Source of the DNA: Candidatus Hydrogenedentota bacterium
Lineage (GTDB): Bacteria > Hydrogenedentota > Hydrogenedentia > Hydrogenedentales > CAITNO01
Assembly (NCBI GenBank): GCA_012523015.1
Contig: JAAYJI010000236.1
Span: 1-43,835, forward strand
Direction: 5' to 3'
DNA: 43,835 bases
Of the stretch, positions 1 through 43,835 are shown piece by piece (positions within the stretch are counted from its first letter, which is position 1; the number at the start of each line of letters is the position of its first letter). The notes below the pieces were generated by a model. It searched no databases. It worked only from the letters and a program-made list of their open reading frames with translations, and had not been told where the DNA came from. Position numbers and translations under genes: made by a program.

Positions 1-1271
1 AGGCATAGGAGCGCGAAGCGCGGCAGCTGCAGCGGACGGGCTGTCACGGAGTCTTTGGGTACGGCAAGCAACAACATAGCCAGAACGTGGGGCGTGCTAT
101 GTGAAAAGGAATTGAAAAGACCAAAGACTCCCAAAGTAATCAAAGCGGGCAGTGCGGGGTTTCGTTTTCTAAAAGTTAGGATAAAGAAGACAATCCAGCA
201 GAGGATCCCGGCGATCCCTGTTTCAGACATCCAATCCAAAAGTTCCCCGTGGGCGTGATCGGTATGCAGTTCATTGTGATAATAGGCCGCGCCGCCGGGT
301 GCCCACAATACGCGCCCTTGATAGGAAGGACTCCAGTATGCGAATTGACCGAGTCCTACCCCCAGCCATGGGTGATCCCGGATCATATCCGCGGCGCCTG
401 CCCAAAACCACAGCCGTGCATGACCGCCCACGTCGTCTTCGGAAAAGCTCGCGGCACTGCGCTCATAGAGCTGGGCAGCACTGAGCGCCAGCAGCGCCAT
501 GGCCACGAGAAGAAGCAGGAACAAAGCATTCCGATGTCTTGCGCGCAGCGATCGGCGAAGGCGTTGAATACCACCCGGCAATAAGATGATGGACAGGCCG
601 CCCAGAGCAGCGGCGAGCCAGGCAGAACGGGAGGAGGACACGATCAATGCTGCCAAGAGCAGGGCGAAAACCATGGCTTGAAACAAACTAAAGCCGCGCT
701 TCCTTTTTTTTGATCTAAACCACAGAGAGAGGAACAGTACAAGGGTGAAAGCCGTATAGCCGCCCAACAAATCTTGATTACCGAAAACCGAATAGGCAGG
801 CTGGTCGTAGCCGGGAAATACGGGCAGGAGCAAGGTTATCAAACCCGCGTATTGCAGTAGGGCCAGGGCGCTTACTGCCGCTCCCGCTCCGAGAATCGTG
901 TTATAGAGCCAGCGCCTGCCGCCGAATACATCGAAATTAGCGAGGATAAGAGCGGCAGCCGTCAGGATCAGGAGCCAACGAATTATATTTTCCAGCAAAT
1001 AGGAAGGGACTTGTGCCGTCACCATACCGGAGACTCCCCAAATAAGGAGTCCTAACCACAGGGGCGCAATCTGCAAAAAACCCTTTAGGGACACGGACAC
1101 TTTGCTGCGGTATTGGAGCCATGCTACAAGAGGCAGCCCTATTGCCAGCACCAGATCCTTGGCATGCAAAAAAGAGAGGAGGTGAAAAGACCACGCCAAG
1201 GTTGAGGCAATGATTAATGCGGTCCATGCCGTTGCCGTTCCGTTTTTCAGTATGCGCGTTATAAGCGTCAT
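1..1271 (-). CDS. O-antigen ligase family (Wzy_C-type) membrane protein, 3' end outside the window
   Basis: A continuous reading frame of about 423 codons runs from ATG at 1271 to the window edge without a stop, so the C-terminus is missing. The protein is a chain of hydrophobic helices. Around residue 285 it has the segment GHARLWFWAGAADMIRDHPW, followed by GVGLGQF and then HTDHAHGELLDWMSETGIAG. The H-A-H-x-E-L-L...E-x-G-x-x-G pattern in a large periplasmic loop is typical of O-antigen ligases and related polymerases, which join undecaprenyl-linked glycans to lipid A core or to proteins. Family members are hard to tell apart (WaaL, Wzy, PglL-like oligosaccharyltransferase), so the substrate is unknown. 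An in-frame stop lies three codons before the ATG, which fixes the start; the Shine-Dalgarno (SD) is poor. It is divergent from pgsA. Confidence 0.85.
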   Translation of the reverse strand, partial: MTLITRILKNGTATAWTALIIASTLAWSFHLLSFLHAKDLVLAIGLPLVAWLQYRSKVSVSLKGFLQIAPLWLGLLIWGVSGMVTAQVPSYLLENIIRWLLILTAAALILANFDVFGGRRWLYNTILGAGAAVSALALLQYAGLITLLLPVFPGYDQPAYSVFGNQDLLGGYTAFTLVLFLSLWFRSKKRKRGFSLFQAMVFALLLAALIVSSSRSAWLAAALGGLSIILLPGGIQRLRRSLRARHRNALFLLLLVAMALLALSAAQLYERSAASFSEDDVGGHARLWFWAGAADMIRDHPWLGVGLGQFAYWSPSYQGRVLWAPGGAAYYHNELHTDHAHGELLDWMSETGIAGILCWIVFFILTFRKRNPALPALITLGVFGLFNSFSHSTPHVLAMLLLAVPKDSVTARPLQLPRFALLC

Positions 1272-1403
1272 CCTTGTTTATCCCGCGGGATCTCCCGTTT
1301 ATCTGATGAGAAAGAGCAGCTCAAACAACTGCTTGACAAGACGTTACCACAGGCTCTCAATCCTGTGCAATTCCTTCTTGATTGCTAAAAGTTTCGGTGA
1401 CGG

Positions 1404-1434
1404 TTGGTTATAGGAGTCGTAATTTTGCTAAGAT
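1404..1434 (+). promoter_or_regulatory. Possible extended -10 promoter of pgsA giving a near-leaderless mRNA
   Basis: TGCTAAGAT at 1426-1434 is an extended -10 element. A weak -35 (TTGGTT, 1404-1409) lies 19 bp upstream. Transcription would begin around 1441, two or three bases before the ATG at 1444. No Shine-Dalgarno stands in the usual place; AGGAG at 1412-1416 is too far away. A second -35-like TTGACA is at 1333-1338 but has no good -10. Confidence 0.35.
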
Positions 1435-1443
1435 ACAGCCATT

Positions 1444-2055
1444 ATGAATTTACCCAACCTTTTAACAATTGCCCGCTGTATTTTAGCCGCTTTTTTTGTT
1501 TTGTGCATGTCTTTTGATCATGTTGGCTGCTACACGATTGCGTATCTATTATTCATCGTGGCGTCCATCACCGATTATTATGACGGTAAGATTGCACGGG
1601 AACAAAATCTCGTCACCAATTTCGGAAAATTGCTTGATCCGGTGGCGGATAAGATCTTGATGGTCTCGGCCTTTATCATGCTCATGGGCGTGCCCGATCT
1701 CTTTATTCCCGGCTGGGCGGTCATCGCGATTCTCGCCCGCGAATTCCTCATTACGGGCGCCCGCTCTTTGGCCGCTACGGAAGGTGCCGTTATCCCTGCC
1801 AATATGTGGGGAAAAGCAAAAACCGTACTTCAAATGACCTATGTGTTTGTGGTCATGGCGCTGCTCCTTTTGTGGCGATTCGCCTGTCTATCCCCTGCGC
1901 TGTTTGATAGACTTCCGGGCAGCCGAGAAAACTATGCGACGGCGCTGCAATACATTTCGCTTGTCGGTATTATTTTGGTTGCAGCCTACACCATTTCTTC
2001 CGGTATTCAGTTTTTCTGGGCAAATTGGAAGGCGTTAAAGCTTCACCAAATCTAG
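1444..2055 (+). CDS. pgsA: CDP-diacylglycerol--glycerol-3-phosphate 3-phosphatidyltransferase
   Basis: This 203-residue membrane enzyme belongs to the CDP-alcohol phosphatidyltransferase family. It joins glycerol-3-phosphate to CDP-diacylglycerol to make phosphatidylglycerol phosphate, the first committed step to phosphatidylglycerol and cardiolipin. The family signature DGxxARx8GxxxDxxxD is complete: D47, G48, A51, R52, G61, D65 and D69. Hydrophobic helices surround it (about residues 8-42, 75-90, 120-145, 165-190). Length is normal. The start MNLPNLLTIAR is the usual N-terminus of the family even though no Shine-Dalgarno is visible. alr follows after 15 bases on the same strand, so the two are probably cotranscribed. 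The family also contains PssA and cardiolipin synthase-like enzymes; the short length and N-terminal MNLPN favour PgsA. Confidence 0.93.
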   Translation: MNLPNLLTIARCILAAFFVLCMSFDHVGCYTIAYLLFIVASITDYYDGKIAREQNLVTNFGKLLDPVADKILMVSAFIMLMGVPDLFIPGWAVIAILAREFLITGARSLAATEGAVIPANMWGKAKTVLQMTYVFVVMALLLLWRFACLSPALFDRLPGSRENYATALQYISLVGIILVAAYTISSGIQFFWANWKALKLHQI

Positions 2056-2070
2056 TGAAAAGTTTGATCT

Positions 2071-3213
2071 ATGTCCCGTAATGCCAATTCCAGAGTGATC
2101 ATTGACCTTGACGCCTACCGTGCGAATCTTGCGTTTATCCGCAAAGTCGTGGGCAATACGGTTCGTATGATCCCGATCGTCAAAGCCAATGCCTACGGAC
2201 ATGGTCTCCGCGCCATCGCCGAAGCGGCCGTCGACGAAGGCGTGGCTTTGATAGGCGTTGCCACCGTCGATGAAGGCCTCTATCTGCGCGAGAGCGGCAT
2301 GACAGCGCCCATACTCGTTATGTTACAGCCGCCCCGGCGCGCTTTAGAAGACGCCATTAAAAACAAGCTCACCCTGATGGTCGCTGACAAGGGCCTTGCC
2401 GACGATATCGGCGCCATCGCCTACGCCATGAATCAAGTCGTCCCCATCCATTTCAAGATCGACACGGGCATGGGTAGACAAGGCATTTGGCACGATGAAG
2501 CGAATGCGATGCTGCAGCATATCAAACACATTACCAATATTGATATTCAAGGGATTTGCACCCATTTCCCCTCCGCAGACATTGAGGAAGATTCTTTCAC
2601 CTTAAATCAGATTAAAGTTTTCAAGCAATTGCTCAAGCAGCTGCAAAAACTTGGTTTCCCTTATGAAATCGCCCACGCTGCCAATAGTGCAGCCATTGTC
2701 AATTATCGGGACAGCTATTTTGACGCGGTACGGCCCGGATTGATCTCTTATGGTGTGTGGCCCTCGAAAACCGGAATAAAAGAGGAATTGCTTAAGCGAG
2801 TCTTGCGTTGGGAAACCAATATTATCCAACTCCGTGAACTGCCTCCGCAATCAAACATCGGCTATGACCGAAGCTATACCACCTATGGCCCCACGCGTAC
2901 GGCAATCCTGCCCGTAGGTTATGCCGATGGATATCCTTATCGATTGGCGAATAAGTCCGATGTTCTGATCCGTGGGAAACGCTGTCCTGTGCGCGGCGCC
3001 GTATCTATGGATCAAATAGTCGTCGATGTGTCTGCGCTGCCCCGCGTATCCCAAGGGGATACGGCTATTCTCATTGGTAAAGACAGAGACATGGAAATCA
3101 CGGCGGAAGAATTGGCACAGAAAGCCGGGACCATTCCCTACGATATTCTCACCGGAATAGGGCCGCGGGTTTGTCGCGAATATATACAGCAAAGCAAGGA
3201 TAAGCAGGACTAA
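2071..3213 (+). CDS. alr: Alanine racemase
   Basis: This 380-residue PLP enzyme interconverts L- and D-alanine and supplies D-alanine for peptidoglycan. The PLP lysine is K38 in the motif IVKANAYGHG near the end of the first barrel strand. The barrel continues through FKIDTGMGRQG, GICTHFPSAD, HAANSAAI and DAVRPGLISYG. The C-terminal beta domain has the catalytic tyrosine region IGYDRSY, then LPVGYADGYPY and PVRGAVSMDQIVVDV, the last of which shapes the substrate entry. Length and domain order are those of typical bacterial Alr. It sits between pgsA and a NYN nuclease gene with gaps of 15 and 9 bases, so a three-gene operon is likely. I see nothing abnormal in the sequence. Confidence 0.96.
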   Translation: MSRNANSRVIIDLDAYRANLAFIRKVVGNTVRMIPIVKANAYGHGLRAIAEAAVDEGVALIGVATVDEGLYLRESGMTAPILVMLQPPRRALEDAIKNKLTLMVADKGLADDIGAIAYAMNQVVPIHFKIDTGMGRQGIWHDEANAMLQHIKHITNIDIQGICTHFPSADIEEDSFTLNQIKVFKQLLKQLQKLGFPYEIAHAANSAAIVNYRDSYFDAVRPGLISYGVWPSKTGIKEELLKRVLRWETNIIQLRELPPQSNIGYDRSYTTYGPTRTAILPVGYADGYPYRLANKSDVLIRGKRCPVRGAVSMDQIVVDVSALPRVSQGDTAILIGKDRDMEITAEELAQKAGTIPYDILTGIGPRVCREYIQQSKDKQD

Positions 3214-3222
3214 AGCGCTGCC

Positions 3223-3804
3223 ATGACAACAACCCGCTATTTCATCGACGCCTTTAATATCCTGCATGCCTCGGCACGGTTGCGTAAAGAAGCGGCTCAT
3301 GATCTTGAACGGGCAAGAGATATCCTCCTGGAACAGGTGCAATCTTTCGCCATGAATGGTGACTGTGAAGTAACGGTCGTTTTTGACGGAAGGCAACAAC
3401 AAGATTATTCACCCGCCCAGTCTCAGGGAAAAGGCAGCATGACGTTTCTTTTTTCGCCGCCCCAAACCACGGCCGATTCCGTCATCGAAAGGCTTATTTA
3501 TCAGGCTTCGGATCGTATTCATTGCATCGTGGTGAGTAATGACCGCAGCCTGCGCAGTCAGTGCCGCGGTATGGGCGCTCTCGTCATGGAATCCGATTAT
3601 TTCCTTGAATCTATTGTTCGGATTGAGAAAAGTGCTCTCGAAAAGATTCAAAAAAAGAAGCCTTATCGCGCAAACTTGATCCAGGATCAATTGAGCAGCT
3701 CTTCTCTACAAGTTCTCGCCGGTGTGCGGGAGCAACTGCTTAAGAAAGCAGCGGCAGCGGAGAAGCGCCGGAAACAGCCCTCCTCCCAATCCTCCAGATC
3801 TTAA
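3223..3804 (+). CDS. NYN-domain (YacP/Rae1-like) RNA-binding nuclease
   Basis: This 193-residue protein has a PIN-like NYN fold of the YacP/Rae1 group. Signs are FIDAFNIL near the N-terminus (acidic D9), VVFDGR around residue 50, the diagnostic FSPPQTTADSVIERLI, and VVSNDRSLRSQCRGMGA, which carries a further acidic residue. Bacillus Rae1 is a ribosome-associated endonuclease that cuts some mRNAs during translation; whether this homologue does the same is inference from the family. The C-terminal 35 residues are Lys/Gln/Ser-rich and look flexible. It starts 9 bases after the alr stop with no strong Shine-Dalgarno, which suggests translational coupling. Confidence 0.82.
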   Translation: MTTTRYFIDAFNILHASARLRKEAAHDLERARDILLEQVQSFAMNGDCEVTVVFDGRQQQDYSPAQSQGKGSMTFLFSPPQTTADSVIERLIYQASDRIHCIVVSNDRSLRSQCRGMGALVMESDYFLESIVRIEKSALEKIQKKKPYRANLIQDQLSSSSLQVLAGVREQLLKKAAAAEKRRKQPSSQSSRS

Positions 3805-3880
3805 CCGAAAAGAAGGCGTCGCCGAGGTACAAATCGCAGCAGCTCCACCCGAAGTGAGGATGTGTAAACATTCCCTTGTG

Positions 3881-4876
3881 TTATAACAACGATGCGAGCG
3901 CGTTGAGACCGAGATCATGGAGCAGCCCGTTAGAGGCAAAAAGACCTTCGTTGGCGTTGAGCCGTTTCCCTTGAGAGAAGTCCAAGGTCTTGCCCTTTAA
4001 ATCGGTTATCCTGCCGCCTGCCTCTTCGAGTAGGAGTGAGCCCGCCGCTTGATCCCAAATACACTCACGATAATCGGGCTGAGCAGGGGATAAGAGGCGG
4101 AACAACATTTCAGCGCCTCCCGCGGCCATGAAGGTATATTTTGCTTGGCTGTCCATAGGCAGGTGCCGTTCCTGCGTGATACCGAGCAATTGCCCGAGCT
4201 TTTCCATGGCAGTTACATCGGTGTGGGCTCCTTCATAGGAGCGCATAAGCCGTGCCTCGCTCAAATTGTCGCAAGTGGAAACGCGCATTTCAGTGACGGA
4301 TACATGGTTGTCATTCGACGACGTATACCAAGCGTTGTGTCCCCGCCCTGCCACAGCGACGATTCCCCCGCCTGTGTCGGATGAAGGGTCCTGTAGATCA
4401 AGGACAGGGCAAGCCAAGCCGCCGTAAACAACCGTTCCGTTGCGAATACATGCCAAGGCAATGGCGTATTGTCCGCCTCGGATATAACCTTTGGTTCCGT
4501 CAATGGGATCCAGCGTCCAGAAGTTATCATTAGGCGCGCCCGCGCCGCCGTCGATCCAATCGCAGAGGGCGTTGCCGTTTACCTCGGGAATGAAAGGGCT
4601 AAGGTGGTGCACAATCGTGTCAAGGAGTGCACGGTCTTCTCCGTTGCGCAGGGCTTGCGCGCCTTCCTCGCCAACGAGTACAGCGCCGGGAAAGGCGGCT
4701 TGCAAGCGATACGATGCCAATGCTTGTACGGCGAAGTCTGCAGCGGTCACCGGTGATCGGTCACTTTTAGATAGGCTGCGCAACTGCCCATCTTCCCGTA
4801 TTGCTTGGGCAAGGGCGGCGCTTTCATAGAGCAGCCTTTCAATGAATAGAATTTCTGACGGGGCATCAGGAAACAT
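3881..4876 (-). CDS. 3'(2'),5'-bisphosphate nucleotidase, HAL2/CysQ type
   Basis: This 331-residue Mg2+-dependent, Li+-sensitive phosphatase belongs to the inositol monophosphatase superfamily. KSDRSPVTAADFAVQAL at about residues 37-53 is the HAL2-type opening motif. GEEGAQ holds the first metal-binding acids (E70, E71), and LDPIDGTKGYIRGGQYAIAL around 122-141 holds D123 and D126. The last metal/substrate acid lies in WDQAAGSLLLEEAGG. The DGTKG variant, rather than the DGTxN of inositol phosphatases, points to hydrolysis of PAP/PAPS-like nucleotides in sulfur metabolism. No sulfate-assimilation genes are adjacent. The start at 4876 has a good Shine-Dalgarno (AAAGGAAG). It converges with the NYN gene across 76 bases that show no clear hairpin. 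Confidence 0.87.
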   Translation of the reverse strand: MFPDAPSEILFIERLLYESAALAQAIREDGQLRSLSKSDRSPVTAADFAVQALASYRLQAAFPGAVLVGEEGAQALRNGEDRALLDTIVHHLSPFIPEVNGNALCDWIDGGAGAPNDNFWTLDPIDGTKGYIRGGQYAIALACIRNGTVVYGGLACPVLDLQDPSSDTGGGIVAVAGRGHNAWYTSSNDNHVSVTEMRVSTCDNLSEARLMRSYEGAHTDVTAMEKLGQLLGITQERHLPMDSQAKYTFMAAGGAEMLFRLLSPAQPDYRECIWDQAAGSLLLEEAGGRITDLKGKTLDFSQGKRLNANEGLFASNGLLHDLGLNALASLL

Positions 4877-4920
4877 GACACTTCCTTTGTAGAGGATTAC
4901 ACAGCGACGATGAAAAAAAC

Positions 4921-4940
4921 ATTATACCCCGTTGCAGGGG
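4921..4940 (-). promoter_or_regulatory. Candidate -10 box with dyad upstream of the HAL2-type phosphatase
   Basis: On the minus strand TATAAT occupies 4921-4926. Directly upstream, CCCC (4937-4940) and GGGG (4927-4930) form a short dyad inside the promoter spacer. No convincing -35 is present, so an activator or the dyad itself may matter. The element lies about 45 bases before the start codon. Confidence 0.35.
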
Positions 4941-5066
4941 ATAAGAGAGAATTACGGTATCAAGCCTTATTGCGGGAATGCTTGTTTTGCAGGTATTATT
5001 GATTCTGAAGGGCGGTCTTTTGACTGCGCAGTTCTCGGTCTATAAAAAGAAGTAAGTAGAAAATTA

Positions 5067-5095
5067 TTGACTTTTTTGAGGGCGAGTGATAAGCT
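5067..5095 (+). promoter_or_regulatory. Sigma-70-type promoter of the ankyrin-repeat gene
   Basis: TTGACT at 5067-5072 and TAAGCT at 5090-5095 are separated by 17 bp. The predicted start near 5102 gives a leader of about 55 bases. A weaker alternative, TTGACT (5020-5025) with TATAAA (5041-5046), has only a 15-bp spacer. Confidence 0.5.
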
Positions 5096-5154
5096 ACCCA
5101 CTACCCTCATAAGGATTTTTTTGGTTGTCACCCTTCTTTTTGTTCAAGGAATAG

Positions 5155-7809
5155 ATGATGAGGAAACATCTCTGGATAGCAGGTCTTGCCTGTCTCATAG
5201 TTACGGTGTCTTTCGCGGTGTATGCCCTTGGCGCAGATGCCGCTGCCGGCGAATTGAGAGAAGCTTCGACGCCTCCCGACGCGATAGAGGATACCACCTC
5301 CTCGCAGGAGGTGTCGCTTACAGATACCTTGCTCAGCGTTGCGAAAGCGGGCGAGTTGTACGCGGCGTTGGATATGGTGAAGGCAGGCGCTAAAGATGAG
5401 TTGCGCGATGAAGAGGGCAAGAATGTGCTTCTCATTGCCGCGGAAAATCAGCATCCTGAGTTGGTCCGCGCCCTGCTCGATGGGGGCGACGATTTGATGG
5501 CGCAGGATTTGTTGGGGAATACAGCCTTGCATCTTGCGGTCAAAGCCAATGACGTATACACAGCGGATATGCTTATTGAAGATGGTATTCCACTGAACGC
5601 TGTCAATTCAGAATTTTATTCTCCGCTCCATGTTGCCGCTGCCGCAGGCAGCTTTGACTGTGTCCGCTATCTTGTGGAGCACGGTGCCAACCCGATGGAA
5701 AGTTTTAATGATGCACTCTATTTGCCTGCTTATACCGTTGCCGGTCAAGCGCGACAGTGGGACGTGACCGCTTATTTCCGCGAGCAAGGCGCTGATATGG
5801 GGCCTTTGAGCAATGCAGGGACGGGCGATATCCGCGCCCTGGAAGAATACGTTGAAAATGAGCCCACCGCCCTTTCCATGGCAACCCGTGTGGGGATCAC
5901 CCCATTGCACAGTGCTGTTGGCGGCAATCAAGTGGAAGCGGTGCGCTTTTTACTCGAACATGATGTTCAACCTGCCCCTTCCTATGAAGGGATAACGCCG
6001 CAGATGTCTGCCGTACGTTTAGGCTATACGGAATGTCTGCGAGCATTCTTTGAGTTTGAAGTGACTCCCAACGATCGCGCGCCCGATTTCTATGGGTACA
6101 CCTTGTTGATGCAGGCAACACGGGACGGTAATGTGGACATGATGCAATTTCTGATTGATCAGGGAGCCGATATGGGCTATCCCTCTGTGCGCGGTGATAC
6201 GGCACTTCACGCCGCGGTGGAATGGGATCAGCCGGAGGCTGCCCTCTTTCTGCTTGACCAAGGATTCATTATTGATATTAAGAACGGCAGCGCCTGTTCA
6301 GCGCTGCATCTTGCCGCGGAAAAGAACAAAATAAAGATGGCACGGTTATTATTGGATCATGGTGCCAGCTTGGATATAACGGATAAGCGCCGCTGGACAC
6401 CGCTGCACATCGCTGTGGACAGTAATCATTTGGATATGATTCAATTGCTGCTGAACCGTGGAGCCAACATAAGCGCTCCCGATAAAGTGGGTGATACGCC
6501 CTTGCTTCTTGCGATACAAAAGAAAGAAGAGAAGGCGGCATTGTTGATGATTGCCAAAGATCCCGATCTTTCTGTTGTCAACGAAAAAGGGGAAGGCCCC
6601 CTGTATCTGGCTTCACGGAACGGGCTGTTAAGCGTGGTGAAGTCGCTTTTAGACAAAGGCGCTCCCGTTGATACGGACGACGACCTCGGTCAGACGCCTC
6701 TCTACGCTGCGCTGCAAAAAGATCATTACGAACTTGCCCGTCTATTAGCCGAGAAAGGTGCTGACCTGCATCGGATGAGTAATCTGGGCGAATCGTTGCT
6801 CTTTCCCGCCGCTTACAGTGAAACCGCCGATGCATTGACGTGGCTTTGCGATGCGGGGCTTGATGTCCATATTCGTGCGGAGAATGGGTTGACGCCGCTT
6901 CATATGGCAGCCCGTTACGGATCGGAAGCGCCTGTTATTTTTCTGTTGGAAAAAGGTGTTGAAGTAAACGCGCAAGATGTGGAGGGGCGGACACCGCTGC
7001 ATCTGGCTTCGGGGAGAGGGCACATTATTAATGTGCAGGAATTGGCCAAAGGCGGTGCCGATCTCTTTTTAAAAGATAAAGAAGATCAATACGCCTTGCA
7101 TGCCGCCGCCCGAAACGGCCATTGGGGACCGGTACAATTATTTCTTGTGCGCGGCATTGATATTAATTCGCCTGACATCCATGGAGATACGGCGCTGCAT
7201 TTGACCGCCCGCGGCGGCTTCCATCGTACAGCGAAACTGCTGCTCGTTCGCGGCGCTGACTTTACACTGTTGAACAAAGCGGGGGAGACGCCTTTGGTAT
7301 CGGCGATGAACGCTTTTGCCACGTTGGACGAAATGGAGGAGCTCAGCTCGTCTCAGTTGGCGAGCAAAAATGCGCTGCGCAGCACCGTCCTCTTTTACGA
7401 AGCGGTCGTGATTGACGAATATCGTAATGCTGTGGAGCGGTCGGATGTAACGTTTTTGAAGCGATTGCTTGCCGTCTATGAAGACTACAAGGACGCGGCA
7501 TGTTTCGGGTGCACGCCCGTGTATCGTGCCGTGCGCAAAAAAGATCTGCCCGTCCTGCAGCTCTTATTGGATCACGGCGCAGATCCTTCTTTATGCGCTT
7601 TGAGTGATGGCAGCCAAAGCCCGCTTCACCTTGCCGTACACGCTCGCAATGCGGATCTTGTGCAAGTCTTATTGGATGCCGGAGCGCCGGCGGATACGCC
7701 TGATGGGCAAGGCATGACCCCTCTAGATTTGGCAAAAAAAGAAATTCTTCCGGAAATTGCAGCGCTTCTTAAAAATGCAGGAGATACCCACACAACTGAA
7801 GAGGAATAA
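5155..7809 (+). CDS. Large secreted ankyrin-repeat protein
   Basis: This 884-residue protein begins with a signal peptide: MRK, a hydrophobic stretch to about residue 24, then an ALG-ADA-like cleavage site. After a short linker, about two dozen ankyrin repeats of roughly 33 residues fill the rest. Typical units read G-x-TPLHxA...G...VxxLLxxGAD, for example GLTPLHMAARYGSEAPVIFL and GRTPLHLASGRGHIINVQEL. Ankyrin solenoids bind proteins; no catalytic domain is visible. The repeats have diverged, so this is an old array rather than a recent expansion. Start may be ATG 5155 or 5158; CAAGGA at 5145-5150 suits 5158 slightly better. The next gene, a membrane metallopeptidase, starts one base after the stop, so the two products probably work together. 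Partner and function are unknown. Confidence 0.9.
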   Translation: MMRKHLWIAGLACLIVTVSFAVYALGADAAAGELREASTPPDAIEDTTSSQEVSLTDTLLSVAKAGELYAALDMVKAGAKDELRDEEGKNVLLIAAENQHPELVRALLDGGDDLMAQDLLGNTALHLAVKANDVYTADMLIEDGIPLNAVNSEFYSPLHVAAAAGSFDCVRYLVEHGANPMESFNDALYLPAYTVAGQARQWDVTAYFREQGADMGPLSNAGTGDIRALEEYVENEPTALSMATRVGITPLHSAVGGNQVEAVRFLLEHDVQPAPSYEGITPQMSAVRLGYTECLRAFFEFEVTPNDRAPDFYGYTLLMQATRDGNVDMMQFLIDQGADMGYPSVRGDTALHAAVEWDQPEAALFLLDQGFIIDIKNGSACSALHLAAEKNKIKMARLLLDHGASLDITDKRRWTPLHIAVDSNHLDMIQLLLNRGANISAPDKVGDTPLLLAIQKKEEKAALLMIAKDPDLSVVNEKGEGPLYLASRNGLLSVVKSLLDKGAPVDTDDDLGQTPLYAALQKDHYELARLLAEKGADLHRMSNLGESLLFPAAYSETADALTWLCDAGLDVHIRAENGLTPLHMAARYGSEAPVIFLLEKGVEVNAQDVEGRTPLHLASGRGHIINVQELAKGGADLFLKDKEDQYALHAAARNGHWGPVQLFLVRGIDINSPDIHGDTALHLTARGGFHRTAKLLLVRGADFTLLNKAGETPLVSAMNAFATLDEMEELSSSQLASKNALRSTVLFYEAVVIDEYRNAVERSDVTFLKRLLAVYEDYKDAACFGCTPVYRAVRKKDLPVLQLLLDHGADPSLCALSDGSQSPLHLAVHARNADLVQVLLDAGAPADTPDGQGMTPLDLAKKEILPEIAALLKNAGDTHTTEEE

Positions 7810-7810
7810 G

Positions 7811-9022
7811 ATGGAAGAAGAACACTCAGAAGAAACGGCCGTTCCGCAGCCGCGGAGGTCATTGCGCAGACATGGTCTTTTTATTCTTATGTCTTTGGTT
7901 CTTTGGGTACCTCTTGGGTTGTGGTACTTTTTCCAACCTGCTCCGGCTGTCGTCGAAAAGCTCTATAGTTGCGGCTTCTACCCGGTTATGGCAAAGCTCA
8001 TTATACCGGTGACCTCGTCGTTTCCTTTTTCCTTATCTCTCCTTATGGTCGCCGCAGCGCCCTTTTTATTCATCGTGCTGTGGATCCTCGCTTGCGTTAT
8101 GGGCTACCGGCGGCATCAGCGTTTTCGCTGGCGGGGACTGTTGTGGGGGCCCAAATGGCTGCTCTTTGTTATTCCGCTTATCTGGCTTTGGTTTTTAATT
8201 TTTTGGGGCATGGGCTATGCCCGTCAACCCATTGAAGAACGCTTAGCCTTTGACGGGGAAGCAGTGTCTGCAGAAGAATTGGCCTCTATCAAGGAAGGGC
8301 TTTTTCAGGTGATTGATCGCGACCAGCCGCAAGAGGACTCGGATCGAAACATTGCTGAGGCGCTCGCCTCTGTGTCCAAATCCATGGAGCAGATGGTGAA
8401 CGGTTGGGAAGGTAGTTCAAAACGTATTCCAAGACGTGTTAAGGCGACGCCGCCGGGGTTGCTGCTCATGAACGGCACCTCTGGTGTTTGTGCGCCTTTT
8501 ACGCTGGAGCCTCATGTAGATGGCGGCCTTCCCGACACATGGTTTGTATCCGTAGGCGCTCATGAGCTGGGCCATATTGCGGGGGTTTGTGATGAAGGGG
8601 AAACCAATCTGATTAGTTATATTGCCGGGCTTCAGGCCGATCATCCCTATGCACGCTATGCCGTGGCATTAACCGTCTACGTGAGTGTCGCCAACCAGTT
8701 GACTGCTGAAGAGCGTAAAGAGGCGATAGCCAGACTGCCGGAACAGGCACGTGCGGATATCCAAGCTGCCCATGAGGCAGGACAGAAGTATCGTATTGAC
8801 TGGTTTCAGAAATGGAGTTGGCGCGCCTACAATCATTATCTAAAATCTCAGGGAGTTCGGGAAGGGGTACGCAGCTATGGGCGTGGCACGCAGCTTTTGG
8901 TTCAGGCGTGGCGCAGCGGCTATCTCACGCTGCCTGAGTCTCCTTCGTCATCAGCAGCGGCAGAGACCGAGGAAGAAGAGTTGACCGCGGCGGAAGTGGA
9001 GTCAGCTTCCATGGAATTATAG
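7811..9022 (+). CDS. DUF3810-type membrane zinc metallopeptidase
   Basis: About 403 residues from ATG 7811, chosen because GAGG just upstream gives a good ribosome site and it follows the ankyrin stop by one base. Hydrophobic helices lie near residues 19-38, 70-95 and 110-135, followed by a soluble domain. Around residue 251 it has HELGH, preceded by SVGA and followed by IAGVCDEGETNLISYIAGLQ. Together these form an HExxH zinc site with a downstream glutamate, the pattern of the poorly characterised DUF3810 family. Catalysis at the membrane, with the active domain probably outside the cytoplasm, is inference. The C-terminal 35 residues are acidic and Ser/Glu/Ala-rich. Coupling to the secreted ankyrin protein suggests that one recruits or presents substrates to the other. 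Confidence 0.8.
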   Translation: MEEEHSEETAVPQPRRSLRRHGLFILMSLVLWVPLGLWYFFQPAPAVVEKLYSCGFYPVMAKLIIPVTSSFPFSLSLLMVAAAPFLFIVLWILACVMGYRRHQRFRWRGLLWGPKWLLFVIPLIWLWFLIFWGMGYARQPIEERLAFDGEAVSAEELASIKEGLFQVIDRDQPQEDSDRNIAEALASVSKSMEQMVNGWEGSSKRIPRRVKATPPGLLLMNGTSGVCAPFTLEPHVDGGLPDTWFVSVGAHELGHIAGVCDEGETNLISYIAGLQADHPYARYAVALTVYVSVANQLTAEERKEAIARLPEQARADIQAAHEAGQKYRIDWFQKWSWRAYNHYLKSQGVREGVRSYGRGTQLLVQAWRSGYLTLPESPSSSAAAETEEEELTAAEVESASMEL

Positions 9023-9029
9023 AAAGACT

Positions 9030-9359
9030 TTAGCGTTGCTCTTCGTCGGGGAGCGGCGCAATATGAAAGCGTTCTTCCAGCTCCGTTAGTCTTGTTGCGA
9101 TGGCATCCAGTTCCCGGATTAGCGCTTGAATATCGTGTTCTTGCTTCGCCTCACTCTTATGCTTTTGTACGGCGTATTCAAAAGCCGTTAGGATAGCGAA
9201 AAGCTGCGTATCCACGAATCGATGTTCTTCTTCGAAAGCTTTCATAGAGGCTTCGATCTCTTGGGCAATGCTATGGGTCGTCTTCAAATCAAGATAAATG
9301 GGCAGGTCAACAGGTATCTTGTTAATGATTACCCGTGTTGTTGCTGCTTTTGAAGTCAT
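9030..9359 (-). CDS. zapA: ZapA-like cell-division protein
   Basis: This 109-residue protein begins with a beta-rich segment (TRVIINKIPVDLPIYLDL) followed by long helices ending in a coiled coil (LIRELDAIATRLTELEERF). That is the plan of ZapA, which bundles FtsZ filaments as a dimer or tetramer. Sequence similarity is modest, but position supports the call: zapA commonly follows pheS-pheT in other bacteria. Its ATG overlaps the stop of the preceding coiled-coil gene in ATGA (9356-9359), so translation is coupled. It converges on the DUF3810 gene with only 7 bases between stops and no terminator hairpin. Confidence 0.65.
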   Translation of the reverse strand: MTSKAATTRVIINKIPVDLPIYLDLKTTHSIAQEIEASMKAFEEEHRFVDTQLFAILTAFEYAVQKHKSEAKQEHDIQALIRELDAIATRLTELEERFHIAPLPDEEQR

Positions 9360-9652
9360 AGCTCTATTGATCCGGATATGGCTTTGGCGATGGTTAGGAT
9401 GCGTTTGGTGCGTTCTCGTATTTCCAGATTTTGTTCGCGCAGGCGTTGGTTCTCGTCTTCAAGGGAAGGCAAACGGGCGAGCGTATGTTCCATTGTTTTC
9501 AAGTTGCGGCCGATACTCCACCATTCCTGAACTTTTTGTTCTTTTTCATCTTGCGCTGCGTGCAAGAGCCTTTCATGTCTTTCCAGCAAAACTTCTAGGT
9601 TTTCAACAGAGGCGCTGATCCGTGAAATATACTGTTTAAGAAAAGGATTCAT
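9356..9652 (-). CDS. Small coiled-coil protein, possibly ZapB-like
   Basis: This 98-residue protein is almost entirely predicted coiled coil, rich in Glu, Arg, Leu and Gln with heptad spacing (for example LPSLEDENQRLREQNLEIRE). It has no signal peptide or membrane helix. It sits between pheT and zapA with 4-base ATGA overlaps on both sides. Its length and position fit a ZapB-like partner of ZapA in Z-ring organisation, but sequence alone cannot prove this because coiled coils resemble one another by composition. Confidence 0.6.
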   Translation of the reverse strand: MNPFLKQYISRISASVENLEVLLERHERLLHAAQDEKEQKVQEWWSIGRNLKTMEHTLARLPSLEDENQRLREQNLEIRERTKRILTIAKAISGSIEL

Positions 9653-10251
9653 CGCAGCACGGCTCCACAGTTTTTAACGACGGCATTAACGACACGATCC
9701 ATCGCTTTTTGTGTATCTTTATCGGTAAGTGTACGTTCGGGAGATTGGAAGAGCAGGCTGAGCGCCACGCTTTTTTTATCAGGCGGCAGCGGTTTCCCCG
9801 AATACACATCAAAGATATTCACTGCTTTTAAGAGTGCGCCGCCTGCATTGGCAGCGGCTTTGATAATTGTTTCTGCAGGAACCGCTTTATCGACGACAAG
9901 TGCAATATCACGCAGCGCCGGCGGATATTGGGGAATGCTTTCGAACTGCGCAGGCGGCAGCGGTTTGGCCAACAAAAAGTCAAGGCTCAACTCGAAGACA
10001 TAGCTGTTTTCGGGCAGGTCCCAATCGCGGGCTACTTGGGGATCCACTTTTCCGAGTTGCCCCAGATCTTGTTTGCGCAATTTGATTGATGCCCGCTGAC
10101 CTTGTTGGAAAGCCGGAGATTCCAAAGTATCGAGTTGGAAAGAACGATTGAAGAAATCGGCGGTAGATTCCAGATAGCCTTTCAAGTCGAAAAAGTCCCA
10201 AGGCCGTTCCGGCGCATTCCACAGGCCGGGAGTAATTCCGCAAAGGAGCAC
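9649..10251 (-). CDS. pheT: Phenylalanyl-tRNA synthetase beta subunit, C-terminal part after an in-frame stop
   Basis: About 200 codons continue in the same frame as the upstream pheT part, only six codons after its TAA. They hold the end of the catalytic-like core (GITPGLWNAPERPWDFFDLK) and a complete FDX-ACB anticodon-recognition domain (about the last 95 residues, with YPPALRDIALVVD and FDVYSGKPLPPDKKSVALSL). Read through the stop, the total is about 797 residues, the normal PheT length. If translated separately the first usable start would be GTG at 10251, with no convincing Shine-Dalgarno. The downstream gene overlaps this stop in ATGA, so the operon relies on ribosomes arriving here. 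Confidence 0.85.
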   Translation of the reverse strand: MLLCGITPGLWNAPERPWDFFDLKGYLESTADFFNRSFQLDTLESPAFQQGQRASIKLRKQDLGQLGKVDPQVARDWDLPENSYVFELSLDFLLAKPLPPAQFESIPQYPPALRDIALVVDKAVPAETIIKAAANAGGALLKAVNIFDVYSGKPLPPDKKSVALSLLFQSPERTLTDKDTQKAMDRVVNAVVKNCGAVLR

Positions 10252-10269
10252 GGCGAGGGTGGGTACTTC

Positions 10270-12042
10270 TTAGGGTAAAAGTTCATCTTCCACCGGAAGA
10301 TATACAGGCCCAACTTCGAAGATGGCAACACTGTTTGCGCCTCGTTTACAATTGTAGGCGGCGGTGGCGTAGAGAGTAGGTATCAAGGAACTGCGCATGC
10401 CCGCATAATTTTCGGACAGAGGATTTTCCAACATGACCATGGAGGAAGAAGGAGTCTCCAATCGGGCGCGCGACACGTTTTCCCTACTTGAGAAGGACCA
10501 GTTAAGCACTTCTGTAAGGCCTAATGCAGCGAGTCGGTGCCGCAATGCGCGCAAGGTTTTCTCTTGGGGCGCAAAAATTATCTCAGACTGGCGTACAGGC
10601 GGCATAGTGACGGGGATTCGGTCATAGCCGTAATGACGAGCGATTTCCTCAATCAGATCGGCTTCATGGGTCACATCGTGGCGCCACGACGGCACTTCTA
10701 AAAGGCAGTCCTTCTCCCGAACCTGACTTGCGGTGAATCCCAGTTTTTTCAAAATTGCCTGTTGTTCTTCTTTCGCAATTGCCACGCCGAGCAGCCTGTC
10801 GGTCCGATCAAAGCGCAAGCGGACTTGAGGCGCTACGTGTTTTTCAGGATAGGCATCCAAGACGCCCGGCGCTACAGAGGCGCCGGCGAGTTCCTGCATT
10901 AAGGCGGCGGCACGATTTAAGGCGTAGGGCACCATATTGCAATCGGCGCCGCGCTGGATGTTTTGTGCCGCTTCCGTTAAAAGCGCGAGTTTTCGTGCAG
11001 TAGAACGAATGGATCGGGGCGTAAAATAGGCACTTTCGAGAAAGACATGTTTGGTGTTAGCGTCTACTTCGCTGTCGAAGCCGCCCATGACACCGCCCAC
11101 AGCTTGGGGATTTTTGGCGTCAGCGATTACGAGCATATCTTCTGTGAGTGCGTGCTCTTGTTCATCCAGCGTTTTTATGCCTTCTCCCGGTCGGCTGCGC
11201 CGCACCACAATCCGATTTTCGGCGAGTTTATCAAAATCAAAGGCGTGCAGCGGGTGCCCGGTTTCCAACAACACATAGTTGGTAATGTCGACAATGTTAT
11301 TGATAGGGCGTTGACCGGCTGCGATCAGCCGTGCGCAAAGCCAGGGAGGAGAGGCTTGGATAACCACATTGCGCAAGACACGGCCGGCATAGCGGGGGCA
11401 TAAATCCGGGTCTTCAATGGTGACGCCGGAGACTTCTTTGGCTGCAGTGCCTTCCTCGTCTAAGTGAATTTCGGGCAGTTGCAGAGGAAGGTTGTAGTAG
11501 GCGCTCAATTCGCGGGCGACCCCGATCATCCCTGCCCAGTCGCCGCGGTTGGGGGTTACTTCGATTTCGAAGACCACATCATTTAGGCCCAAGACCTCTT
11601 TGATATCGGCGCCGATGGGGGCGTCGGGATCAAGAATCATGAGACCTGCATGCTCTTCTCCCAATCCCAATTCGCGAAGTGAACACATCATGCCGCAGGA
11701 TTGGACGCCCCGCATTTTCCTGTTTCCGATTTTGAAGCCGCCGGGGAGGCAAGATCCATCAATGGCGGTGGGCACTTTGTCGCCGACTTTCATATTTGTT
11801 GCGCCGCAGATAATTTGGAGGGGCTCCTCTCCGCCAATGTTGGTTTGGCATACCACCAGTTTATCGGCGTCGGGATGGGGCTGGATGTCCACGATCTGCC
11901 CCACATAAATATCTTTGATCTCTTTGCCGGGCTCTCGGATCGCTTCAATTTCCATTCCGAGCATGGTCATACGTTCCGCAAGTTCTTCCGTACTCACTTG
12001 CAGCGGCACCAATTCTTTTAACCAGTTCAGTGATATTTGCAT
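10270..12042 (-). CDS. pheT: Phenylalanyl-tRNA synthetase beta subunit, N-terminal part, cut by an in-frame TAA
   Basis: 590 residues of PheT, which with PheS forms the (alpha-beta)2 enzyme charging tRNA-Phe. The N-terminal EMAP/OB tRNA-binding domain (IYVGQIVDIQPHPDADKL, SCGMMCSLRELG) is followed by the B3/B4 editing region (TPNRGDWAGMIGVARELSAY), the B5 domain (VRLRFDRTDRLLGV) and the start of the catalytic-like module (LTEVLNWSFSSRE). It ends abruptly at VYLPVEDELLP with TAA at 10270-10272. The next codons in the same frame read EVPTLAVLLCG, the expected continuation. There is no frameshift and no homopolymer at the site. pheS ends one base upstream of this gene. The break may be a consensus error, a real mutation or recoding. 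Confidence 0.92.
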   Translation of the reverse strand: MQISLNWLKELVPLQVSTEELAERMTMLGMEIEAIREPGKEIKDIYVGQIVDIQPHPDADKLVVCQTNIGGEEPLQIICGATNMKVGDKVPTAIDGSCLPGGFKIGNRKMRGVQSCGMMCSLRELGLGEEHAGLMILDPDAPIGADIKEVLGLNDVVFEIEVTPNRGDWAGMIGVARELSAYYNLPLQLPEIHLDEEGTAAKEVSGVTIEDPDLCPRYAGRVLRNVVIQASPPWLCARLIAAGQRPINNIVDITNYVLLETGHPLHAFDFDKLAENRIVVRRSRPGEGIKTLDEQEHALTEDMLVIADAKNPQAVGGVMGGFDSEVDANTKHVFLESAYFTPRSIRSTARKLALLTEAAQNIQRGADCNMVPYALNRAAALMQELAGASVAPGVLDAYPEKHVAPQVRLRFDRTDRLLGVAIAKEEQQAILKKLGFTASQVREKDCLLEVPSWRHDVTHEADLIEEIARHYGYDRIPVTMPPVRQSEIIFAPQEKTLRALRHRLAALGLTEVLNWSFSSRENVSRARLETPSSSMVMLENPLSENYAGMRSSLIPTLYATAAYNCKRGANSVAIFEVGPVYLPVEDELLP

Positions 12043-12043
12043 G

Positions 12044-13054
12044 TTAGAATTGCTCCAAAAATCTTAGGTCGTTTTCATAGAGGTGGGTGATACTGCTGAT
12101 CGCATGGCGTACCATGGCGATGCGATCAAGCCCTAAACCAAAGGCATATCCGGAATACTGTTCATAGTCATAGGCAACATTTTTGAAGACTTGGGGATGC
12201 ACCATGCCGCAGCCCAGAATTTCAAGCCACTTACTTTTGGTCTCGCCCGTATGCCGGTCTTTTGCCGTCCAGAGGATATCCACTTCAGCGCTCGGTTCGG
12301 TAAAGGGAAAGAAATGAGGGCGAAAACGCACCTTCACATCTGCGCCGAAAAAGCTATGGATAAAATGCATCAAGGTGCCTTTCAAATCGGCGAAGGTAAT
12401 CCCTTTATCTACCAACAGCCCTTCCATCTGTACAAACATGGGGCTGTGGGTCGCATCCAAATCAACACGGTACACACGACCGGGTGCGATGACGGCGACG
12501 GGCGGCGGTGTCTGTTCCATCACGCGGATTTGTACGGGTGAGGTCTGCGTACGTAATACCACGCCAGGCTGTACGAAAAAGGTATCGTGTGAATCACGAG
12601 CGGGATGATCGTCCGGCGTATTCAAAGCATCGAAATTATAGTATTCCGTTTCTACATCGGGACCTGTCGCCACTTGGAATCCCATCTGCGTAAAGATGTC
12701 TTCGATTTCCTCACGGATGCGGTTGAGCACATGAAGATGGCCTGTAGCAACCCGTCGGCCCGGCAGCGACAAATCAACACTTTGATCCATTGCCTTACGC
12801 TGCTGTACAGTACGTTCTAATGCTTTGAAACGTTCGTCAATGGCGGCGGCGAGAATTTCTTTCAAGCTGTTGGCTTGCTGACCGATCTCACGGCGTTCGT
12901 CTACGGATGCTTTCGCAAGGCCGCGCAGAATTTCGGTCAATTTCCCTTTGCGCCCTAAGAAGGCGACGCGCAGTTCTTCCAAACTTTTGAGATCGGCTGC
13001 CGCGGTAATGCCGGCGAGCCCTTCTTGTCGCAGTGATTCAATCTGTTCTTTCAT
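12044..13054 (-). CDS. pheS: Phenylalanyl-tRNA synthetase alpha subunit
   Basis: 336-337 residues of the class II catalytic subunit. An N-terminal coiled coil (MKEQIESLRQEGLAGITAAA, FLGRKGKLTEILRGL) is followed by the catalytic core. Motif 2 is at RVYRVDLDATHSPMFVQMEG, the phenylalanine pocket at FRPHFFPFTEPSAEVDILW, and motif 3 at YAFGLGLDRIAMVRH. Start ATG 13054 is preferred over the longer frame from 13195 because MKEQIESL matches family N-termini and the extra 47 codons would overlap yggS. The ribosome site (TTAGGGTG) is modest. pheT follows after one base. Confidence 0.95.
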   Translation of the reverse strand: MKEQIESLRQEGLAGITAAADLKSLEELRVAFLGRKGKLTEILRGLAKASVDERREIGQQANSLKEILAAAIDERFKALERTVQQRKAMDQSVDLSLPGRRVATGHLHVLNRIREEIEDIFTQMGFQVATGPDVETEYYNFDALNTPDDHPARDSHDTFFVQPGVVLRTQTSPVQIRVMEQTPPPVAVIAPGRVYRVDLDATHSPMFVQMEGLLVDKGITFADLKGTLMHFIHSFFGADVKVRFRPHFFPFTEPSAEVDILWTAKDRHTGETKSKWLEILGCGMVHPQVFKNVAYDYEQYSGYAFGLGLDRIAMVRHAISSITHLYENDLRFLEQF

Positions 13055-13153
13055 AAAAAAACACCCTAATTTAACGTGTATAAATAAGGACTGAAGTCCC
13101 TGTTGATTGCTCAGGATTAGCGTCCGGATGAGAACACTATTTTCATAAGCCCT

Positions 13154-13159
13154 ATTATA
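13154..13159 (-). promoter_or_regulatory. Possible -10 box of the pheST operon
   Basis: TATAAT on the minus strand overlaps the yggS stop codon and stands about 100 bases before the pheS start. No good -35 is visible. The leader contains a small stem (AGGGAC and GTCCTT, with one G-U pair, around TTCA, near 13094-13109) but no Phe-rich leader peptide and no T-box, so classic attenuation is not supported. Confidence 0.3.
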
Positions 13160-13814
13160 TAAATAAAGCTTGCCCAATCCGCACTTGTGTGGCACCTTCC
13201 TCGACGGCTATTTCATAATCGTTACTCATTCCCATGCTGCATTCCGGCAAGCCTGACGATTGTGTCAATTCCTTCAAGCTGCGAAAACAAGAACGAAGTA
13301 CCTGTTCCGGCGCATCAAAGGGAGCCATCGTCATCAAGCCTTTGACCCGCAGGCGATCAAAAGCGCCCATCTCCTTGAGCGCTTCGGGCACTTCCGCAAC
13401 CGTGAAGCCATGCTTCGACGCTTCTCCGCTGACATTCACTTCAATCAGTATTTCTAAACTTTTATCGTGTTGTTCACAGCGTCGTTGCAGATTCTCTGCA
13501 ACTTTCACGCGGTCAACGGCATCAGCAACAGAAAATAGGGTGACCACATCGCCTGCCTTGCGTGTTTGTATAGGCGCTATATAGTGCCAGAAGATATCCT
13601 TGGGCAGCGCATCAACTTTTGGTTGTGCCGAGGCTAAGCGATTCTCTCCAAAGTGGCGTAAGCCTAAATCATAGAGGACTTGTATTTCATCGACAGACAC
13701 CGTTTTGGTTATGGCGACCAGCTTGACTGTTGACGCATCACGCCCGCCGCGGACTGCTGCCTCCGTAATTTTTCCCTGAATTTGATTTAGATTATACAAC
13801 AATCGTTCACGCAT
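13155..13814 (-). CDS. YggS/PLPBP-family pyridoxal phosphate homeostasis protein
   Basis: 219 residues of a single-domain PLP-binding TIM barrel related to the alanine racemase N-terminal domain. The PLP lysine lies in LVAITKTVSVDEI, followed by HFGENRLASAQPKV, IEVNVSGEASKHGF, LRVKGLMTMAPF and the end motif MGMSNDYEIAVEEGATQVRIGQALF. These proteins buffer PLP and are not known enzymes. One conserved stretch is atypical: WHYIAPIQTRKA replaces the usual H-[FL]-I-G-x-L-Q-x-N-K. It is upstream of pheST on the same strand, 100 bases away. pdxA, of the vitamin B6 pathway, lies about 3 kb upstream on the same strand. Confidence 0.93.
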   Translation of the reverse strand: MRERLLYNLNQIQGKITEAAVRGGRDASTVKLVAITKTVSVDEIQVLYDLGLRHFGENRLASAQPKVDALPKDIFWHYIAPIQTRKAGDVVTLFSVADAVDRVKVAENLQRRCEQHDKSLEILIEVNVSGEASKHGFTVAEVPEALKEMGAFDRLRVKGLMTMAPFDAPEQVLRSCFRSLKELTQSSGLPECSMGMSNDYEIAVEEGATQVRIGQALFI

Positions 13815-14023
13815 GAATGAGATGCCTTTTGCTCCCCTTAGAATGAGCAGGGCAGCGAGTTTAACAAATCTGCCGCACTAGATACAGAACAAGCCAAGCG
13901 GATCGGACTACTTCTTTATTAAAAATGGCGCGGCAAGAGGAGTACGCCCAAGTTTCTTTAAAGCGTATTCTGTCATAAATCGACTGCTTTGCTCTTAGGA
14001 GTACGCGGCTTGTCACCTATTCA

Positions 14024-14079
14024 GACACAAGTTTTTTTCTGTGATCTACATGAAAAAGGATTCTTAAAAATCTTGTGTC
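14024..14079. repeat. Inverted repeat downstream of the exported phosphatase-fold gene
   Basis: GACACAAG (14024-14031) and CTTGTGTC (14072-14079) are perfect 8-base arms around a 40-base AT-rich interior. The interior holds a nested TTTTTC/GAAAAA pair. It lies just past the stop at 14088, so it may be the transcript end of that gene, but it lacks the compact GC-rich stem of a normal intrinsic terminator. Confidence 0.4.
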
Positions 14080-14087
14080 ATTCTATT

Positions 14088-14963
14088 TTATTTGAAGCCA
14101 ACCAATACAGGCATATGATCACTTAAGGCGTAGGAAGTGGGGTCGTCAGGATTGGGAACAAAGGGCACTTTGTTGAGCACTTCGGCGCGTTGTCCCCGTT
14201 CCGCGAGTTCCGGAGTAGCAACAATGTAATCAATTTGATATTTAGGATCGACGCTGTTAAAGGTCGGCACATCGCCAATACCCAGTTGTGCATTCATGTC
14301 CACCAGTCCCGCTTCTTGCAAAAGCTTATGTTCCGGGTCGCCGGGTTTATGATTTAAGTCGCCTTGTAAAAGCACTTCGCCCGTTTTGCGAAGTTTCTCA
14401 ATCAGGGCAATGATCGCTTCCGTTTCTTGGATGCGAATGTCTTGTTTGTGGGCGTGGAAGTGGGTGGTAATGACATGCAGCGTGCCCCAAGGCGTTTTCA
14501 GTTCTGCACGACCCAGATGTCTGGTGAATAGGGCGGAACTATGGGCAGCGCCCGCACTGGGTCGGTCTTCGCTGTCGACAATGTCAAAGCGGGTGACAAT
14601 AGCGCCGGGAAATCCGCAGGGGTAGCTAGGCGATCCTTTGACACCTGTCGAGAAATAGGCATGCTGCATGTTTAAGGTGAGGGCGAAACGTTCAACGAGG
14701 GGTTCAAAAGGTGCTTCAGACAAGTTGATCAGGTCTGGGGAAAATTCAGCCAATGCTTTAGCGGTTACTTCTGGAAGCTGATCGCGGTCCGTTTCTAATT
14801 TGCTGCGGTTCTCATCGGTTTCGGGGAAGCCAATGAAGGCAAGCACATTGTACGCGATACTTGTGAATGCGGTCGTATCAGCAGCTGCTAAAGATTTGGC
14901 ACTTAAGCCAAGTAATCCGGCTCCTGTCAACTGTAAAAATAAACGTCGATCCATTTGTCGCAT
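14088..14963 (-). CDS. Exported endonuclease/exonuclease/phosphatase-family protein
   Basis: 291 residues from ATG 14963, fixed by an ideal Shine-Dalgarno (AAGGAG, 7 bases upstream). The N-terminus MRQMDRRLFLQLTGAG, then an apolar run and AKSLAAAD, looks like a Tat signal (RRxFL). The mature part has the DNase I-like four-layer fold motifs: IAYNVLAF, NLSEAPF (metal glutamate), LQGDLNHKPGDPEH (catalytic D-x-N), YQIDYIVATPE and a final ALSDHMPVLVGF (catalytic SDH). Relatives include exported nucleases, phosphodiesterases and sphingomyelinase-like enzymes, and the substrate cannot be read from sequence. The gene appears to stand alone, with 267 bases to the next stop upstream. Confidence 0.88.
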   Translation of the reverse strand: MRQMDRRLFLQLTGAGLLGLSAKSLAAADTTAFTSIAYNVLAFIGFPETDENRSKLETDRDQLPEVTAKALAEFSPDLINLSEAPFEPLVERFALTLNMQHAYFSTGVKGSPSYPCGFPGAIVTRFDIVDSEDRPSAGAAHSSALFTRHLGRAELKTPWGTLHVITTHFHAHKQDIRIQETEAIIALIEKLRKTGEVLLQGDLNHKPGDPEHKLLQEAGLVDMNAQLGIGDVPTFNSVDPKYQIDYIVATPELAERGQRAEVLNKVPFVPNPDDPTSYALSDHMPVLVGFK

Positions 14964-15230
14964 GATTTTCTCCTTAATTCCAAAAGGTAAAGCCGCCGGT
15001 GAGCGCGACCCAATACTGCTGTTGTCTAAGGCGTGTTTACTATAGATCGGATGAACCATAGCACCAGCAATCCAAAGGCTCTTTCTTCGCGTTGCTGTGA
15101 CATTCGTAATCGAAGGAAGAGGTTTTTGTCGGCTGCTGCGAGCACACCCTATGTCCAGAACTCATTGTAACCAGAACACGTTGTCAGGCGCAAGAAGGGG
15201 CAATTCATCGGTCGGGGTAGTCGTGGTACA

Positions 15231-16565
15231 TTAGCGAAGATTACGCATGAGCGCCACGCTGTTGGTGGACCATAGCGCTACGGCAATATCGGGATGTCCG
15301 TCATTATCCAAATCGGCGATTTTTAAGGTTCGTGGTTTACCAGGATTAAAGGCATAGGTCTCTGTGCGGAATTGCTGTCTGGCTGAGCTGTCTGTCGACG
15401 TGTTCAATAACACCACCACATTGCCCGAGGCATGACAAGCGGCGACGATATCCTTTCTGCCGTTTCCGTTTAAGTCGGCCACAGCAATAGCCCGTATTTC
15501 ATGTTCGAGGGTGTTGCGGTCTTTTCCAAGCATCAATTCTTGCGACATAGAGTAGGAGAAAGGACCGTCTCCATAAAAGATGACAATGGAGTCGTCTGTG
15601 TGGGCGTGGCTTGTTACGATGTCCGGTTTGCCGTCGTTATTCATGTCTTCCACAACCACCGTAGTCGGCAATTCGCCGCGCGTTTTGAAACGGGTCATGG
15701 GGATAAACCCGCCTTTGCCTGTTCCGCGAAATAAAGCGATTTCTCCCGTCGTGTAAAGGGTTACGACGAGGTCGGGAATGCCGTCTCCGTCCAGATCCGA
15801 TAAGGCCATGGCACAAGGGCCGCCGGAAACAGGAATATATTGGGGGGAAGCGAAGATCGTTTCGCTATGCCCCGCCATGAACAAGATAATGTCGCTGCTC
15901 CAGCCGGTAGCCAATAAATCGCGTAACCCATCTCCGTTTAAATCGCGGACTAAGACGGAAGTCAGTCCCGGCACGGTGAATAGGGGAATCCCTTCTCCGT
16001 CGCGATGGCACAGATAATCCATTCCTGTCTCCGGGATTTTAAACTCGAAGGGTGAAAAGACATCTTCATCTTTGAGATTTAAAAAGACAGAAATATGCCG
16101 TTGACGTGAGGCGAGAAAGTTGACCGTTATAATATCAGGCCATTTCAAATTGTCCACATTGGCAATGGCAATGGCATAAGGGGCGCTGCCCGCTTTCAGT
16201 GAGGGATGCCGCCTCGTATATTCGAAAGCTTTATCTGCCATGAGTATGGACAATTCATCATTGGCGGGCCTTTCTTCGCGGGGATCGTGAAGTTCACCGC
16301 GATCAGCTGTGATGATGTCGGGCAGCCCATCTCCATTTAAATCGGCTATGGCAATGTCATTTGGATTGGGCCCCACTTGCCAGGTTTTTGAGAGCACGGA
16401 AAAACTGCGCCCCTGATTGTCGCCCATGACGGTCAGGGGAAAGAATAAAAGATATGCTGTCAACAAGGACAGTAGAAGAACGTTCCCCTTGTGCGGAAAG
16501 GCGGGACGACTTCTGTTTACAGGAGTACCATGATTGAGAAAAAACTGTAGCCTTTGCGATGTCAT
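15231..16565 (-). CDS. FG-GAP/VCBS-repeat beta-propeller protein
   Basis: About 444 residues from ATG 16565, nine bases after the pdxA stop. A membrane or signal segment (NVLLLSLLTAYLLFFPLTV) near residues 28-46 is followed by seven calcium-type repeats of the form D-[LMV]-[ND]-x-D-G-x-x-D-[IL]. Examples are DLNGDGLPDIITAD, DLDGDGIPDLVVTL, DMNNDGKPDIVTSH and DLDNDGHPDIAVAL. Seven blades make a complete integrin-alpha-like propeller, so the protein appears whole. Such propellers mediate binding outside the cell; no enzyme domain is present. The long basic region before the hydrophobic segment could be cytoplasmic, or the true start may lie nearer the segment. The coupling to pdxA looks positional rather than functional. 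Confidence 0.85.
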   Translation of the reverse strand: MTSQRLQFFLNHGTPVNRSRPAFPHKGNVLLLSLLTAYLLFFPLTVMGDNQGRSFSVLSKTWQVGPNPNDIAIADLNGDGLPDIITADRGELHDPREERPANDELSILMADKAFEYTRRHPSLKAGSAPYAIAIANVDNLKWPDIITVNFLASRQRHISVFLNLKDEDVFSPFEFKIPETGMDYLCHRDGEGIPLFTVPGLTSVLVRDLNGDGLRDLLATGWSSDIILFMAGHSETIFASPQYIPVSGGPCAMALSDLDGDGIPDLVVTLYTTGEIALFRGTGKGGFIPMTRFKTRGELPTTVVVEDMNNDGKPDIVTSHAHTDDSIVIFYGDGPFSYSMSQELMLGKDRNTLEHEIRAIAVADLNGNGRKDIVAACHASGNVVVLLNTSTDSSARQQFRTETYAFNPGKPRTLKIADLDNDGHPDIAVALWSTNSVALMRNLR

Positions 16566-16573
16566 AGAGATTC

Positions 16574-17599
16574 TTATTTCTCTTTCATCCGCGTCGCTGC
16601 CCACTGTGCCGTCAGGTTCATGGCGGCACACAGGCTGTTTTCTCGGGCTCGTCCTGTTCCAGCAATATCATAGGCTGTTCCGTGATCCGGTGAGGTGCGG
16701 ATAAAGGGCAGCCCCAAGGTCACATGGACACCATCATCCATGGCAACCAATTTGAAAGGAATATGTCCCTGATCATGATACATAGCGATGACCAGATCGA
16801 ACTCTCCATTATACGCGCGATTAAATACGGTGTCGGGCGCAAGGGGTCCTGCACAATCGATACCGCGGTTTCTGGCTTCCATGGCGGCCGGTCGGATTTC
16901 ATCGATCTCTTCGCGGCCGAAAGCACCGCCTTCTCCGGCATGGGGATTCAAGCCTGCCAGCACCAGACGGGGATGGGGAAAGCCCAATCGGCATAGGGTG
17001 TCATATCCCATTTCAATGGCTTGAAGGACCAGATCTTTTTTAACGGCCGCCACCGCTTCCGCCATGGATAGATGGGCGGAAATATGGACAATGCGAAGGC
17101 GTTCATGGAAAAGACTCATGTGGCAATGCTCTACGCCGGCAATGGATTGAAGCATGGGCGTGTGGCCGGGAAATTTAGAGCCGGAACGAAGGAGTCCCTC
17201 TTTGTTGACCGGACAGGTTACGACGCCGTGGATTTGTCCTGCCATGGCGAGGCGCGCGGCTTTTTCAATCCACACTGCCGCTGAGCGCGACGCTTCCGGA
17301 TCCAGTACGCCCGGCTGGATTGCGGGAGCGGGAGCGCCTGCATTCATGATGGGTACAGCGGGAGAAGACAAATCAATTTCTTTGACGTCGGTAATCTCGT
17401 AGAGGGGCGGCATGGAACGTATTGTTCTGCCCGCATTTTCCAGAGCCGCCTTATCGCCGATCACCAGAGGCAGACAGCAGTCTTGCCAGTTTCGAGACGA
17501 TAAAGCTTTGGCCAATATTTCCGGGCCAATGCCGTTGGGATCACCCATAGTCAGGCCAAGTATAGGCCGAATTAAAACCGGTTTCTTATCCTGTTGCAT
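16574..17599 (-). CDS. pdxA: 4-hydroxythreonine-4-phosphate dehydrogenase
   Basis: This 341-residue NAD+- and Zn2+-dependent enzyme oxidises 4-phosphohydroxy-L-threonine in DXP-dependent pyridoxal phosphate synthesis. Visible motifs are LTMGDPNGIGPEILAKAL at the N-terminus, TCPVNKEGL and KFPGHTPMLQ, a metal histidine in HISAHLSM, GLNPHAGEGGAFGREE, and YHDQGHIPFKL (metal histidine) followed by LPFIRTSPDHGTAYDIAG. PdxA2-type paralogues in sugar-acid degradation share these motifs. The absence of catabolic neighbours favours PdxA proper. Start ATG 17599 has GAGGAGTG about ten bases upstream. It heads a two-gene unit with the FG-GAP protein. Confidence 0.93.
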   Translation of the reverse strand: MQQDKKPVLIRPILGLTMGDPNGIGPEILAKALSSRNWQDCCLPLVIGDKAALENAGRTIRSMPPLYEITDVKEIDLSSPAVPIMNAGAPAPAIQPGVLDPEASRSAAVWIEKAARLAMAGQIHGVVTCPVNKEGLLRSGSKFPGHTPMLQSIAGVEHCHMSLFHERLRIVHISAHLSMAEAVAAVKKDLVLQAIEMGYDTLCRLGFPHPRLVLAGLNPHAGEGGAFGREEIDEIRPAAMEARNRGIDCAGPLAPDTVFNRAYNGEFDLVIAMYHDQGHIPFKLVAMDDGVHVTLGLPFIRTSPDHGTAYDIAGTGRARENSLCAAMNLTAQWAATRMKEK

Positions 17600-17774
17600 G
17601 GTAGGGCACTCCTCTGACAGATTGCTGCTTTGTCAGGCGCACCGGATAAACCTATGTTCAGGTGTGCTTGTCTCGACAGCCGAACTGTTTTTGTTAAGGC
17701 TTCTTGAATGTCCTAAATAACGAATGGTTCATTCTAACACGAGTATTATCTTTCCGGGTAATTACTGAAGTGCC

Positions 17775-17789
17775 CTGCAAATTTTGCAG
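17775..17789. promoter_or_regulatory. Perfect 15-base dyad, possible activator site
   Basis: CTGCAAA-T-TTTGCAG is a perfect 7+1+7 palindrome. It lies about 200 bases before the -24/-12 element at 17974, within the range of action of sigma-54 activators. It differs from the TTGCGCAA pair upstream of the EF-hand gene, so a shared regulator is not shown by this element alone. Confidence 0.4.
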
Positions 17790-17973
17790 CCTCCTATAGA
17801 CGGGGTTCCGGATTTTGCAGACGCTTCATGCAAGTGCGGCGTCCTATAAAGCTTCAAAATACAAAACACTATTGCAGAAAATTACGGTCATAAGGGCTTT
17901 CCCCTTGTAAAATGGCTTGAACCTTCGGTTGTGGTTGTCATTACAGCAGCGATAAGAGAGCCGAATAGAGAGA

Positions 17974-17989
17974 TGGCATGTATCTTGCT
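17974..17989 (+). promoter_or_regulatory. Sigma-54 (-24/-12) promoter of the calcium-loop protein gene
   Basis: TGGCATGTATCTTGCT matches the sigma-54 consensus TGGCACGRNNNTTGCW with exact spacing: GG at 17975-17976 and GC at 17987-17988. Only two constrained positions differ. Transcription would start near 18000, giving a leader of about 57 bases, much like the EF-hand gene. No competing sigma-70 promoter is evident. Confidence 0.7.
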
Positions 17990-18056
17990 CATTACTATTC
18001 AGAAGCTTAGAAGAAGAAAAACTTAAGATGCCGGTAAGGCAAGAAAGGAGTCAGTT

Positions 18057-18878
18057 ATGACTATGAAACATTTAAAAATTGTGTTGGTCCTAATGCTAGT
18101 GATAAGCGGGTTCGCTTGGGCAGAAGGCAAGAAAGACACCGACCGAACAGAGACGGCGCCCGCTGTGCGCGGTCAAGGTCGTGCTTACAATTGTCCGCAA
18201 TTTGTAGATGCTGACGGTGACGGTGTTTGTGATCGTTTTGTGGACGCTGACGGCGACGGTATTTGTGATTATTGGCAGAATCGCGCCGGTCGCGGTTATG
18301 GGCAAAGAATGGGACGCGGCAGGGGCGCCGGCGGCGGCTATGGCCGTTTCAGAAATGCTGATGTGGGCATAGACACGGACGGAGACGGCATTATCGATAG
18401 AAGACCGCAGCGGCTGGGTCTTGGCGGCCGTGGCCGTGGTGTAGACTGCCCCAATTTTGTCGACGCTGACGGCGACGGTATTAACGATAACTTTGTGGAT
18501 GCCGACGGGGACGGTATCTGTGATCGATGGAAGGAACGCCGTGGAATGGATGGACGGGGCAGAGGAATCTTTTGTCCCAATTTTGTCGACGCTGACGGCG
18601 ACGGTATTAACGACAACTTTGTAGATGCAGATGGTGACGGTATTTGTGATAATTGGGCTGCCGGTGGACGGAGCGGCATGGGCCGTGGCGTAGGCAGAGG
18701 CATGGGTGGCGGAGCGGGCGGAGGCTATGGCATGGGGCGTGGCGGCGGTGGTAGGGGCCTGGGAAGGGGTGTGGGCGGCGGCGGTAGGGGCTATGGCATG
18801 GGTCGCGGCGCAGGCTGTGGCATGCGCACGGGAGTTGGAAGCGATGCCTGTCAGTACGGCACACCCTCCACAAAATAA
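18057..18878 (+). CDS. Secreted DxDxDG calcium-loop, Gly/Arg/Met-rich repeat protein
   Basis: This 273-residue protein has a clear signal peptide (MKHLKIVLVLMLVISGFAWA) and an excellent ribosome site (AAAGGAG, 6 bases before ATG 18057). The mature part has seven short calcium-type loops of the form D-[AT]-D-G-D-G-[IV]-x-D, mostly in pairs inside the unit CPNFVDADGDGINDNFVDAD. One Cys precedes each pair and another ends it. Between and after the pairs the sequence is Gly/Arg/Met-rich; the last 80 residues are almost only G, R, M, Y, V and A. The loops resemble thrombospondin type 3, dockerin or EF-hand loops, so binding of Ca2+ outside the cytoplasm is likely. I do not recognise a named family. 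It is monocistronic, between a sigma-54 promoter and an intrinsic terminator. Confidence 0.85.
   Translation: MTMKHLKIVLVLMLVISGFAWAEGKKDTDRTETAPAVRGQGRAYNCPQFVDADGDGVCDRFVDADGDGICDYWQNRAGRGYGQRMGRGRGAGGGYGRFRNADVGIDTDGDGIIDRRPQRLGLGGRGRGVDCPNFVDADGDGINDNFVDADGDGICDRWKERRGMDGRGRGIFCPNFVDADGDGINDNFVDADGDGICDNWAAGGRSGMGRGVGRGMGGGAGGGYGMGRGGGGRGLGRGVGGGGRGYGMGRGAGCGMRTGVGSDACQYGTPSTK
18450..18651 (+). repeat. In-gene duplication of the calcium-loop pair
   Basis: Two copies offset by 126 bases (42 codons) begin at 18450 and 18576. The first 38 bases are identical and the rest of the 76-base core differs mainly at third codon positions. The repeat therefore arose by duplication and is held by selection on the protein. 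A more diverged third pair lies near the start of the mature protein. Confidence 0.85.
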
Positions 18879-18904
18879 GCTGAGAATCTTTGTTGAAATC
18901 GAAT

Positions 18905-18945
18905 AATGCGGCGGCCGCGGGATCCCCTTCCTGCGGCCGCATTTT
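18905..18945 (+). terminator. Intrinsic terminator of the calcium-loop protein gene
   Basis: AATGCGGC and GCCGCATT form an 8-bp GC-rich stem, with further G/C pairing possible inside, followed by a short T run (TTTT at 18942-18945). It begins 26 bases after the stop codon. Confidence 0.75.
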
Positions 18946-19397
18946 ATGATGGTTCTACGAGAATGATGAGAATTCGAGTCTCTGTGCACATACCCCGACT
19001 CTCTTCCCTATGTTTTTGATTCCGCTGCTCCGGTACAAGAAGAAATCTCCGAGACGGCAGACGTGATTAAGACCGCGGGAAATGCAGACAAGATAACCGT
19101 ATAAGTACAGCAGTTTTTTTGCTGTTGACCTATTTCCTTGGGTAGGATCAAGTTTCGTTGGTACCAGCCTGTTGTTAAGAAAGAAAAAATAGTGTTTCCG
19201 TATACGTTCCTTAGCGGGGGCATTATTTTTTATAGGGTTCCGTCCTAATTTTTTTGAACCGCCGATTAAGATTGACGCGATGCCTTGTCGATAGGGTACA
19301 ATCAAGGTGTAGGGTGAAGGACAATTGAAAAAACATTTGTACTGTTCAAGTATTTACCCTGTGTGAATGAAGTATCCATACGAAACGGCTCGCGGCT
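18946..19397. other. Intergenic region with little recognisable content
   Basis: About 450 bases without a credible gene. ACAGCA (19107-19112) and TGCTGT (19120-19125) form a small T-rich-loop hairpin. TTGACG (19272-19277) and TACAAT (19297-19302) could be a weak promoter for the downstream phosphoesterase, but the spacer is 19 bp. I see nothing else. Confidence 0.4.
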
Positions 19398-20309
19398 ATG
19401 TGGCGATTTATTCAATTAACAGATACGCATTTGGCAAGTGAACAGAATGGGATTTGGAACAATCGTTTTCTGTGCTCCATGATGCCGGACATCATGGCGT
19501 GTCTGAAACGAGATTTGAAAACGCTCAACCCCGATTTTTTATTGGTTACGGGGGACATTGTCAGTCACAACACGCGGGAAGCCGTATTTCACGCACGGAA
19601 TATGCTGGACACCCTCGGGCGGCCCTACTATCCGGCGGGAGGCAATCATGATTTTTTCAGTCCGGAATCCCGAGGCTGGTTTTTAGAAGCCTACGCCCAT
19701 CGTTTGCCGACGAGCAACACCGTCTACAGTTTTCTTCATAAAAATCTTCGCTTTTGTGTGTTGGATCCTTGGTGGCTTTGGCGTGACGGATCCATGATGC
19801 CTTTTAAAGAAATACAGGATGAAGGACAAGAGGATGAGCAGGAGGCGCCGCCGCGTTGGGCACTGCCGCCCGAACAATTTGTCTGGCTTGAAAGTGTATT
19901 GTCTGCCTTTCCCAAGGAACCTGTTTGCGTGGTCACCCATTACCCTGTTTTTTCTTTGGAAGAACGCTTCAGCCAACCTGATTATAAATTCGCCGGCGCC
20001 TTAGAAAATGGTGATATGTTGGTGAGCCTTTTAAAGCGTCATCACCAGGTCAAAATTGTGTTTTCCGGGCATGCCCATACCAATGCGATTATGGAATACG
20101 GGGAGGTGATGTACGTATGCACCGCTGCTTTGCCGGAGTATCCCAGTGAGTTTAGGGTGGTCTCTGTTTATGACGATCACATCAGCATAAAAACACAGGG
20201 ACTGAGCAACCAAGATTTCGCGAAGCAATCCCTTATCCCGGGGCATGAATACACGGCAGGTACGGCTGAAGATCGAAGCGCAACGATTTATTTCGACAAG
20301 AAAGTTTAG
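19398..20309 (+). CDS. Calcineurin-like metallophosphoesterase
   Basis: 303 residues with the full set of metallophosphoesterase motifs. IQLTDTHL at the N-terminus holds D-x-H, LVTGDIVSH holds GD, PAGGNHDFF is GNHD, VVTHYP holds the fourth metal histidine, and VFSGHAHTN is GHxH. The dinuclear metal site is therefore intact. The order and size resemble CpdA-type 3',5'-cyclic nucleotide phosphodiesterases and Icc-like proteins, but substrate cannot be inferred. There is no signal peptide, so it is cytoplasmic. No Shine-Dalgarno precedes ATG 19398. Its TAG overlaps the stop codon of the convergent zinc-ribbon gene. Confidence 0.87.
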   Translation: MWRFIQLTDTHLASEQNGIWNNRFLCSMMPDIMACLKRDLKTLNPDFLLVTGDIVSHNTREAVFHARNMLDTLGRPYYPAGGNHDFFSPESRGWFLEAYAHRLPTSNTVYSFLHKNLRFCVLDPWWLWRDGSMMPFKEIQDEGQEDEQEAPPRWALPPEQFVWLESVLSAFPKEPVCVVTHYPVFSLEERFSQPDYKFAGALENGDMLVSLLKRHHQVKIVFSGHAHTNAIMEYGEVMYVCTAALPEYPSEFRVVSVYDDHISIKTQGLSNQDFAKQSLIPGHEYTAGTAEDRSATIYFDKKV

Positions 20310-20722
20310 TTCTTAGAACCAAAGATACGTCTGAAATAATCAGGATTATCCAAACACTCCAGATCGATTTTTATAAACTGATCCATCTCTTGATCTGAAA
20401 TTGGCGTTCTTGGTAAGCGCTTGTGATATTTATTCTCCAGTATACGTTTTATGGAGGGAGGGATGGTAGGTCGTCCGCCTGCGGGCGGAAAGGAAATAGA
20501 CCCTGACTCAAGGAAAGCGGCGATCACCTCTGCCAGATGTTCTTTCTTTTCATCCAGGGTACCATGTTCGAGGACCTGCCTTTTTAAGGGAATGATTTTG
20601 TCGCGAAACAGTACGGACAGTTCTTCACAGTGGCGGCACGCGAAAACAGTGATGATCTCTTTCGGCATTCCGTCTTTATGCTGAACGATTTCGTTGCAAT
20701 GTGGGCAACGTAAAGACTCCAT
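20306..20722 (-). CDS. Zinc-ribbon protein of unknown function
   Basis: 138 residues. The N-terminus has two Cys pairs, CPHC at about residues 6-9 and CRHC at about 29-32, spaced as in a treble-clef or zinc-ribbon knuckle. A helical, charged middle (FRDKIIPLKRQVLEHGTLDE) and a basic/acidic C-terminal half follow. There is no membrane segment. I do not recognise the family. The start has AAGGA nine bases upstream. The stop codon overlaps that of the convergent phosphoesterase gene (20306-20309), so the two transcripts must overlap. Confidence 0.7.
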   Translation of the reverse strand: MESLRCPHCNEIVQHKDGMPKEIITVFACRHCEELSVLFRDKIIPLKRQVLEHGTLDEKKEHLAEVIAAFLESGSISFPPAGGRPTIPPSIKRILENKYHKRLPRTPISDQEMDQFIKIDLECLDNPDYFRRIFGSKN

Positions 20723-20738
20723 ATGATATCATTCCTTA

Positions 20739-20766
20739 TTGACAGTTGTTTCTACCCTTTTACTTT
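20739..20766 (+). promoter_or_regulatory. Candidate sigma-70 promoter upstream of the flavodiiron gene
   Basis: TTGACA (20739-20744) is a perfect -35 and TACTTT (20761-20766) a weak -10, with a 16-bp spacer. It implies a leader of nearly 190 bases, which contains the GTGTTA/TAACAC dyad. Confidence 0.4.
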
Positions 20767-20797
20767 AACGTTTATTGAGGGTAAAATTCAAACTTTA

Positions 20798-20811
20798 GTG
20801 TTATTTAACAC
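20798..20811. promoter_or_regulatory. Operator-like palindrome upstream of the flavodiiron gene
   Basis: GTGTTA-TT-TAACAC is a perfect 6+2+6 dyad, about 25 bases past the candidate transcription start. It shares TGTTA/TAACA half-sites with Rex operators but has a 2-base rather than 6-base centre, so Rex is not supported. A redox- or NO-responsive repressor is plausible from the gene it precedes. Confidence 0.45.
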
Positions 20812-20960
20812 GCCATAAAAGCAGAACACTCAATGAAAAGGATTTATTGCGTATTGTTCGAGTATGTGCAAATCCTGCCTGTGCTTTCACAGTAAAGGGT
20901 GATCTTAGGCTTTAAAAAAGAGAAGAGTATACGACGCTATACGAAGAAAGGAACGTAAAT

Positions 20961-22133
20961 ATGAAATCGCGACAGATCTGTGATCGTGTAAGTTTGATAG
21001 GGGCTGTGGATTGGAACCGCCGGCTTTTTGACTCGCTGATTCCTTTGCCCGATGGCACCAGCTATAACGCCTATCTTGTCAAGGGATCCGAGAAAACCGT
21101 TTTAATTGATGCCGTCGATCCGCCGATGGCTTCGGTGCTGATGCGCCAGCTTGAACCTGTTGAACAAGTTGATTATTTCATATCACAGCACGCCGAACAG
21201 GATCATGCGGGCGTGATACCGGAAGTTTTAAACAAATATCCCAATGCCATTTTATTGTGTACGCCCAAAGCGAAAGACTTGCTCTTGGATCATCTGGACA
21301 TTTCCGAAGAACGTATCCGAACCGTTGCTGACGGAGAAGAACTTTCTCTAGGCGATCGAACACTCAAGTTTATTCATACACCTTGGGTACATTGGCCGGA
21401 AACAATGTGCACCTATCTGCCTGAGGATAAGATTTTATTCTCCTGTGACCTTTTCGGTTCTCATCTCGCCACTTCACGCTTGTATGCCGGTGACGATCCC
21501 TATGTGGTGGTGGCGGCAAAACGTTACTATGCAGAAATCATGATGCCTTTCCGAAAAATCATTGCCACCCATCTCACCAAATTGAGCGCCTATGATTACA
21601 ACTGTATCGCGCCCAGTCATGGTCCCTTGTATGACAATCCCGACCTGATTCTAAATGCGTACAAAGAATGGATTTCTGACGCTGTCGCCAACAAAGTGGT
21701 TATCCCCTATATTTCGATGCACGGCAGCACGGAAATCATGGTCAACTATTTGGTTTCCATTCTGGCTGAATACGGTATTGAAGTCCAACCTTTTGACTTG
21801 ACCGTTACCGACATAGGTAATCTTGCCATGGCACTGGTGGATGCAGCAACGATCGTTATCGGCACGCCCACCGTTCATTTTGGACCCCATCCCAATGTTT
21901 ACGCGGCCACCCACCTTGCCAACATGCTGAAGCCAAAGCTGCGCTATGCCGCCATTATCGGGTCTTATGGATGGGGGACGAAAGCAATTGAACAGATTGC
22001 TGCGCTCATCCCCAATCTTAAGGTAGAAGTGCTTGACTCGGTCATGTGCAAAGGAGTGCCCAGAAAAGAAGCGTTGGCGCATCTTGATGCCTTGGCAGCG
22101 GCGATCAATGAAAAGCATCAGCAATTGGATTGA
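20961..22133 (+). CDS. Flavodiiron protein (A-type flavoprotein, O2/NO reductase)
   Basis: 390 residues: an N-terminal metallo-beta-lactamase-like diiron domain (about 1-245) and a C-terminal flavodoxin-like FMN domain (about 250-390). The iron ligands are all present: H77, E79 and D81 in HAEQDHAG, H144 in TPWVHWPETM, D163 in FSCDLFGSH and H220 in APSHGPLYD. FMN binding is indicated by SMHGSTEIMV and IGSYGWG. Such proteins reduce O2 to water or NO to N2O in the cytoplasm of anaerobes. The reductase partner (rubredoxin or NADH:rubredoxin reductase) is not in the window. The ribosome site is good (AAAGGA). The gene appears monocistronic. Confidence 0.95.
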   Translation: MKSRQICDRVSLIGAVDWNRRLFDSLIPLPDGTSYNAYLVKGSEKTVLIDAVDPPMASVLMRQLEPVEQVDYFISQHAEQDHAGVIPEVLNKYPNAILLCTPKAKDLLLDHLDISEERIRTVADGEELSLGDRTLKFIHTPWVHWPETMCTYLPEDKILFSCDLFGSHLATSRLYAGDDPYVVVAAKRYYAEIMMPFRKIIATHLTKLSAYDYNCIAPSHGPLYDNPDLILNAYKEWISDAVANKVVIPYISMHGSTEIMVNYLVSILAEYGIEVQPFDLTVTDIGNLAMALVDAATIVIGTPTVHFGPHPNVYAATHLANMLKPKLRYAAIIGSYGWGTKAIEQIAALIPNLKVEVLDSVMCKGVPRKEALAHLDALAAAINEKHQQLD

Positions 22134-22269
22134 TTATCGGCTGCCTGCTCTCTTTTGAGCCCGAAATTCTTTGCCCGCTGCCGTAAGGGCTAAGCCTGTT
22201 TATTACACGCGTTTAGAGTCACAAGCGCAATATGTAGGGATTGTGTGCAGCACCACCCACAACATTTAG

Positions 22270-22298
22270 TTGCAATTCTCCATGGCATCTGCTAGAAT
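22270..22298 (+). promoter_or_regulatory. Sigma-70 promoter of ftsK
   Basis: TTGCAA (22270-22275) and TAGAAT (22293-22298) with a 17-bp spacer. The predicted start near 22305 leaves a leader of about 34 bases before GTG 22339. Confidence 0.65.
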
Positions 22299-22338
22299 GA
22301 GTCTGATGATTTAGCCGCAGCCACGGGAGAATTTGACA

Positions 22339-22755
22339 GTGGATGAAGATGGAATAGTCAGTCTAAAAGTCAAACGGTTTTTGTGGGGAGTTATCTTACT
22401 CGTTGTCAGCCTTGCGCTTTTTTTTGCGTTGCTGTCTGATTATGATTATTCCCAACAAAACGCTGATAACACCATGATCGGCGTTGAGCCTGCTGTAAAT
22501 TGGTTGGGACCCGTCGGGGCGACAATCGCAGGTCTTCTAGTCATCTTTTTTGGAGATGCGTCCCACATCATCTATGCCATTACTTTTTTATGGGCATTGA
22601 GACTCATTGCAAACAGGCCTTTCGGTTTTATTTTGCTTCGGTTTTTGGGGCTCAGTTTATGTGTTATCAGTGGCGCCAGTTTCATCGAGATGATCCCTTT
22701 TAGTAATGCGGCAGGGGATCGCGTGGGCGGCGCTTTTGGTTCCTTTTTCACATAA
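22339..22755 (+). CDS. ftsK: FtsK N-terminal membrane segment, cut by an in-frame TAA
   Basis: About 138 residues holding the first three membrane helices of FtsK/SpoIIIE (VILLVVSLALFFALL; VGATIAGLLVIFFGDA; FGFILLRFLGLSLCVISG), then GGAFGSFFT and TAA at 22753-22755. The frame is unchanged after the stop: HVTDQNFWLFVF leads directly into the fourth helix, which belongs to the same domain. The start is probably GTG 22339, nine bases after GGGAG; TTG 22333 is an alternative with bad spacing. The stop falls in the loop between helices 3 and 4, probably periplasmic. A free three-helix fragment has no known role. Confidence 0.85.
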   Translation: MDEDGIVSLKVKRFLWGVILLVVSLALFFALLSDYDYSQQNADNTMIGVEPAVNWLGPVGATIAGLLVIFFGDASHIIYAITFLWALRLIANRPFGFILLRFLGLSLCVISGASFIEMIPFSNAAGDRVGGAFGSFFT

Positions 22756-22791
22756 CATGTTACAGATCAAAATTTTTGGCTCTTCGTTTTC

Positions 22792-25137
22792 ATGTGGAGT
22801 GCCTTGGTACTGATAGGCTTTTTCCTTTCCACGGGAGGTCTCGGAACCATATTTTCTACTGTTACGGGTACTTCTTTCCGTATCATCGCAAAAAGCGGCA
22901 TGCTTTTTCTTTCCCTGATTTGGAAAGGCTTGCTAAAGATTAGCGGATTGAAATCAGCTAAGGCGCAGGACGACGCATTGACTCCTATTACAGATTTTTG
23001 TGAACAGATTCCCGAAGGCGCTTTTCCGCCGGAACCTCCCCAAAAATGGTTTCGAAGAACCCGTAAAGTGCTGCGTTTTCTGCTGCCGCAAATTACGGTG
23101 GAAACGGTTACCGTTGAGATGAAGGACAATCCTAAAGGAAAGTACGCGCAGATTTTGGAAGAGGACTTCCAAGAAGAAGTCTTTGATTCAGAAACAGAAG
23201 TGCCCGCCGCTCCGGCGCAGTCCACAGCCGCGCCTGAGTTGATAGATCAGGAGGATGTTCCCTCCCAAGCGCCCATCATTGAGACCTACACTCCCGATGA
23301 TTTTGAAGAAACAGAGTCGGAGACGGAAGAGAGCGACAGCGATTTCTCCACAGAGGACAGTCCTTTTGGTGAAATTCCTGATCTGGATTTTTCTGCTGAT
23401 GACGGCGCTGCTCTCGATGAAACATTGGGGATGGGAGATGAAGAAGCCCTTACAGAAGAGACGGGCGGGCTTCTTTATTCTACAGGCGGCGATGAAGTAG
23501 AAGCGTCCGCGGCAGGAAAAAAAAGCGAGGAAACGAGCGCTGCCCTCCGGAATGCCGGTCTGCATAAGGGTGCGGCTGTGAGCACGGGTCAAAAGGAAGG
23601 TCCCGCAGGATTTACACGTCTGCGCAGAAAAAAAGAGGCGGGAGCAGCGTTGGCGGAAACGAACAGCTATCCTGCCCGCTATACGCCGCCGGCGCTGGAT
23701 CTATTTAAACATGGTACGCGAAAAATTATCCCAAATCTCCATGAGAAATTGGGTAATTTGGCGACAAAACTTGAAGCCTGTCTCGCCACCTTTAATACTG
23801 AAGCCAAGGTAACCCATGTAAGCCGAGGGCCGACGGTAACCCGTTTTGAGCTGGAGCCGGCACCGGGCACCTTGGTAAACCGCTTTACGAAGCTCATCGA
23901 TAATATTGCCCTCGCTTTGAAAGCCAAAGGGGTGCGTGTCGAAGCGCCCATACCGGGAAAAGGCCGTGTCGGTATTGAAATTTCCAATGACGAGCGGGAT
24001 CCCGTCGTCATTCGCGAACTTTTGGAACACAAAGCCTTTAATAAACGCAGTACCGGTTTAAATTTAGCCTTGGGCAAAGATATTGCCGGTGAGGTGTGCA
24101 TTGCTGATCTGACACAAATGCCCCATTTACTGGTGGCGGGGGCTACGGGCGCGGGTAAAACCATTTGTATTAAAGCCCTGTTGGCAAGTCTTTTATATCA
24201 ACACACCCCCGATGAATTGCAATTGATGCTTGTGGATCCGAAAATGGTTGAGTTGTCAATTTTCAATGACATTCCGCATTTGATCACGCCGGTCGTGACG
24301 GATCCTAAAAAAGCGGCGACCTCTTTGCAATGGCTCATCACTGAAATGGAAGAGCGTTATCATCTTTTCACGGACTTGGGCGTACGTAATATTGAAGTTT
24401 ACAATGACAGTGTTGAAAACGGCGAAATAGAGATGGAGGGCTCTTCAGAGCATTCGGCTCCCCAATCCTTCCATGTAGTTCGAAAATTACCCTATATTGT
24501 GTGTATAATAGACGAGTTGGCGGACTTGATGATTCTCGCGCGCGGTGATGTTGAAGAGGCGATTATGCGCCTTGCCCAACTTGCCCGCGCCGTGGGTATC
24601 CATCTTATAATTGCCACACAACGTCCCTCGGTAGATGTGCTTACGGGGGTAATTAAAGCCAATTTCCCTGCGCGAATTTCTTTTCAAGTTTCTTCGCGCG
24701 TGGATTCCCGGTGTATTCTGGATGAAATAGGTGCTGAACGCCTGATCGGCATGGGCGATATGCTGTATTTGCCTAAAGGTCAATCTAAACCCGTGCGTAT
24801 CCAAGGCGCTTTCGTAAGCGACGATGAGATGACAGATTTGATCAATTATCTTAAACAACAAGCGCCGCCGCAATACCGGGATGAAATACAAAACTTTGGG
24901 AAAAATAAAGATCCTTTAGAAGATTTGGAGCAAGACGAAGACCCGCTATTGGAAGATGCCATACGCGTCGTTTTAGATACAGGGCAGGCATCGATATCAA
25001 TGGTGCAAAGAAGGTTGCGAGTAGGGTATACTAGGGCTGCACGTTTGATAGATATGATGGAGTTAAAAGGCATCGTGGGGCCCCATACGGGCAGCAAAGC
25101 TCGTGAAATACTCGTGGCAACAACGATGAAGGAATAA
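22792..25137 (+). CDS. ftsK: DNA translocase FtsK, main part after the in-frame stop
   Basis: About 781 residues from ATG 22792. The frame remains open back to the TAA at 22755 and includes the start of helix 4. After the helix comes an acidic, Glu/Asp/Ser/Thr-rich linker of about 250 residues, then the alpha domain (THVSRGPTVTRFELEPAPGT) and the RecA-like motor. Its Walker A is VAGATGAGKTICI (usually GTTGSGKS); Walker B is IVCIIDELADLM, followed by ATQRPSVDVLTGVIKANFPA. The C-terminal winged-helix gamma domain (SISMVQRRLRVGYTRAARLI) reads polar sequences. FtsK pumps DNA at the septum and activates Xer recombination. No Shine-Dalgarno precedes ATG 22792, so independent initiation is doubtful. 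rodZ follows after 5 bases. Confidence 0.93.
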   Translation: MWSALVLIGFFLSTGGLGTIFSTVTGTSFRIIAKSGMLFLSLIWKGLLKISGLKSAKAQDDALTPITDFCEQIPEGAFPPEPPQKWFRRTRKVLRFLLPQITVETVTVEMKDNPKGKYAQILEEDFQEEVFDSETEVPAAPAQSTAAPELIDQEDVPSQAPIIETYTPDDFEETESETEESDSDFSTEDSPFGEIPDLDFSADDGAALDETLGMGDEEALTEETGGLLYSTGGDEVEASAAGKKSEETSAALRNAGLHKGAAVSTGQKEGPAGFTRLRRKKEAGAALAETNSYPARYTPPALDLFKHGTRKIIPNLHEKLGNLATKLEACLATFNTEAKVTHVSRGPTVTRFELEPAPGTLVNRFTKLIDNIALALKAKGVRVEAPIPGKGRVGIEISNDERDPVVIRELLEHKAFNKRSTGLNLALGKDIAGEVCIADLTQMPHLLVAGATGAGKTICIKALLASLLYQHTPDELQLMLVDPKMVELSIFNDIPHLITPVVTDPKKAATSLQWLITEMEERYHLFTDLGVRNIEVYNDSVENGEIEMEGSSEHSAPQSFHVVRKLPYIVCIIDELADLMILARGDVEEAIMRLAQLARAVGIHLIIATQRPSVDVLTGVIKANFPARISFQVSSRVDSRCILDEIGAERLIGMGDMLYLPKGQSKPVRIQGAFVSDDEMTDLINYLKQQAPPQYRDEIQNFGKNKDPLEDLEQDEDPLLEDAIRVVLDTGQASISMVQRRLRVGYTRAARLIDMMELKGIVGPHTGSKAREILVATTMKE

Positions 25138-25142
25138 GGTAC

Positions 25143-25625
25143 ATGAAAAAGCTACTCTTTCCTGGCGCGGTCTTGAAAGAGCAACGGGAACTGCTTGGGT
25201 GTAGTTTGCAACAAGTATCGCAAGAGATCCACGTTCCCATTGAATATATCGAGGCCTTCGAATCCGGGCGTATAGACAAGTCGCCGGGGCGTGCCTATGC
25301 CTTGGGCTTTTTACGTAGTTACTGTAGTTTTTTAAATCTTGATCCCGAACCCTTCTGTGATAAGTATCTCCTTTGTGACAGCAATTTAAAAGTCAACAGT
25401 CCCTTCCAACGCGGCGAAGGTTTCAACAAATCCAAGGCTGTGGACATGGCGCGTTCGCGGCGGCTCAATGAACTCATCAACTGGGGAACCGTCTGCGCCT
25501 TCCTGTTATTAGGCTGGCTCGCCTACACCACGATTATTCAACCCATTGCTGATTCTTGGAAAAGCCGTGTCGAAGCCGGTGCCGAAGCGATTGAAGCACC
25601 GATACATTTTAATGAAGAATTATAG
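25143..25625 (+). CDS. RodZ-like helix-turn-helix membrane protein
   Basis: 160 residues. An N-terminal HTH_25 domain (LKEQRELLGCSLQQVSQEIH, then IPIEYIEAFESG-type helices and YALGFLRSYCSFLNLDPEPF) is followed by a basic linker and one membrane helix (VCAFLLLGWLAYTTIIQPI, about residues 118-136). Only about 25 residues lie outside. RodZ links MreB to the elongation machinery; this version lacks the usual large periplasmic beta domain. Position right after ftsK in a shape/division operon supports the call. Confidence 0.85.
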   Translation: MKKLLFPGAVLKEQRELLGCSLQQVSQEIHVPIEYIEAFESGRIDKSPGRAYALGFLRSYCSFLNLDPEPFCDKYLLCDSNLKVNSPFQRGEGFNKSKAVDMARSRRLNELINWGTVCAFLLLGWLAYTTIIQPIADSWKSRVEAGAEAIEAPIHFNEEL

Positions 25626-25798
25626 TGCTTCATCTCCATCGCCGTATTCATTCCTTCACACCTTAAATACACGCTCCATTCTATCAGGCCGTACTATTTT
25701 TAATCCGCAATTTTCTGCATGCTGATTATCCGCTATATTGTGAAACATTTTTCCCTTCTGAGGGAGTCATAACGGTGGGGTGAGAAGAAAGGATGTCT

Positions 25799-25809
25799 GC
25801 CTTTAAGGC
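25799..25809. promoter_or_regulatory. Small dyad in the leader of the efflux operon
   Basis: GCCTT-T-AAGGC is a perfect 11-base dyad, 14 bases before the adaptor start codon, where it could hide translation initiation. It lies inside a tiny frame beginning at ATG 25792 (AGAAAGG in front; seven codons, then TGA). Whether this is a regulatory leader peptide is unknown. Confidence 0.3.
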
Positions 25810-25823
25810 GGCATGATTATACT

Positions 25824-27635
25824 ATGACACGAAAAAACCACACGTTTCACGCAGCCTCCCGCATCGGATTTATTCGAAAAAAAATGATCCTGTGGCTTAG
25901 CCTCATCGGTATCATTCTTGTTGTTGTCCTTGCCATCAGCGGCTATTTTGGAGAACGATCCCACAACCTTGCTGTTGGCGCTACCTTCACCGCCTTTGCC
26001 GGGCCCATGGAGATCACTGTTTTGGAAGGGGGCAGCATTGAGGCGAAAGACTCCTTGCAAATCCAATCGGAAGTGCAGGGAACCACACGAATACTGACGC
26101 TCATCGATGAGGGCTATTTAATCACACCGCAAGATGTGGAGCAGGGATTAATTCTGATTGAGCTCGATTCCAAAGATTTGGTGGATCGTCAATTAACGCA
26201 GGAGCTGGATTACCAAAGCTCACTCGCCGCATTTACAGAAGCGAGTGAAGAGTACGCCATCCAAGAAAATCAAAATGAAAGTGACATAAAAACGGCGGAA
26301 TTAGCCGTACACTTTTCACGAATGGATTCGGAAAAATATCTGGGCGTTGGACTGTGCGAAAAGCTGCTCGATGAATTGGGACTTGTGGCTACTGAAGAGA
26401 AAGCAGCAGAAGCGGTAAAAGATGTGGTCTCTATTGATTTCGGACAGTACGCCGATCCTGAGAAATTAGGAGACGGCGAAGCACGCCAAAAGTTTAGACA
26501 ACTCGAAGACGATCTGGAATTGGCGAATCAAGATCTCGGTTTGGCGGAAAATAAACTGGAAGGTACCAAGCGGCTTTACGAACGGGAATTCGTAATGAAG
26601 ACCCAATTGGACACCGAAGAAAGCGGATACAATCGCCGACTTATCGCCCGTCAATCGGCTGACACGAACCGTGACTTATACATTAAATATGAGTTCCCGA
26701 AAATGGCGCAGCAGTTGCTTTCTGATTATGAAGAATCGCTGCGTAAACTCGTGCGTGCTCAGAAGCTTGCCAATTCAAAAATTGCACAAAGTCTTGCCAA
26801 GAAGAATTCCGCTGAAGCGCGCCATGAATTGCAAGCACGGAAAAGAGAGGAATTGACGACTCAAATTGAAAAGTGTACCATTCGTGCGCCGCGTCCGGGT
26901 TTGGTCGTTTATGGCACAGGGGAACGCGGGTTCCGCGCAGATCCTATCGAAGAGGGCGCATCCGTTCGTGAACGGCAGGTCTTGCTGACGATTCCCGACA
27001 CCTCCGTTATGGCGATGCGCGTTCAAGTGCATGAGTCCTTTGTGACAAAAGTTAAGCCGGGACAGCGGGCTCGCATCAAAGTTGATGCCTATCCGAATCA
27101 ACAACTGACCGGCGTGATCCATCGTATCGGCGTGCTGCCCGATTCACAAAACCGGTGGCTGAGTCCCGACTTAAAAGTGTACAGCACGATCATCCATATT
27201 GATGATGAGGTGGACTGGCTCAAACCGGGGATGAGTGCAGAAGCAGAAATTATTATTGCCACCATCGACAATGCCCTGCAGGTTCCGGTGAATGCCGTGC
27301 AAATGGTCGATGGTAAAATGGTATGTTATGTTGCCACTATCTTGGGCACCGAGCAACGTGTTGTACAAACGGGAGAATACAATATTTCTTTTATTGAAGT
27401 TACCGAAGGTCTTGAGCCCGGTGAACAGGTATTGCTCCGTGCGCCTAAGCGTTCGGGAGAAGCTTCGGAAAACGGAAAAAACGGCCGCAATAACCAAGAA
27501 AAGTCCGAAGCCCCGGGCGTGTCACCGGCGCCTCCTGAAGGCGGCGGTGGTGACGGCGGCGGCGGCGAAGGAAGAGGCGGCGGCGGTCGAGGCAGAAGAG
27601 AGGCGGCGCCTGCTGCTGAGAGCGGTACCGTATAA
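25824..27635 (+). CDS. MacA/HlyD-family periplasmic adaptor of an ABC efflux system
   Basis: 603 residues. A cytoplasmic N-tail and one membrane helix (MILWLSLIGIILVVVLAISG, about 21-40) are followed by the lipoyl/barrel-sandwich half GSIEAKDSLQIQSEVQG, a long coiled-coil hairpin (about 130-340) and the returning half CTIRAPRPGLVVYG. The beta-barrel and membrane-proximal domains come next (VNAVQMVDGKMVCYVATI, then a Glu-Pro-Gly-rich strand pair). The last 60 residues are an unusual Gly/Pro/Arg tail (GGGGDGGGGEGRGGGGRGRR-like), longer than in MacA. The coiled coil is also longer than usual for MacA. Its stop overlaps the ATPase ATG by one base (TAATG). No Shine-Dalgarno precedes ATG 25824. Confidence 0.88.
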   Translation: MTRKNHTFHAASRIGFIRKKMILWLSLIGIILVVVLAISGYFGERSHNLAVGATFTAFAGPMEITVLEGGSIEAKDSLQIQSEVQGTTRILTLIDEGYLITPQDVEQGLILIELDSKDLVDRQLTQELDYQSSLAAFTEASEEYAIQENQNESDIKTAELAVHFSRMDSEKYLGVGLCEKLLDELGLVATEEKAAEAVKDVVSIDFGQYADPEKLGDGEARQKFRQLEDDLELANQDLGLAENKLEGTKRLYEREFVMKTQLDTEESGYNRRLIARQSADTNRDLYIKYEFPKMAQQLLSDYEESLRKLVRAQKLANSKIAQSLAKKNSAEARHELQARKREELTTQIEKCTIRAPRPGLVVYGTGERGFRADPIEEGASVRERQVLLTIPDTSVMAMRVQVHESFVTKVKPGQRARIKVDAYPNQQLTGVIHRIGVLPDSQNRWLSPDLKVYSTIIHIDDEVDWLKPGMSAEAEIIIATIDNALQVPVNAVQMVDGKMVCYVATILGTEQRVVQTGEYNISFIEVTEGLEPGEQVLLRAPKRSGEASENGKNGRNNQEKSEAPGVSPAPPEGGGGDGGGGEGRGGGGRGRREAAPAAESGTV

Positions 27636-28330
27636 TGGCGCGAAATATTGTTACATTGCAGGGCGTCACGAAAACCTATCGAATGGGGGATACGATTCTG
27701 CACGCCCTGCATGATCTCAATCTGGAAATTGATGAGGGTGAATATGTCGCCATTATGGGCCCCAGTGGCTGCGGGAAATCGACCTTGCTGAACGTGCGCG
27801 GTTGTCTTGACCGCCCTTCACAAGGGATGTATAGCCTTGGCGGACAGGATGTTTCTACACTCAATGATGATGCTTTGTCCGAGATACGGGGAGCGCGTCT
27901 CGGCTTTATTTTCCAATCCTACAACCTTATCCAACAACTGAATGTGCTGGAAAATATTCAAGTGCCCCTTTATTATCAGGGCAGAAATGCCCATGAAAGC
28001 CGCAGCATCGCTTTAAAATTGGCGGAACGTGTGGGCTTGGGACAGCGGATTCATCATAAGCCTATGGAGCTGTCCGGGGGACAGCAGCAGCGCGTCGGCA
28101 TTGCCCGTGCTTTGGTCAATGACCCAATTTTATTGCTGGCAGATGAACCGACGGGAAATCTGGATTCTGCTTCAGGCGTAGAAATATTAGAACTCTTTGA
28201 TGAACTGCGCCGAAATGGAAAGACCATTATCATGGTAACCCACGATCCTGATATTGGATTGCGTGCAGATCGTATTGTGCGCTTACGTGATGGTTGTCTG
28301 GAGGAGGATGTGCGCAATGTCCACCACTAG
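27635..28330 (+). CDS. MacB/LolD-type ABC transporter ATPase
   Basis: 231 residues with a complete nucleotide-binding domain: Walker A GPSGCGKST, Q-loop region FIFQSYNLIQQLNVLEN, signature LSGGQQQRVGIARAL, Walker B ILLLADEPTGNLDS and H-loop MVTHDPD. This is the standard subunit for MacB-type mechanotransmission exporters, which act with a periplasmic adaptor and an outer-membrane factor. One segment is odd: NVRGCLDRP follows Walker A where NILGCLDRP is the family norm, placing an Arg in a usually apolar site. It overlaps the adaptor stop by one base and the permease start by 14 bases. Confidence 0.95.
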   Translation: MARNIVTLQGVTKTYRMGDTILHALHDLNLEIDEGEYVAIMGPSGCGKSTLLNVRGCLDRPSQGMYSLGGQDVSTLNDDALSEIRGARLGFIFQSYNLIQQLNVLENIQVPLYYQGRNAHESRSIALKLAERVGLGQRIHHKPMELSGGQQQRVGIARALVNDPILLLADEPTGNLDSASGVEILELFDELRRNGKTIIMVTHDPDIGLRADRIVRLRDGCLEEDVRNVHH

Positions 28331-29660
28331 ACTAAAAAGCCTACGCTCCCTTTTCGCATTGGGAAAAATGCGCCGTGCCATCATCTTGGGCTTTAAAACG
28401 CTCTGGCTCCATCGTATGCGTTCGATGCTTACCATGTTGGGTATCGTCTTTGGCGTGTGCTCCGTCGTTGCTATGCTTGCTGTGGGAGAAGGCGCGGGCT
28501 ATGAGGCACAAGAACAGATCCGCCGTTTGGGCAGCCAAAACATTATTCTCAAAAGTATCAAGCCAACAGAAACGGAACGTATCAGCACAGAACAAAGCCG
28601 TATCTCTGAATATGGATTACGGTATGATGATATCAAGCGTATCCAAGACACGATCCCGAGTGTGCGGGTCCTTGCGCCGGGGCGGATCATCAGAAATCAT
28701 GTGTGGAATGCGACCAGACGCGTTGATGCTGAGATCATCGGCGTCGTGCCGTGGTATCTTGATATACGTAAACTGGCGATCACGGAAGGGCGTTTTTTTA
28801 CGGACATTGAATTTGACGGCTATGAAAATGTATGCGTAATCGGCACCTCGGTGGCTGATCGCCTTTTCCCGCTTTCCACACCGATCAACCACAACGTGCG
28901 CATTGGCTCCGATTATTACAAAGTGATTGGTGTCGTAGAATCGGAAGCCTCTGTTTCCGCCGGCGCCTCGGGAAATAATCAAGAAGGGGACAATGCGAAA
29001 AACGGCAGCGGCAACGGATACGCGCCACGGGTATACATCCCCTTGACAGCGGCGAAGAATCGCTTTGGTGAAACCTTGGTTCGTCAAAGCCAAGGTACCT
29101 TTGAAGCGGAACGGGTGGAACTTCATGAAGCGATTGTGCAGGTTGCCCGCCTTGAAGACGTGGAAGAAACGGCTTTGGTCATAGACAGTATTCTGTCTAG
29201 TCAACGGCGCACCCGTGATTATGAGATGGTCGTTCCTTTGGAACTGCTGCGGCAGGCAGAACGAACCAAGCAAATATTTAATACGGTGCTGGGCGCCATC
29301 GCCGCCATTTCTCTTTTAGTCGGCGGTATCGGCATTATGAATATTATGCTTGCCAGCGTGACTGAGCGCACCCGAGAAATCGGTATACGCCGCGCCTTGG
29401 GAGCCAAGAAGCGCGACATTATCATCCAGTTCTTGATTGAGACTGTTATCTTGTCGGGAACAGGCGGACTCATCGGCGTGATTATCGGCGTTACCATTCC
29501 TTTGGGGATCAGTTATTTCGCACACATGATGACCATTGTCACGCCATGGGCGCCTATGCTCGCCTTTTCCATCTCCTGCTTCGTTGGGATTGTCTTTGGT
29601 ATTTATCCCGCCTTACGCGCAGCGAACATGGATCCGGTGGACGCACTGCGCCACGAATAA
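28317..29660 (+). CDS. MacB-type ABC transporter permease (FtsX fold)
   Basis: About 447 residues from ATG 28317, chosen because GGAGG lies nine bases upstream and it overlaps the ATPase gene by 14 bases. Helix 1 (MLTMLGIVFGVCSVVAMLAV, near residue 42) is followed by a large MacB periplasmic core domain (about 65-320). Three C-terminal helices carry IGIMNIMLASVTERTREIGI and RRALGAKKRDIIIQF, then IVFGIYPALRAANMDPVDAL. A Gly/Asn/Ser-rich insertion around residues 220-235 is unusual but short. No outer-membrane factor follows; one is in the second efflux cluster at the end of the window. Substrate unknown. Confidence 0.94.
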   Translation: MSTTRLKSLRSLFALGKMRRAIILGFKTLWLHRMRSMLTMLGIVFGVCSVVAMLAVGEGAGYEAQEQIRRLGSQNIILKSIKPTETERISTEQSRISEYGLRYDDIKRIQDTIPSVRVLAPGRIIRNHVWNATRRVDAEIIGVVPWYLDIRKLAITEGRFFTDIEFDGYENVCVIGTSVADRLFPLSTPINHNVRIGSDYYKVIGVVESEASVSAGASGNNQEGDNAKNGSGNGYAPRVYIPLTAAKNRFGETLVRQSQGTFEAERVELHEAIVQVARLEDVEETALVIDSILSSQRRTRDYEMVVPLELLRQAERTKQIFNTVLGAIAAISLLVGGIGIMNIMLASVTERTREIGIRRALGAKKRDIIIQFLIETVILSGTGGLIGVIIGVTIPLGISYFAHMMTIVTPWAPMLAFSISCFVGIVFGIYPALRAANMDPVDALRHE

Positions 29661-29679
29661 TCCAGGTGGTGGGTGTGCC

Positions 29680-31002
29680 TTATCCTTGTCTGCCCCGCAG
29701 ATCCACGACGCGCACCGCTTTGCCCGTAGAACGTTCCAGCGTCTGGGGACCAACCAATTCGACACGGGTATGTATATTCGTGGTTGCCTGTATTCTCCGT
29801 ACGATCTGATCGCGGAGCAGCTGCATATCACTCATTTTGTCGGAGAAGACATCGGGACACAATTCCACTTTAACGGTTACTTCGTCTAAGGTTCCCGGGC
29901 GCGATACTTCAATAAGATAATGGGGAGACAGTCCTTCCATTTTAAATAGGGCTTCTTCAATTTGGGAGGGAAATACATTGACGCCGCGGATAATGAGCAT
30001 ATCATCAGAACGGCCGATTACACGGGACATGCGCCGCGTGGTGCGTCCGCAAATACAGGGCGCTGCGTCTAGTGTGGCAATATCGCGGGTACGATAACGG
30101 ATCATGGGCATCGCCTCGCGAGTCAGCGCTGTGATGACCAGCTCTCCGTATTCGAAGTCCATGACAGGATCCAGCGTATCAGGGTGAAGACACTCGACCA
30201 AAAAATGATCCTCTTGGATATGCATGCCTGTCCGTGCTGCGCATTCGCCGCTCACCCCGGGCCCGATGATTTCGGAAAGACCGTAGTTGTTGAAGGCGTA
30301 AAGATCCATTTCAGCTTCTATTTTGTGGCGCATATCTTCAGTCCACATTTCGCCGCCGAAATGGGCAAAGCGCAGGGAAAGGCTCCGAGGATCAATATCC
30401 ATGGAGCGCGCCACTTCCGCAATATTAAGGGCGTAACTGGGCGTGCTGATCAAGGCGTCGGCCTGAAGGTCTTGAAGAATATGGATTTGACGCGCCGTAT
30501 TTCCCGAAGATACGGGGATGATGGATGCGCCGATTTTTTCAATGCCGTAATGCAGTCCAAAGCCTCCGGTAAAGAGCCCGTAACCAAAAGAAACTTGGAC
30601 GGTGTGGCAGGAACGTAATCCGCCGGCATAAAGGAAGCGCGCGCACATCTGCGCCCACATCGCCAAATCCTTTTGCGTGTACCCCACAAAGGTTGGCTTA
30701 CCGGTAGTTCCGGAAGAACCGTGAATACGGGCAAGTTCGCTGCGATCTACGGCGCACAAGCCCAAAGGATAATAATCACGCATGTCCTCTTTAGTGGTGA
30801 AGGGCAGCCGCTTTAAATCATCTAAGCTTTTGATACTTTCCGGAGTAATGCCGTCGCGCTTGAAAATATTTTTATAAAAAGGAACTTTCATGGCCCGTGC
30901 CACTGTTTCACGAAGACGTACCAGTTGCAGTGCGTCCATTTCTTCGCGCGACAGTTGTTCTTCACGATCTAAGATTTGGTTGTCCACAACAAAATCATTC
31001 AT
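29680..31002 (-). CDS. paaK: Phenylacetate--CoA ligase family protein, copy 1
   Basis: 440 residues of the adenylate-forming enzyme that makes arylacetyl-CoA from the acid, ATP and CoA. The P-loop is HGSSGTTGKPTFVGYTQ (about 95-112), followed by YGYGLFTGGFGLHYG, AFNNYGLSEIIGPG and YRTRDIATL. The C-terminal lid has RSDDMLIIRGVNVFPSQIEE. Four cysteines in ARTGM...CICGR-type positions around 310-330 are as in anaerobic PaaK. Substrates could be phenylacetate or indole/hydroxyphenyl acetates. The Shine-Dalgarno is AAAAAGG. It is 131 bases downstream of the ACT gene with no clear internal promoter. Confidence 0.93.
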   Translation of the reverse strand: MNDFVVDNQILDREEQLSREEMDALQLVRLRETVARAMKVPFYKNIFKRDGITPESIKSLDDLKRLPFTTKEDMRDYYPLGLCAVDRSELARIHGSSGTTGKPTFVGYTQKDLAMWAQMCARFLYAGGLRSCHTVQVSFGYGLFTGGFGLHYGIEKIGASIIPVSSGNTARQIHILQDLQADALISTPSYALNIAEVARSMDIDPRSLSLRFAHFGGEMWTEDMRHKIEAEMDLYAFNNYGLSEIIGPGVSGECAARTGMHIQEDHFLVECLHPDTLDPVMDFEYGELVITALTREAMPMIRYRTRDIATLDAAPCICGRTTRRMSRVIGRSDDMLIIRGVNVFPSQIEEALFKMEGLSPHYLIEVSRPGTLDEVTVKVELCPDVFSDKMSDMQLLRDQIVRRIQATTNIHTRVELVGPQTLERSTGKAVRVVDLRGRQG

Positions 31003-31133
31003 GGAATAGACCTTTTTGAGAAGGGGTAGATGATCGCCTTCATGAGAAGTAGGATATGTTGAGATAGAACGATACCCGGTATTGATTCTTAAGATGATAT
31101 ATAAACACGCATCGACAAGCTCAGAATAGGCTG

Positions 31134-31571
31134 TTAATGGCTTCGGTCATAAAGTTCCACACCGTTAACAACATTGATATTTTGAGCCTGAAGTGCTGCA
31201 ATGGCTTGATCAGGGTTATCGAAACGAAAGACGATGACCGCCTTGTCATCACAACGGAAAGTGAAGGCATACATATATTCGATGTTCAATCCGGCGTTTT
31301 CGATAATATCAAGAATTTTTATGAGCCCGCCGGGCCGATCTTCTACTTCTGTGGCAACCACTTCTGTAACGTTCACGACGCCGCCGGCACTTTCCAATAC
31401 CTGCTTGGCTTTTTCCCAATCGCGCACGATGAGCCGCAGAATTCCGAATTGCTGCGTATCCGCCACCGACAAGGTCAAGATGTTAATACCCGCTTCAGCG
31501 AGTAAACGACATGGCTCACTCAAGTGTCCCGGTTTATTTTCTAGGAACATGGACAATTGCTGTATTTTCAT
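31134..31571 (-). CDS. Tandem ACT-domain protein
   Basis: 145 residues from ATG 31571 (AAGGAA 8-9 bases upstream). Two ACT domains in a row: IQQLSMFLENKPGHLSEPCR (about 3-70) and TEVEDRPGGLIKILDIIENA (about 74-140). ACT pairs bind amino acids and regulate enzymes. Stand-alone proteins of this kind are often encoded beside PaaK and indolepyruvate ferredoxin oxidoreductase genes. The likely ligand is an aromatic amino acid or its derivative, which is inference. It lies between two ligase genes on the same strand (gaps of 99 and 131 bases). There is no membrane or DNA-binding segment. Confidence 0.9.
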   Translation of the reverse strand: MKIQQLSMFLENKPGHLSEPCRLLAEAGINILTLSVADTQQFGILRLIVRDWEKAKQVLESAGGVVNVTEVVATEVEDRPGGLIKILDIIENAGLNIEYMYAFTFRCDDKAVIVFRFDNPDQAIAALQAQNINVVNGVELYDRSH

Positions 31572-31670
31572 CTCACGTATTCCTTTTCTTTTACCCGGTA
31601 CAGACAAAGAGTATCAAGAAACGGCCGTACCGGTATGTACCGTTTTGTTAGACGCAATGAAAGGGGTTGC

Positions 31671-33002
31671 TTATGATTTCCGCATATCCAAAACCCGCTT
31701 CGCTTTGCCTTCACTCCGTTGTATAGAGTTCGGTTCCACCAAGCGCAGTTTAACCCTGATATTAATAATGCGTTCGATGGAAGCGGCAAGCCGTTTTTGA
31801 AGCGTTTCCATCGTGCGTATCGTATCACCGAATACTTCCGGCGTAACCTCCACATGTACTTCCACATCGTCCATGGTCCCGTCATTGGTCAACACGATCT
31901 GATAGTGGGGAGAAGTGCCTTCCACAGCGAGAAGCGCTGTTTCAATTTGGGATGGATAGACGTTAATGCCGCGAATGATAAACATGTCATCACTCCGTCT
32001 GGAAATGCGGCGCATTCGGCGGATCGTCCTGCCGCAAGGGCAGCATTCAGTTTCTAACGAGGTGATGTCACGGGTTCGGTATCGAATCATAGGCATGGCT
32101 TGTTTGCTTAAAGTAGTCAACACCAGCTCACCTTCTGTTCCGTCGGGAACAGGCAGCAGCGTTTCCGGATCAATGATTTCCGGATAAAAATGGTCTTCAA
32201 AAATGTGCAGCCCTTCTTGAACTTGACATTCATTTGCCACGCCCGGCCCGATGATTTCAGAAAGACCGTAAATATCATAAGCCTTAATATGGGCTTCCGG
32301 CTCAATACGTTTGCGCATCTCTTCGGTCCAGGGCTCGGCGCCGAATACGCCGGCTTTAATCGGCAGTGCACGAATATCTACGCCCAGTTCGGGAGCACGT
32401 TCAAGAATACGTAAAAAATAACTGGGCGTGCAGCAAATGGCAGTGGCACGGAAATCTTTCATGAGCATGATTTGACGGTCTGTATTGCCGCCGGAAATGG
32501 GAATGGCCGTTGCGCCGAGTGCTTCCGCGCCGTAATGAGCACCGAGTCCTCCGGTGAACAATCCGTAGCCATAGGCATTTTGGATGACGTCGCTTCGGTC
32601 CAGTCCGCAGGCGGCAAAAGAACGTACCATCACGTTGGACCAAACCCGTAAGTCTTCTTGCGTGTATGCGACCACAATGGGTTTTCCCGTGGTACCGCTT
32701 GAAGCGTGGAGGCGTACAATGTCGCTCATGGGACTGGCAAATAAACCGAAGGGATAGGTATCGCGCAAGTCCGATTTAACGGTAAAAGGCAAGTCTTTCG
32801 CATCGTCAAGGCTGCGGAAATCTTCGGGACTCATGCCTCGTTTTTGCATACGTTCACGAAACAAAGAAACGTGGTCGTAAGAACGTTTAACCACGGCTTG
32901 AAAACGATGTAACTGCAGTTGTCTCAGTTGTTCCAAAGGTAAATAATCCGGACCGCTCGCCGGATGAAAGGAACAACCTCCATCATGCCAGTATTCACCC
33001 AT
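31671..33002 (-). CDS. paaK: Phenylacetate--CoA ligase family protein, copy 2
   Basis: 443 residues with the same plan as copy 1: P-loop HASSGTTGKPIVVAYTQ, YGYGLFTGGLGAHYG, AYDIYGLSEIIGPGVANECQ, YRTRDITSL and lid RSDDMFIIRGINVYPSQIE. The N-terminal 20 residues differ from copy 1 (GGCSFHPASGPDYLPLEQL). The two copies are clearly paralogous but far from identical, so they may activate different aryl acids or serve in opposite flux directions. A CPCGR segment near residue 333 matches the CICGR of copy 1. A sigma-70 promoter with a dyad at its -35 lies about 90 bases upstream. Confidence 0.94.
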   Translation of the reverse strand: MGEYWHDGGCSFHPASGPDYLPLEQLRQLQLHRFQAVVKRSYDHVSLFRERMQKRGMSPEDFRSLDDAKDLPFTVKSDLRDTYPFGLFASPMSDIVRLHASSGTTGKPIVVAYTQEDLRVWSNVMVRSFAACGLDRSDVIQNAYGYGLFTGGLGAHYGAEALGATAIPISGGNTDRQIMLMKDFRATAICCTPSYFLRILERAPELGVDIRALPIKAGVFGAEPWTEEMRKRIEPEAHIKAYDIYGLSEIIGPGVANECQVQEGLHIFEDHFYPEIIDPETLLPVPDGTEGELVLTTLSKQAMPMIRYRTRDITSLETECCPCGRTIRRMRRISRRSDDMFIIRGINVYPSQIETALLAVEGTSPHYQIVLTNDGTMDDVEVHVEVTPEVFGDTIRTMETLQKRLAASIERIINIRVKLRLVEPNSIQRSEGKAKRVLDMRKS

Positions 33003-33091
33003 AATACACTCCTTTTGTGCCGATTTGTGAACACCTATAAAAGGCTTTGGCCCTTCGAACCGAAAACCCCATTACCCAAATGTCTGCTCAT

Positions 33092-33120
33092 AGTATATAC
33101 CTTGATTGCCTTGGAGGCAA
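33092..33120 (-). promoter_or_regulatory. Sigma-70 promoter of the paaK-ACT-paaK unit with an overlapping dyad
   Basis: On the minus strand TTGCCT (33115-33120) and TATACT (33092-33097) are spaced by 17 bp. TTGCCT-TGG-AGGCAA at 33106-33120 is a perfect dyad that covers the -35, so a bound repressor would block RNA polymerase. Confidence 0.6.
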
Positions 33121-33213
33121 ACAACGGCGTTTTTCTTCTTTTTGGAGATAGGGATTTTCCATGACGAGCCTTTCTAAAAATACGTAATTTTGTCTCGTAA
33201 TTACAAGGGGAAG

Positions 33214-33242
33214 TTGCATTAAATTCAACAAATTGATACACT
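33214..33242 (+). promoter_or_regulatory. Sigma-70 promoter of the inositol monophosphatase gene
   Basis: TTGCAT (33214-33219) and TACACT (33237-33242) with a 17-bp spacer; the start would be near 33249. A direct repeat CGTAATT at 33183-33189 and 33196-33202 lies just upstream. The rest of the 330-base divergent region shows nothing else clear. Confidence 0.55.
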
Positions 33243-33332
33243 TCATTTACATTGTGATTTGAAAGTATCGAAGGGAATTGCCTTCTCCTTTCTCCGTTTC
33301 GAATTGATATGACCCAAAAAAAGAGTGGTGGA

Positions 33333-34124
33333 ATGTACGAACTTAACTTCATCAAAGACTTTATTCGCACTAATTCCAATTATGTAGTGGAAAAACATCG
33401 GGAAAAACATCTCGTAATCGTAACGGATAAAGCCAATGACCCCAATAATTTGCTTACTGAAGTGGATTTAACAATTCAAAAGCGCTTCATCGACGCTGTC
33501 CAAGAAAAATTTCCCGATGACCTGATTGTGGCGGAAGAAAATAATTTAGATAAAACGCCGGAGCGTACCAAAGGGCGGATATGGGTGATTGATCCCATTG
33601 ACGGCACCTATAATTTTATTCGTGGATTCAATCCTGTTTTTGCAATCAGCATCGCCTTCATGGAAGGGGGCGTTGCCACGGCGGCGGGCGTGGGATTGCC
33701 CTTGAAAAACGCTATTTTTCATGCTGCTCTCGGAAAAGGGGCGTGGTGTGATGCACGGCGCTTGGCAGTCTCAAAAGTGCAATCCATGGACAAGGCCTGT
33801 TTTGAAGTTGATTTTGACGGCATGATCGACCGCCGCAATCTTTTAAAACAAGGACCTGCCATTTTAAAGAAAGCCGGGCGGATCCGTTGTTTGGGCTCCG
33901 CCGCTGTCGGTATTTGTCAGGTAGCATCGGGGGATGTGGATGGCTATTTACACATGTCTCTTCACCCTTGGGATTATGCGGCTGCCCAGCTCATCGCCGA
34001 AGAGGCGGGAGCACTGGCAACACGTCTCGACGGCTCGCCCTTGCACGTTTTCGATAATAAGAAGGGAGTTCTTGTGACCAACGGGGCATTGCATCAGGCG
34101 GCACTGGATATGATCACCTTATAG
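33333..34124 (+). CDS. Inositol-1-monophosphatase family protein
   Basis: 263 residues from ATG 33333 (GAGTGGTGG just upstream); ATG 33309 would add eight residues but has no ribosome site. Mg2+-site motifs are complete: LTEVDLTIQ, VAEENN, WVIDPIDGTYNFIRGFNPVF and HPWDYAAAQLIAEEAGA. DGTYNF rather than DGTKG indicates a SuhB-like inositol phosphatase, which hydrolyses inositol-1-phosphate and related sugar phosphates. It is a different branch from the HAL2-type enzyme at 3.9-4.9 kb. The thioesterase gene follows 123 bases later on the same strand. Confidence 0.92.
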   Translation: MYELNFIKDFIRTNSNYVVEKHREKHLVIVTDKANDPNNLLTEVDLTIQKRFIDAVQEKFPDDLIVAEENNLDKTPERTKGRIWVIDPIDGTYNFIRGFNPVFAISIAFMEGGVATAAGVGLPLKNAIFHAALGKGAWCDARRLAVSKVQSMDKACFEVDFDGMIDRRNLLKQGPAILKKAGRIRCLGSAAVGICQVASGDVDGYLHMSLHPWDYAAAQLIAEEAGALATRLDGSPLHVFDNKKGVLVTNGALHQAALDMITL

Positions 34125-34247
34125 TGGATTAGCTTTTATTTTGTGAAGCCTGTCTTAACGGGTGCCGTTTTGAAATGCCGAGAAGAGGAAGACCGTCTTT
34201 CGCGCCCTGTCGCGCCGCAGCCACTGCACACAGAAAGGACTTGTTCG

Positions 34248-34685
34248 ATGGATAGTACCTTGGTGGAATATTTCAAAGGGGATCAGTTGGCGGCAACACT
34301 GGGCATAAAAATCGAAGAGGTTAAGCCCGGTTATGCCGTCGTGTCTATGCCTATTCAAAAAATGCACATGAACGGTATGGGCGTCGTTCATGGCGGCGCT
34401 TTATTTGCCTTGGCTGATTTCTGTTTTGCCGTAGCCTCCAATTCTCACGGGCGGGCAGCCACTGCGATCAACGGGTCCATTTCTTTTTTCAAGGGCGTAC
34501 GTTCGGGTACCCTTACCGCCACAGCACGCGAGCAATATCTGGGGAATCGGGTGGCGGGCTATCTCATGGAAGTGGTAAACGAATCAGGAACACTGATCGC
34601 CAGCCTCCAAGCACAAGTTTTCCGTACCGAAAAGACACTGGAACAGATGTTGGCGCTGCGCTCTCAAGAAGAGTCGTCCGAGTGA
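34248..34685 (+). CDS. PaaI-type hotdog-fold acyl-CoA thioesterase
   Basis: 145 residues from ATG 34248, which has GAAAGGA nine bases upstream; the frame upstream to 34143 is unlikely to be translated. The central helix motif GMGVVHGGALFALADFCFAV is typical of PaaI-like thioesterases, followed by NGSISFFKGVRSGTLTATAR and a last strand pair. PaaI hydrolyses stray (hydroxy)phenylacetyl-CoA, so its presence 1.2 kb from two phenylacetate-CoA ligases is consistent, although the genes are divergent and not one operon. It converges with the regulator gene, with only three bases between stops. Confidence 0.9.
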   Translation: MDSTLVEYFKGDQLAATLGIKIEEVKPGYAVVSMPIQKMHMNGMGVVHGGALFALADFCFAVASNSHGRAATAINGSISFFKGVRSGTLTATAREQYLGNRVAGYLMEVVNESGTLIASLQAQVFRTEKTLEQMLALRSQEESSE

Positions 34686-34688
34686 CAC

Positions 34689-34985
34689 TTATTCCTTGGT
34701 GTCGTGCATGGCGCGGATAGAGTCCAAGCCTTCCCAGTATTTTTCGAGTGCCTCCCTCCCTCCTGCAGTAATACGGAACTCGGTGTGGGGGATACGGCCG
34801 TTGAAGGATTTCGTTACCGACACGTAACCGGCTTTTTCCAGCTTGTCCATGTGTGATGAGAGATTGCCTTTGGTAAGATCCAGCGTGTTGAGCAGGAAAT
34901 TAAAGTCAGCTTCATCTAAACCGGACAGCAACGTAAGGATACGGAGTCGGGCGGGTTCATGTATGGTGCGATCCAAATCACTCAT
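34689..34985 (-). CDS. Winged-helix transcriptional regulator
   Basis: 98 residues from ATG 34985. A DNA-binding winged helix fills it: IHEPARLRILTLLSGLDEAD, LNTLDLTKGNLSSHMDKLEK (recognition helix), AGYVSVTKSFNGRIPHTEFRIT (wing), then a dimerisation helix. It resembles the short HTH_27/ArsR-MarR-like regulators. There are no cysteines for metal sensing. Its start overlaps the stop of the upstream membrane-protein gene within ATGAGTGA and has no Shine-Dalgarno of its own, so translation is coupled. It probably controls this gene pair or responds to the membrane partner. Confidence 0.87.
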   Translation of the reverse strand: MSDLDRTIHEPARLRILTLLSGLDEADFNFLLNTLDLTKGNLSSHMDKLEKAGYVSVTKSFNGRIPHTEFRITAGGREALEKYWEGLDSIRAMHDTKE

Positions 34986-35769
34986 GAATAGAATCCGTAT
35001 CTTCAGGTTGATCTTCTTCCGCATCGGAAGTTGTCATATCATCATATTGGGGAATAGCGCCGCGGGTCAGGGTTTTTAATTTCCAGAGCGCATAACGACT
35101 ATAAAGGTGACCGGTCAAAATGGCGATCAAGCCGTATCCGAAAATGGGAACGACTATATTGAGCAGCTCTAATTCTCCGCTAAAGCGAATGGGAGCGCCA
35201 AAGAATAGGGCGATACCATGGAGCCCATATAAGAGGGGCCAGATCCACGCCCAAAATCCCAAACGTTGATAAAGAACCATGAGAATGAGGTAGGGTGTCA
35301 TGTACGCCGCGGACCAAGGCTGCATGTGCCTTATGCTCACATAATTAAAACTGATTAATAAGGCTCCTACAAGGTGATACACCAAAAGTCCGCCGCCGAG
35401 CCCGGTCAGCCAAACGGGCATGGGGCCGTCTTGCCCGCTTCCGGAATAAGAGGCGTAGCCTTCGCGGCCATACAGCCAGTTCGTGATGTTATAGATTAAC
35501 TCGCTGCTCCAACGGGATATGGAAAACCAAACCAGCGCGGCAGCAGCAAATACCATGGCCATAACGGATAGGTAAAAGGTGGCGATTTTCCCCTGCTGGT
35601 GAGCGGTGTGGGTCAGGCTGGCGGCAATGCCGATACAGATTACCATGACCATAATAAACACCCATTGCACGAGAAAGGAGATAGTTCTGCTTTTTGCATA
35701 GCTCCTTGCCCAACGCATGATCAACCGGGGATCACCCGGTTGATAGGATTTTTTTGCAGTTGCGATCAT
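34978..35769 (-). CDS. Polytopic membrane protein paired with a winged-helix regulator
   Basis: 263 residues with about six hydrophobic helices (near 30-52, 66-88, 122-142, 150-170, 175-195, 205-228). The N-terminus is cytoplasmic and basic; the last 30 residues are acidic (DAEEDQPEDTDS). I do not recognise a named family. ATG 35769 has an AGGAG ribosome site. The coupled regulator downstream suggests a two-gene sensing or stress unit, but no ligand or transport motif is visible. Confidence 0.75.
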   Translation of the reverse strand: MIATAKKSYQPGDPRLIMRWARSYAKSRTISFLVQWVFIMVMVICIGIAASLTHTAHQQGKIATFYLSVMAMVFAAAALVWFSISRWSSELIYNITNWLYGREGYASYSGSGQDGPMPVWLTGLGGGLLVYHLVGALLISFNYVSIRHMQPWSAAYMTPYLILMVLYQRLGFWAWIWPLLYGLHGIALFFGAPIRFSGELELLNIVVPIFGYGLIAILTGHLYSRYALWKLKTLTRGAIPQYDDMTTSDAEEDQPEDTDSIHE

Positions 35770-35930
35770 CGTTGTTCTCCTAAACCTACAGTCTCTTTTA
35801 TCATATTCGAGCGGTAAAAGGAAAATGAGCCCCTATAAAAGGGTGGATTTAAGCGTACTATATCATGGGCGGCATCGAAGAGAAACAGCGTGTTGGCACA
35901 GATTCAAGGGTTAAAGATCCATGCAATCTT

Positions 35931-35982
35931 AGGAGGTGGCGCGCTCATGAAACACGATAACGGGATAAAAAGTGAGGCTTGA
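35931..35982 (+). other. Very short reading frame behind a perfect Shine-Dalgarno
   Basis: AGGAGGT (35931-35937) stands nine bases before ATG 35947, which opens an 11-codon frame ending in TGA at 35980-35982 (MKHDNGIKSEA). No promoter is clear. It could be a leader peptide, a remnant of a lost gene or chance. The surrounding 260 bases hold no other gene. Confidence 0.2.
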
Positions 35983-36029
35983 TAAAAGAGCGCTCGAGCT
36001 TTGGTTTACCCTAGCTGAGACTGAAGGAT

Positions 36030-36482
36030 CTAGAGCATTTGAACGAGGAATGAATAGAACATATATGAAAAATAAACAACGGCACAACCGGGGAAAAAAA
36101 ACTTCAGCGAAGGCAAGACTATAGTGATGCTGCCTTTGCCAATCTTTTCAGGAAACTTTTTGTCCGGATAAAAATACTGAAGCGTGAAACATGTCAACAT
36201 ACCTAGCACCGCGATGAGAGAAGAAAGCATGAAGATTGCAAATGCTGCTACGATGAAGTATGCCAAAAGTTGCGAGTCTCTTTTGACTATGGCGAGCAAT
36301 ACAACACCTAGGGCGAGCACTATATGCAACTTGATGTATACACGGTTTGCAAACTGTATGGGGACGTCTTCATCTTCTTCTGTTTCAGGGACGCCAGTTA
36401 TGGTATTTAAGAGAAATTTGGACAAATACCACTGGCTCAATACGAATAAAGCTATTGCAGCAACTTTCAAGAGACTGAACAT
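36030..36482 (-). CDS. Small four-helix membrane protein of unknown function
   Basis: 150 residues with four hydrophobic segments (about 4-22, 48-65, 72-98 and 122-146) separated by charged loops, including an acidic one (PETEEDEDVP) near residue 35. There is no recognised motif. ATG 36482 has AGAGGAAAT upstream. A strong sigma-70 promoter lies about 90 bases before the start, so it forms its own transcription unit downstream of the response regulator gene. Confidence 0.75.
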   Translation of the reverse strand: MFSLLKVAAIALFVLSQWYLSKFLLNTITGVPETEEDEDVPIQFANRVYIKLHIVLALGVVLLAIVKRDSQLLAYFIVAAFAIFMLSSLIAVLGMLTCFTLQYFYPDKKFPEKIGKGSITIVLPSLKFFFPGCAVVYFSYMFYSFLVQML

Positions 36483-36567
36483 AGCTATTTCCTCTTTTAA
36501 GTGTTGCAGCCGTCTTTTTGTGCAGTGTTAGCTATCATGGCATTTGCATCCACGCTAACTACATATC

Positions 36568-36596
36568 AGTATACGCGTGTATTGGTACTATGTCAA
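36568..36596 (-). promoter_or_regulatory. Strong sigma-70 promoter of the four-helix membrane protein gene
   Basis: On the minus strand TTGACA (36591-36596) and TATACT (36568-36573) with an exact 17-bp spacer; a leader of about 80 bases follows. Confidence 0.75.
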
Positions 36597-36642
36597 TCAA
36601 AAAATGAGCTTCTGGAGCCGAGTAAAAGGACGATTGCTCTTT

Positions 36643-38010
36643 TCACTCTTGATTAACAGGGTAGCCTTGTTCGCGATATTCCTTGAGGCGGTAGGTGAGG
36701 GTACGGCGGCTGATGCCGAGGGCTTTAGCGGTGTCACTTCGGTTATAAGCATGCTCTTTGAGCACGCGCAGTATAGTTGCTCGTTCCATGGCACTCATGA
36801 CGGTGTCGGCGCCGGTTTCATTCTGGGGCGTTTCCGGCTCAAGGGATTCCTGTTGCACGCGCCGGGGCAAATGTTCGGTGAGGATGACATCGCCTCGGGC
36901 GAGAAGGACAGCTCGTTCGATGGCGTTGCGTAATTCACGCACATTGCCCGGCCACGGGTAGCGTTCCATGCCGGCGATAGCGCCGGGCGAGAAGCGGGGC
37001 TTGCCTTTGCTGAATTCGGCGGCGAAGCGTTGTGCTAGGAGCGGGATATCGGTAACACGTAAACGTAAGGGCGGCAGATGGATTTCCATGACGTTTAGCC
37101 GATAGAAGAGGTCTTCTCGGAATCTGCCTGATTCTACCTCGGCTTCGAGATCGCGATTGGTGGCCGCAATGATTCGAACATCGACCTGGATTTCAGTATT
37201 CGTTCCGATGCGGCTAAAGCGACCGTCTTGGGTGACGCGTAGGAGCTTTGCCTGTAGAGCAGGGGACATTTCACCTATTTCATCGAGGAGCAGCGTGCCG
37301 CCATCGGCTTCTTCGAAGTGCCCGATGCGCCGGGTGAGGGCACCGGTAAAAGCGCCTTTTTCATGGCCGAAGAGCTCGCTTTCCAGCAAAGCTTCCGGTA
37401 TGGCGGCACAGTTTACTTTGATAAGACGTCCATTGGCGCGGGCGCTCCAGCGGTGAACGATGTCTGCGATGACCTCTTTGCCTGTGCCGCTCTCGCCCGT
37501 GATGAGTAGTCGGGTGTCTGATGGTGCGACCAATGCCACCTCTCGGAGAACTTCCTGCATAGCCGCACTTTGGGTGATGATATCTTCGGGGAGCGCGTAT
37601 CCCTCTGAACTTACTTGGGCGGGACCGCTTTCCGACAGCGCCATGCCATGCCGGACGGCTTCAAGCAGTTGGTCTAAGTCAATGGGTTTCTCCAAGTAAT
37701 CCACGGCACCGCTGCGGATAGCACCGACGGCATCTCGTATGTCTGCGTAGGCCGTGACGAGTAGCACGGGCAGGTCGGGGTAGCGCTCCGCCACGAAGCC
37801 GAGCAATTCGAGTCCGGTCATGGCGGGCATGCGCACGTCAGAGATGAGCATGGCGGGTTGGGAGGTTTCGAGCACATGCAGGGCTTCCGAACCGGAGGAG
37901 GCGGTTGTCACGGGAAATCCCTGGCCGGTGAGAAAGGAACGGAGCAGGCTGCGCTGTCCGGGATCGTCATCCACAACGAGAATATCCCGTCGTGCAGCTT
38001 CTTTATTCAT
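36643..38010 (-). CDS. NtrC-family sigma-54 response regulator
   Basis: 455 residues from ATG 38010 (GGAGG six bases upstream). Receiver domain (1-122): acidic pocket LVVDDD (D14-D16), phosphoacceptor D58 in ISDVRMP, and K108. AAA+ domain (about 145-380): Walker A GESGTGKE (172-179), sigma-54 contact loop GAFTGA (219-224), Walker B LLLDEIGE (240-247), then VDVRIIAATNRDLE and an arginine finger region. The C-terminal Fis-type helix-turn-helix (ATILRVLKEHAYNRSDTAKA, then GISRRTLTYRLKEY) binds enhancer DNA. All features for activating sigma-54 polymerase are intact. The start overlaps the kinase stop in ATGAATAA. Likely targets are the sigma-54 promoter at 40677 and perhaps that at 17974. Confidence 0.96.
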   Translation of the reverse strand: MNKEAARRDILVVDDDPGQRSLLRSFLTGQGFPVTTASSGSEALHVLETSQPAMLISDVRMPAMTGLELLGFVAERYPDLPVLLVTAYADIRDAVGAIRSGAVDYLEKPIDLDQLLEAVRHGMALSESGPAQVSSEGYALPEDIITQSAAMQEVLREVALVAPSDTRLLITGESGTGKEVIADIVHRWSARANGRLIKVNCAAIPEALLESELFGHEKGAFTGALTRRIGHFEEADGGTLLLDEIGEMSPALQAKLLRVTQDGRFSRIGTNTEIQVDVRIIAATNRDLEAEVESGRFREDLFYRLNVMEIHLPPLRLRVTDIPLLAQRFAAEFSKGKPRFSPGAIAGMERYPWPGNVRELRNAIERAVLLARGDVILTEHLPRRVQQESLEPETPQNETGADTVMSAMERATILRVLKEHAYNRSDTAKALGISRRTLTYRLKEYREQGYPVNQE

Positions 38011-39697
38011 GATCATCCTCCGACAGTGGCTTTTGTGCGAGTGAAATACCCATGACTCGGAACACAGTACCCCGGTCGCCGGGTCGGCAGTCCACCGTCC
38101 AGTTATGGGCATCGGCGATTTGACGCACTACGGCGAGTCCGAGACCGGTTCCTTTTTCAGAGGTGGTGTAGTAAGGCCGAAACACTTCCTCGCGGTGTTC
38201 TTTGTCAATTCCGGGTCCGTCGTCGCGTACTTCCAGCCACACGGTTTTATTGGGCATCATTCCTTGCGCCACCTCCACGCGCCCGCCATTGGGAACGGCT
38301 TGCACGGCGTTCAGGAGCAGATTGAACAGTGTTTGGCGCAGCATACCTTCATCGGCCTCTACGCATAGTTGCGGCCCCGTTGCCTTCAGCGTAACGTTAT
38401 TCTCTTCGCAGTCAAAAGCGAGAACACCAAAAACGGATTGAACGAGCCCCGTCAAAGCCATGGATCGGAGTTGGGGGCGTATCGGCCGCGCATAGTTTAG
38501 GAACTGGTTAAGCCGGCCTGTAACGCGGTCGGTTTCCTCTGTTATTTTAGAGGCAGTCGCTCGGATGTCCCGGGGAGTGTCTGTGTTGCCGCCGATCATT
38601 TGCGCCATGCCTCTGATTAAGTTCAAAGGATTTTTAGTTTCATGTACCAATCCGGCCGCCGTCACATTCATGTCTCGGAGGCGTGTGGCCGCTTCCCGTT
38701 CATGGATAAGTTGAATCTCGAGGTCGGCGGAGTGTCTGGATGCACGCCACGCCAAGGCGAGCGCCAGACACGCGAGCAATGCGCCGCCCATCACAATTGC
38801 GCGAAGTTGAAAATCTTTTGCCAGAACTGCACGTAGACCGCTGGTGGGAAGGGTGACCAAGAACCAGTGTATACCATGTTCTTTGATCAAGCGTTCATAG
38901 TCCGGTTTGTTCATCCACGGTGGCTGTTCTGGCGGCGGTCCCTGTGGCGGTCCCAGCACGATCATAAGCAGATCGGTCAGTGTTTTAGGATTCATAGGTT
39001 GGCCGGGCAGGATACGTCGAAGCTCTTCCTTGGTCTTTTCACTGACCGCGCCTTCATTAAAGAGAGCCAGTATTTTCTCTGTTTGTGCAGCATCTAGCGG
39101 CTCTTGGGTCATCATTTCAAGAAGAAGATTTCGGCTAGCTTCACTGATAACGCTGTCGAGGTGAGGGTCATCAAGGCTGAGTACCCAGTGTCCCGGTGGA
39201 GGTGAAAGACCTTCGCCCGGAAAATCGCGGTTCAACCCACGCTTCCGATCCCCGGGATGACCGCCAGACCGCTCCATCGGCAACACTGCCGCCCTGCCGC
39301 CGGGCCACTCTGTTCCCGGCCCTAATGCGATGAGATTGGCGAAGGAAGCGGACTGCAGTGTTCGGTATTCATGCTTTTCGAGTAGGACGCCCAGAGCTAC
39401 GGGCAGCGGTTTTCCGGCGGAAGCCACCGTATCTCCCGACGCGTTAAGTAAGACCACGGATTCCAGTTCTGTTGAATTCACCAGTTCGTTCAGAGCCGCT
39501 TCAATCCGGGGTCTGGGGATGAAGAGCATTCTGCCCTGAGATCGAATGACCACACTCAGTGCTGCTGAAAAATCATGGGCGCGATCAGCCAAATTCCTTC
39601 CCGCCAGTTCTTGTACGCGTCGATGTTCATATATCTGCCAGCCCGCTACGGACATCCATATTGCCGCCAGGAAAAGATATATCAGTTTTTTACGCAT
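38003..39697 (-). CDS. Membrane histidine kinase (ZraS/AtoS-like) with a large periplasmic sensor
   Basis: 564 residues from ATG 39697. Helix 1 is at about 5-23 (LIYLFLAAIWMSVAGW) and helix 2 near 310 (AIVMGGALLACLALALAW). Between them lies a periplasmic domain of some 285 residues with a PAS/Cache-like start (LESVVLLNASGDTVASAGKP), a Gln/Glu-rich helical part and a Pro-rich stretch (GPPQGPPPEQPPW). The transmitter has H352 in LVHETKNPLNLIRG, N-box FNLLLNAVQAV, G1 DDGPGID and G2 EKGTGLGLAV. GTG 39742 is unlikely as the start because the predicted -10 at 39745-39750 adjoins it. It overlaps the regulator gene by 8 bases, an exact cognate pair. Confidence 0.94.
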   Translation of the reverse strand: MRKKLIYLFLAAIWMSVAGWQIYEHRRVQELAGRNLADRAHDFSAALSVVIRSQGRMLFIPRPRIEAALNELVNSTELESVVLLNASGDTVASAGKPLPVALGVLLEKHEYRTLQSASFANLIALGPGTEWPGGRAAVLPMERSGGHPGDRKRGLNRDFPGEGLSPPPGHWVLSLDDPHLDSVISEASRNLLLEMMTQEPLDAAQTEKILALFNEGAVSEKTKEELRRILPGQPMNPKTLTDLLMIVLGPPQGPPPEQPPWMNKPDYERLIKEHGIHWFLVTLPTSGLRAVLAKDFQLRAIVMGGALLACLALALAWRASRHSADLEIQLIHEREAATRLRDMNVTAAGLVHETKNPLNLIRGMAQMIGGNTDTPRDIRATASKITEETDRVTGRLNQFLNYARPIRPQLRSMALTGLVQSVFGVLAFDCEENNVTLKATGPQLCVEADEGMLRQTLFNLLLNAVQAVPNGGRVEVAQGMMPNKTVWLEVRDDGPGIDKEHREEVFRPYYTTSEKGTGLGLAVVRQIADAHNWTVDCRPGDRGTVFRVMGISLAQKPLSEDDHE

Positions 39698-39744
39698 GGT
39701 TTGCAGTAATCCTGTACGCAGGTATCCCGCCTCCCCTCTCACTC

Positions 39745-39750
39745 ATTATA
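39745..39750 (-). promoter_or_regulatory. -10 box of an internal promoter for the kinase-regulator pair
   Basis: CACTATAATG on the minus strand contains a perfect TATAAT. A -35-like TTGATG lies 19 bp upstream. Transcription would begin near 39738, which excludes GTG 39742 and supports ATG 39697. It would give a basal supply of kinase and regulator independent of sigma-54. Confidence 0.5.
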
Positions 39751-39782
39751 GTGTATTCTCGGAAAAATTCATCAATCAGCCT

Positions 39783-39808
39783 CTATTTCTCTTGCCGATG
39801 AGAAATAG
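39783..39808 (-). terminator. Perfect hairpin between the EF-hand and kinase genes
   Basis: CTATTTCTC (39783-39791) and GAGAAATAG (39800-39808) form a perfect 9-bp stem with an 8-base loop. No T run follows on the minus strand, so it is more likely an mRNA-stabilising 3' hairpin or a partial attenuator than a full terminator. Confidence 0.5.
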
Positions 39809-39912
39809 CCGCGGTTCTGATAGACGAGGAAGCTGCGACACATCAACTGGGGGGGACATGCCGCAGCAATGAAGACGGAAGTCAAAGAGATGCACGAAGA
39901 CTTGGGATTTGC

Positions 39913-40608
39913 TTAGTCGGATTCGCTGCGTCGTTGACCTGATTCACCGCGTCGTTGGTCGGGGCCGCCTCGGGAGCCTCGGGGTCCGCGTGGCCCGCCC
40001 ATAGAAGCTCGGGCAGCTCTTAATTGTTCAATGCTTAGCTTACCGGCGTCCTCGGTATCCAATTCTTTGAAACGTTCGCGGCTGGCTTGTTGGTGGACCT
40101 TCAAAAATTCTTCTTCGCTGATTAGATCATCTTTGTTCGTGTCATATTCTTCGAAGGTCGGGAAAGAGCGACGACCGGGAGTATAGGATCTTCTCGGTTC
40201 ACGATCAGAGAGACGTTGCCCTTGTGCTTCCCTATCGGGCGGTGGGGGCGGCGGATTGGCACCGTCACCGCGGCCCATTGCCCTGCCGCGCGGGCGATTC
40301 CCTTGGTTGAAGGGCCTCTCAAATTCTTCTCGGCTCAGGTTGCCGTCATCATTGCTGTCCAGTTGTTGAAAACGACCTTTCATGAGCTTGTCGTTGCCGT
40401 CCACGTATTCTTGAGCACTAACAAAGCCGTCCTTGTCCGCATCAAAATCAGCGGGGTCAAGTCTCATCGGTCGGGTTCCACCTTCGAATCTGTCTTGTGC
40501 CGGTGGTGGCGGCGCTTCGCTCGAATCGGGCTGTGCCCACAGGCTGCCTGTAGCCAGTAAGGCGGCGGTCAGCATAAAACATCCGGTCACCATTACATTC
40601 ACTTTCAT
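39913..40608 (-). CDS. Periplasmic EF-hand protein
   Basis: 231 residues with a signal peptide (MKVNVMVTGCFMLTAALLAT, cleavage after LWA). Two EF-hand pairs follow: DADKDGFVSAQE and DSNDDGNLSREE (about 56-100), then DTNKDDLISEEE and DTEDAGKLSIEQ (about 155-200). Loop 1 is close to canonical; loops 3 and 4 lack the usual Gly at position 6 or an acid at position 5. Between the pairs lies a Pro/Arg-rich linker (GANPPPPPPDREAQG), and the tail is Arg/Gly/Ser-rich. Ca2+ binding in the periplasm is likely. AAAGGAG precedes ATG 40608. It is transcribed from a sigma-54 promoter and followed by the kinase-regulator pair. Confidence 0.88.
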   Translation of the reverse strand: MKVNVMVTGCFMLTAALLATGSLWAQPDSSEAPPPPAQDRFEGGTRPMRLDPADFDADKDGFVSAQEYVDGNDKLMKGRFQQLDSNDDGNLSREEFERPFNQGNRPRGRAMGRGDGANPPPPPPDREAQGQRLSDREPRRSYTPGRRSFPTFEEYDTNKDDLISEEEFLKVHQQASRERFKELDTEDAGKLSIEQLRAARASMGGPRGPRGSRGGPDQRRGESGQRRSESD

Positions 40609-40676
40609 GATGATCTCCTTTCTAAAGGGTTGAGATTATTTTCAAGAAATCGCCGTTGCAATTTCCCTTACACTAT

Positions 40677-40693
40677 AGCAATTATTGTTCCAA
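40677..40693 (-). promoter_or_regulatory. Sigma-54 (-24/-12) promoter of the EF-hand gene
   Basis: On the minus strand TTGGAACAATAATTGCT matches the sigma-54 consensus TTGGCACGRNNNTTGCW, with GG and GC exactly spaced. The -24 GG lies at 40690-40691 and the -12 GC at 40678-40679. Transcription would start near 40666, 58 bases before the ATG. Confidence 0.78.
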
Positions 40694-40764
40694 GTCTTTT
40701 TTTATCAAGACTTAAAAGCGCCTTTCAGAAGTATGGATGTTTGAGAGGACTCGACAACCACCGC

Positions 40765-40815
40765 TTGCGCAAAAATTACCCGGGAAGAAAGGCGGCGCGG
40801 GTCGGATTTGCGCAA
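40765..40815 (-). promoter_or_regulatory. Twin TTGCGCAA palindromes, probable enhancer sites for the NtrC-type regulator
   Basis: TTGCGCAA occurs at 40765-40772 and again at 40808-40815. Centres are 43 bp apart, close to four helical turns, and lie about 102 and 145 bp upstream of the predicted start. Two sites on one DNA face at this distance are the classical arrangement for NtrC-type activators. Both copies share TTGCGCAAA when read in opposite orientations. Which protein binds is inferred from the adjacent regulator gene. Confidence 0.65.
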
Positions 40816-40933
40816 CAAGATTAAGATGAAAGAAACAGTGCGTCTACAACCGCGTCTACAGTAAAGATAACTCTTCTTTCCGGCTTGTCATTCCTTGGAT
40901 TCAAATAAAAGTTGGGGCTGGCGTGCCGACAAT

Positions 40934-42532
40934 TTAATCGTGGGATCCAGAATCCCAACCGCCGCCAAGTGCCTTGATGAGTAAAACAGTGGAGACGAGG
41001 CGTTCTTTAACTGCTTGTACCTCCGACAGTTCATTATTCAGCAAGGTCTGTTCTGCGTTGATAACGTTCAGGTAGTCGATAATCCCTGTATCGTATTGTA
41101 TTTGGACGAGGCGCAAGTATTCCCGTGCTGAGGCAACGGCTTTTTCTCTGGCTTCCGCTTCTTCACTTCGCCCGTGAATATCATTAAGCGAATCCTCTAC
41201 GTCCTTGAAAGCGCTGAGTATACTATTGTGATAGACGGCCAAGAGTTCCTCATATCTTGCTTGGGCTTTTTGTAAATTTGCCTTGAGTTTTCCGCCCTGA
41301 AAAATGGGCAGGGAGATACTAGGCCCGAAAGACCAATTTTTGCTCCTCCAATCCAGGAGATCTTCGAGTTTAGCGCTTTGTACCCCGGCACTGCCCATGA
41401 GTTTAATACTCGGCAAAAAGTCCGCCTGTGCCATGCCGATTTCTGCGCAGGCAGCCACAAGATTTTGTTCGGCTGCCGCAATATCGGGACGGCGACTGAG
41501 CAGATCTGCAGGCAATCCTGCGGGCAGCACAGGAGGGGCTGTGTTCCGAGGATGGGCTTCCAGAGCGAATTCTACGGGCGCCTTTCCAAGCAAAATGGCG
41601 ATAGCATGTTCTAGATCTGCGCGCTGTCTGCGCAGATCGGAGGCTTGGGCATAGGTCGCTTCCAGTTGAATTTCCGCCTGCAGAGCGTTGGTTTCATTGA
41701 CGAGACCGACCTCATATTGTTTTCTGGTCAGCGTTGCCTGTTCTTGATACAGTTCCAGGTTTCGGTTCAAGATCTCCAGTTGCGCATCCAGTGCGCGCAG
41801 GTTAAAATAGTTACGGGCAACATCAGCCAAGAGGGTTTGTCGCATAAGCTCAAGTTCATATACGGACGCCTGCACTTGAGCGCCTGCGGACTCATAGGAA
41901 CGGCGGACACGTCCCCAAAAATCGATCTCATAGGAAAGATCAAAAGGAACTTGAAAACGGTTGCTCGTGGTGGAGGAAGATATTTTTGCGCCCGTGTCAG
42001 TCCGAAGACTTCCCACATTGGGTCTTTCCCCTTGGGCAATGGCGGTGACTGCTCCCAGCATGGTTGATACTTGTCCGAGGGTAGACGAGACTTCTTCAAG
42101 TCCGCCGGATTGGGTTGTAACGGTCTGTGCGGAGGAGCCTGAACGGCTTGCTGTGGGACTCATGGAGATGACAGGATAAAAGCCGCTTTTAACGGATGCT
42201 GCCGATGCGCGTGCTTGGGTCAGTCGTGCGATGGCGGCCTGAAGATCATAATTTGTTTCCTGTGCTTCCTCGCACAGAAGGTTTAAATCGGGATCCTGAA
42301 AAAGACGCCACCAGTCAAGGTTCAACCCGGGCTGCTCTGATTCAATTTCTGTGGCGCGTTTGTAATCTTGGGGCAGATCTAATGACGGGCGTTCATAGTC
42401 AGGGCCGGTCTTGCAAGAAACAATACAAGAGGTCATGAGCAGCAGAAGAAGTGTCTTCAGATAAGAAAAACGTGCTGTGCCACGATCAGAATACGCACCA
42501 ATTATCCGGAATAGTAGAGGGTGATTATTCAT
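40934..42532 (-). CDS. TolC/NodT-family outer-membrane efflux lipoprotein
   Basis: 532 residues from ATG 42532, which overlaps the permease stop within ATGAATAA. The signal has a lipobox-like end (LLLLLMTSCIVSC), then the family opening GPDYERPSLDLPQDYK. Two OEP repeats of coiled-coil and beta-barrel follow, with LARNYFNLR-type and PVEFALEAHPRNTAPPVLPA segments and AGLPADLLSRRPDIAAAEQN, all characteristic of OprM/NodT factors. The trimer would form the outer-membrane duct for the adjacent ABC exporter. A Ser/Thr/Gly-rich insertion near residues 130-190 is longer than usual. No periplasmic adaptor is seen in the part of this cluster inside the window. Confidence 0.94.
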   Translation of the reverse strand: MNNHPLLFRIIGAYSDRGTARFSYLKTLLLLLMTSCIVSCKTGPDYERPSLDLPQDYKRATEIESEQPGLNLDWWRLFQDPDLNLLCEEAQETNYDLQAAIARLTQARASAASVKSGFYPVISMSPTASRSGSSAQTVTTQSGGLEEVSSTLGQVSTMLGAVTAIAQGERPNVGSLRTDTGAKISSSTTSNRFQVPFDLSYEIDFWGRVRRSYESAGAQVQASVYELELMRQTLLADVARNYFNLRALDAQLEILNRNLELYQEQATLTRKQYEVGLVNETNALQAEIQLEATYAQASDLRRQRADLEHAIAILLGKAPVEFALEAHPRNTAPPVLPAGLPADLLSRRPDIAAAEQNLVAACAEIGMAQADFLPSIKLMGSAGVQSAKLEDLLDWRSKNWSFGPSISLPIFQGGKLKANLQKAQARYEELLAVYHNSILSAFKDVEDSLNDIHGRSEEAEAREKAVASAREYLRLVQIQYDTGIIDYLNVINAEQTLLNNELSEVQAVKERLVSTVLLIKALGGGWDSGSHD

Positions 42533-43730
42533 GGCGTAAGGCCTCGATAGGATTAAGCATGGCCGCTTTTCTGGCGGGAAAGAATCCGAAAACGATGCCG
42601 ATGACTCCGGAAAATAGAAAGGATTCCAAGATGATCGGCACATTGAGGATAAAAGGAACTTGGAGCAGGTTGGACGCGGCGAGAGCGGTCATGACTGCTA
42701 AGGCGATACCGATAAGACCTCCAACGGAAGACAAGACAATCGCTTCAACGAGAAACTGGAGCAGCACTTCACGTTCGAGCGCGCCGATGGCGAGGCGGGT
42801 CCCGATCTCTCGGGTTCGTTCCGTAACAGATACCATCATGATATTCATGATACCGATACCGCCGACCAACAGACTCACTGCCGCCACGGCTCCCAACAAG
42901 CCGGTGAGCACTTTGGTGGTACCGGTGAGCATGGTCGATATTTCCTTCATGTCCATAACACTGAAATCGTCTTCTTCCACATCGGACAAATGGCGCCGTT
43001 CACGCATGAGGTAGCCGATTTCAGTATTCATTTTGTCGGTAGATATGCCATCCTTTACAGACAGTCGAATCACATTCACATCCATGGTTCCTGAGATGCG
43101 GCGTTGATACGTTCTCAGAGGAATGATCACGGTATCATCCTGATCGCTGCCCATGGAGGATTGTCCTTTGCTCTCGAGCAGCCCGATGATTTCACAGGAA
43201 AGTTTATTCAGCCTGATCTTGCTTCCAATGGGATTTTGGTGTCCGAAGAGGTTTTCCCACACCGTTGCGCCGATAATGCAGACCGCCGCCCCCGATCGGA
43301 TTTCCGGCTCGGTGAAGCTTCGCCCATCCTCTATTTTAAGATTGCTGACGTCAAAATAGCGTTCCGTTGTACCCGTGACCGTAGTAGACCAGTTTTCATT
43401 GCCGTAGATAGCGGTTATCGCGCTGGCGGATGTGGGAGCCACTGCCCTTATAGACGGTATTTCGCGTTCAATGGCTTCTGCATCGGCCAGTTTAAAGGGC
43501 GCGCCACCACCGCCTTGTCCGGGTCCCATGCGTCGTCCGGGCATGACCATCATCAGGTTGCTGCCGAGACTGGAAATCTGGTCGGTCACCTGCCGAGTTG
43601 CGCCGCCGCCAAGGGTGACCAAGCTGATTACAGCGCCTACGCCGATGATAATACCCAGCATGGTCAGGAATGAACGCATCTTGTTGCGGTAGAGTTCACG
43701 CAAGGCAAGTATGAATGCATTGGAGATCAT
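42525..43730 (-). CDS. MacB-type ABC transporter permease, second cluster
   Basis: 401 residues: helix 1 in MRSFLTMLGIIIGVGAVISL (about 18-37), the MacB core domain to about residue 270, then three helices with GIGIMNIMMVSVTERTREIG, TRLAIGALEREVLLQF and IGIVFGFFPARKAAMLNPIE. A Gly-rich loop (RRMGPGQGGGGAP, about 66-78) sits near the start of the periplasmic domain. It starts inside the stop of the ATPase gene (TGATG) and overlaps the outer-membrane factor gene by 8 bases. It is paralogous to the permease at 28.3-29.7 kb but only moderately alike. Confidence 0.95.
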   Translation of the reverse strand: MISNAFILALRELYRNKMRSFLTMLGIIIGVGAVISLVTLGGGATRQVTDQISSLGSNLMMVMPGRRMGPGQGGGGAPFKLADAEAIEREIPSIRAVAPTSASAITAIYGNENWSTTVTGTTERYFDVSNLKIEDGRSFTEPEIRSGAAVCIIGATVWENLFGHQNPIGSKIRLNKLSCEIIGLLESKGQSSMGSDQDDTVIIPLRTYQRRISGTMDVNVIRLSVKDGISTDKMNTEIGYLMRERRHLSDVEEDDFSVMDMKEISTMLTGTTKVLTGLLGAVAAVSLLVGGIGIMNIMMVSVTERTREIGTRLAIGALEREVLLQFLVEAIVLSSVGGLIGIALAVMTALAASNLLQVPFILNVPIILESFLFSGVIGIVFGFFPARKAAMLNPIEALRHE

Positions 43731-43835
43731 CAGACCTGTTCCTTGTGGTTATGGTCTTGTTCAATTAGACCGTCCTTAAAATGAATGGTGCGCCCGGCAT
43801 AGGCTGCCATGTCGGCCTCGTGGGTGACCATGACT
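43730..43835 (-). CDS. ABC transporter ATPase, C-terminal end only
   Basis: The last 34 codons of a MacB/LolD-type ATPase: VMVTHEADMAAYAGRTIHFK, containing the H-loop histidine, then DGLIEQDHNHKEQV and TGA at 43730-43732. The rest lies beyond the window. The stop overlaps the permease ATG, as is normal for these operons. Confidence 0.88.
   Translation of the reverse strand, partial: VMVTHEADMAAYAGRTIHFKDGLIEQDHNHKEQV

What the first reader, a model, noticed from the sequence alone, without database searches (positions are those of the whole stretch)
5155..9022. Secreted giant ankyrin protein coupled to a membrane metallopeptidase
An 884-residue exported ankyrin solenoid is followed one base later by a DUF3810-type HExxH membrane protein. 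Bacterial ankyrin proteins are often cytoplasmic or effector-like; a periplasmic one paired with a protease suggests a substrate-capture or inhibitor-protease pair in the envelope.
Basis: partly seen in the sequence, partly recalled or inferred. Interest (0 to 1): 0.5.

Follow-up and report, generated by a model that had tools for sequence, protein, structure and literature searches.

The report
Exported giant ankyrin with shifting partners
A large exported ankyrin protein in an uncultured bacterial phylum does sit beside a membrane metalloprotease-like gene, but across relatives its more widespread neighbour is a secreted sugar-cutting enzyme, so it looks more like a companion for that enzyme than one half of a protease pair.

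Summary
Window 5155-7809 encodes an 884-aa ankyrin protein (24 repeats in the model) with an N-terminal export signal. One base later, 7811-9022 encodes a 403-aa DUF3810 (PF12725) membrane protein whose HExxH-G-E site is invariant in 25 of 25 aligned sequences. The window belongs to a Candidatus Hydrogenedentota MAG. Among 60 genomes, this DUF3810 type occurs in 21, all with a long ankyrin orthologue, but the two genes are adjacent in only 9, all in three genera of one family. The more widespread partner, invisible in this window, is a secreted GH30 glycoside hydrolase. It lies directly upstream on the same strand in 23 of 35 ankyrin-positive genomes, in five families and down to about 30% ankyrin identity. 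In the window's own genome GH30 is on another contig, still beside its transporter genes. Best reading: an exported ankyrin partner or scaffold for a carbohydrate-processing envelope module, resembling AnkB-KatB or Bd3460-Bd3459, with DUF3810 joined in one clade. Physical binding to either partner is inferred, not shown. No paper on the GH30 coupling turned up in the searches made.

The parts
5155..7809 (+). Exported 24-repeat ankyrin protein, 884 aa
   Evidence: ORF, Pfam ankyrin models, AF2 pLDDT 88.8; long orthologue in 35 of 60 genomes, own included
5176..5232 (+). Hydrophobic core of the predicted signal peptide or anchor (residues 8-26)
   Evidence: Only hydropathy peak over 1.4 in the protein; hydrophobic N-termini in orthologues, five with a lipobox, read by eye
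7117..7155 (+). GHWGPVQLFLVRG block (residues 655-667, repeat 19), most conserved stretch of the ankyrin protein; candidate binding site
   Evidence: JSD scan and per-repeat identity over 24 orthologues; GHW or GYW form in all 22 GH30-adjacent rows
7811..9022 (+). DUF3810 (PF12725) membrane protein, 403 aa, HExxH
   Evidence: Pfam 195 bits, alignment, AF2 pLDDT 70.7
7877..7933 (+). Predicted transmembrane segment 1 (residues 23-41)
   Evidence: Hydropathy peak
8042..8098 (+). Predicted transmembrane segment 2 (residues 78-96)
   Evidence: Hydropathy peak
8159..8215 (+). Predicted transmembrane segment 3 (residues 117-135)
   Evidence: Hydropathy peak
8561..8596 (+). HELGHIAGVCDE, predicted metal site (H251, E252, H255, E262)
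   Evidence: These residues invariant in 25 of 25 aligned sequences; role as zinc ligands inferred

Best explanation
The ankyrin protein is exported to the envelope and forms a long curved 24-repeat solenoid that binds other exported proteins. Its most widespread link is to a secreted GH30 glycoside hydrolase encoded just upstream in most relatives: it most likely holds, stabilises or restrains that enzyme at the cell envelope as part of a carbohydrate-use module (transporters, oxidoreductases and a sugar-isomerase-like gene nearby). In one clade, which includes the window, a periplasm-facing DUF3810 membrane metalloprotease-like protein lies in the same gene string. It may process or clear the ankyrin protein or its clients. 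Shown: N-terminal export signals, modelled fold, gene order, conserved metal-site residues. Inferred: binding to GH30, binding to DUF3810, protease activity, and which link is older.
For: GH30 lies directly upstream on the same strand in 23 of 35 ankyrin-positive genomes (60 searched), in families f1, f3, f7, f10, f11; one more is cut by contig ends. Gaps are 9-207 bases in the 14 loci where the ORFs as called do not overlap. On the GH30 tree, linked and unlinked copies need 2 changes of label, counting G000 (moved) and G006 (contig break) as linked. Both catalytic motifs are present in 15 of 15 GH30 ORFs of 457 aa or more. Other recurring neighbours fit sugar metabolism: Gfo/Idh/MocA oxidoreductase, aldo/keto reductase, thioredoxin-like protein, and a xylose-isomerase-like protein directly downstream in three f7 genomes. 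In the window's genome GH30 sits on contig C166 with the same symporter and ABC permease. Precedents: Bd3460 binds and inhibits two DD-endopeptidases, one from its own operon (PMC4686830 passages); ankyrin proteins needed for catalase activity and the ank-katE operon (PMC7567364 passages).
Against: In 3 ankyrin-positive genomes GH30 is elsewhere (G000, G017, G030) and in 8 no match was found (G008, G013, G023, G024, G035, G040, G046, G048), so the ankyrin is not strictly tied to it. GH30 also occurs without a long ankyrin orthologue in f5 (G051, G052, G054, G058) and f11 (G043), and one GH30 sublineage appears to have moved between families without it. The conserved W657 block persists in g6, where no GH30 was found. 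No complex was modelled. Shared operon membership alone could explain the linkage.
Confidence: 0.4

Rival explanations
1. One reading: the periplasmic ankyrin protein captures substrates for, or inhibits, the DUF3810 metalloprotease encoded next to it.
For: Adjacent in 9 of 9 genomes of g1, g3, g6, with gaps 1, 1, 4, 12, 31, 57, 63, 166 bases in the eight measured; kept even where no GH30 was found (G008, G013) or GH30 is elsewhere (G000). This DUF3810 type occurs only in ankyrin-positive genomes: 21 of 21 in the 60-genome set (Fisher p 3e-7, genomes not independent). In f7 the two lie 10-12 kb apart in 3 of 4 genomes. Metal site invariant in 25 of 25. The DUF3810 tree does not resolve the adjacent rows as one group, so an older adjacency lost elsewhere is not excluded by it.
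Against: Not adjacent in 12 of 21 genomes with both; 14 of 35 ankyrin genomes lack this DUF3810 type. G063 (f5) has this DUF3810 type with only a partial ankyrin match. In the ankyrin tree the adjacent rows are one clade within f1 (100/99), which fits a single late gain.
Confidence: 0.22
2. The ankyrin protein is a general envelope scaffold; GH30 and DUF3810 are merely neighbours sharing regulation, with no direct contact.
For: Partners vary by lineage, and long ankyrin orthologues occur with neither GH30 beside them nor this DUF3810 type (G017, G023, G024, G030, G040, G048). Conservation at non-framework positions is spread: repeats 1, 3, 16, 19 and 20 are about one s.d. or more above the mean of 24 repeats.
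Against: Gene order with GH30 is kept over five families and down to 30% ankyrin identity. Apart from the oxidoreductase, aldo/keto reductase and thioredoxin-like genes, the neighbours clustered mostly differ between genera.
Confidence: 0.25
3. Self-protection: the ankyrin protein inhibits GH30 in the periplasm during export, as Bd3460 does for Bdellovibrio endopeptidases.
For: Same layout of exported hydrolase plus exported ankyrin; Bd3460 precedent (PMC4686830 passages).
Against: A glucanase-like GH30 has no obvious self-target (inference); GH30 occurs without a long ankyrin orthologue in f5; 24 repeats are four times those of Bd3460.
Confidence: 0.08

Closest known systems
Bd3460 of Bdellovibrio bacteriovorus (periplasmic ankyrin, self-protection against DD-endopeptidases Bd3459 and Bd0816)
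   Same: Exported ankyrin protein sharing an operon with an exported hydrolase (PMC4686830, passages read)
   Different: Six repeats against 24; target is a peptidoglycan endopeptidase, not GH30 or DUF3810; inhibition shown there, untested here
AnkB-KatB of Pseudomonas aeruginosa and ank-katE of Leptospira
   Same: Ankyrin gene tied to a catalase; AnkB is called periplasmic and required for optimal KatB activity in a reference title, and Leptospira ank-katE is an operon with a periplasmic catalase (PMC7567364 passages; Howell 2000 seen only as a reference there)
   Different: Catalase partner, whereas no catalase family was seen among 26 window proteins scanned; much smaller ankyrin (size recalled)
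DUF3810 (PF12725)
   Same: Full-length Pfam match, hydrophobic segments, HExxH
   Different: This subfamily has HELxHxAGxxxExE rather than the HEKAHQRGxxSEDEAN of the other type seen in f1-g4 and f5
Human ankyrin-R/B 24-repeat membrane-binding domains
   Same: Number of repeats and superhelix (Foldseek 8cs9, 4rlv)
   Different: Cytoplasmic, eukaryotic (recalled); shared fold does not show shared function
Legionella Dot/Icm ankyrin effectors (AnkX, AnkH and others)
   Same: Ankyrin repeats only
   Different: All far below curated cut-offs; the protein here has a Sec-type N-terminus

Membership tests
Ankyrin-repeat protein | Ankyrin repeats above Pfam cut-offs and ankyrin solenoid fold | tested here: met
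DUF3810 (PF12725) | Match over the curated cut-off along the whole model | tested here: met
   195 bits against 28, profile 1-311 of 311
Zinc metallopeptidase (HExxH type) | HExxH motif with a conserved downstream acidic residue | tested here: met
   H251, E252, H255, E262 invariant in 25 of 25; ligand role of E262 inferred
Zinc metallopeptidase (HExxH type) | Known metallopeptidase fold | tested here: inconclusive
   No Foldseek hit below E 0.86; VIA-align best 3o0y Z 5.6, ERAP2 Z 4.2; model pLDDT 70.7
Zinc metallopeptidase (HExxH type) | Proteolytic activity | not testable with these tools
   Needs an assay
Bd3460-type self-protection ankyrin | Exported ankyrin sharing an operon with a hydrolase it binds | tested here: inconclusive
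   Adjacency to GH30 in 23 of 35 ankyrin-positive genomes, not in the window genome; binding untested
Bd3460-type self-protection ankyrin | Inhibition of the partner enzyme | not testable with these tools
   Needs purified proteins
AnkB-type catalase ankyrin | Neighbouring catalase gene | tested here: not met
   Neighbours are an inositol-monophosphatase-like gene, DUF3810 and ZapA
Dot/Icm ankyrin effector | Score over NCBIfam equivalog cut-off | tested here: not met
   Best 210.8 bits against 600
GH30 (the partner gene in relatives) | GH30 domains over cut-off and both catalytic glutamate motifs | tested here: met
   PF02055 145.7 bits for the G003 copy; both motifs in 15 of 15 ORFs of 457 aa or more; catalytic role recalled
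Endo-1,6-beta-glucanase BT3312 (NF053856) | Score over equivalog cut-off | tested here: not met
   269.7 (G003) and 259.9 (G000) bits against 700

The most novel reading that the evidence does not exclude
A three-part envelope module kept over much of a phylum: a secreted GH30 glucanase-like enzyme, a giant exported ankyrin that docks and organises it at the cell surface, and, in one clade, a periplasm-facing DUF3810 metalloprotease that cuts the ankyrin or releases its cargo. This would be a scaffold-and-clip system for exported carbohydrate enzymes built on ankyrin repeats rather than on cohesin-dockerin or SusD-like parts.
Probability: 0.12. Interest if true: 0.65.

Novelty: new variant of a known kind. 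Interest (0 to 1): 0.42.

Why it matters
Exported bacterial ankyrins with a known partner are few (recalled). This one is very large, occurs in over half of the genomes searched of an uncultured phylum, and keeps a glycoside hydrolase as neighbour over wide divergence. If it is a dedicated enzyme partner, it would widen the rule that exported ankyrins serve the enzyme next door, and give DUF3810, a name found in no paper of the searched library, a first functional setting.

Tried and rejected
Dot/Icm effector reading: rejected, all hits below cut-offs and a Sec-type N-terminus. Defence-system reading: the three PADLOC hits of the ankyrin protein (PDC-M72A, Ankyrin, MzaA) look like shared ankyrin repeats, and DUF3810 has none; not pursued. 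Fold match for DUF3810: no clear relative in PDB; the model is only pLDDT 70.7 from 8 sequences, so this says little. W657 as the GH30 contact: not claimed, because g6 keeps it where no GH30 was found and repeat 19 is the top of 24 repeats at z 2.4 only.

The first neighbourhood pass used a longest-ORF rule and put other ORFs over GH30 in L077, L082 and L087. It found GH30 in 19 loci (20 ORFs); the count of 23 genomes comes from the coordinates, set side by side by hand. In one search the GH30 and ankyrin ORFs as called overlap in 5 of the 19 loci because starts were taken too far upstream, so no gap is given for them. G057 (f5), with two ankyrin pieces in frames of 1294-1522 aa, was left out of the 35. 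G060 (f5), outside the 60, has a 286-bit match over residues 128-876 and is not counted. G001 has its ankyrin gene split over two contigs; G006, G009 and G012 are cut at contig ends; the GH30 of G036 next to the ankyrin is a fragment, and those of G002 and G014 are in two pieces. The ankyrin alignment A2 used 29 of 33 rows (L086, L098, L099, L100 left out). The conservation scan used 24 of 29 (L093-L097 left out). The ankyrin tree had 33 rows without G001 and G046. The GH30 tree had 30 rows; the second G016 copy, the G043 copy and the incomplete copies of G002, G012, G014 and G036 were left out. The script stopped with an error after printing the coordinates that I used.

Literature: searches for DUF3810 (0 papers), Hydrogenedentes with ankyrin (2 papers, listing only), Hydrogenedentota with ankyrin (0), and ankyrin repeat with periplasmic, glycoside hydrolase, gene cluster, signal peptide (261 papers hold four of five, 15 listed, none on this pairing by title).
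Full report
Labels.

What is there. Window 5155-7809 (+) encodes an 884-aa protein made almost wholly of ankyrin repeats (Pfam Ank_2 E 2e-115). The AF2 model from seven sequences has mean pLDDT 88.8; only residues 1-56 and 879-884 are below 50. I count 24 repeats from its helices, and the nearest solved folds are ankyrin-1 and 24-repeat AnkB. The only hydropathy peak over 1.4 is residues 8-26, fitting export. Orthologues likewise start with a hydrophobic stretch, and five carry a lipobox (L094, L095, L096, L097, L099; read by eye), so envelope location looks conserved. One base after its stop codon, 7811-9022 encodes a 403-aa DUF3810 protein (PF12725, 195 bits). It has three hydrophobic segments and a charge pattern that puts the HELGH domain in the periplasm. 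H251, E252, H255, G258 and E262 are invariant in 25 of 25 aligned sequences, four of them of the other DUF3810 type.

Where it comes from. Named relatives of the DUF3810 protein are all Candidatus Hydrogenedentota MAGs (7 of 7). The phylum as held is 68 genomes, all in one order. I worked mainly with 60 of them, the window's own included.

How far the pair holds. The close DUF3810 type (E <= 1e-50) occurs in 21 of 60 genomes, and in 22 of 68 at E <= 1e-30. All 60 genomes have some ankyrin match, but a long orthologue occurs in 35: 34 with a match of 323 bits or more, and G046 with two pieces in one 900-aa frame; G057 was left out. All 21 DUF3810 genomes are among the 35 (Fisher p 3e-7, but the genomes are related). 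In the wider set G063 has the DUF3810 type and only a partial ankyrin match. The two genes are adjacent in 9 of the 21: G000, G001, G002, G003 (g1), G005, G010, G015 (g3), G008, G013 (g6). Gaps in the eight measured are 1, 1, 4, 12, 31, 57, 63 and 166 bases. G001 and G002 have no measurable difference in the DUF3810 tree, so I count 8 distinct sequences. In the ankyrin tree these genera form one clade at 100/99 support (G001 not in that tree). In the DUF3810 tree, rooted on very distant rows, the adjacent rows are not resolved as one group. A single late gain is my parsimony reading; old adjacency with repeated loss is not excluded. In f7 the two genes lie 10-12 kb apart on opposite strands in 3 of 4 genomes. 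In the remaining nine genomes they lie on different contigs, and the flanking genes show other neighbours where they were fetched. G006, G011, G009 and G014 (g4, g7) instead match PF12725 strongly and P0002 only weakly, so they carry the other DUF3810 type.

The more widespread partner. In the near relative G003 the order is sodium:solute symporter, ABC permease (PF02653; sugar type by recall), GH30, ankyrin, DUF3810. A GH30 glycoside hydrolase lies directly upstream on the same strand in 23 of 35 ankyrin-positive genomes: G001, G002, G003, G004, G005, G007, G009, G010, G011, G012, G014, G015, G016 (f1), G018, G026 (f3), G022, G029, G034, G039 (f7), G025, G031, G036 (f10) and G050 (f11). G006 is cut by contig ends in a way that fits. 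In G000, G017 and G030 GH30 is elsewhere. In G008, G013, G023, G024, G035, G040, G046 and G048 no match was found. In G000 the GH30 is an intact 493-aa frame on contig C166 with the same symporter and permease upstream, while the ankyrin and DUF3810 genes keep the pheT side of the locus as in G003. A rearrangement between GH30 and the ankyrin gene would therefore explain why the window shows only the protease pair. The GH30 tree needs 2 changes to separate linked from unlinked copies, with G000 and G006 counted as linked. One unlinked sublineage (G014, G031, G036, G051) spans three families with little divergence; G051 has no long ankyrin orthologue, so GH30 of this kind can apparently work alone.

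What kind of enzyme. GH30 domains are clear in the G003 copy (PF02055 145.7 bits, PF17189 46.3 bits). The nearest solved sequence is 5ngk (E 2.2e-55). The BT3312 endo-1,6-beta-glucanase model scores 270 bits but has a 700-bit cut-off, so the substrate is not settled. Both catalytic motifs (recalled) are present in 15 of 15 ORFs of 457 aa or more; the five shorter pieces lack one or both. Other recurring neighbours are a Gfo/Idh/MocA oxidoreductase, an aldo/keto reductase, a thioredoxin-like protein and, directly downstream in three f7 genomes, a xylose-isomerase-like protein; a protein of the same Pfam family also sits on the window genome's GH30 contig. The setting looks like carbohydrate use rather than proteolysis.

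Where the ankyrin may bind. The best conserved 15-residue stretch starts at residue 655, GHWGPVQLFLVRG and on, in repeat 19. A GHW or GYW form of this block occurs in 27 of 33 ankyrin rows, including all 22 GH30-adjacent rows, and is lacking in six f8, f9 and f11 rows, none GH30-adjacent (G030 has a GHW elsewhere). It is also kept in g6, where no GH30 was found, and in G017, so it marks a group of orthologues and is not evidence of GH30 contact.

Mechanism. Most likely (0.4) the ankyrin is an exported partner or scaffold for the GH30 module, with the DUF3810 protein joined in one clade, perhaps to process it. A general scaffold with unrelated neighbours is 0.25. No binding or activity was shown by any search.

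Comparison with known systems. Exported ankyrins working with a neighbouring exported enzyme are known: Bd3460 binds and inhibits DD-endopeptidases (PMC4686830, passages read), and ankyrin-repeat proteins are reported as required for catalase activity in two bacteria (PMC7567364, passages read). This case differs in size (24 repeats), in partner, and in its spread over much of a phylum. The searches listed no paper on it, within a library that lacks most subscription journals.

Noticed in passing
window 10270-10272 (-): PheT is collinear with the 809-aa PheT of G003 at 73.7% identity but carries an in-frame TAA after about 590 codons, in a normally essential gene; assembly error or a real lesion.
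   Followed up: partly
L085, L084, L097, L098, L076: Upstream of the ankyrin gene (with or without GH30) recur a Gfo/Idh/MocA oxidoreductase, an aldo/keto reductase and an exported-looking thioredoxin-like protein in several families.
   Followed up: partly
L116, L119, L122, L132: A closely related GH30 sublineage in G031, G036, G051 and G014 spans three families in the tree and is not next to the ankyrin gene, which suggests recent transfer.
   Followed up: partly
L089, L090, L091: In f7 the DUF3810 gene lies 10-12 kb from the ankyrin gene on the opposite strand in three genomes, a loose linkage outside the adjacent clade.
   Followed up: no
window 29683-33002 (-): Two neighbouring AMP-binding genes with the PF14535 C-terminal domain, phenylacetate-CoA-ligase-like by recall.
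   Followed up: no
window 39916-40608 (-): Protein with EF-hand motifs.
   Followed up: no
window 15234-16631 (-): FG-GAP repeat protein, four stretches of PF13517.
   Followed up: no

Follow-up and report, generated by a model that had tools for sequence, protein, structure and literature searches.

Two identical copies of an 8-base palindrome, TTGCGCAA, lie within a single intergenic region of a contig from a Candidatus Hydrogenedentota bacterium, and the question raised by this locus is whether they mark an enhancer for an NtrC-type activator and, if so, which sequence unit and which spacing matter. The stretch of DNA that was analysed, referred to here as the window, comprises 43,835 nucleotides. 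The two copies occupy positions 40765-40772 and 40808-40815, 43 bp or 4.1 helical turns apart from start to start, and both reside in the 325-base intergenic region described in the first-pass annotation, which is the gap (40609-40933) between a gene for an EF-hand protein and a tolC-like gene. That annotation had counted three copies in the window; there are in fact four, the copy at 11369-11376, which joins the already known one at 10073, having been overlooked. Four copies are unremarkable (expectation 1.98; at least four in 12 of 100 shuffles), in agreement with the earlier view that lone copies can be explained by chance. The accompanying impression that the pair itself is not random also held, as TTGCGCAA is found twice with a gap of 20-45 only here in the whole 3.7-Mb genome, and two copies within the intergenic region were not obtained in any of 5000 dinucleotide shuffles. 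The pair is real and not a product of chance.

All genes flanking the intergenic region are encoded on the minus strand, in the order MacB permease, TolC-type protein, intergenic region, EF-hand protein, kinase and regulator. The relevant features are:

42525-43730, minus strand: MacB-type ABC permease
40934-42532, minus strand: outer membrane efflux protein of TolC/NodT type, encoded directly upstream and in this genome a candidate target at most
40798-40814, minus strand: enhancer site 1 (promoter-distal), 17-bp dyad TGCGCAAATCCGACCCG, centred at 40806 and 115 bp away from the first G of the -24 GG
40766-40782, minus strand: enhancer site 2 (promoter-proximal), 17-bp dyad CGGGTAATTTTTGCGCA, centred at 40774 and 83 bp away from the first G of the -24 GG
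40676-40693, minus strand: sigma-54 -24/-12 promoter TTGGAACAATAATTGCTA (GG-N10-GC), predicted +1 near 40666
40614-40621, minus strand: ribosome-binding site AAAGGAGA ahead of the EF-hand gene
39913-40608, minus strand: exported EF-hand protein of 231 aa, encoded by the first gene of the cluster and carrying a hydrophobic, signal-like stretch at its N-terminus
38003-39697, minus strand: membrane sensor histidine kinase, 564 aa, nearest NCBIfam model ZraS, below cut-off
36643-38010, minus strand: NtrC-type response regulator with receiver, Sigma54_activat AAA+ domain containing GAFTGA, and Fis-type HTH

The letters of TTGCGCAA are not kept exactly in relatives, and the 8-mer was rejected as the operator unit. 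What emerges from orthologous upstream regions is a 17-bp dyad, TGCGCAA-NNN-TTGCGCA, of which CTGCGCANNNNNTGCGCAG and GGGCAANNNTTGCCC, two forms recurring upstream of the relatives' promoters, are registers. Most of the sites used for training, including the first ten pairs, had been selected visually at a stage when no matrix existed, and two procedures guard against any bias from this choice: a de novo dyad count and a genus-held-out test with free gap. When all 4+4 dyads with spacers of 0-15 were counted in 12 orthologous upstream regions, GCAA-N3-TTGC came out on top, occurring in nine of the 12 as opposed to a shuffle mean of 0.075, and the dyads ranking after it are nested parts of the same element; the highest count reached by any dyad in 200 shuffles was 3 of 12. 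Each TTGCGCAA copy is one half of a 17-bp dyad, the other halves being degenerate in this species. The left half of site 1 falls within the upstream copy (40808-40815) and its right half is degenerate, while the right half of site 2 falls within the second copy (40765-40772). With the genus-held-out matrix, site 2 takes rank 2 among 43817 positions, and site 1 takes rank 46 with 6.9 bits, which is weak. Each dyad has a TTGCGCAA copy as its outer half, so that the spacing of 43 bp is composed of 32 + 11. The two sites are in helical phase, as had been proposed, but the spacing with biological relevance is not 43 bp; it is the 32 bp between the centres of the 17-bp dyads, which correspond to three turns and equal the spacing at glnA.

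As a pair, the two sites are conspicuous. When the genus of the window was withheld from training, the matrix still identified them as the best pair in the window at gaps of 31-35, and their score was not reached in any of 5000 shuffles. Pairs of at least 20 bits are absent from 854,798 bases of unrelated contigs, the background being about one pair of at least 18 bits per 855 kb. A sequence-only pair model built from ten rows, the window among them, finds this locus alone in the 3.7-Mb genome, with the next match at E 0.96. A scan of the genome with single sites, allowing three mismatches, proved too noisy for naming targets (290 matches versus 128 with the reversed pattern). Several further sites were noted in the window: a second, weaker dyad pair at 41780-41831 (19.9 bits, gap 33), located some 1 kb upstream of the enhancer within the tolC-like coding sequence, another dyad at 41617-41635, also within that coding sequence, and the top single 19-mer for the matrix, TTGCGCAGGGCTTGCGCGC at 4644-4662 (16.7 bits), which has no partner at 31-35 bp.

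Both dyads are located upstream of the TTGGAACAATAATTGCTA promoter of the cluster for the EF-hand protein, the sensor kinase and the NtrC-type regulator. Besides RpoN, the genome encodes roughly seven or eight genuine sigma-54 activators. The components of a sigma-54 enhancer-promoter unit are present: phased dyads at a flexible distance, a -24/-12 element downstream of them, and the sigma factor with its activators. As a control, the Escherichia coli glnA region was measured alongside the window. There, the NtrC boxes TGCACCAACATGGTGCT and AGCACTATATTGGTGCA are separated by 32 bp, and 115 and 83 bp lie between their centres and the first G of the -24 GG; the dyads of the window match the glnAp2 enhancer in the distance between the sites, in both distances to the -24 GG and in the type of promoter. 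A sigma-70-like element, TTGATA-16-AATAAT, at 40681-40708 on the minus strand overlaps the -24/-12 promoter and could provide basal expression of kinase and regulator.

The first-pass annotation had tied its proposal to conservation in relatives that keep the same three genes, and here the outcome is divided: the 8-base pair changes its letters, but the paired dyad is present in every available upstream region. The cluster of EF-hand, kinase and regulator genes is syntenic in most kinase-positive members of the family, and several further families of the class show the same synteny. The kinase is encoded in 19 genomes of the class, and 18 of these have pair and promoter; the remaining one is G009, where the contig ends too early. 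Each relative with an available upstream region has a -24/-12 promoter at the orthologous position, often a perfect one such as ATGGCACGGCCCTTGCTC in G011. When genus-held-out matrices were allowed any gap from 12 to 100, the best pair had a gap of 31-34 in 18 of 19 regions including the window (32), the exception being G007, where the free-gap search favours 60; the gaps in G006, G024, G056, G049, G067 and the second regions of G011 and G020 do not count as independent support because these regions were found by searches that themselves limited the gap, whereas the G000 and G005 regions were found by gene orthology. Outside the class (genomes of L032-L034), the pair model gave no convincing match, the best E being 0.09.

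Across the regions, the distance from the pair to the -24 element varies between 36 and 503 bp. Same-genus relatives carry extra DNA between pair and promoter, with 237 bp to the -24 element in G006 and 503 bp in G005; the nearly identical G004 has the same pair as G005. An apparent absence of sites in G004 and G005 up to 220 bp from the promoter, for which the look-alike TTGCATGTGTATTACGCAA had been considered, was discarded, the true pair being located about 500 bp upstream. The stretch of about 500 bp between enhancer and promoter in G005 (L112 8662-9166) and G004 (L120) contains long inverted repeats, CCCAGGGTTGCGGTAC...GTACCGCAACCCTGGG, and is probably an inserted element. Tolerance of such variable distances is expected of a looping enhancer and not of a promoter-proximal operator or an RNA hairpin. 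Paired dyads, promoter and conservation alike support the proposal that an NtrC-type enhancer precedes a sigma-54 promoter here, and we consider it highly probable (about 87%) that the pair is a bacterial enhancer consisting of two TGCGCAA-NNN-TTGCGCA-type dyads on one helix face, 32 bp apart and 83 and 115 bp upstream of the sigma-54 -24 element.

Two explanations dispense with a regulatory protein altogether. A coincidence of two copies of a CG-rich 8-mer would fit with the fact that lone copies are no commoner than expected and with the weaker second dyad pair in the tolC coding sequence (41780/41813), but it is no longer credible in view of the empty result from 5000 shuffles and from 855 kb of other contigs, and is already refuted by conservation of the paired dyad over at least 12 genera. 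Only slightly less improbable is that the palindromes form the arms of an RNA hairpin, a terminator or attenuator that ends the tolC transcript. The region is foldable (z -1.7 and -1.9), and G007 and G008 carry both TGCGCA elements within a longer inverted repeat; yet these folding energies are less than 2 s.d. from those of shuffles, palindromic sites pair with themselves by construction, and a terminator search of the region returned no terminator-like site. Moreover, other relatives have sites in the form of internal dyads that lack a long stem, the dyads are conserved without any site-to-site pairing in G002, G010 and G011, and a distance to the promoter that ranges so widely does not suit a hairpin.

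A more serious alternative, though still an unlikely one, accepts the sites but assigns them to another protein, either a different sigma-54 activator or a sigma-70 regulator, instead of the neighbouring response regulator. About seven additional sigma-54 activators in the genome and the sigma-70-like element overlapping -24/-12 speak in its favour. On the other hand, pairs combined with a strong sigma-54 promoter are confined to genomes that possess the kinase and the regulator, and matches of the model in kinase-less genomes lack a sigma-54 promoter. G006, G024 and G056, the three newly found genomes with pair and strong promoter that did not contribute to training, are all kinase-positive, for which the probability by chance is about 0.003 (9 of 58), and the second targets in G011 and G020 adjoin the regulator gene. 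The regulator of the same cluster is the presumed enhancer-binding protein, a choice made from gene neighbourhood and co-occurrence only, because of the other activators encoded.

Further targets emerged from the pair model and its follow-up. Pair and -24/-12 element precede TolC-MacA-MacB genes in G011 (C22:42634) and MacA-MacB genes in G020 (C56:55178). In G024, G056 and G049 they are located before small exported proteins heading type II secretion operons, and in G067 a type II secretion operon under such a pair and promoter is headed by an EF-hand protein; kinase and regulator orthologs are likewise present in G024, G049, G056 and G067. The small exported proteins at the head of the secretion operons (L195 4460-5152, L196 2326-2958, L198 about 7023-7600) share a DDEW/NDEEW-like motif, those of L195 and L196 also have a conserved C-terminal LTLRQEA stretch, and a Pfam search with two of these proteins returned no family above cut-off. 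In the window, the promoter of the efflux operon is out of view because the contig ends upstream of the MacB-type permease. A second MacA/MacB-type ABC operon is encoded on the same contig (26982-29657, plus strand), where the pair model finds no enhancer pair.

How does the system relate to known ones? The published NtrC box is the 17-bp TGCACCAnnnTGGTGCA (PMC8743547). The present dyad has the same 17-bp frame, the outer TGC/GCA and the central AnnnT, but TGCGCAAnnnTTGCGCA differs from TGCACCAnnnTGGTGCA at three inner positions per half, with GCA/TGC replacing ACC/GGT, and the trained matrix with its inner GCA/TGC falls outside the NtrC box. The earlier statement that the half-site is not that of NtrC is supported, although the operator remains close to the NtrC box. 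Furthermore, the genes concerned are related to the envelope and not to nitrogen. The regulator is 44% identical to E. coli NtrC and resembles the AtoC/NtrC family in its receiver, its AAA+ domain with GAFTGA and its Fis-type HTH, but it stays below the curated cut-offs of the AtoC, NtrC and ZraR equivalogs (NtrC models TIGR01818, 427.6 bits versus 558.6, and PRK10923, 379.7 versus 620; ZraR model, 413 of 760 bits). Its recognition helix SRR(T/A)L is invariant in all regulator orthologs, compared with GRNTL in NtrC and TRKTL in ZraR.

In enterobacteria, ZraPSR combines a small exported accessory protein, a membrane kinase and a sigma-54-type regulator that controls its own cluster (PMC7657598). 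The same three components occur here, with a gene for an exported EF-hand protein, for which metal binding is putative, followed on the same strand by those for kinase and regulator. There are also differences: an EF-hand or other small exported protein takes the place of ZraP, the kinase reaches 150 of the 479 bits required by the ZraS model, the genes are all on one strand and not divergent, the operator is different, and the system is coupled to MacAB or type II secretion operons. Because kinase (ZraS) and regulator (AtoC/NtrC/ZraR) fall below the curated cut-offs, we describe the module as ZraPSR-like in its working without claiming membership, and because export operons of relatives carry the same enhancer, it is most appropriately viewed as an envelope-sensing system that resembles ZraPSR. 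The specificity of the operator is new; the system is of a known kind. Literature searches combining EF-hand, two-component and enhancer-binding protein, or the suspected lineage and sigma-54, gave no match in the literature collection searched, and a search for TTGCGCAA yielded mainly unrelated eukaryotic or oligonucleotide papers.

From this arrangement, a mechanism can be proposed. Upon a signal, the sensor kinase would phosphorylate the response regulator of the same cluster, the Fis-type domains of which would occupy the two sites as side-by-side dimers. The AAA+ domains would then assemble, contact RNA polymerase-sigma-54 at 40676-40693 by looping and open the promoter at the expense of ATP. 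The output would be transcription of the EF-hand gene together with those for the kinase and the regulator, so that the latter would activate its own expression (positive autoregulation), and in related species the same enhancer would drive MacAB(-TolC) efflux or type II secretion operons.

With operator, promoter and target list, a sigma-54 system is now described in a class known here only from genome assemblies. The geometry known from glnA of E. coli reappears here under another recognition word, and the change of the half-site from ACC to GCA beside the aligned helices GRNTLTRKL (NtrC) and SRRTLTYRL (present regulator) opens the sequence specificity of NtrC-type Fis domains to direct testing. 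Through the targets, efflux and type II secretion are connected with an exported protein of calcium type. Tentatively, and at somewhat less than even odds, the system may represent a class-wide, previously undescribed sigma-54 regulon, in which the exported EF-hand protein, a kinase whose extracytoplasmic region is large, and the NtrC-type regulator would form a calcium- or metal-tuned envelope loop that switches on MacAB-TolC in some families and type II secretion in others via the shared word TGCGCAAnnnTTGCGCA.
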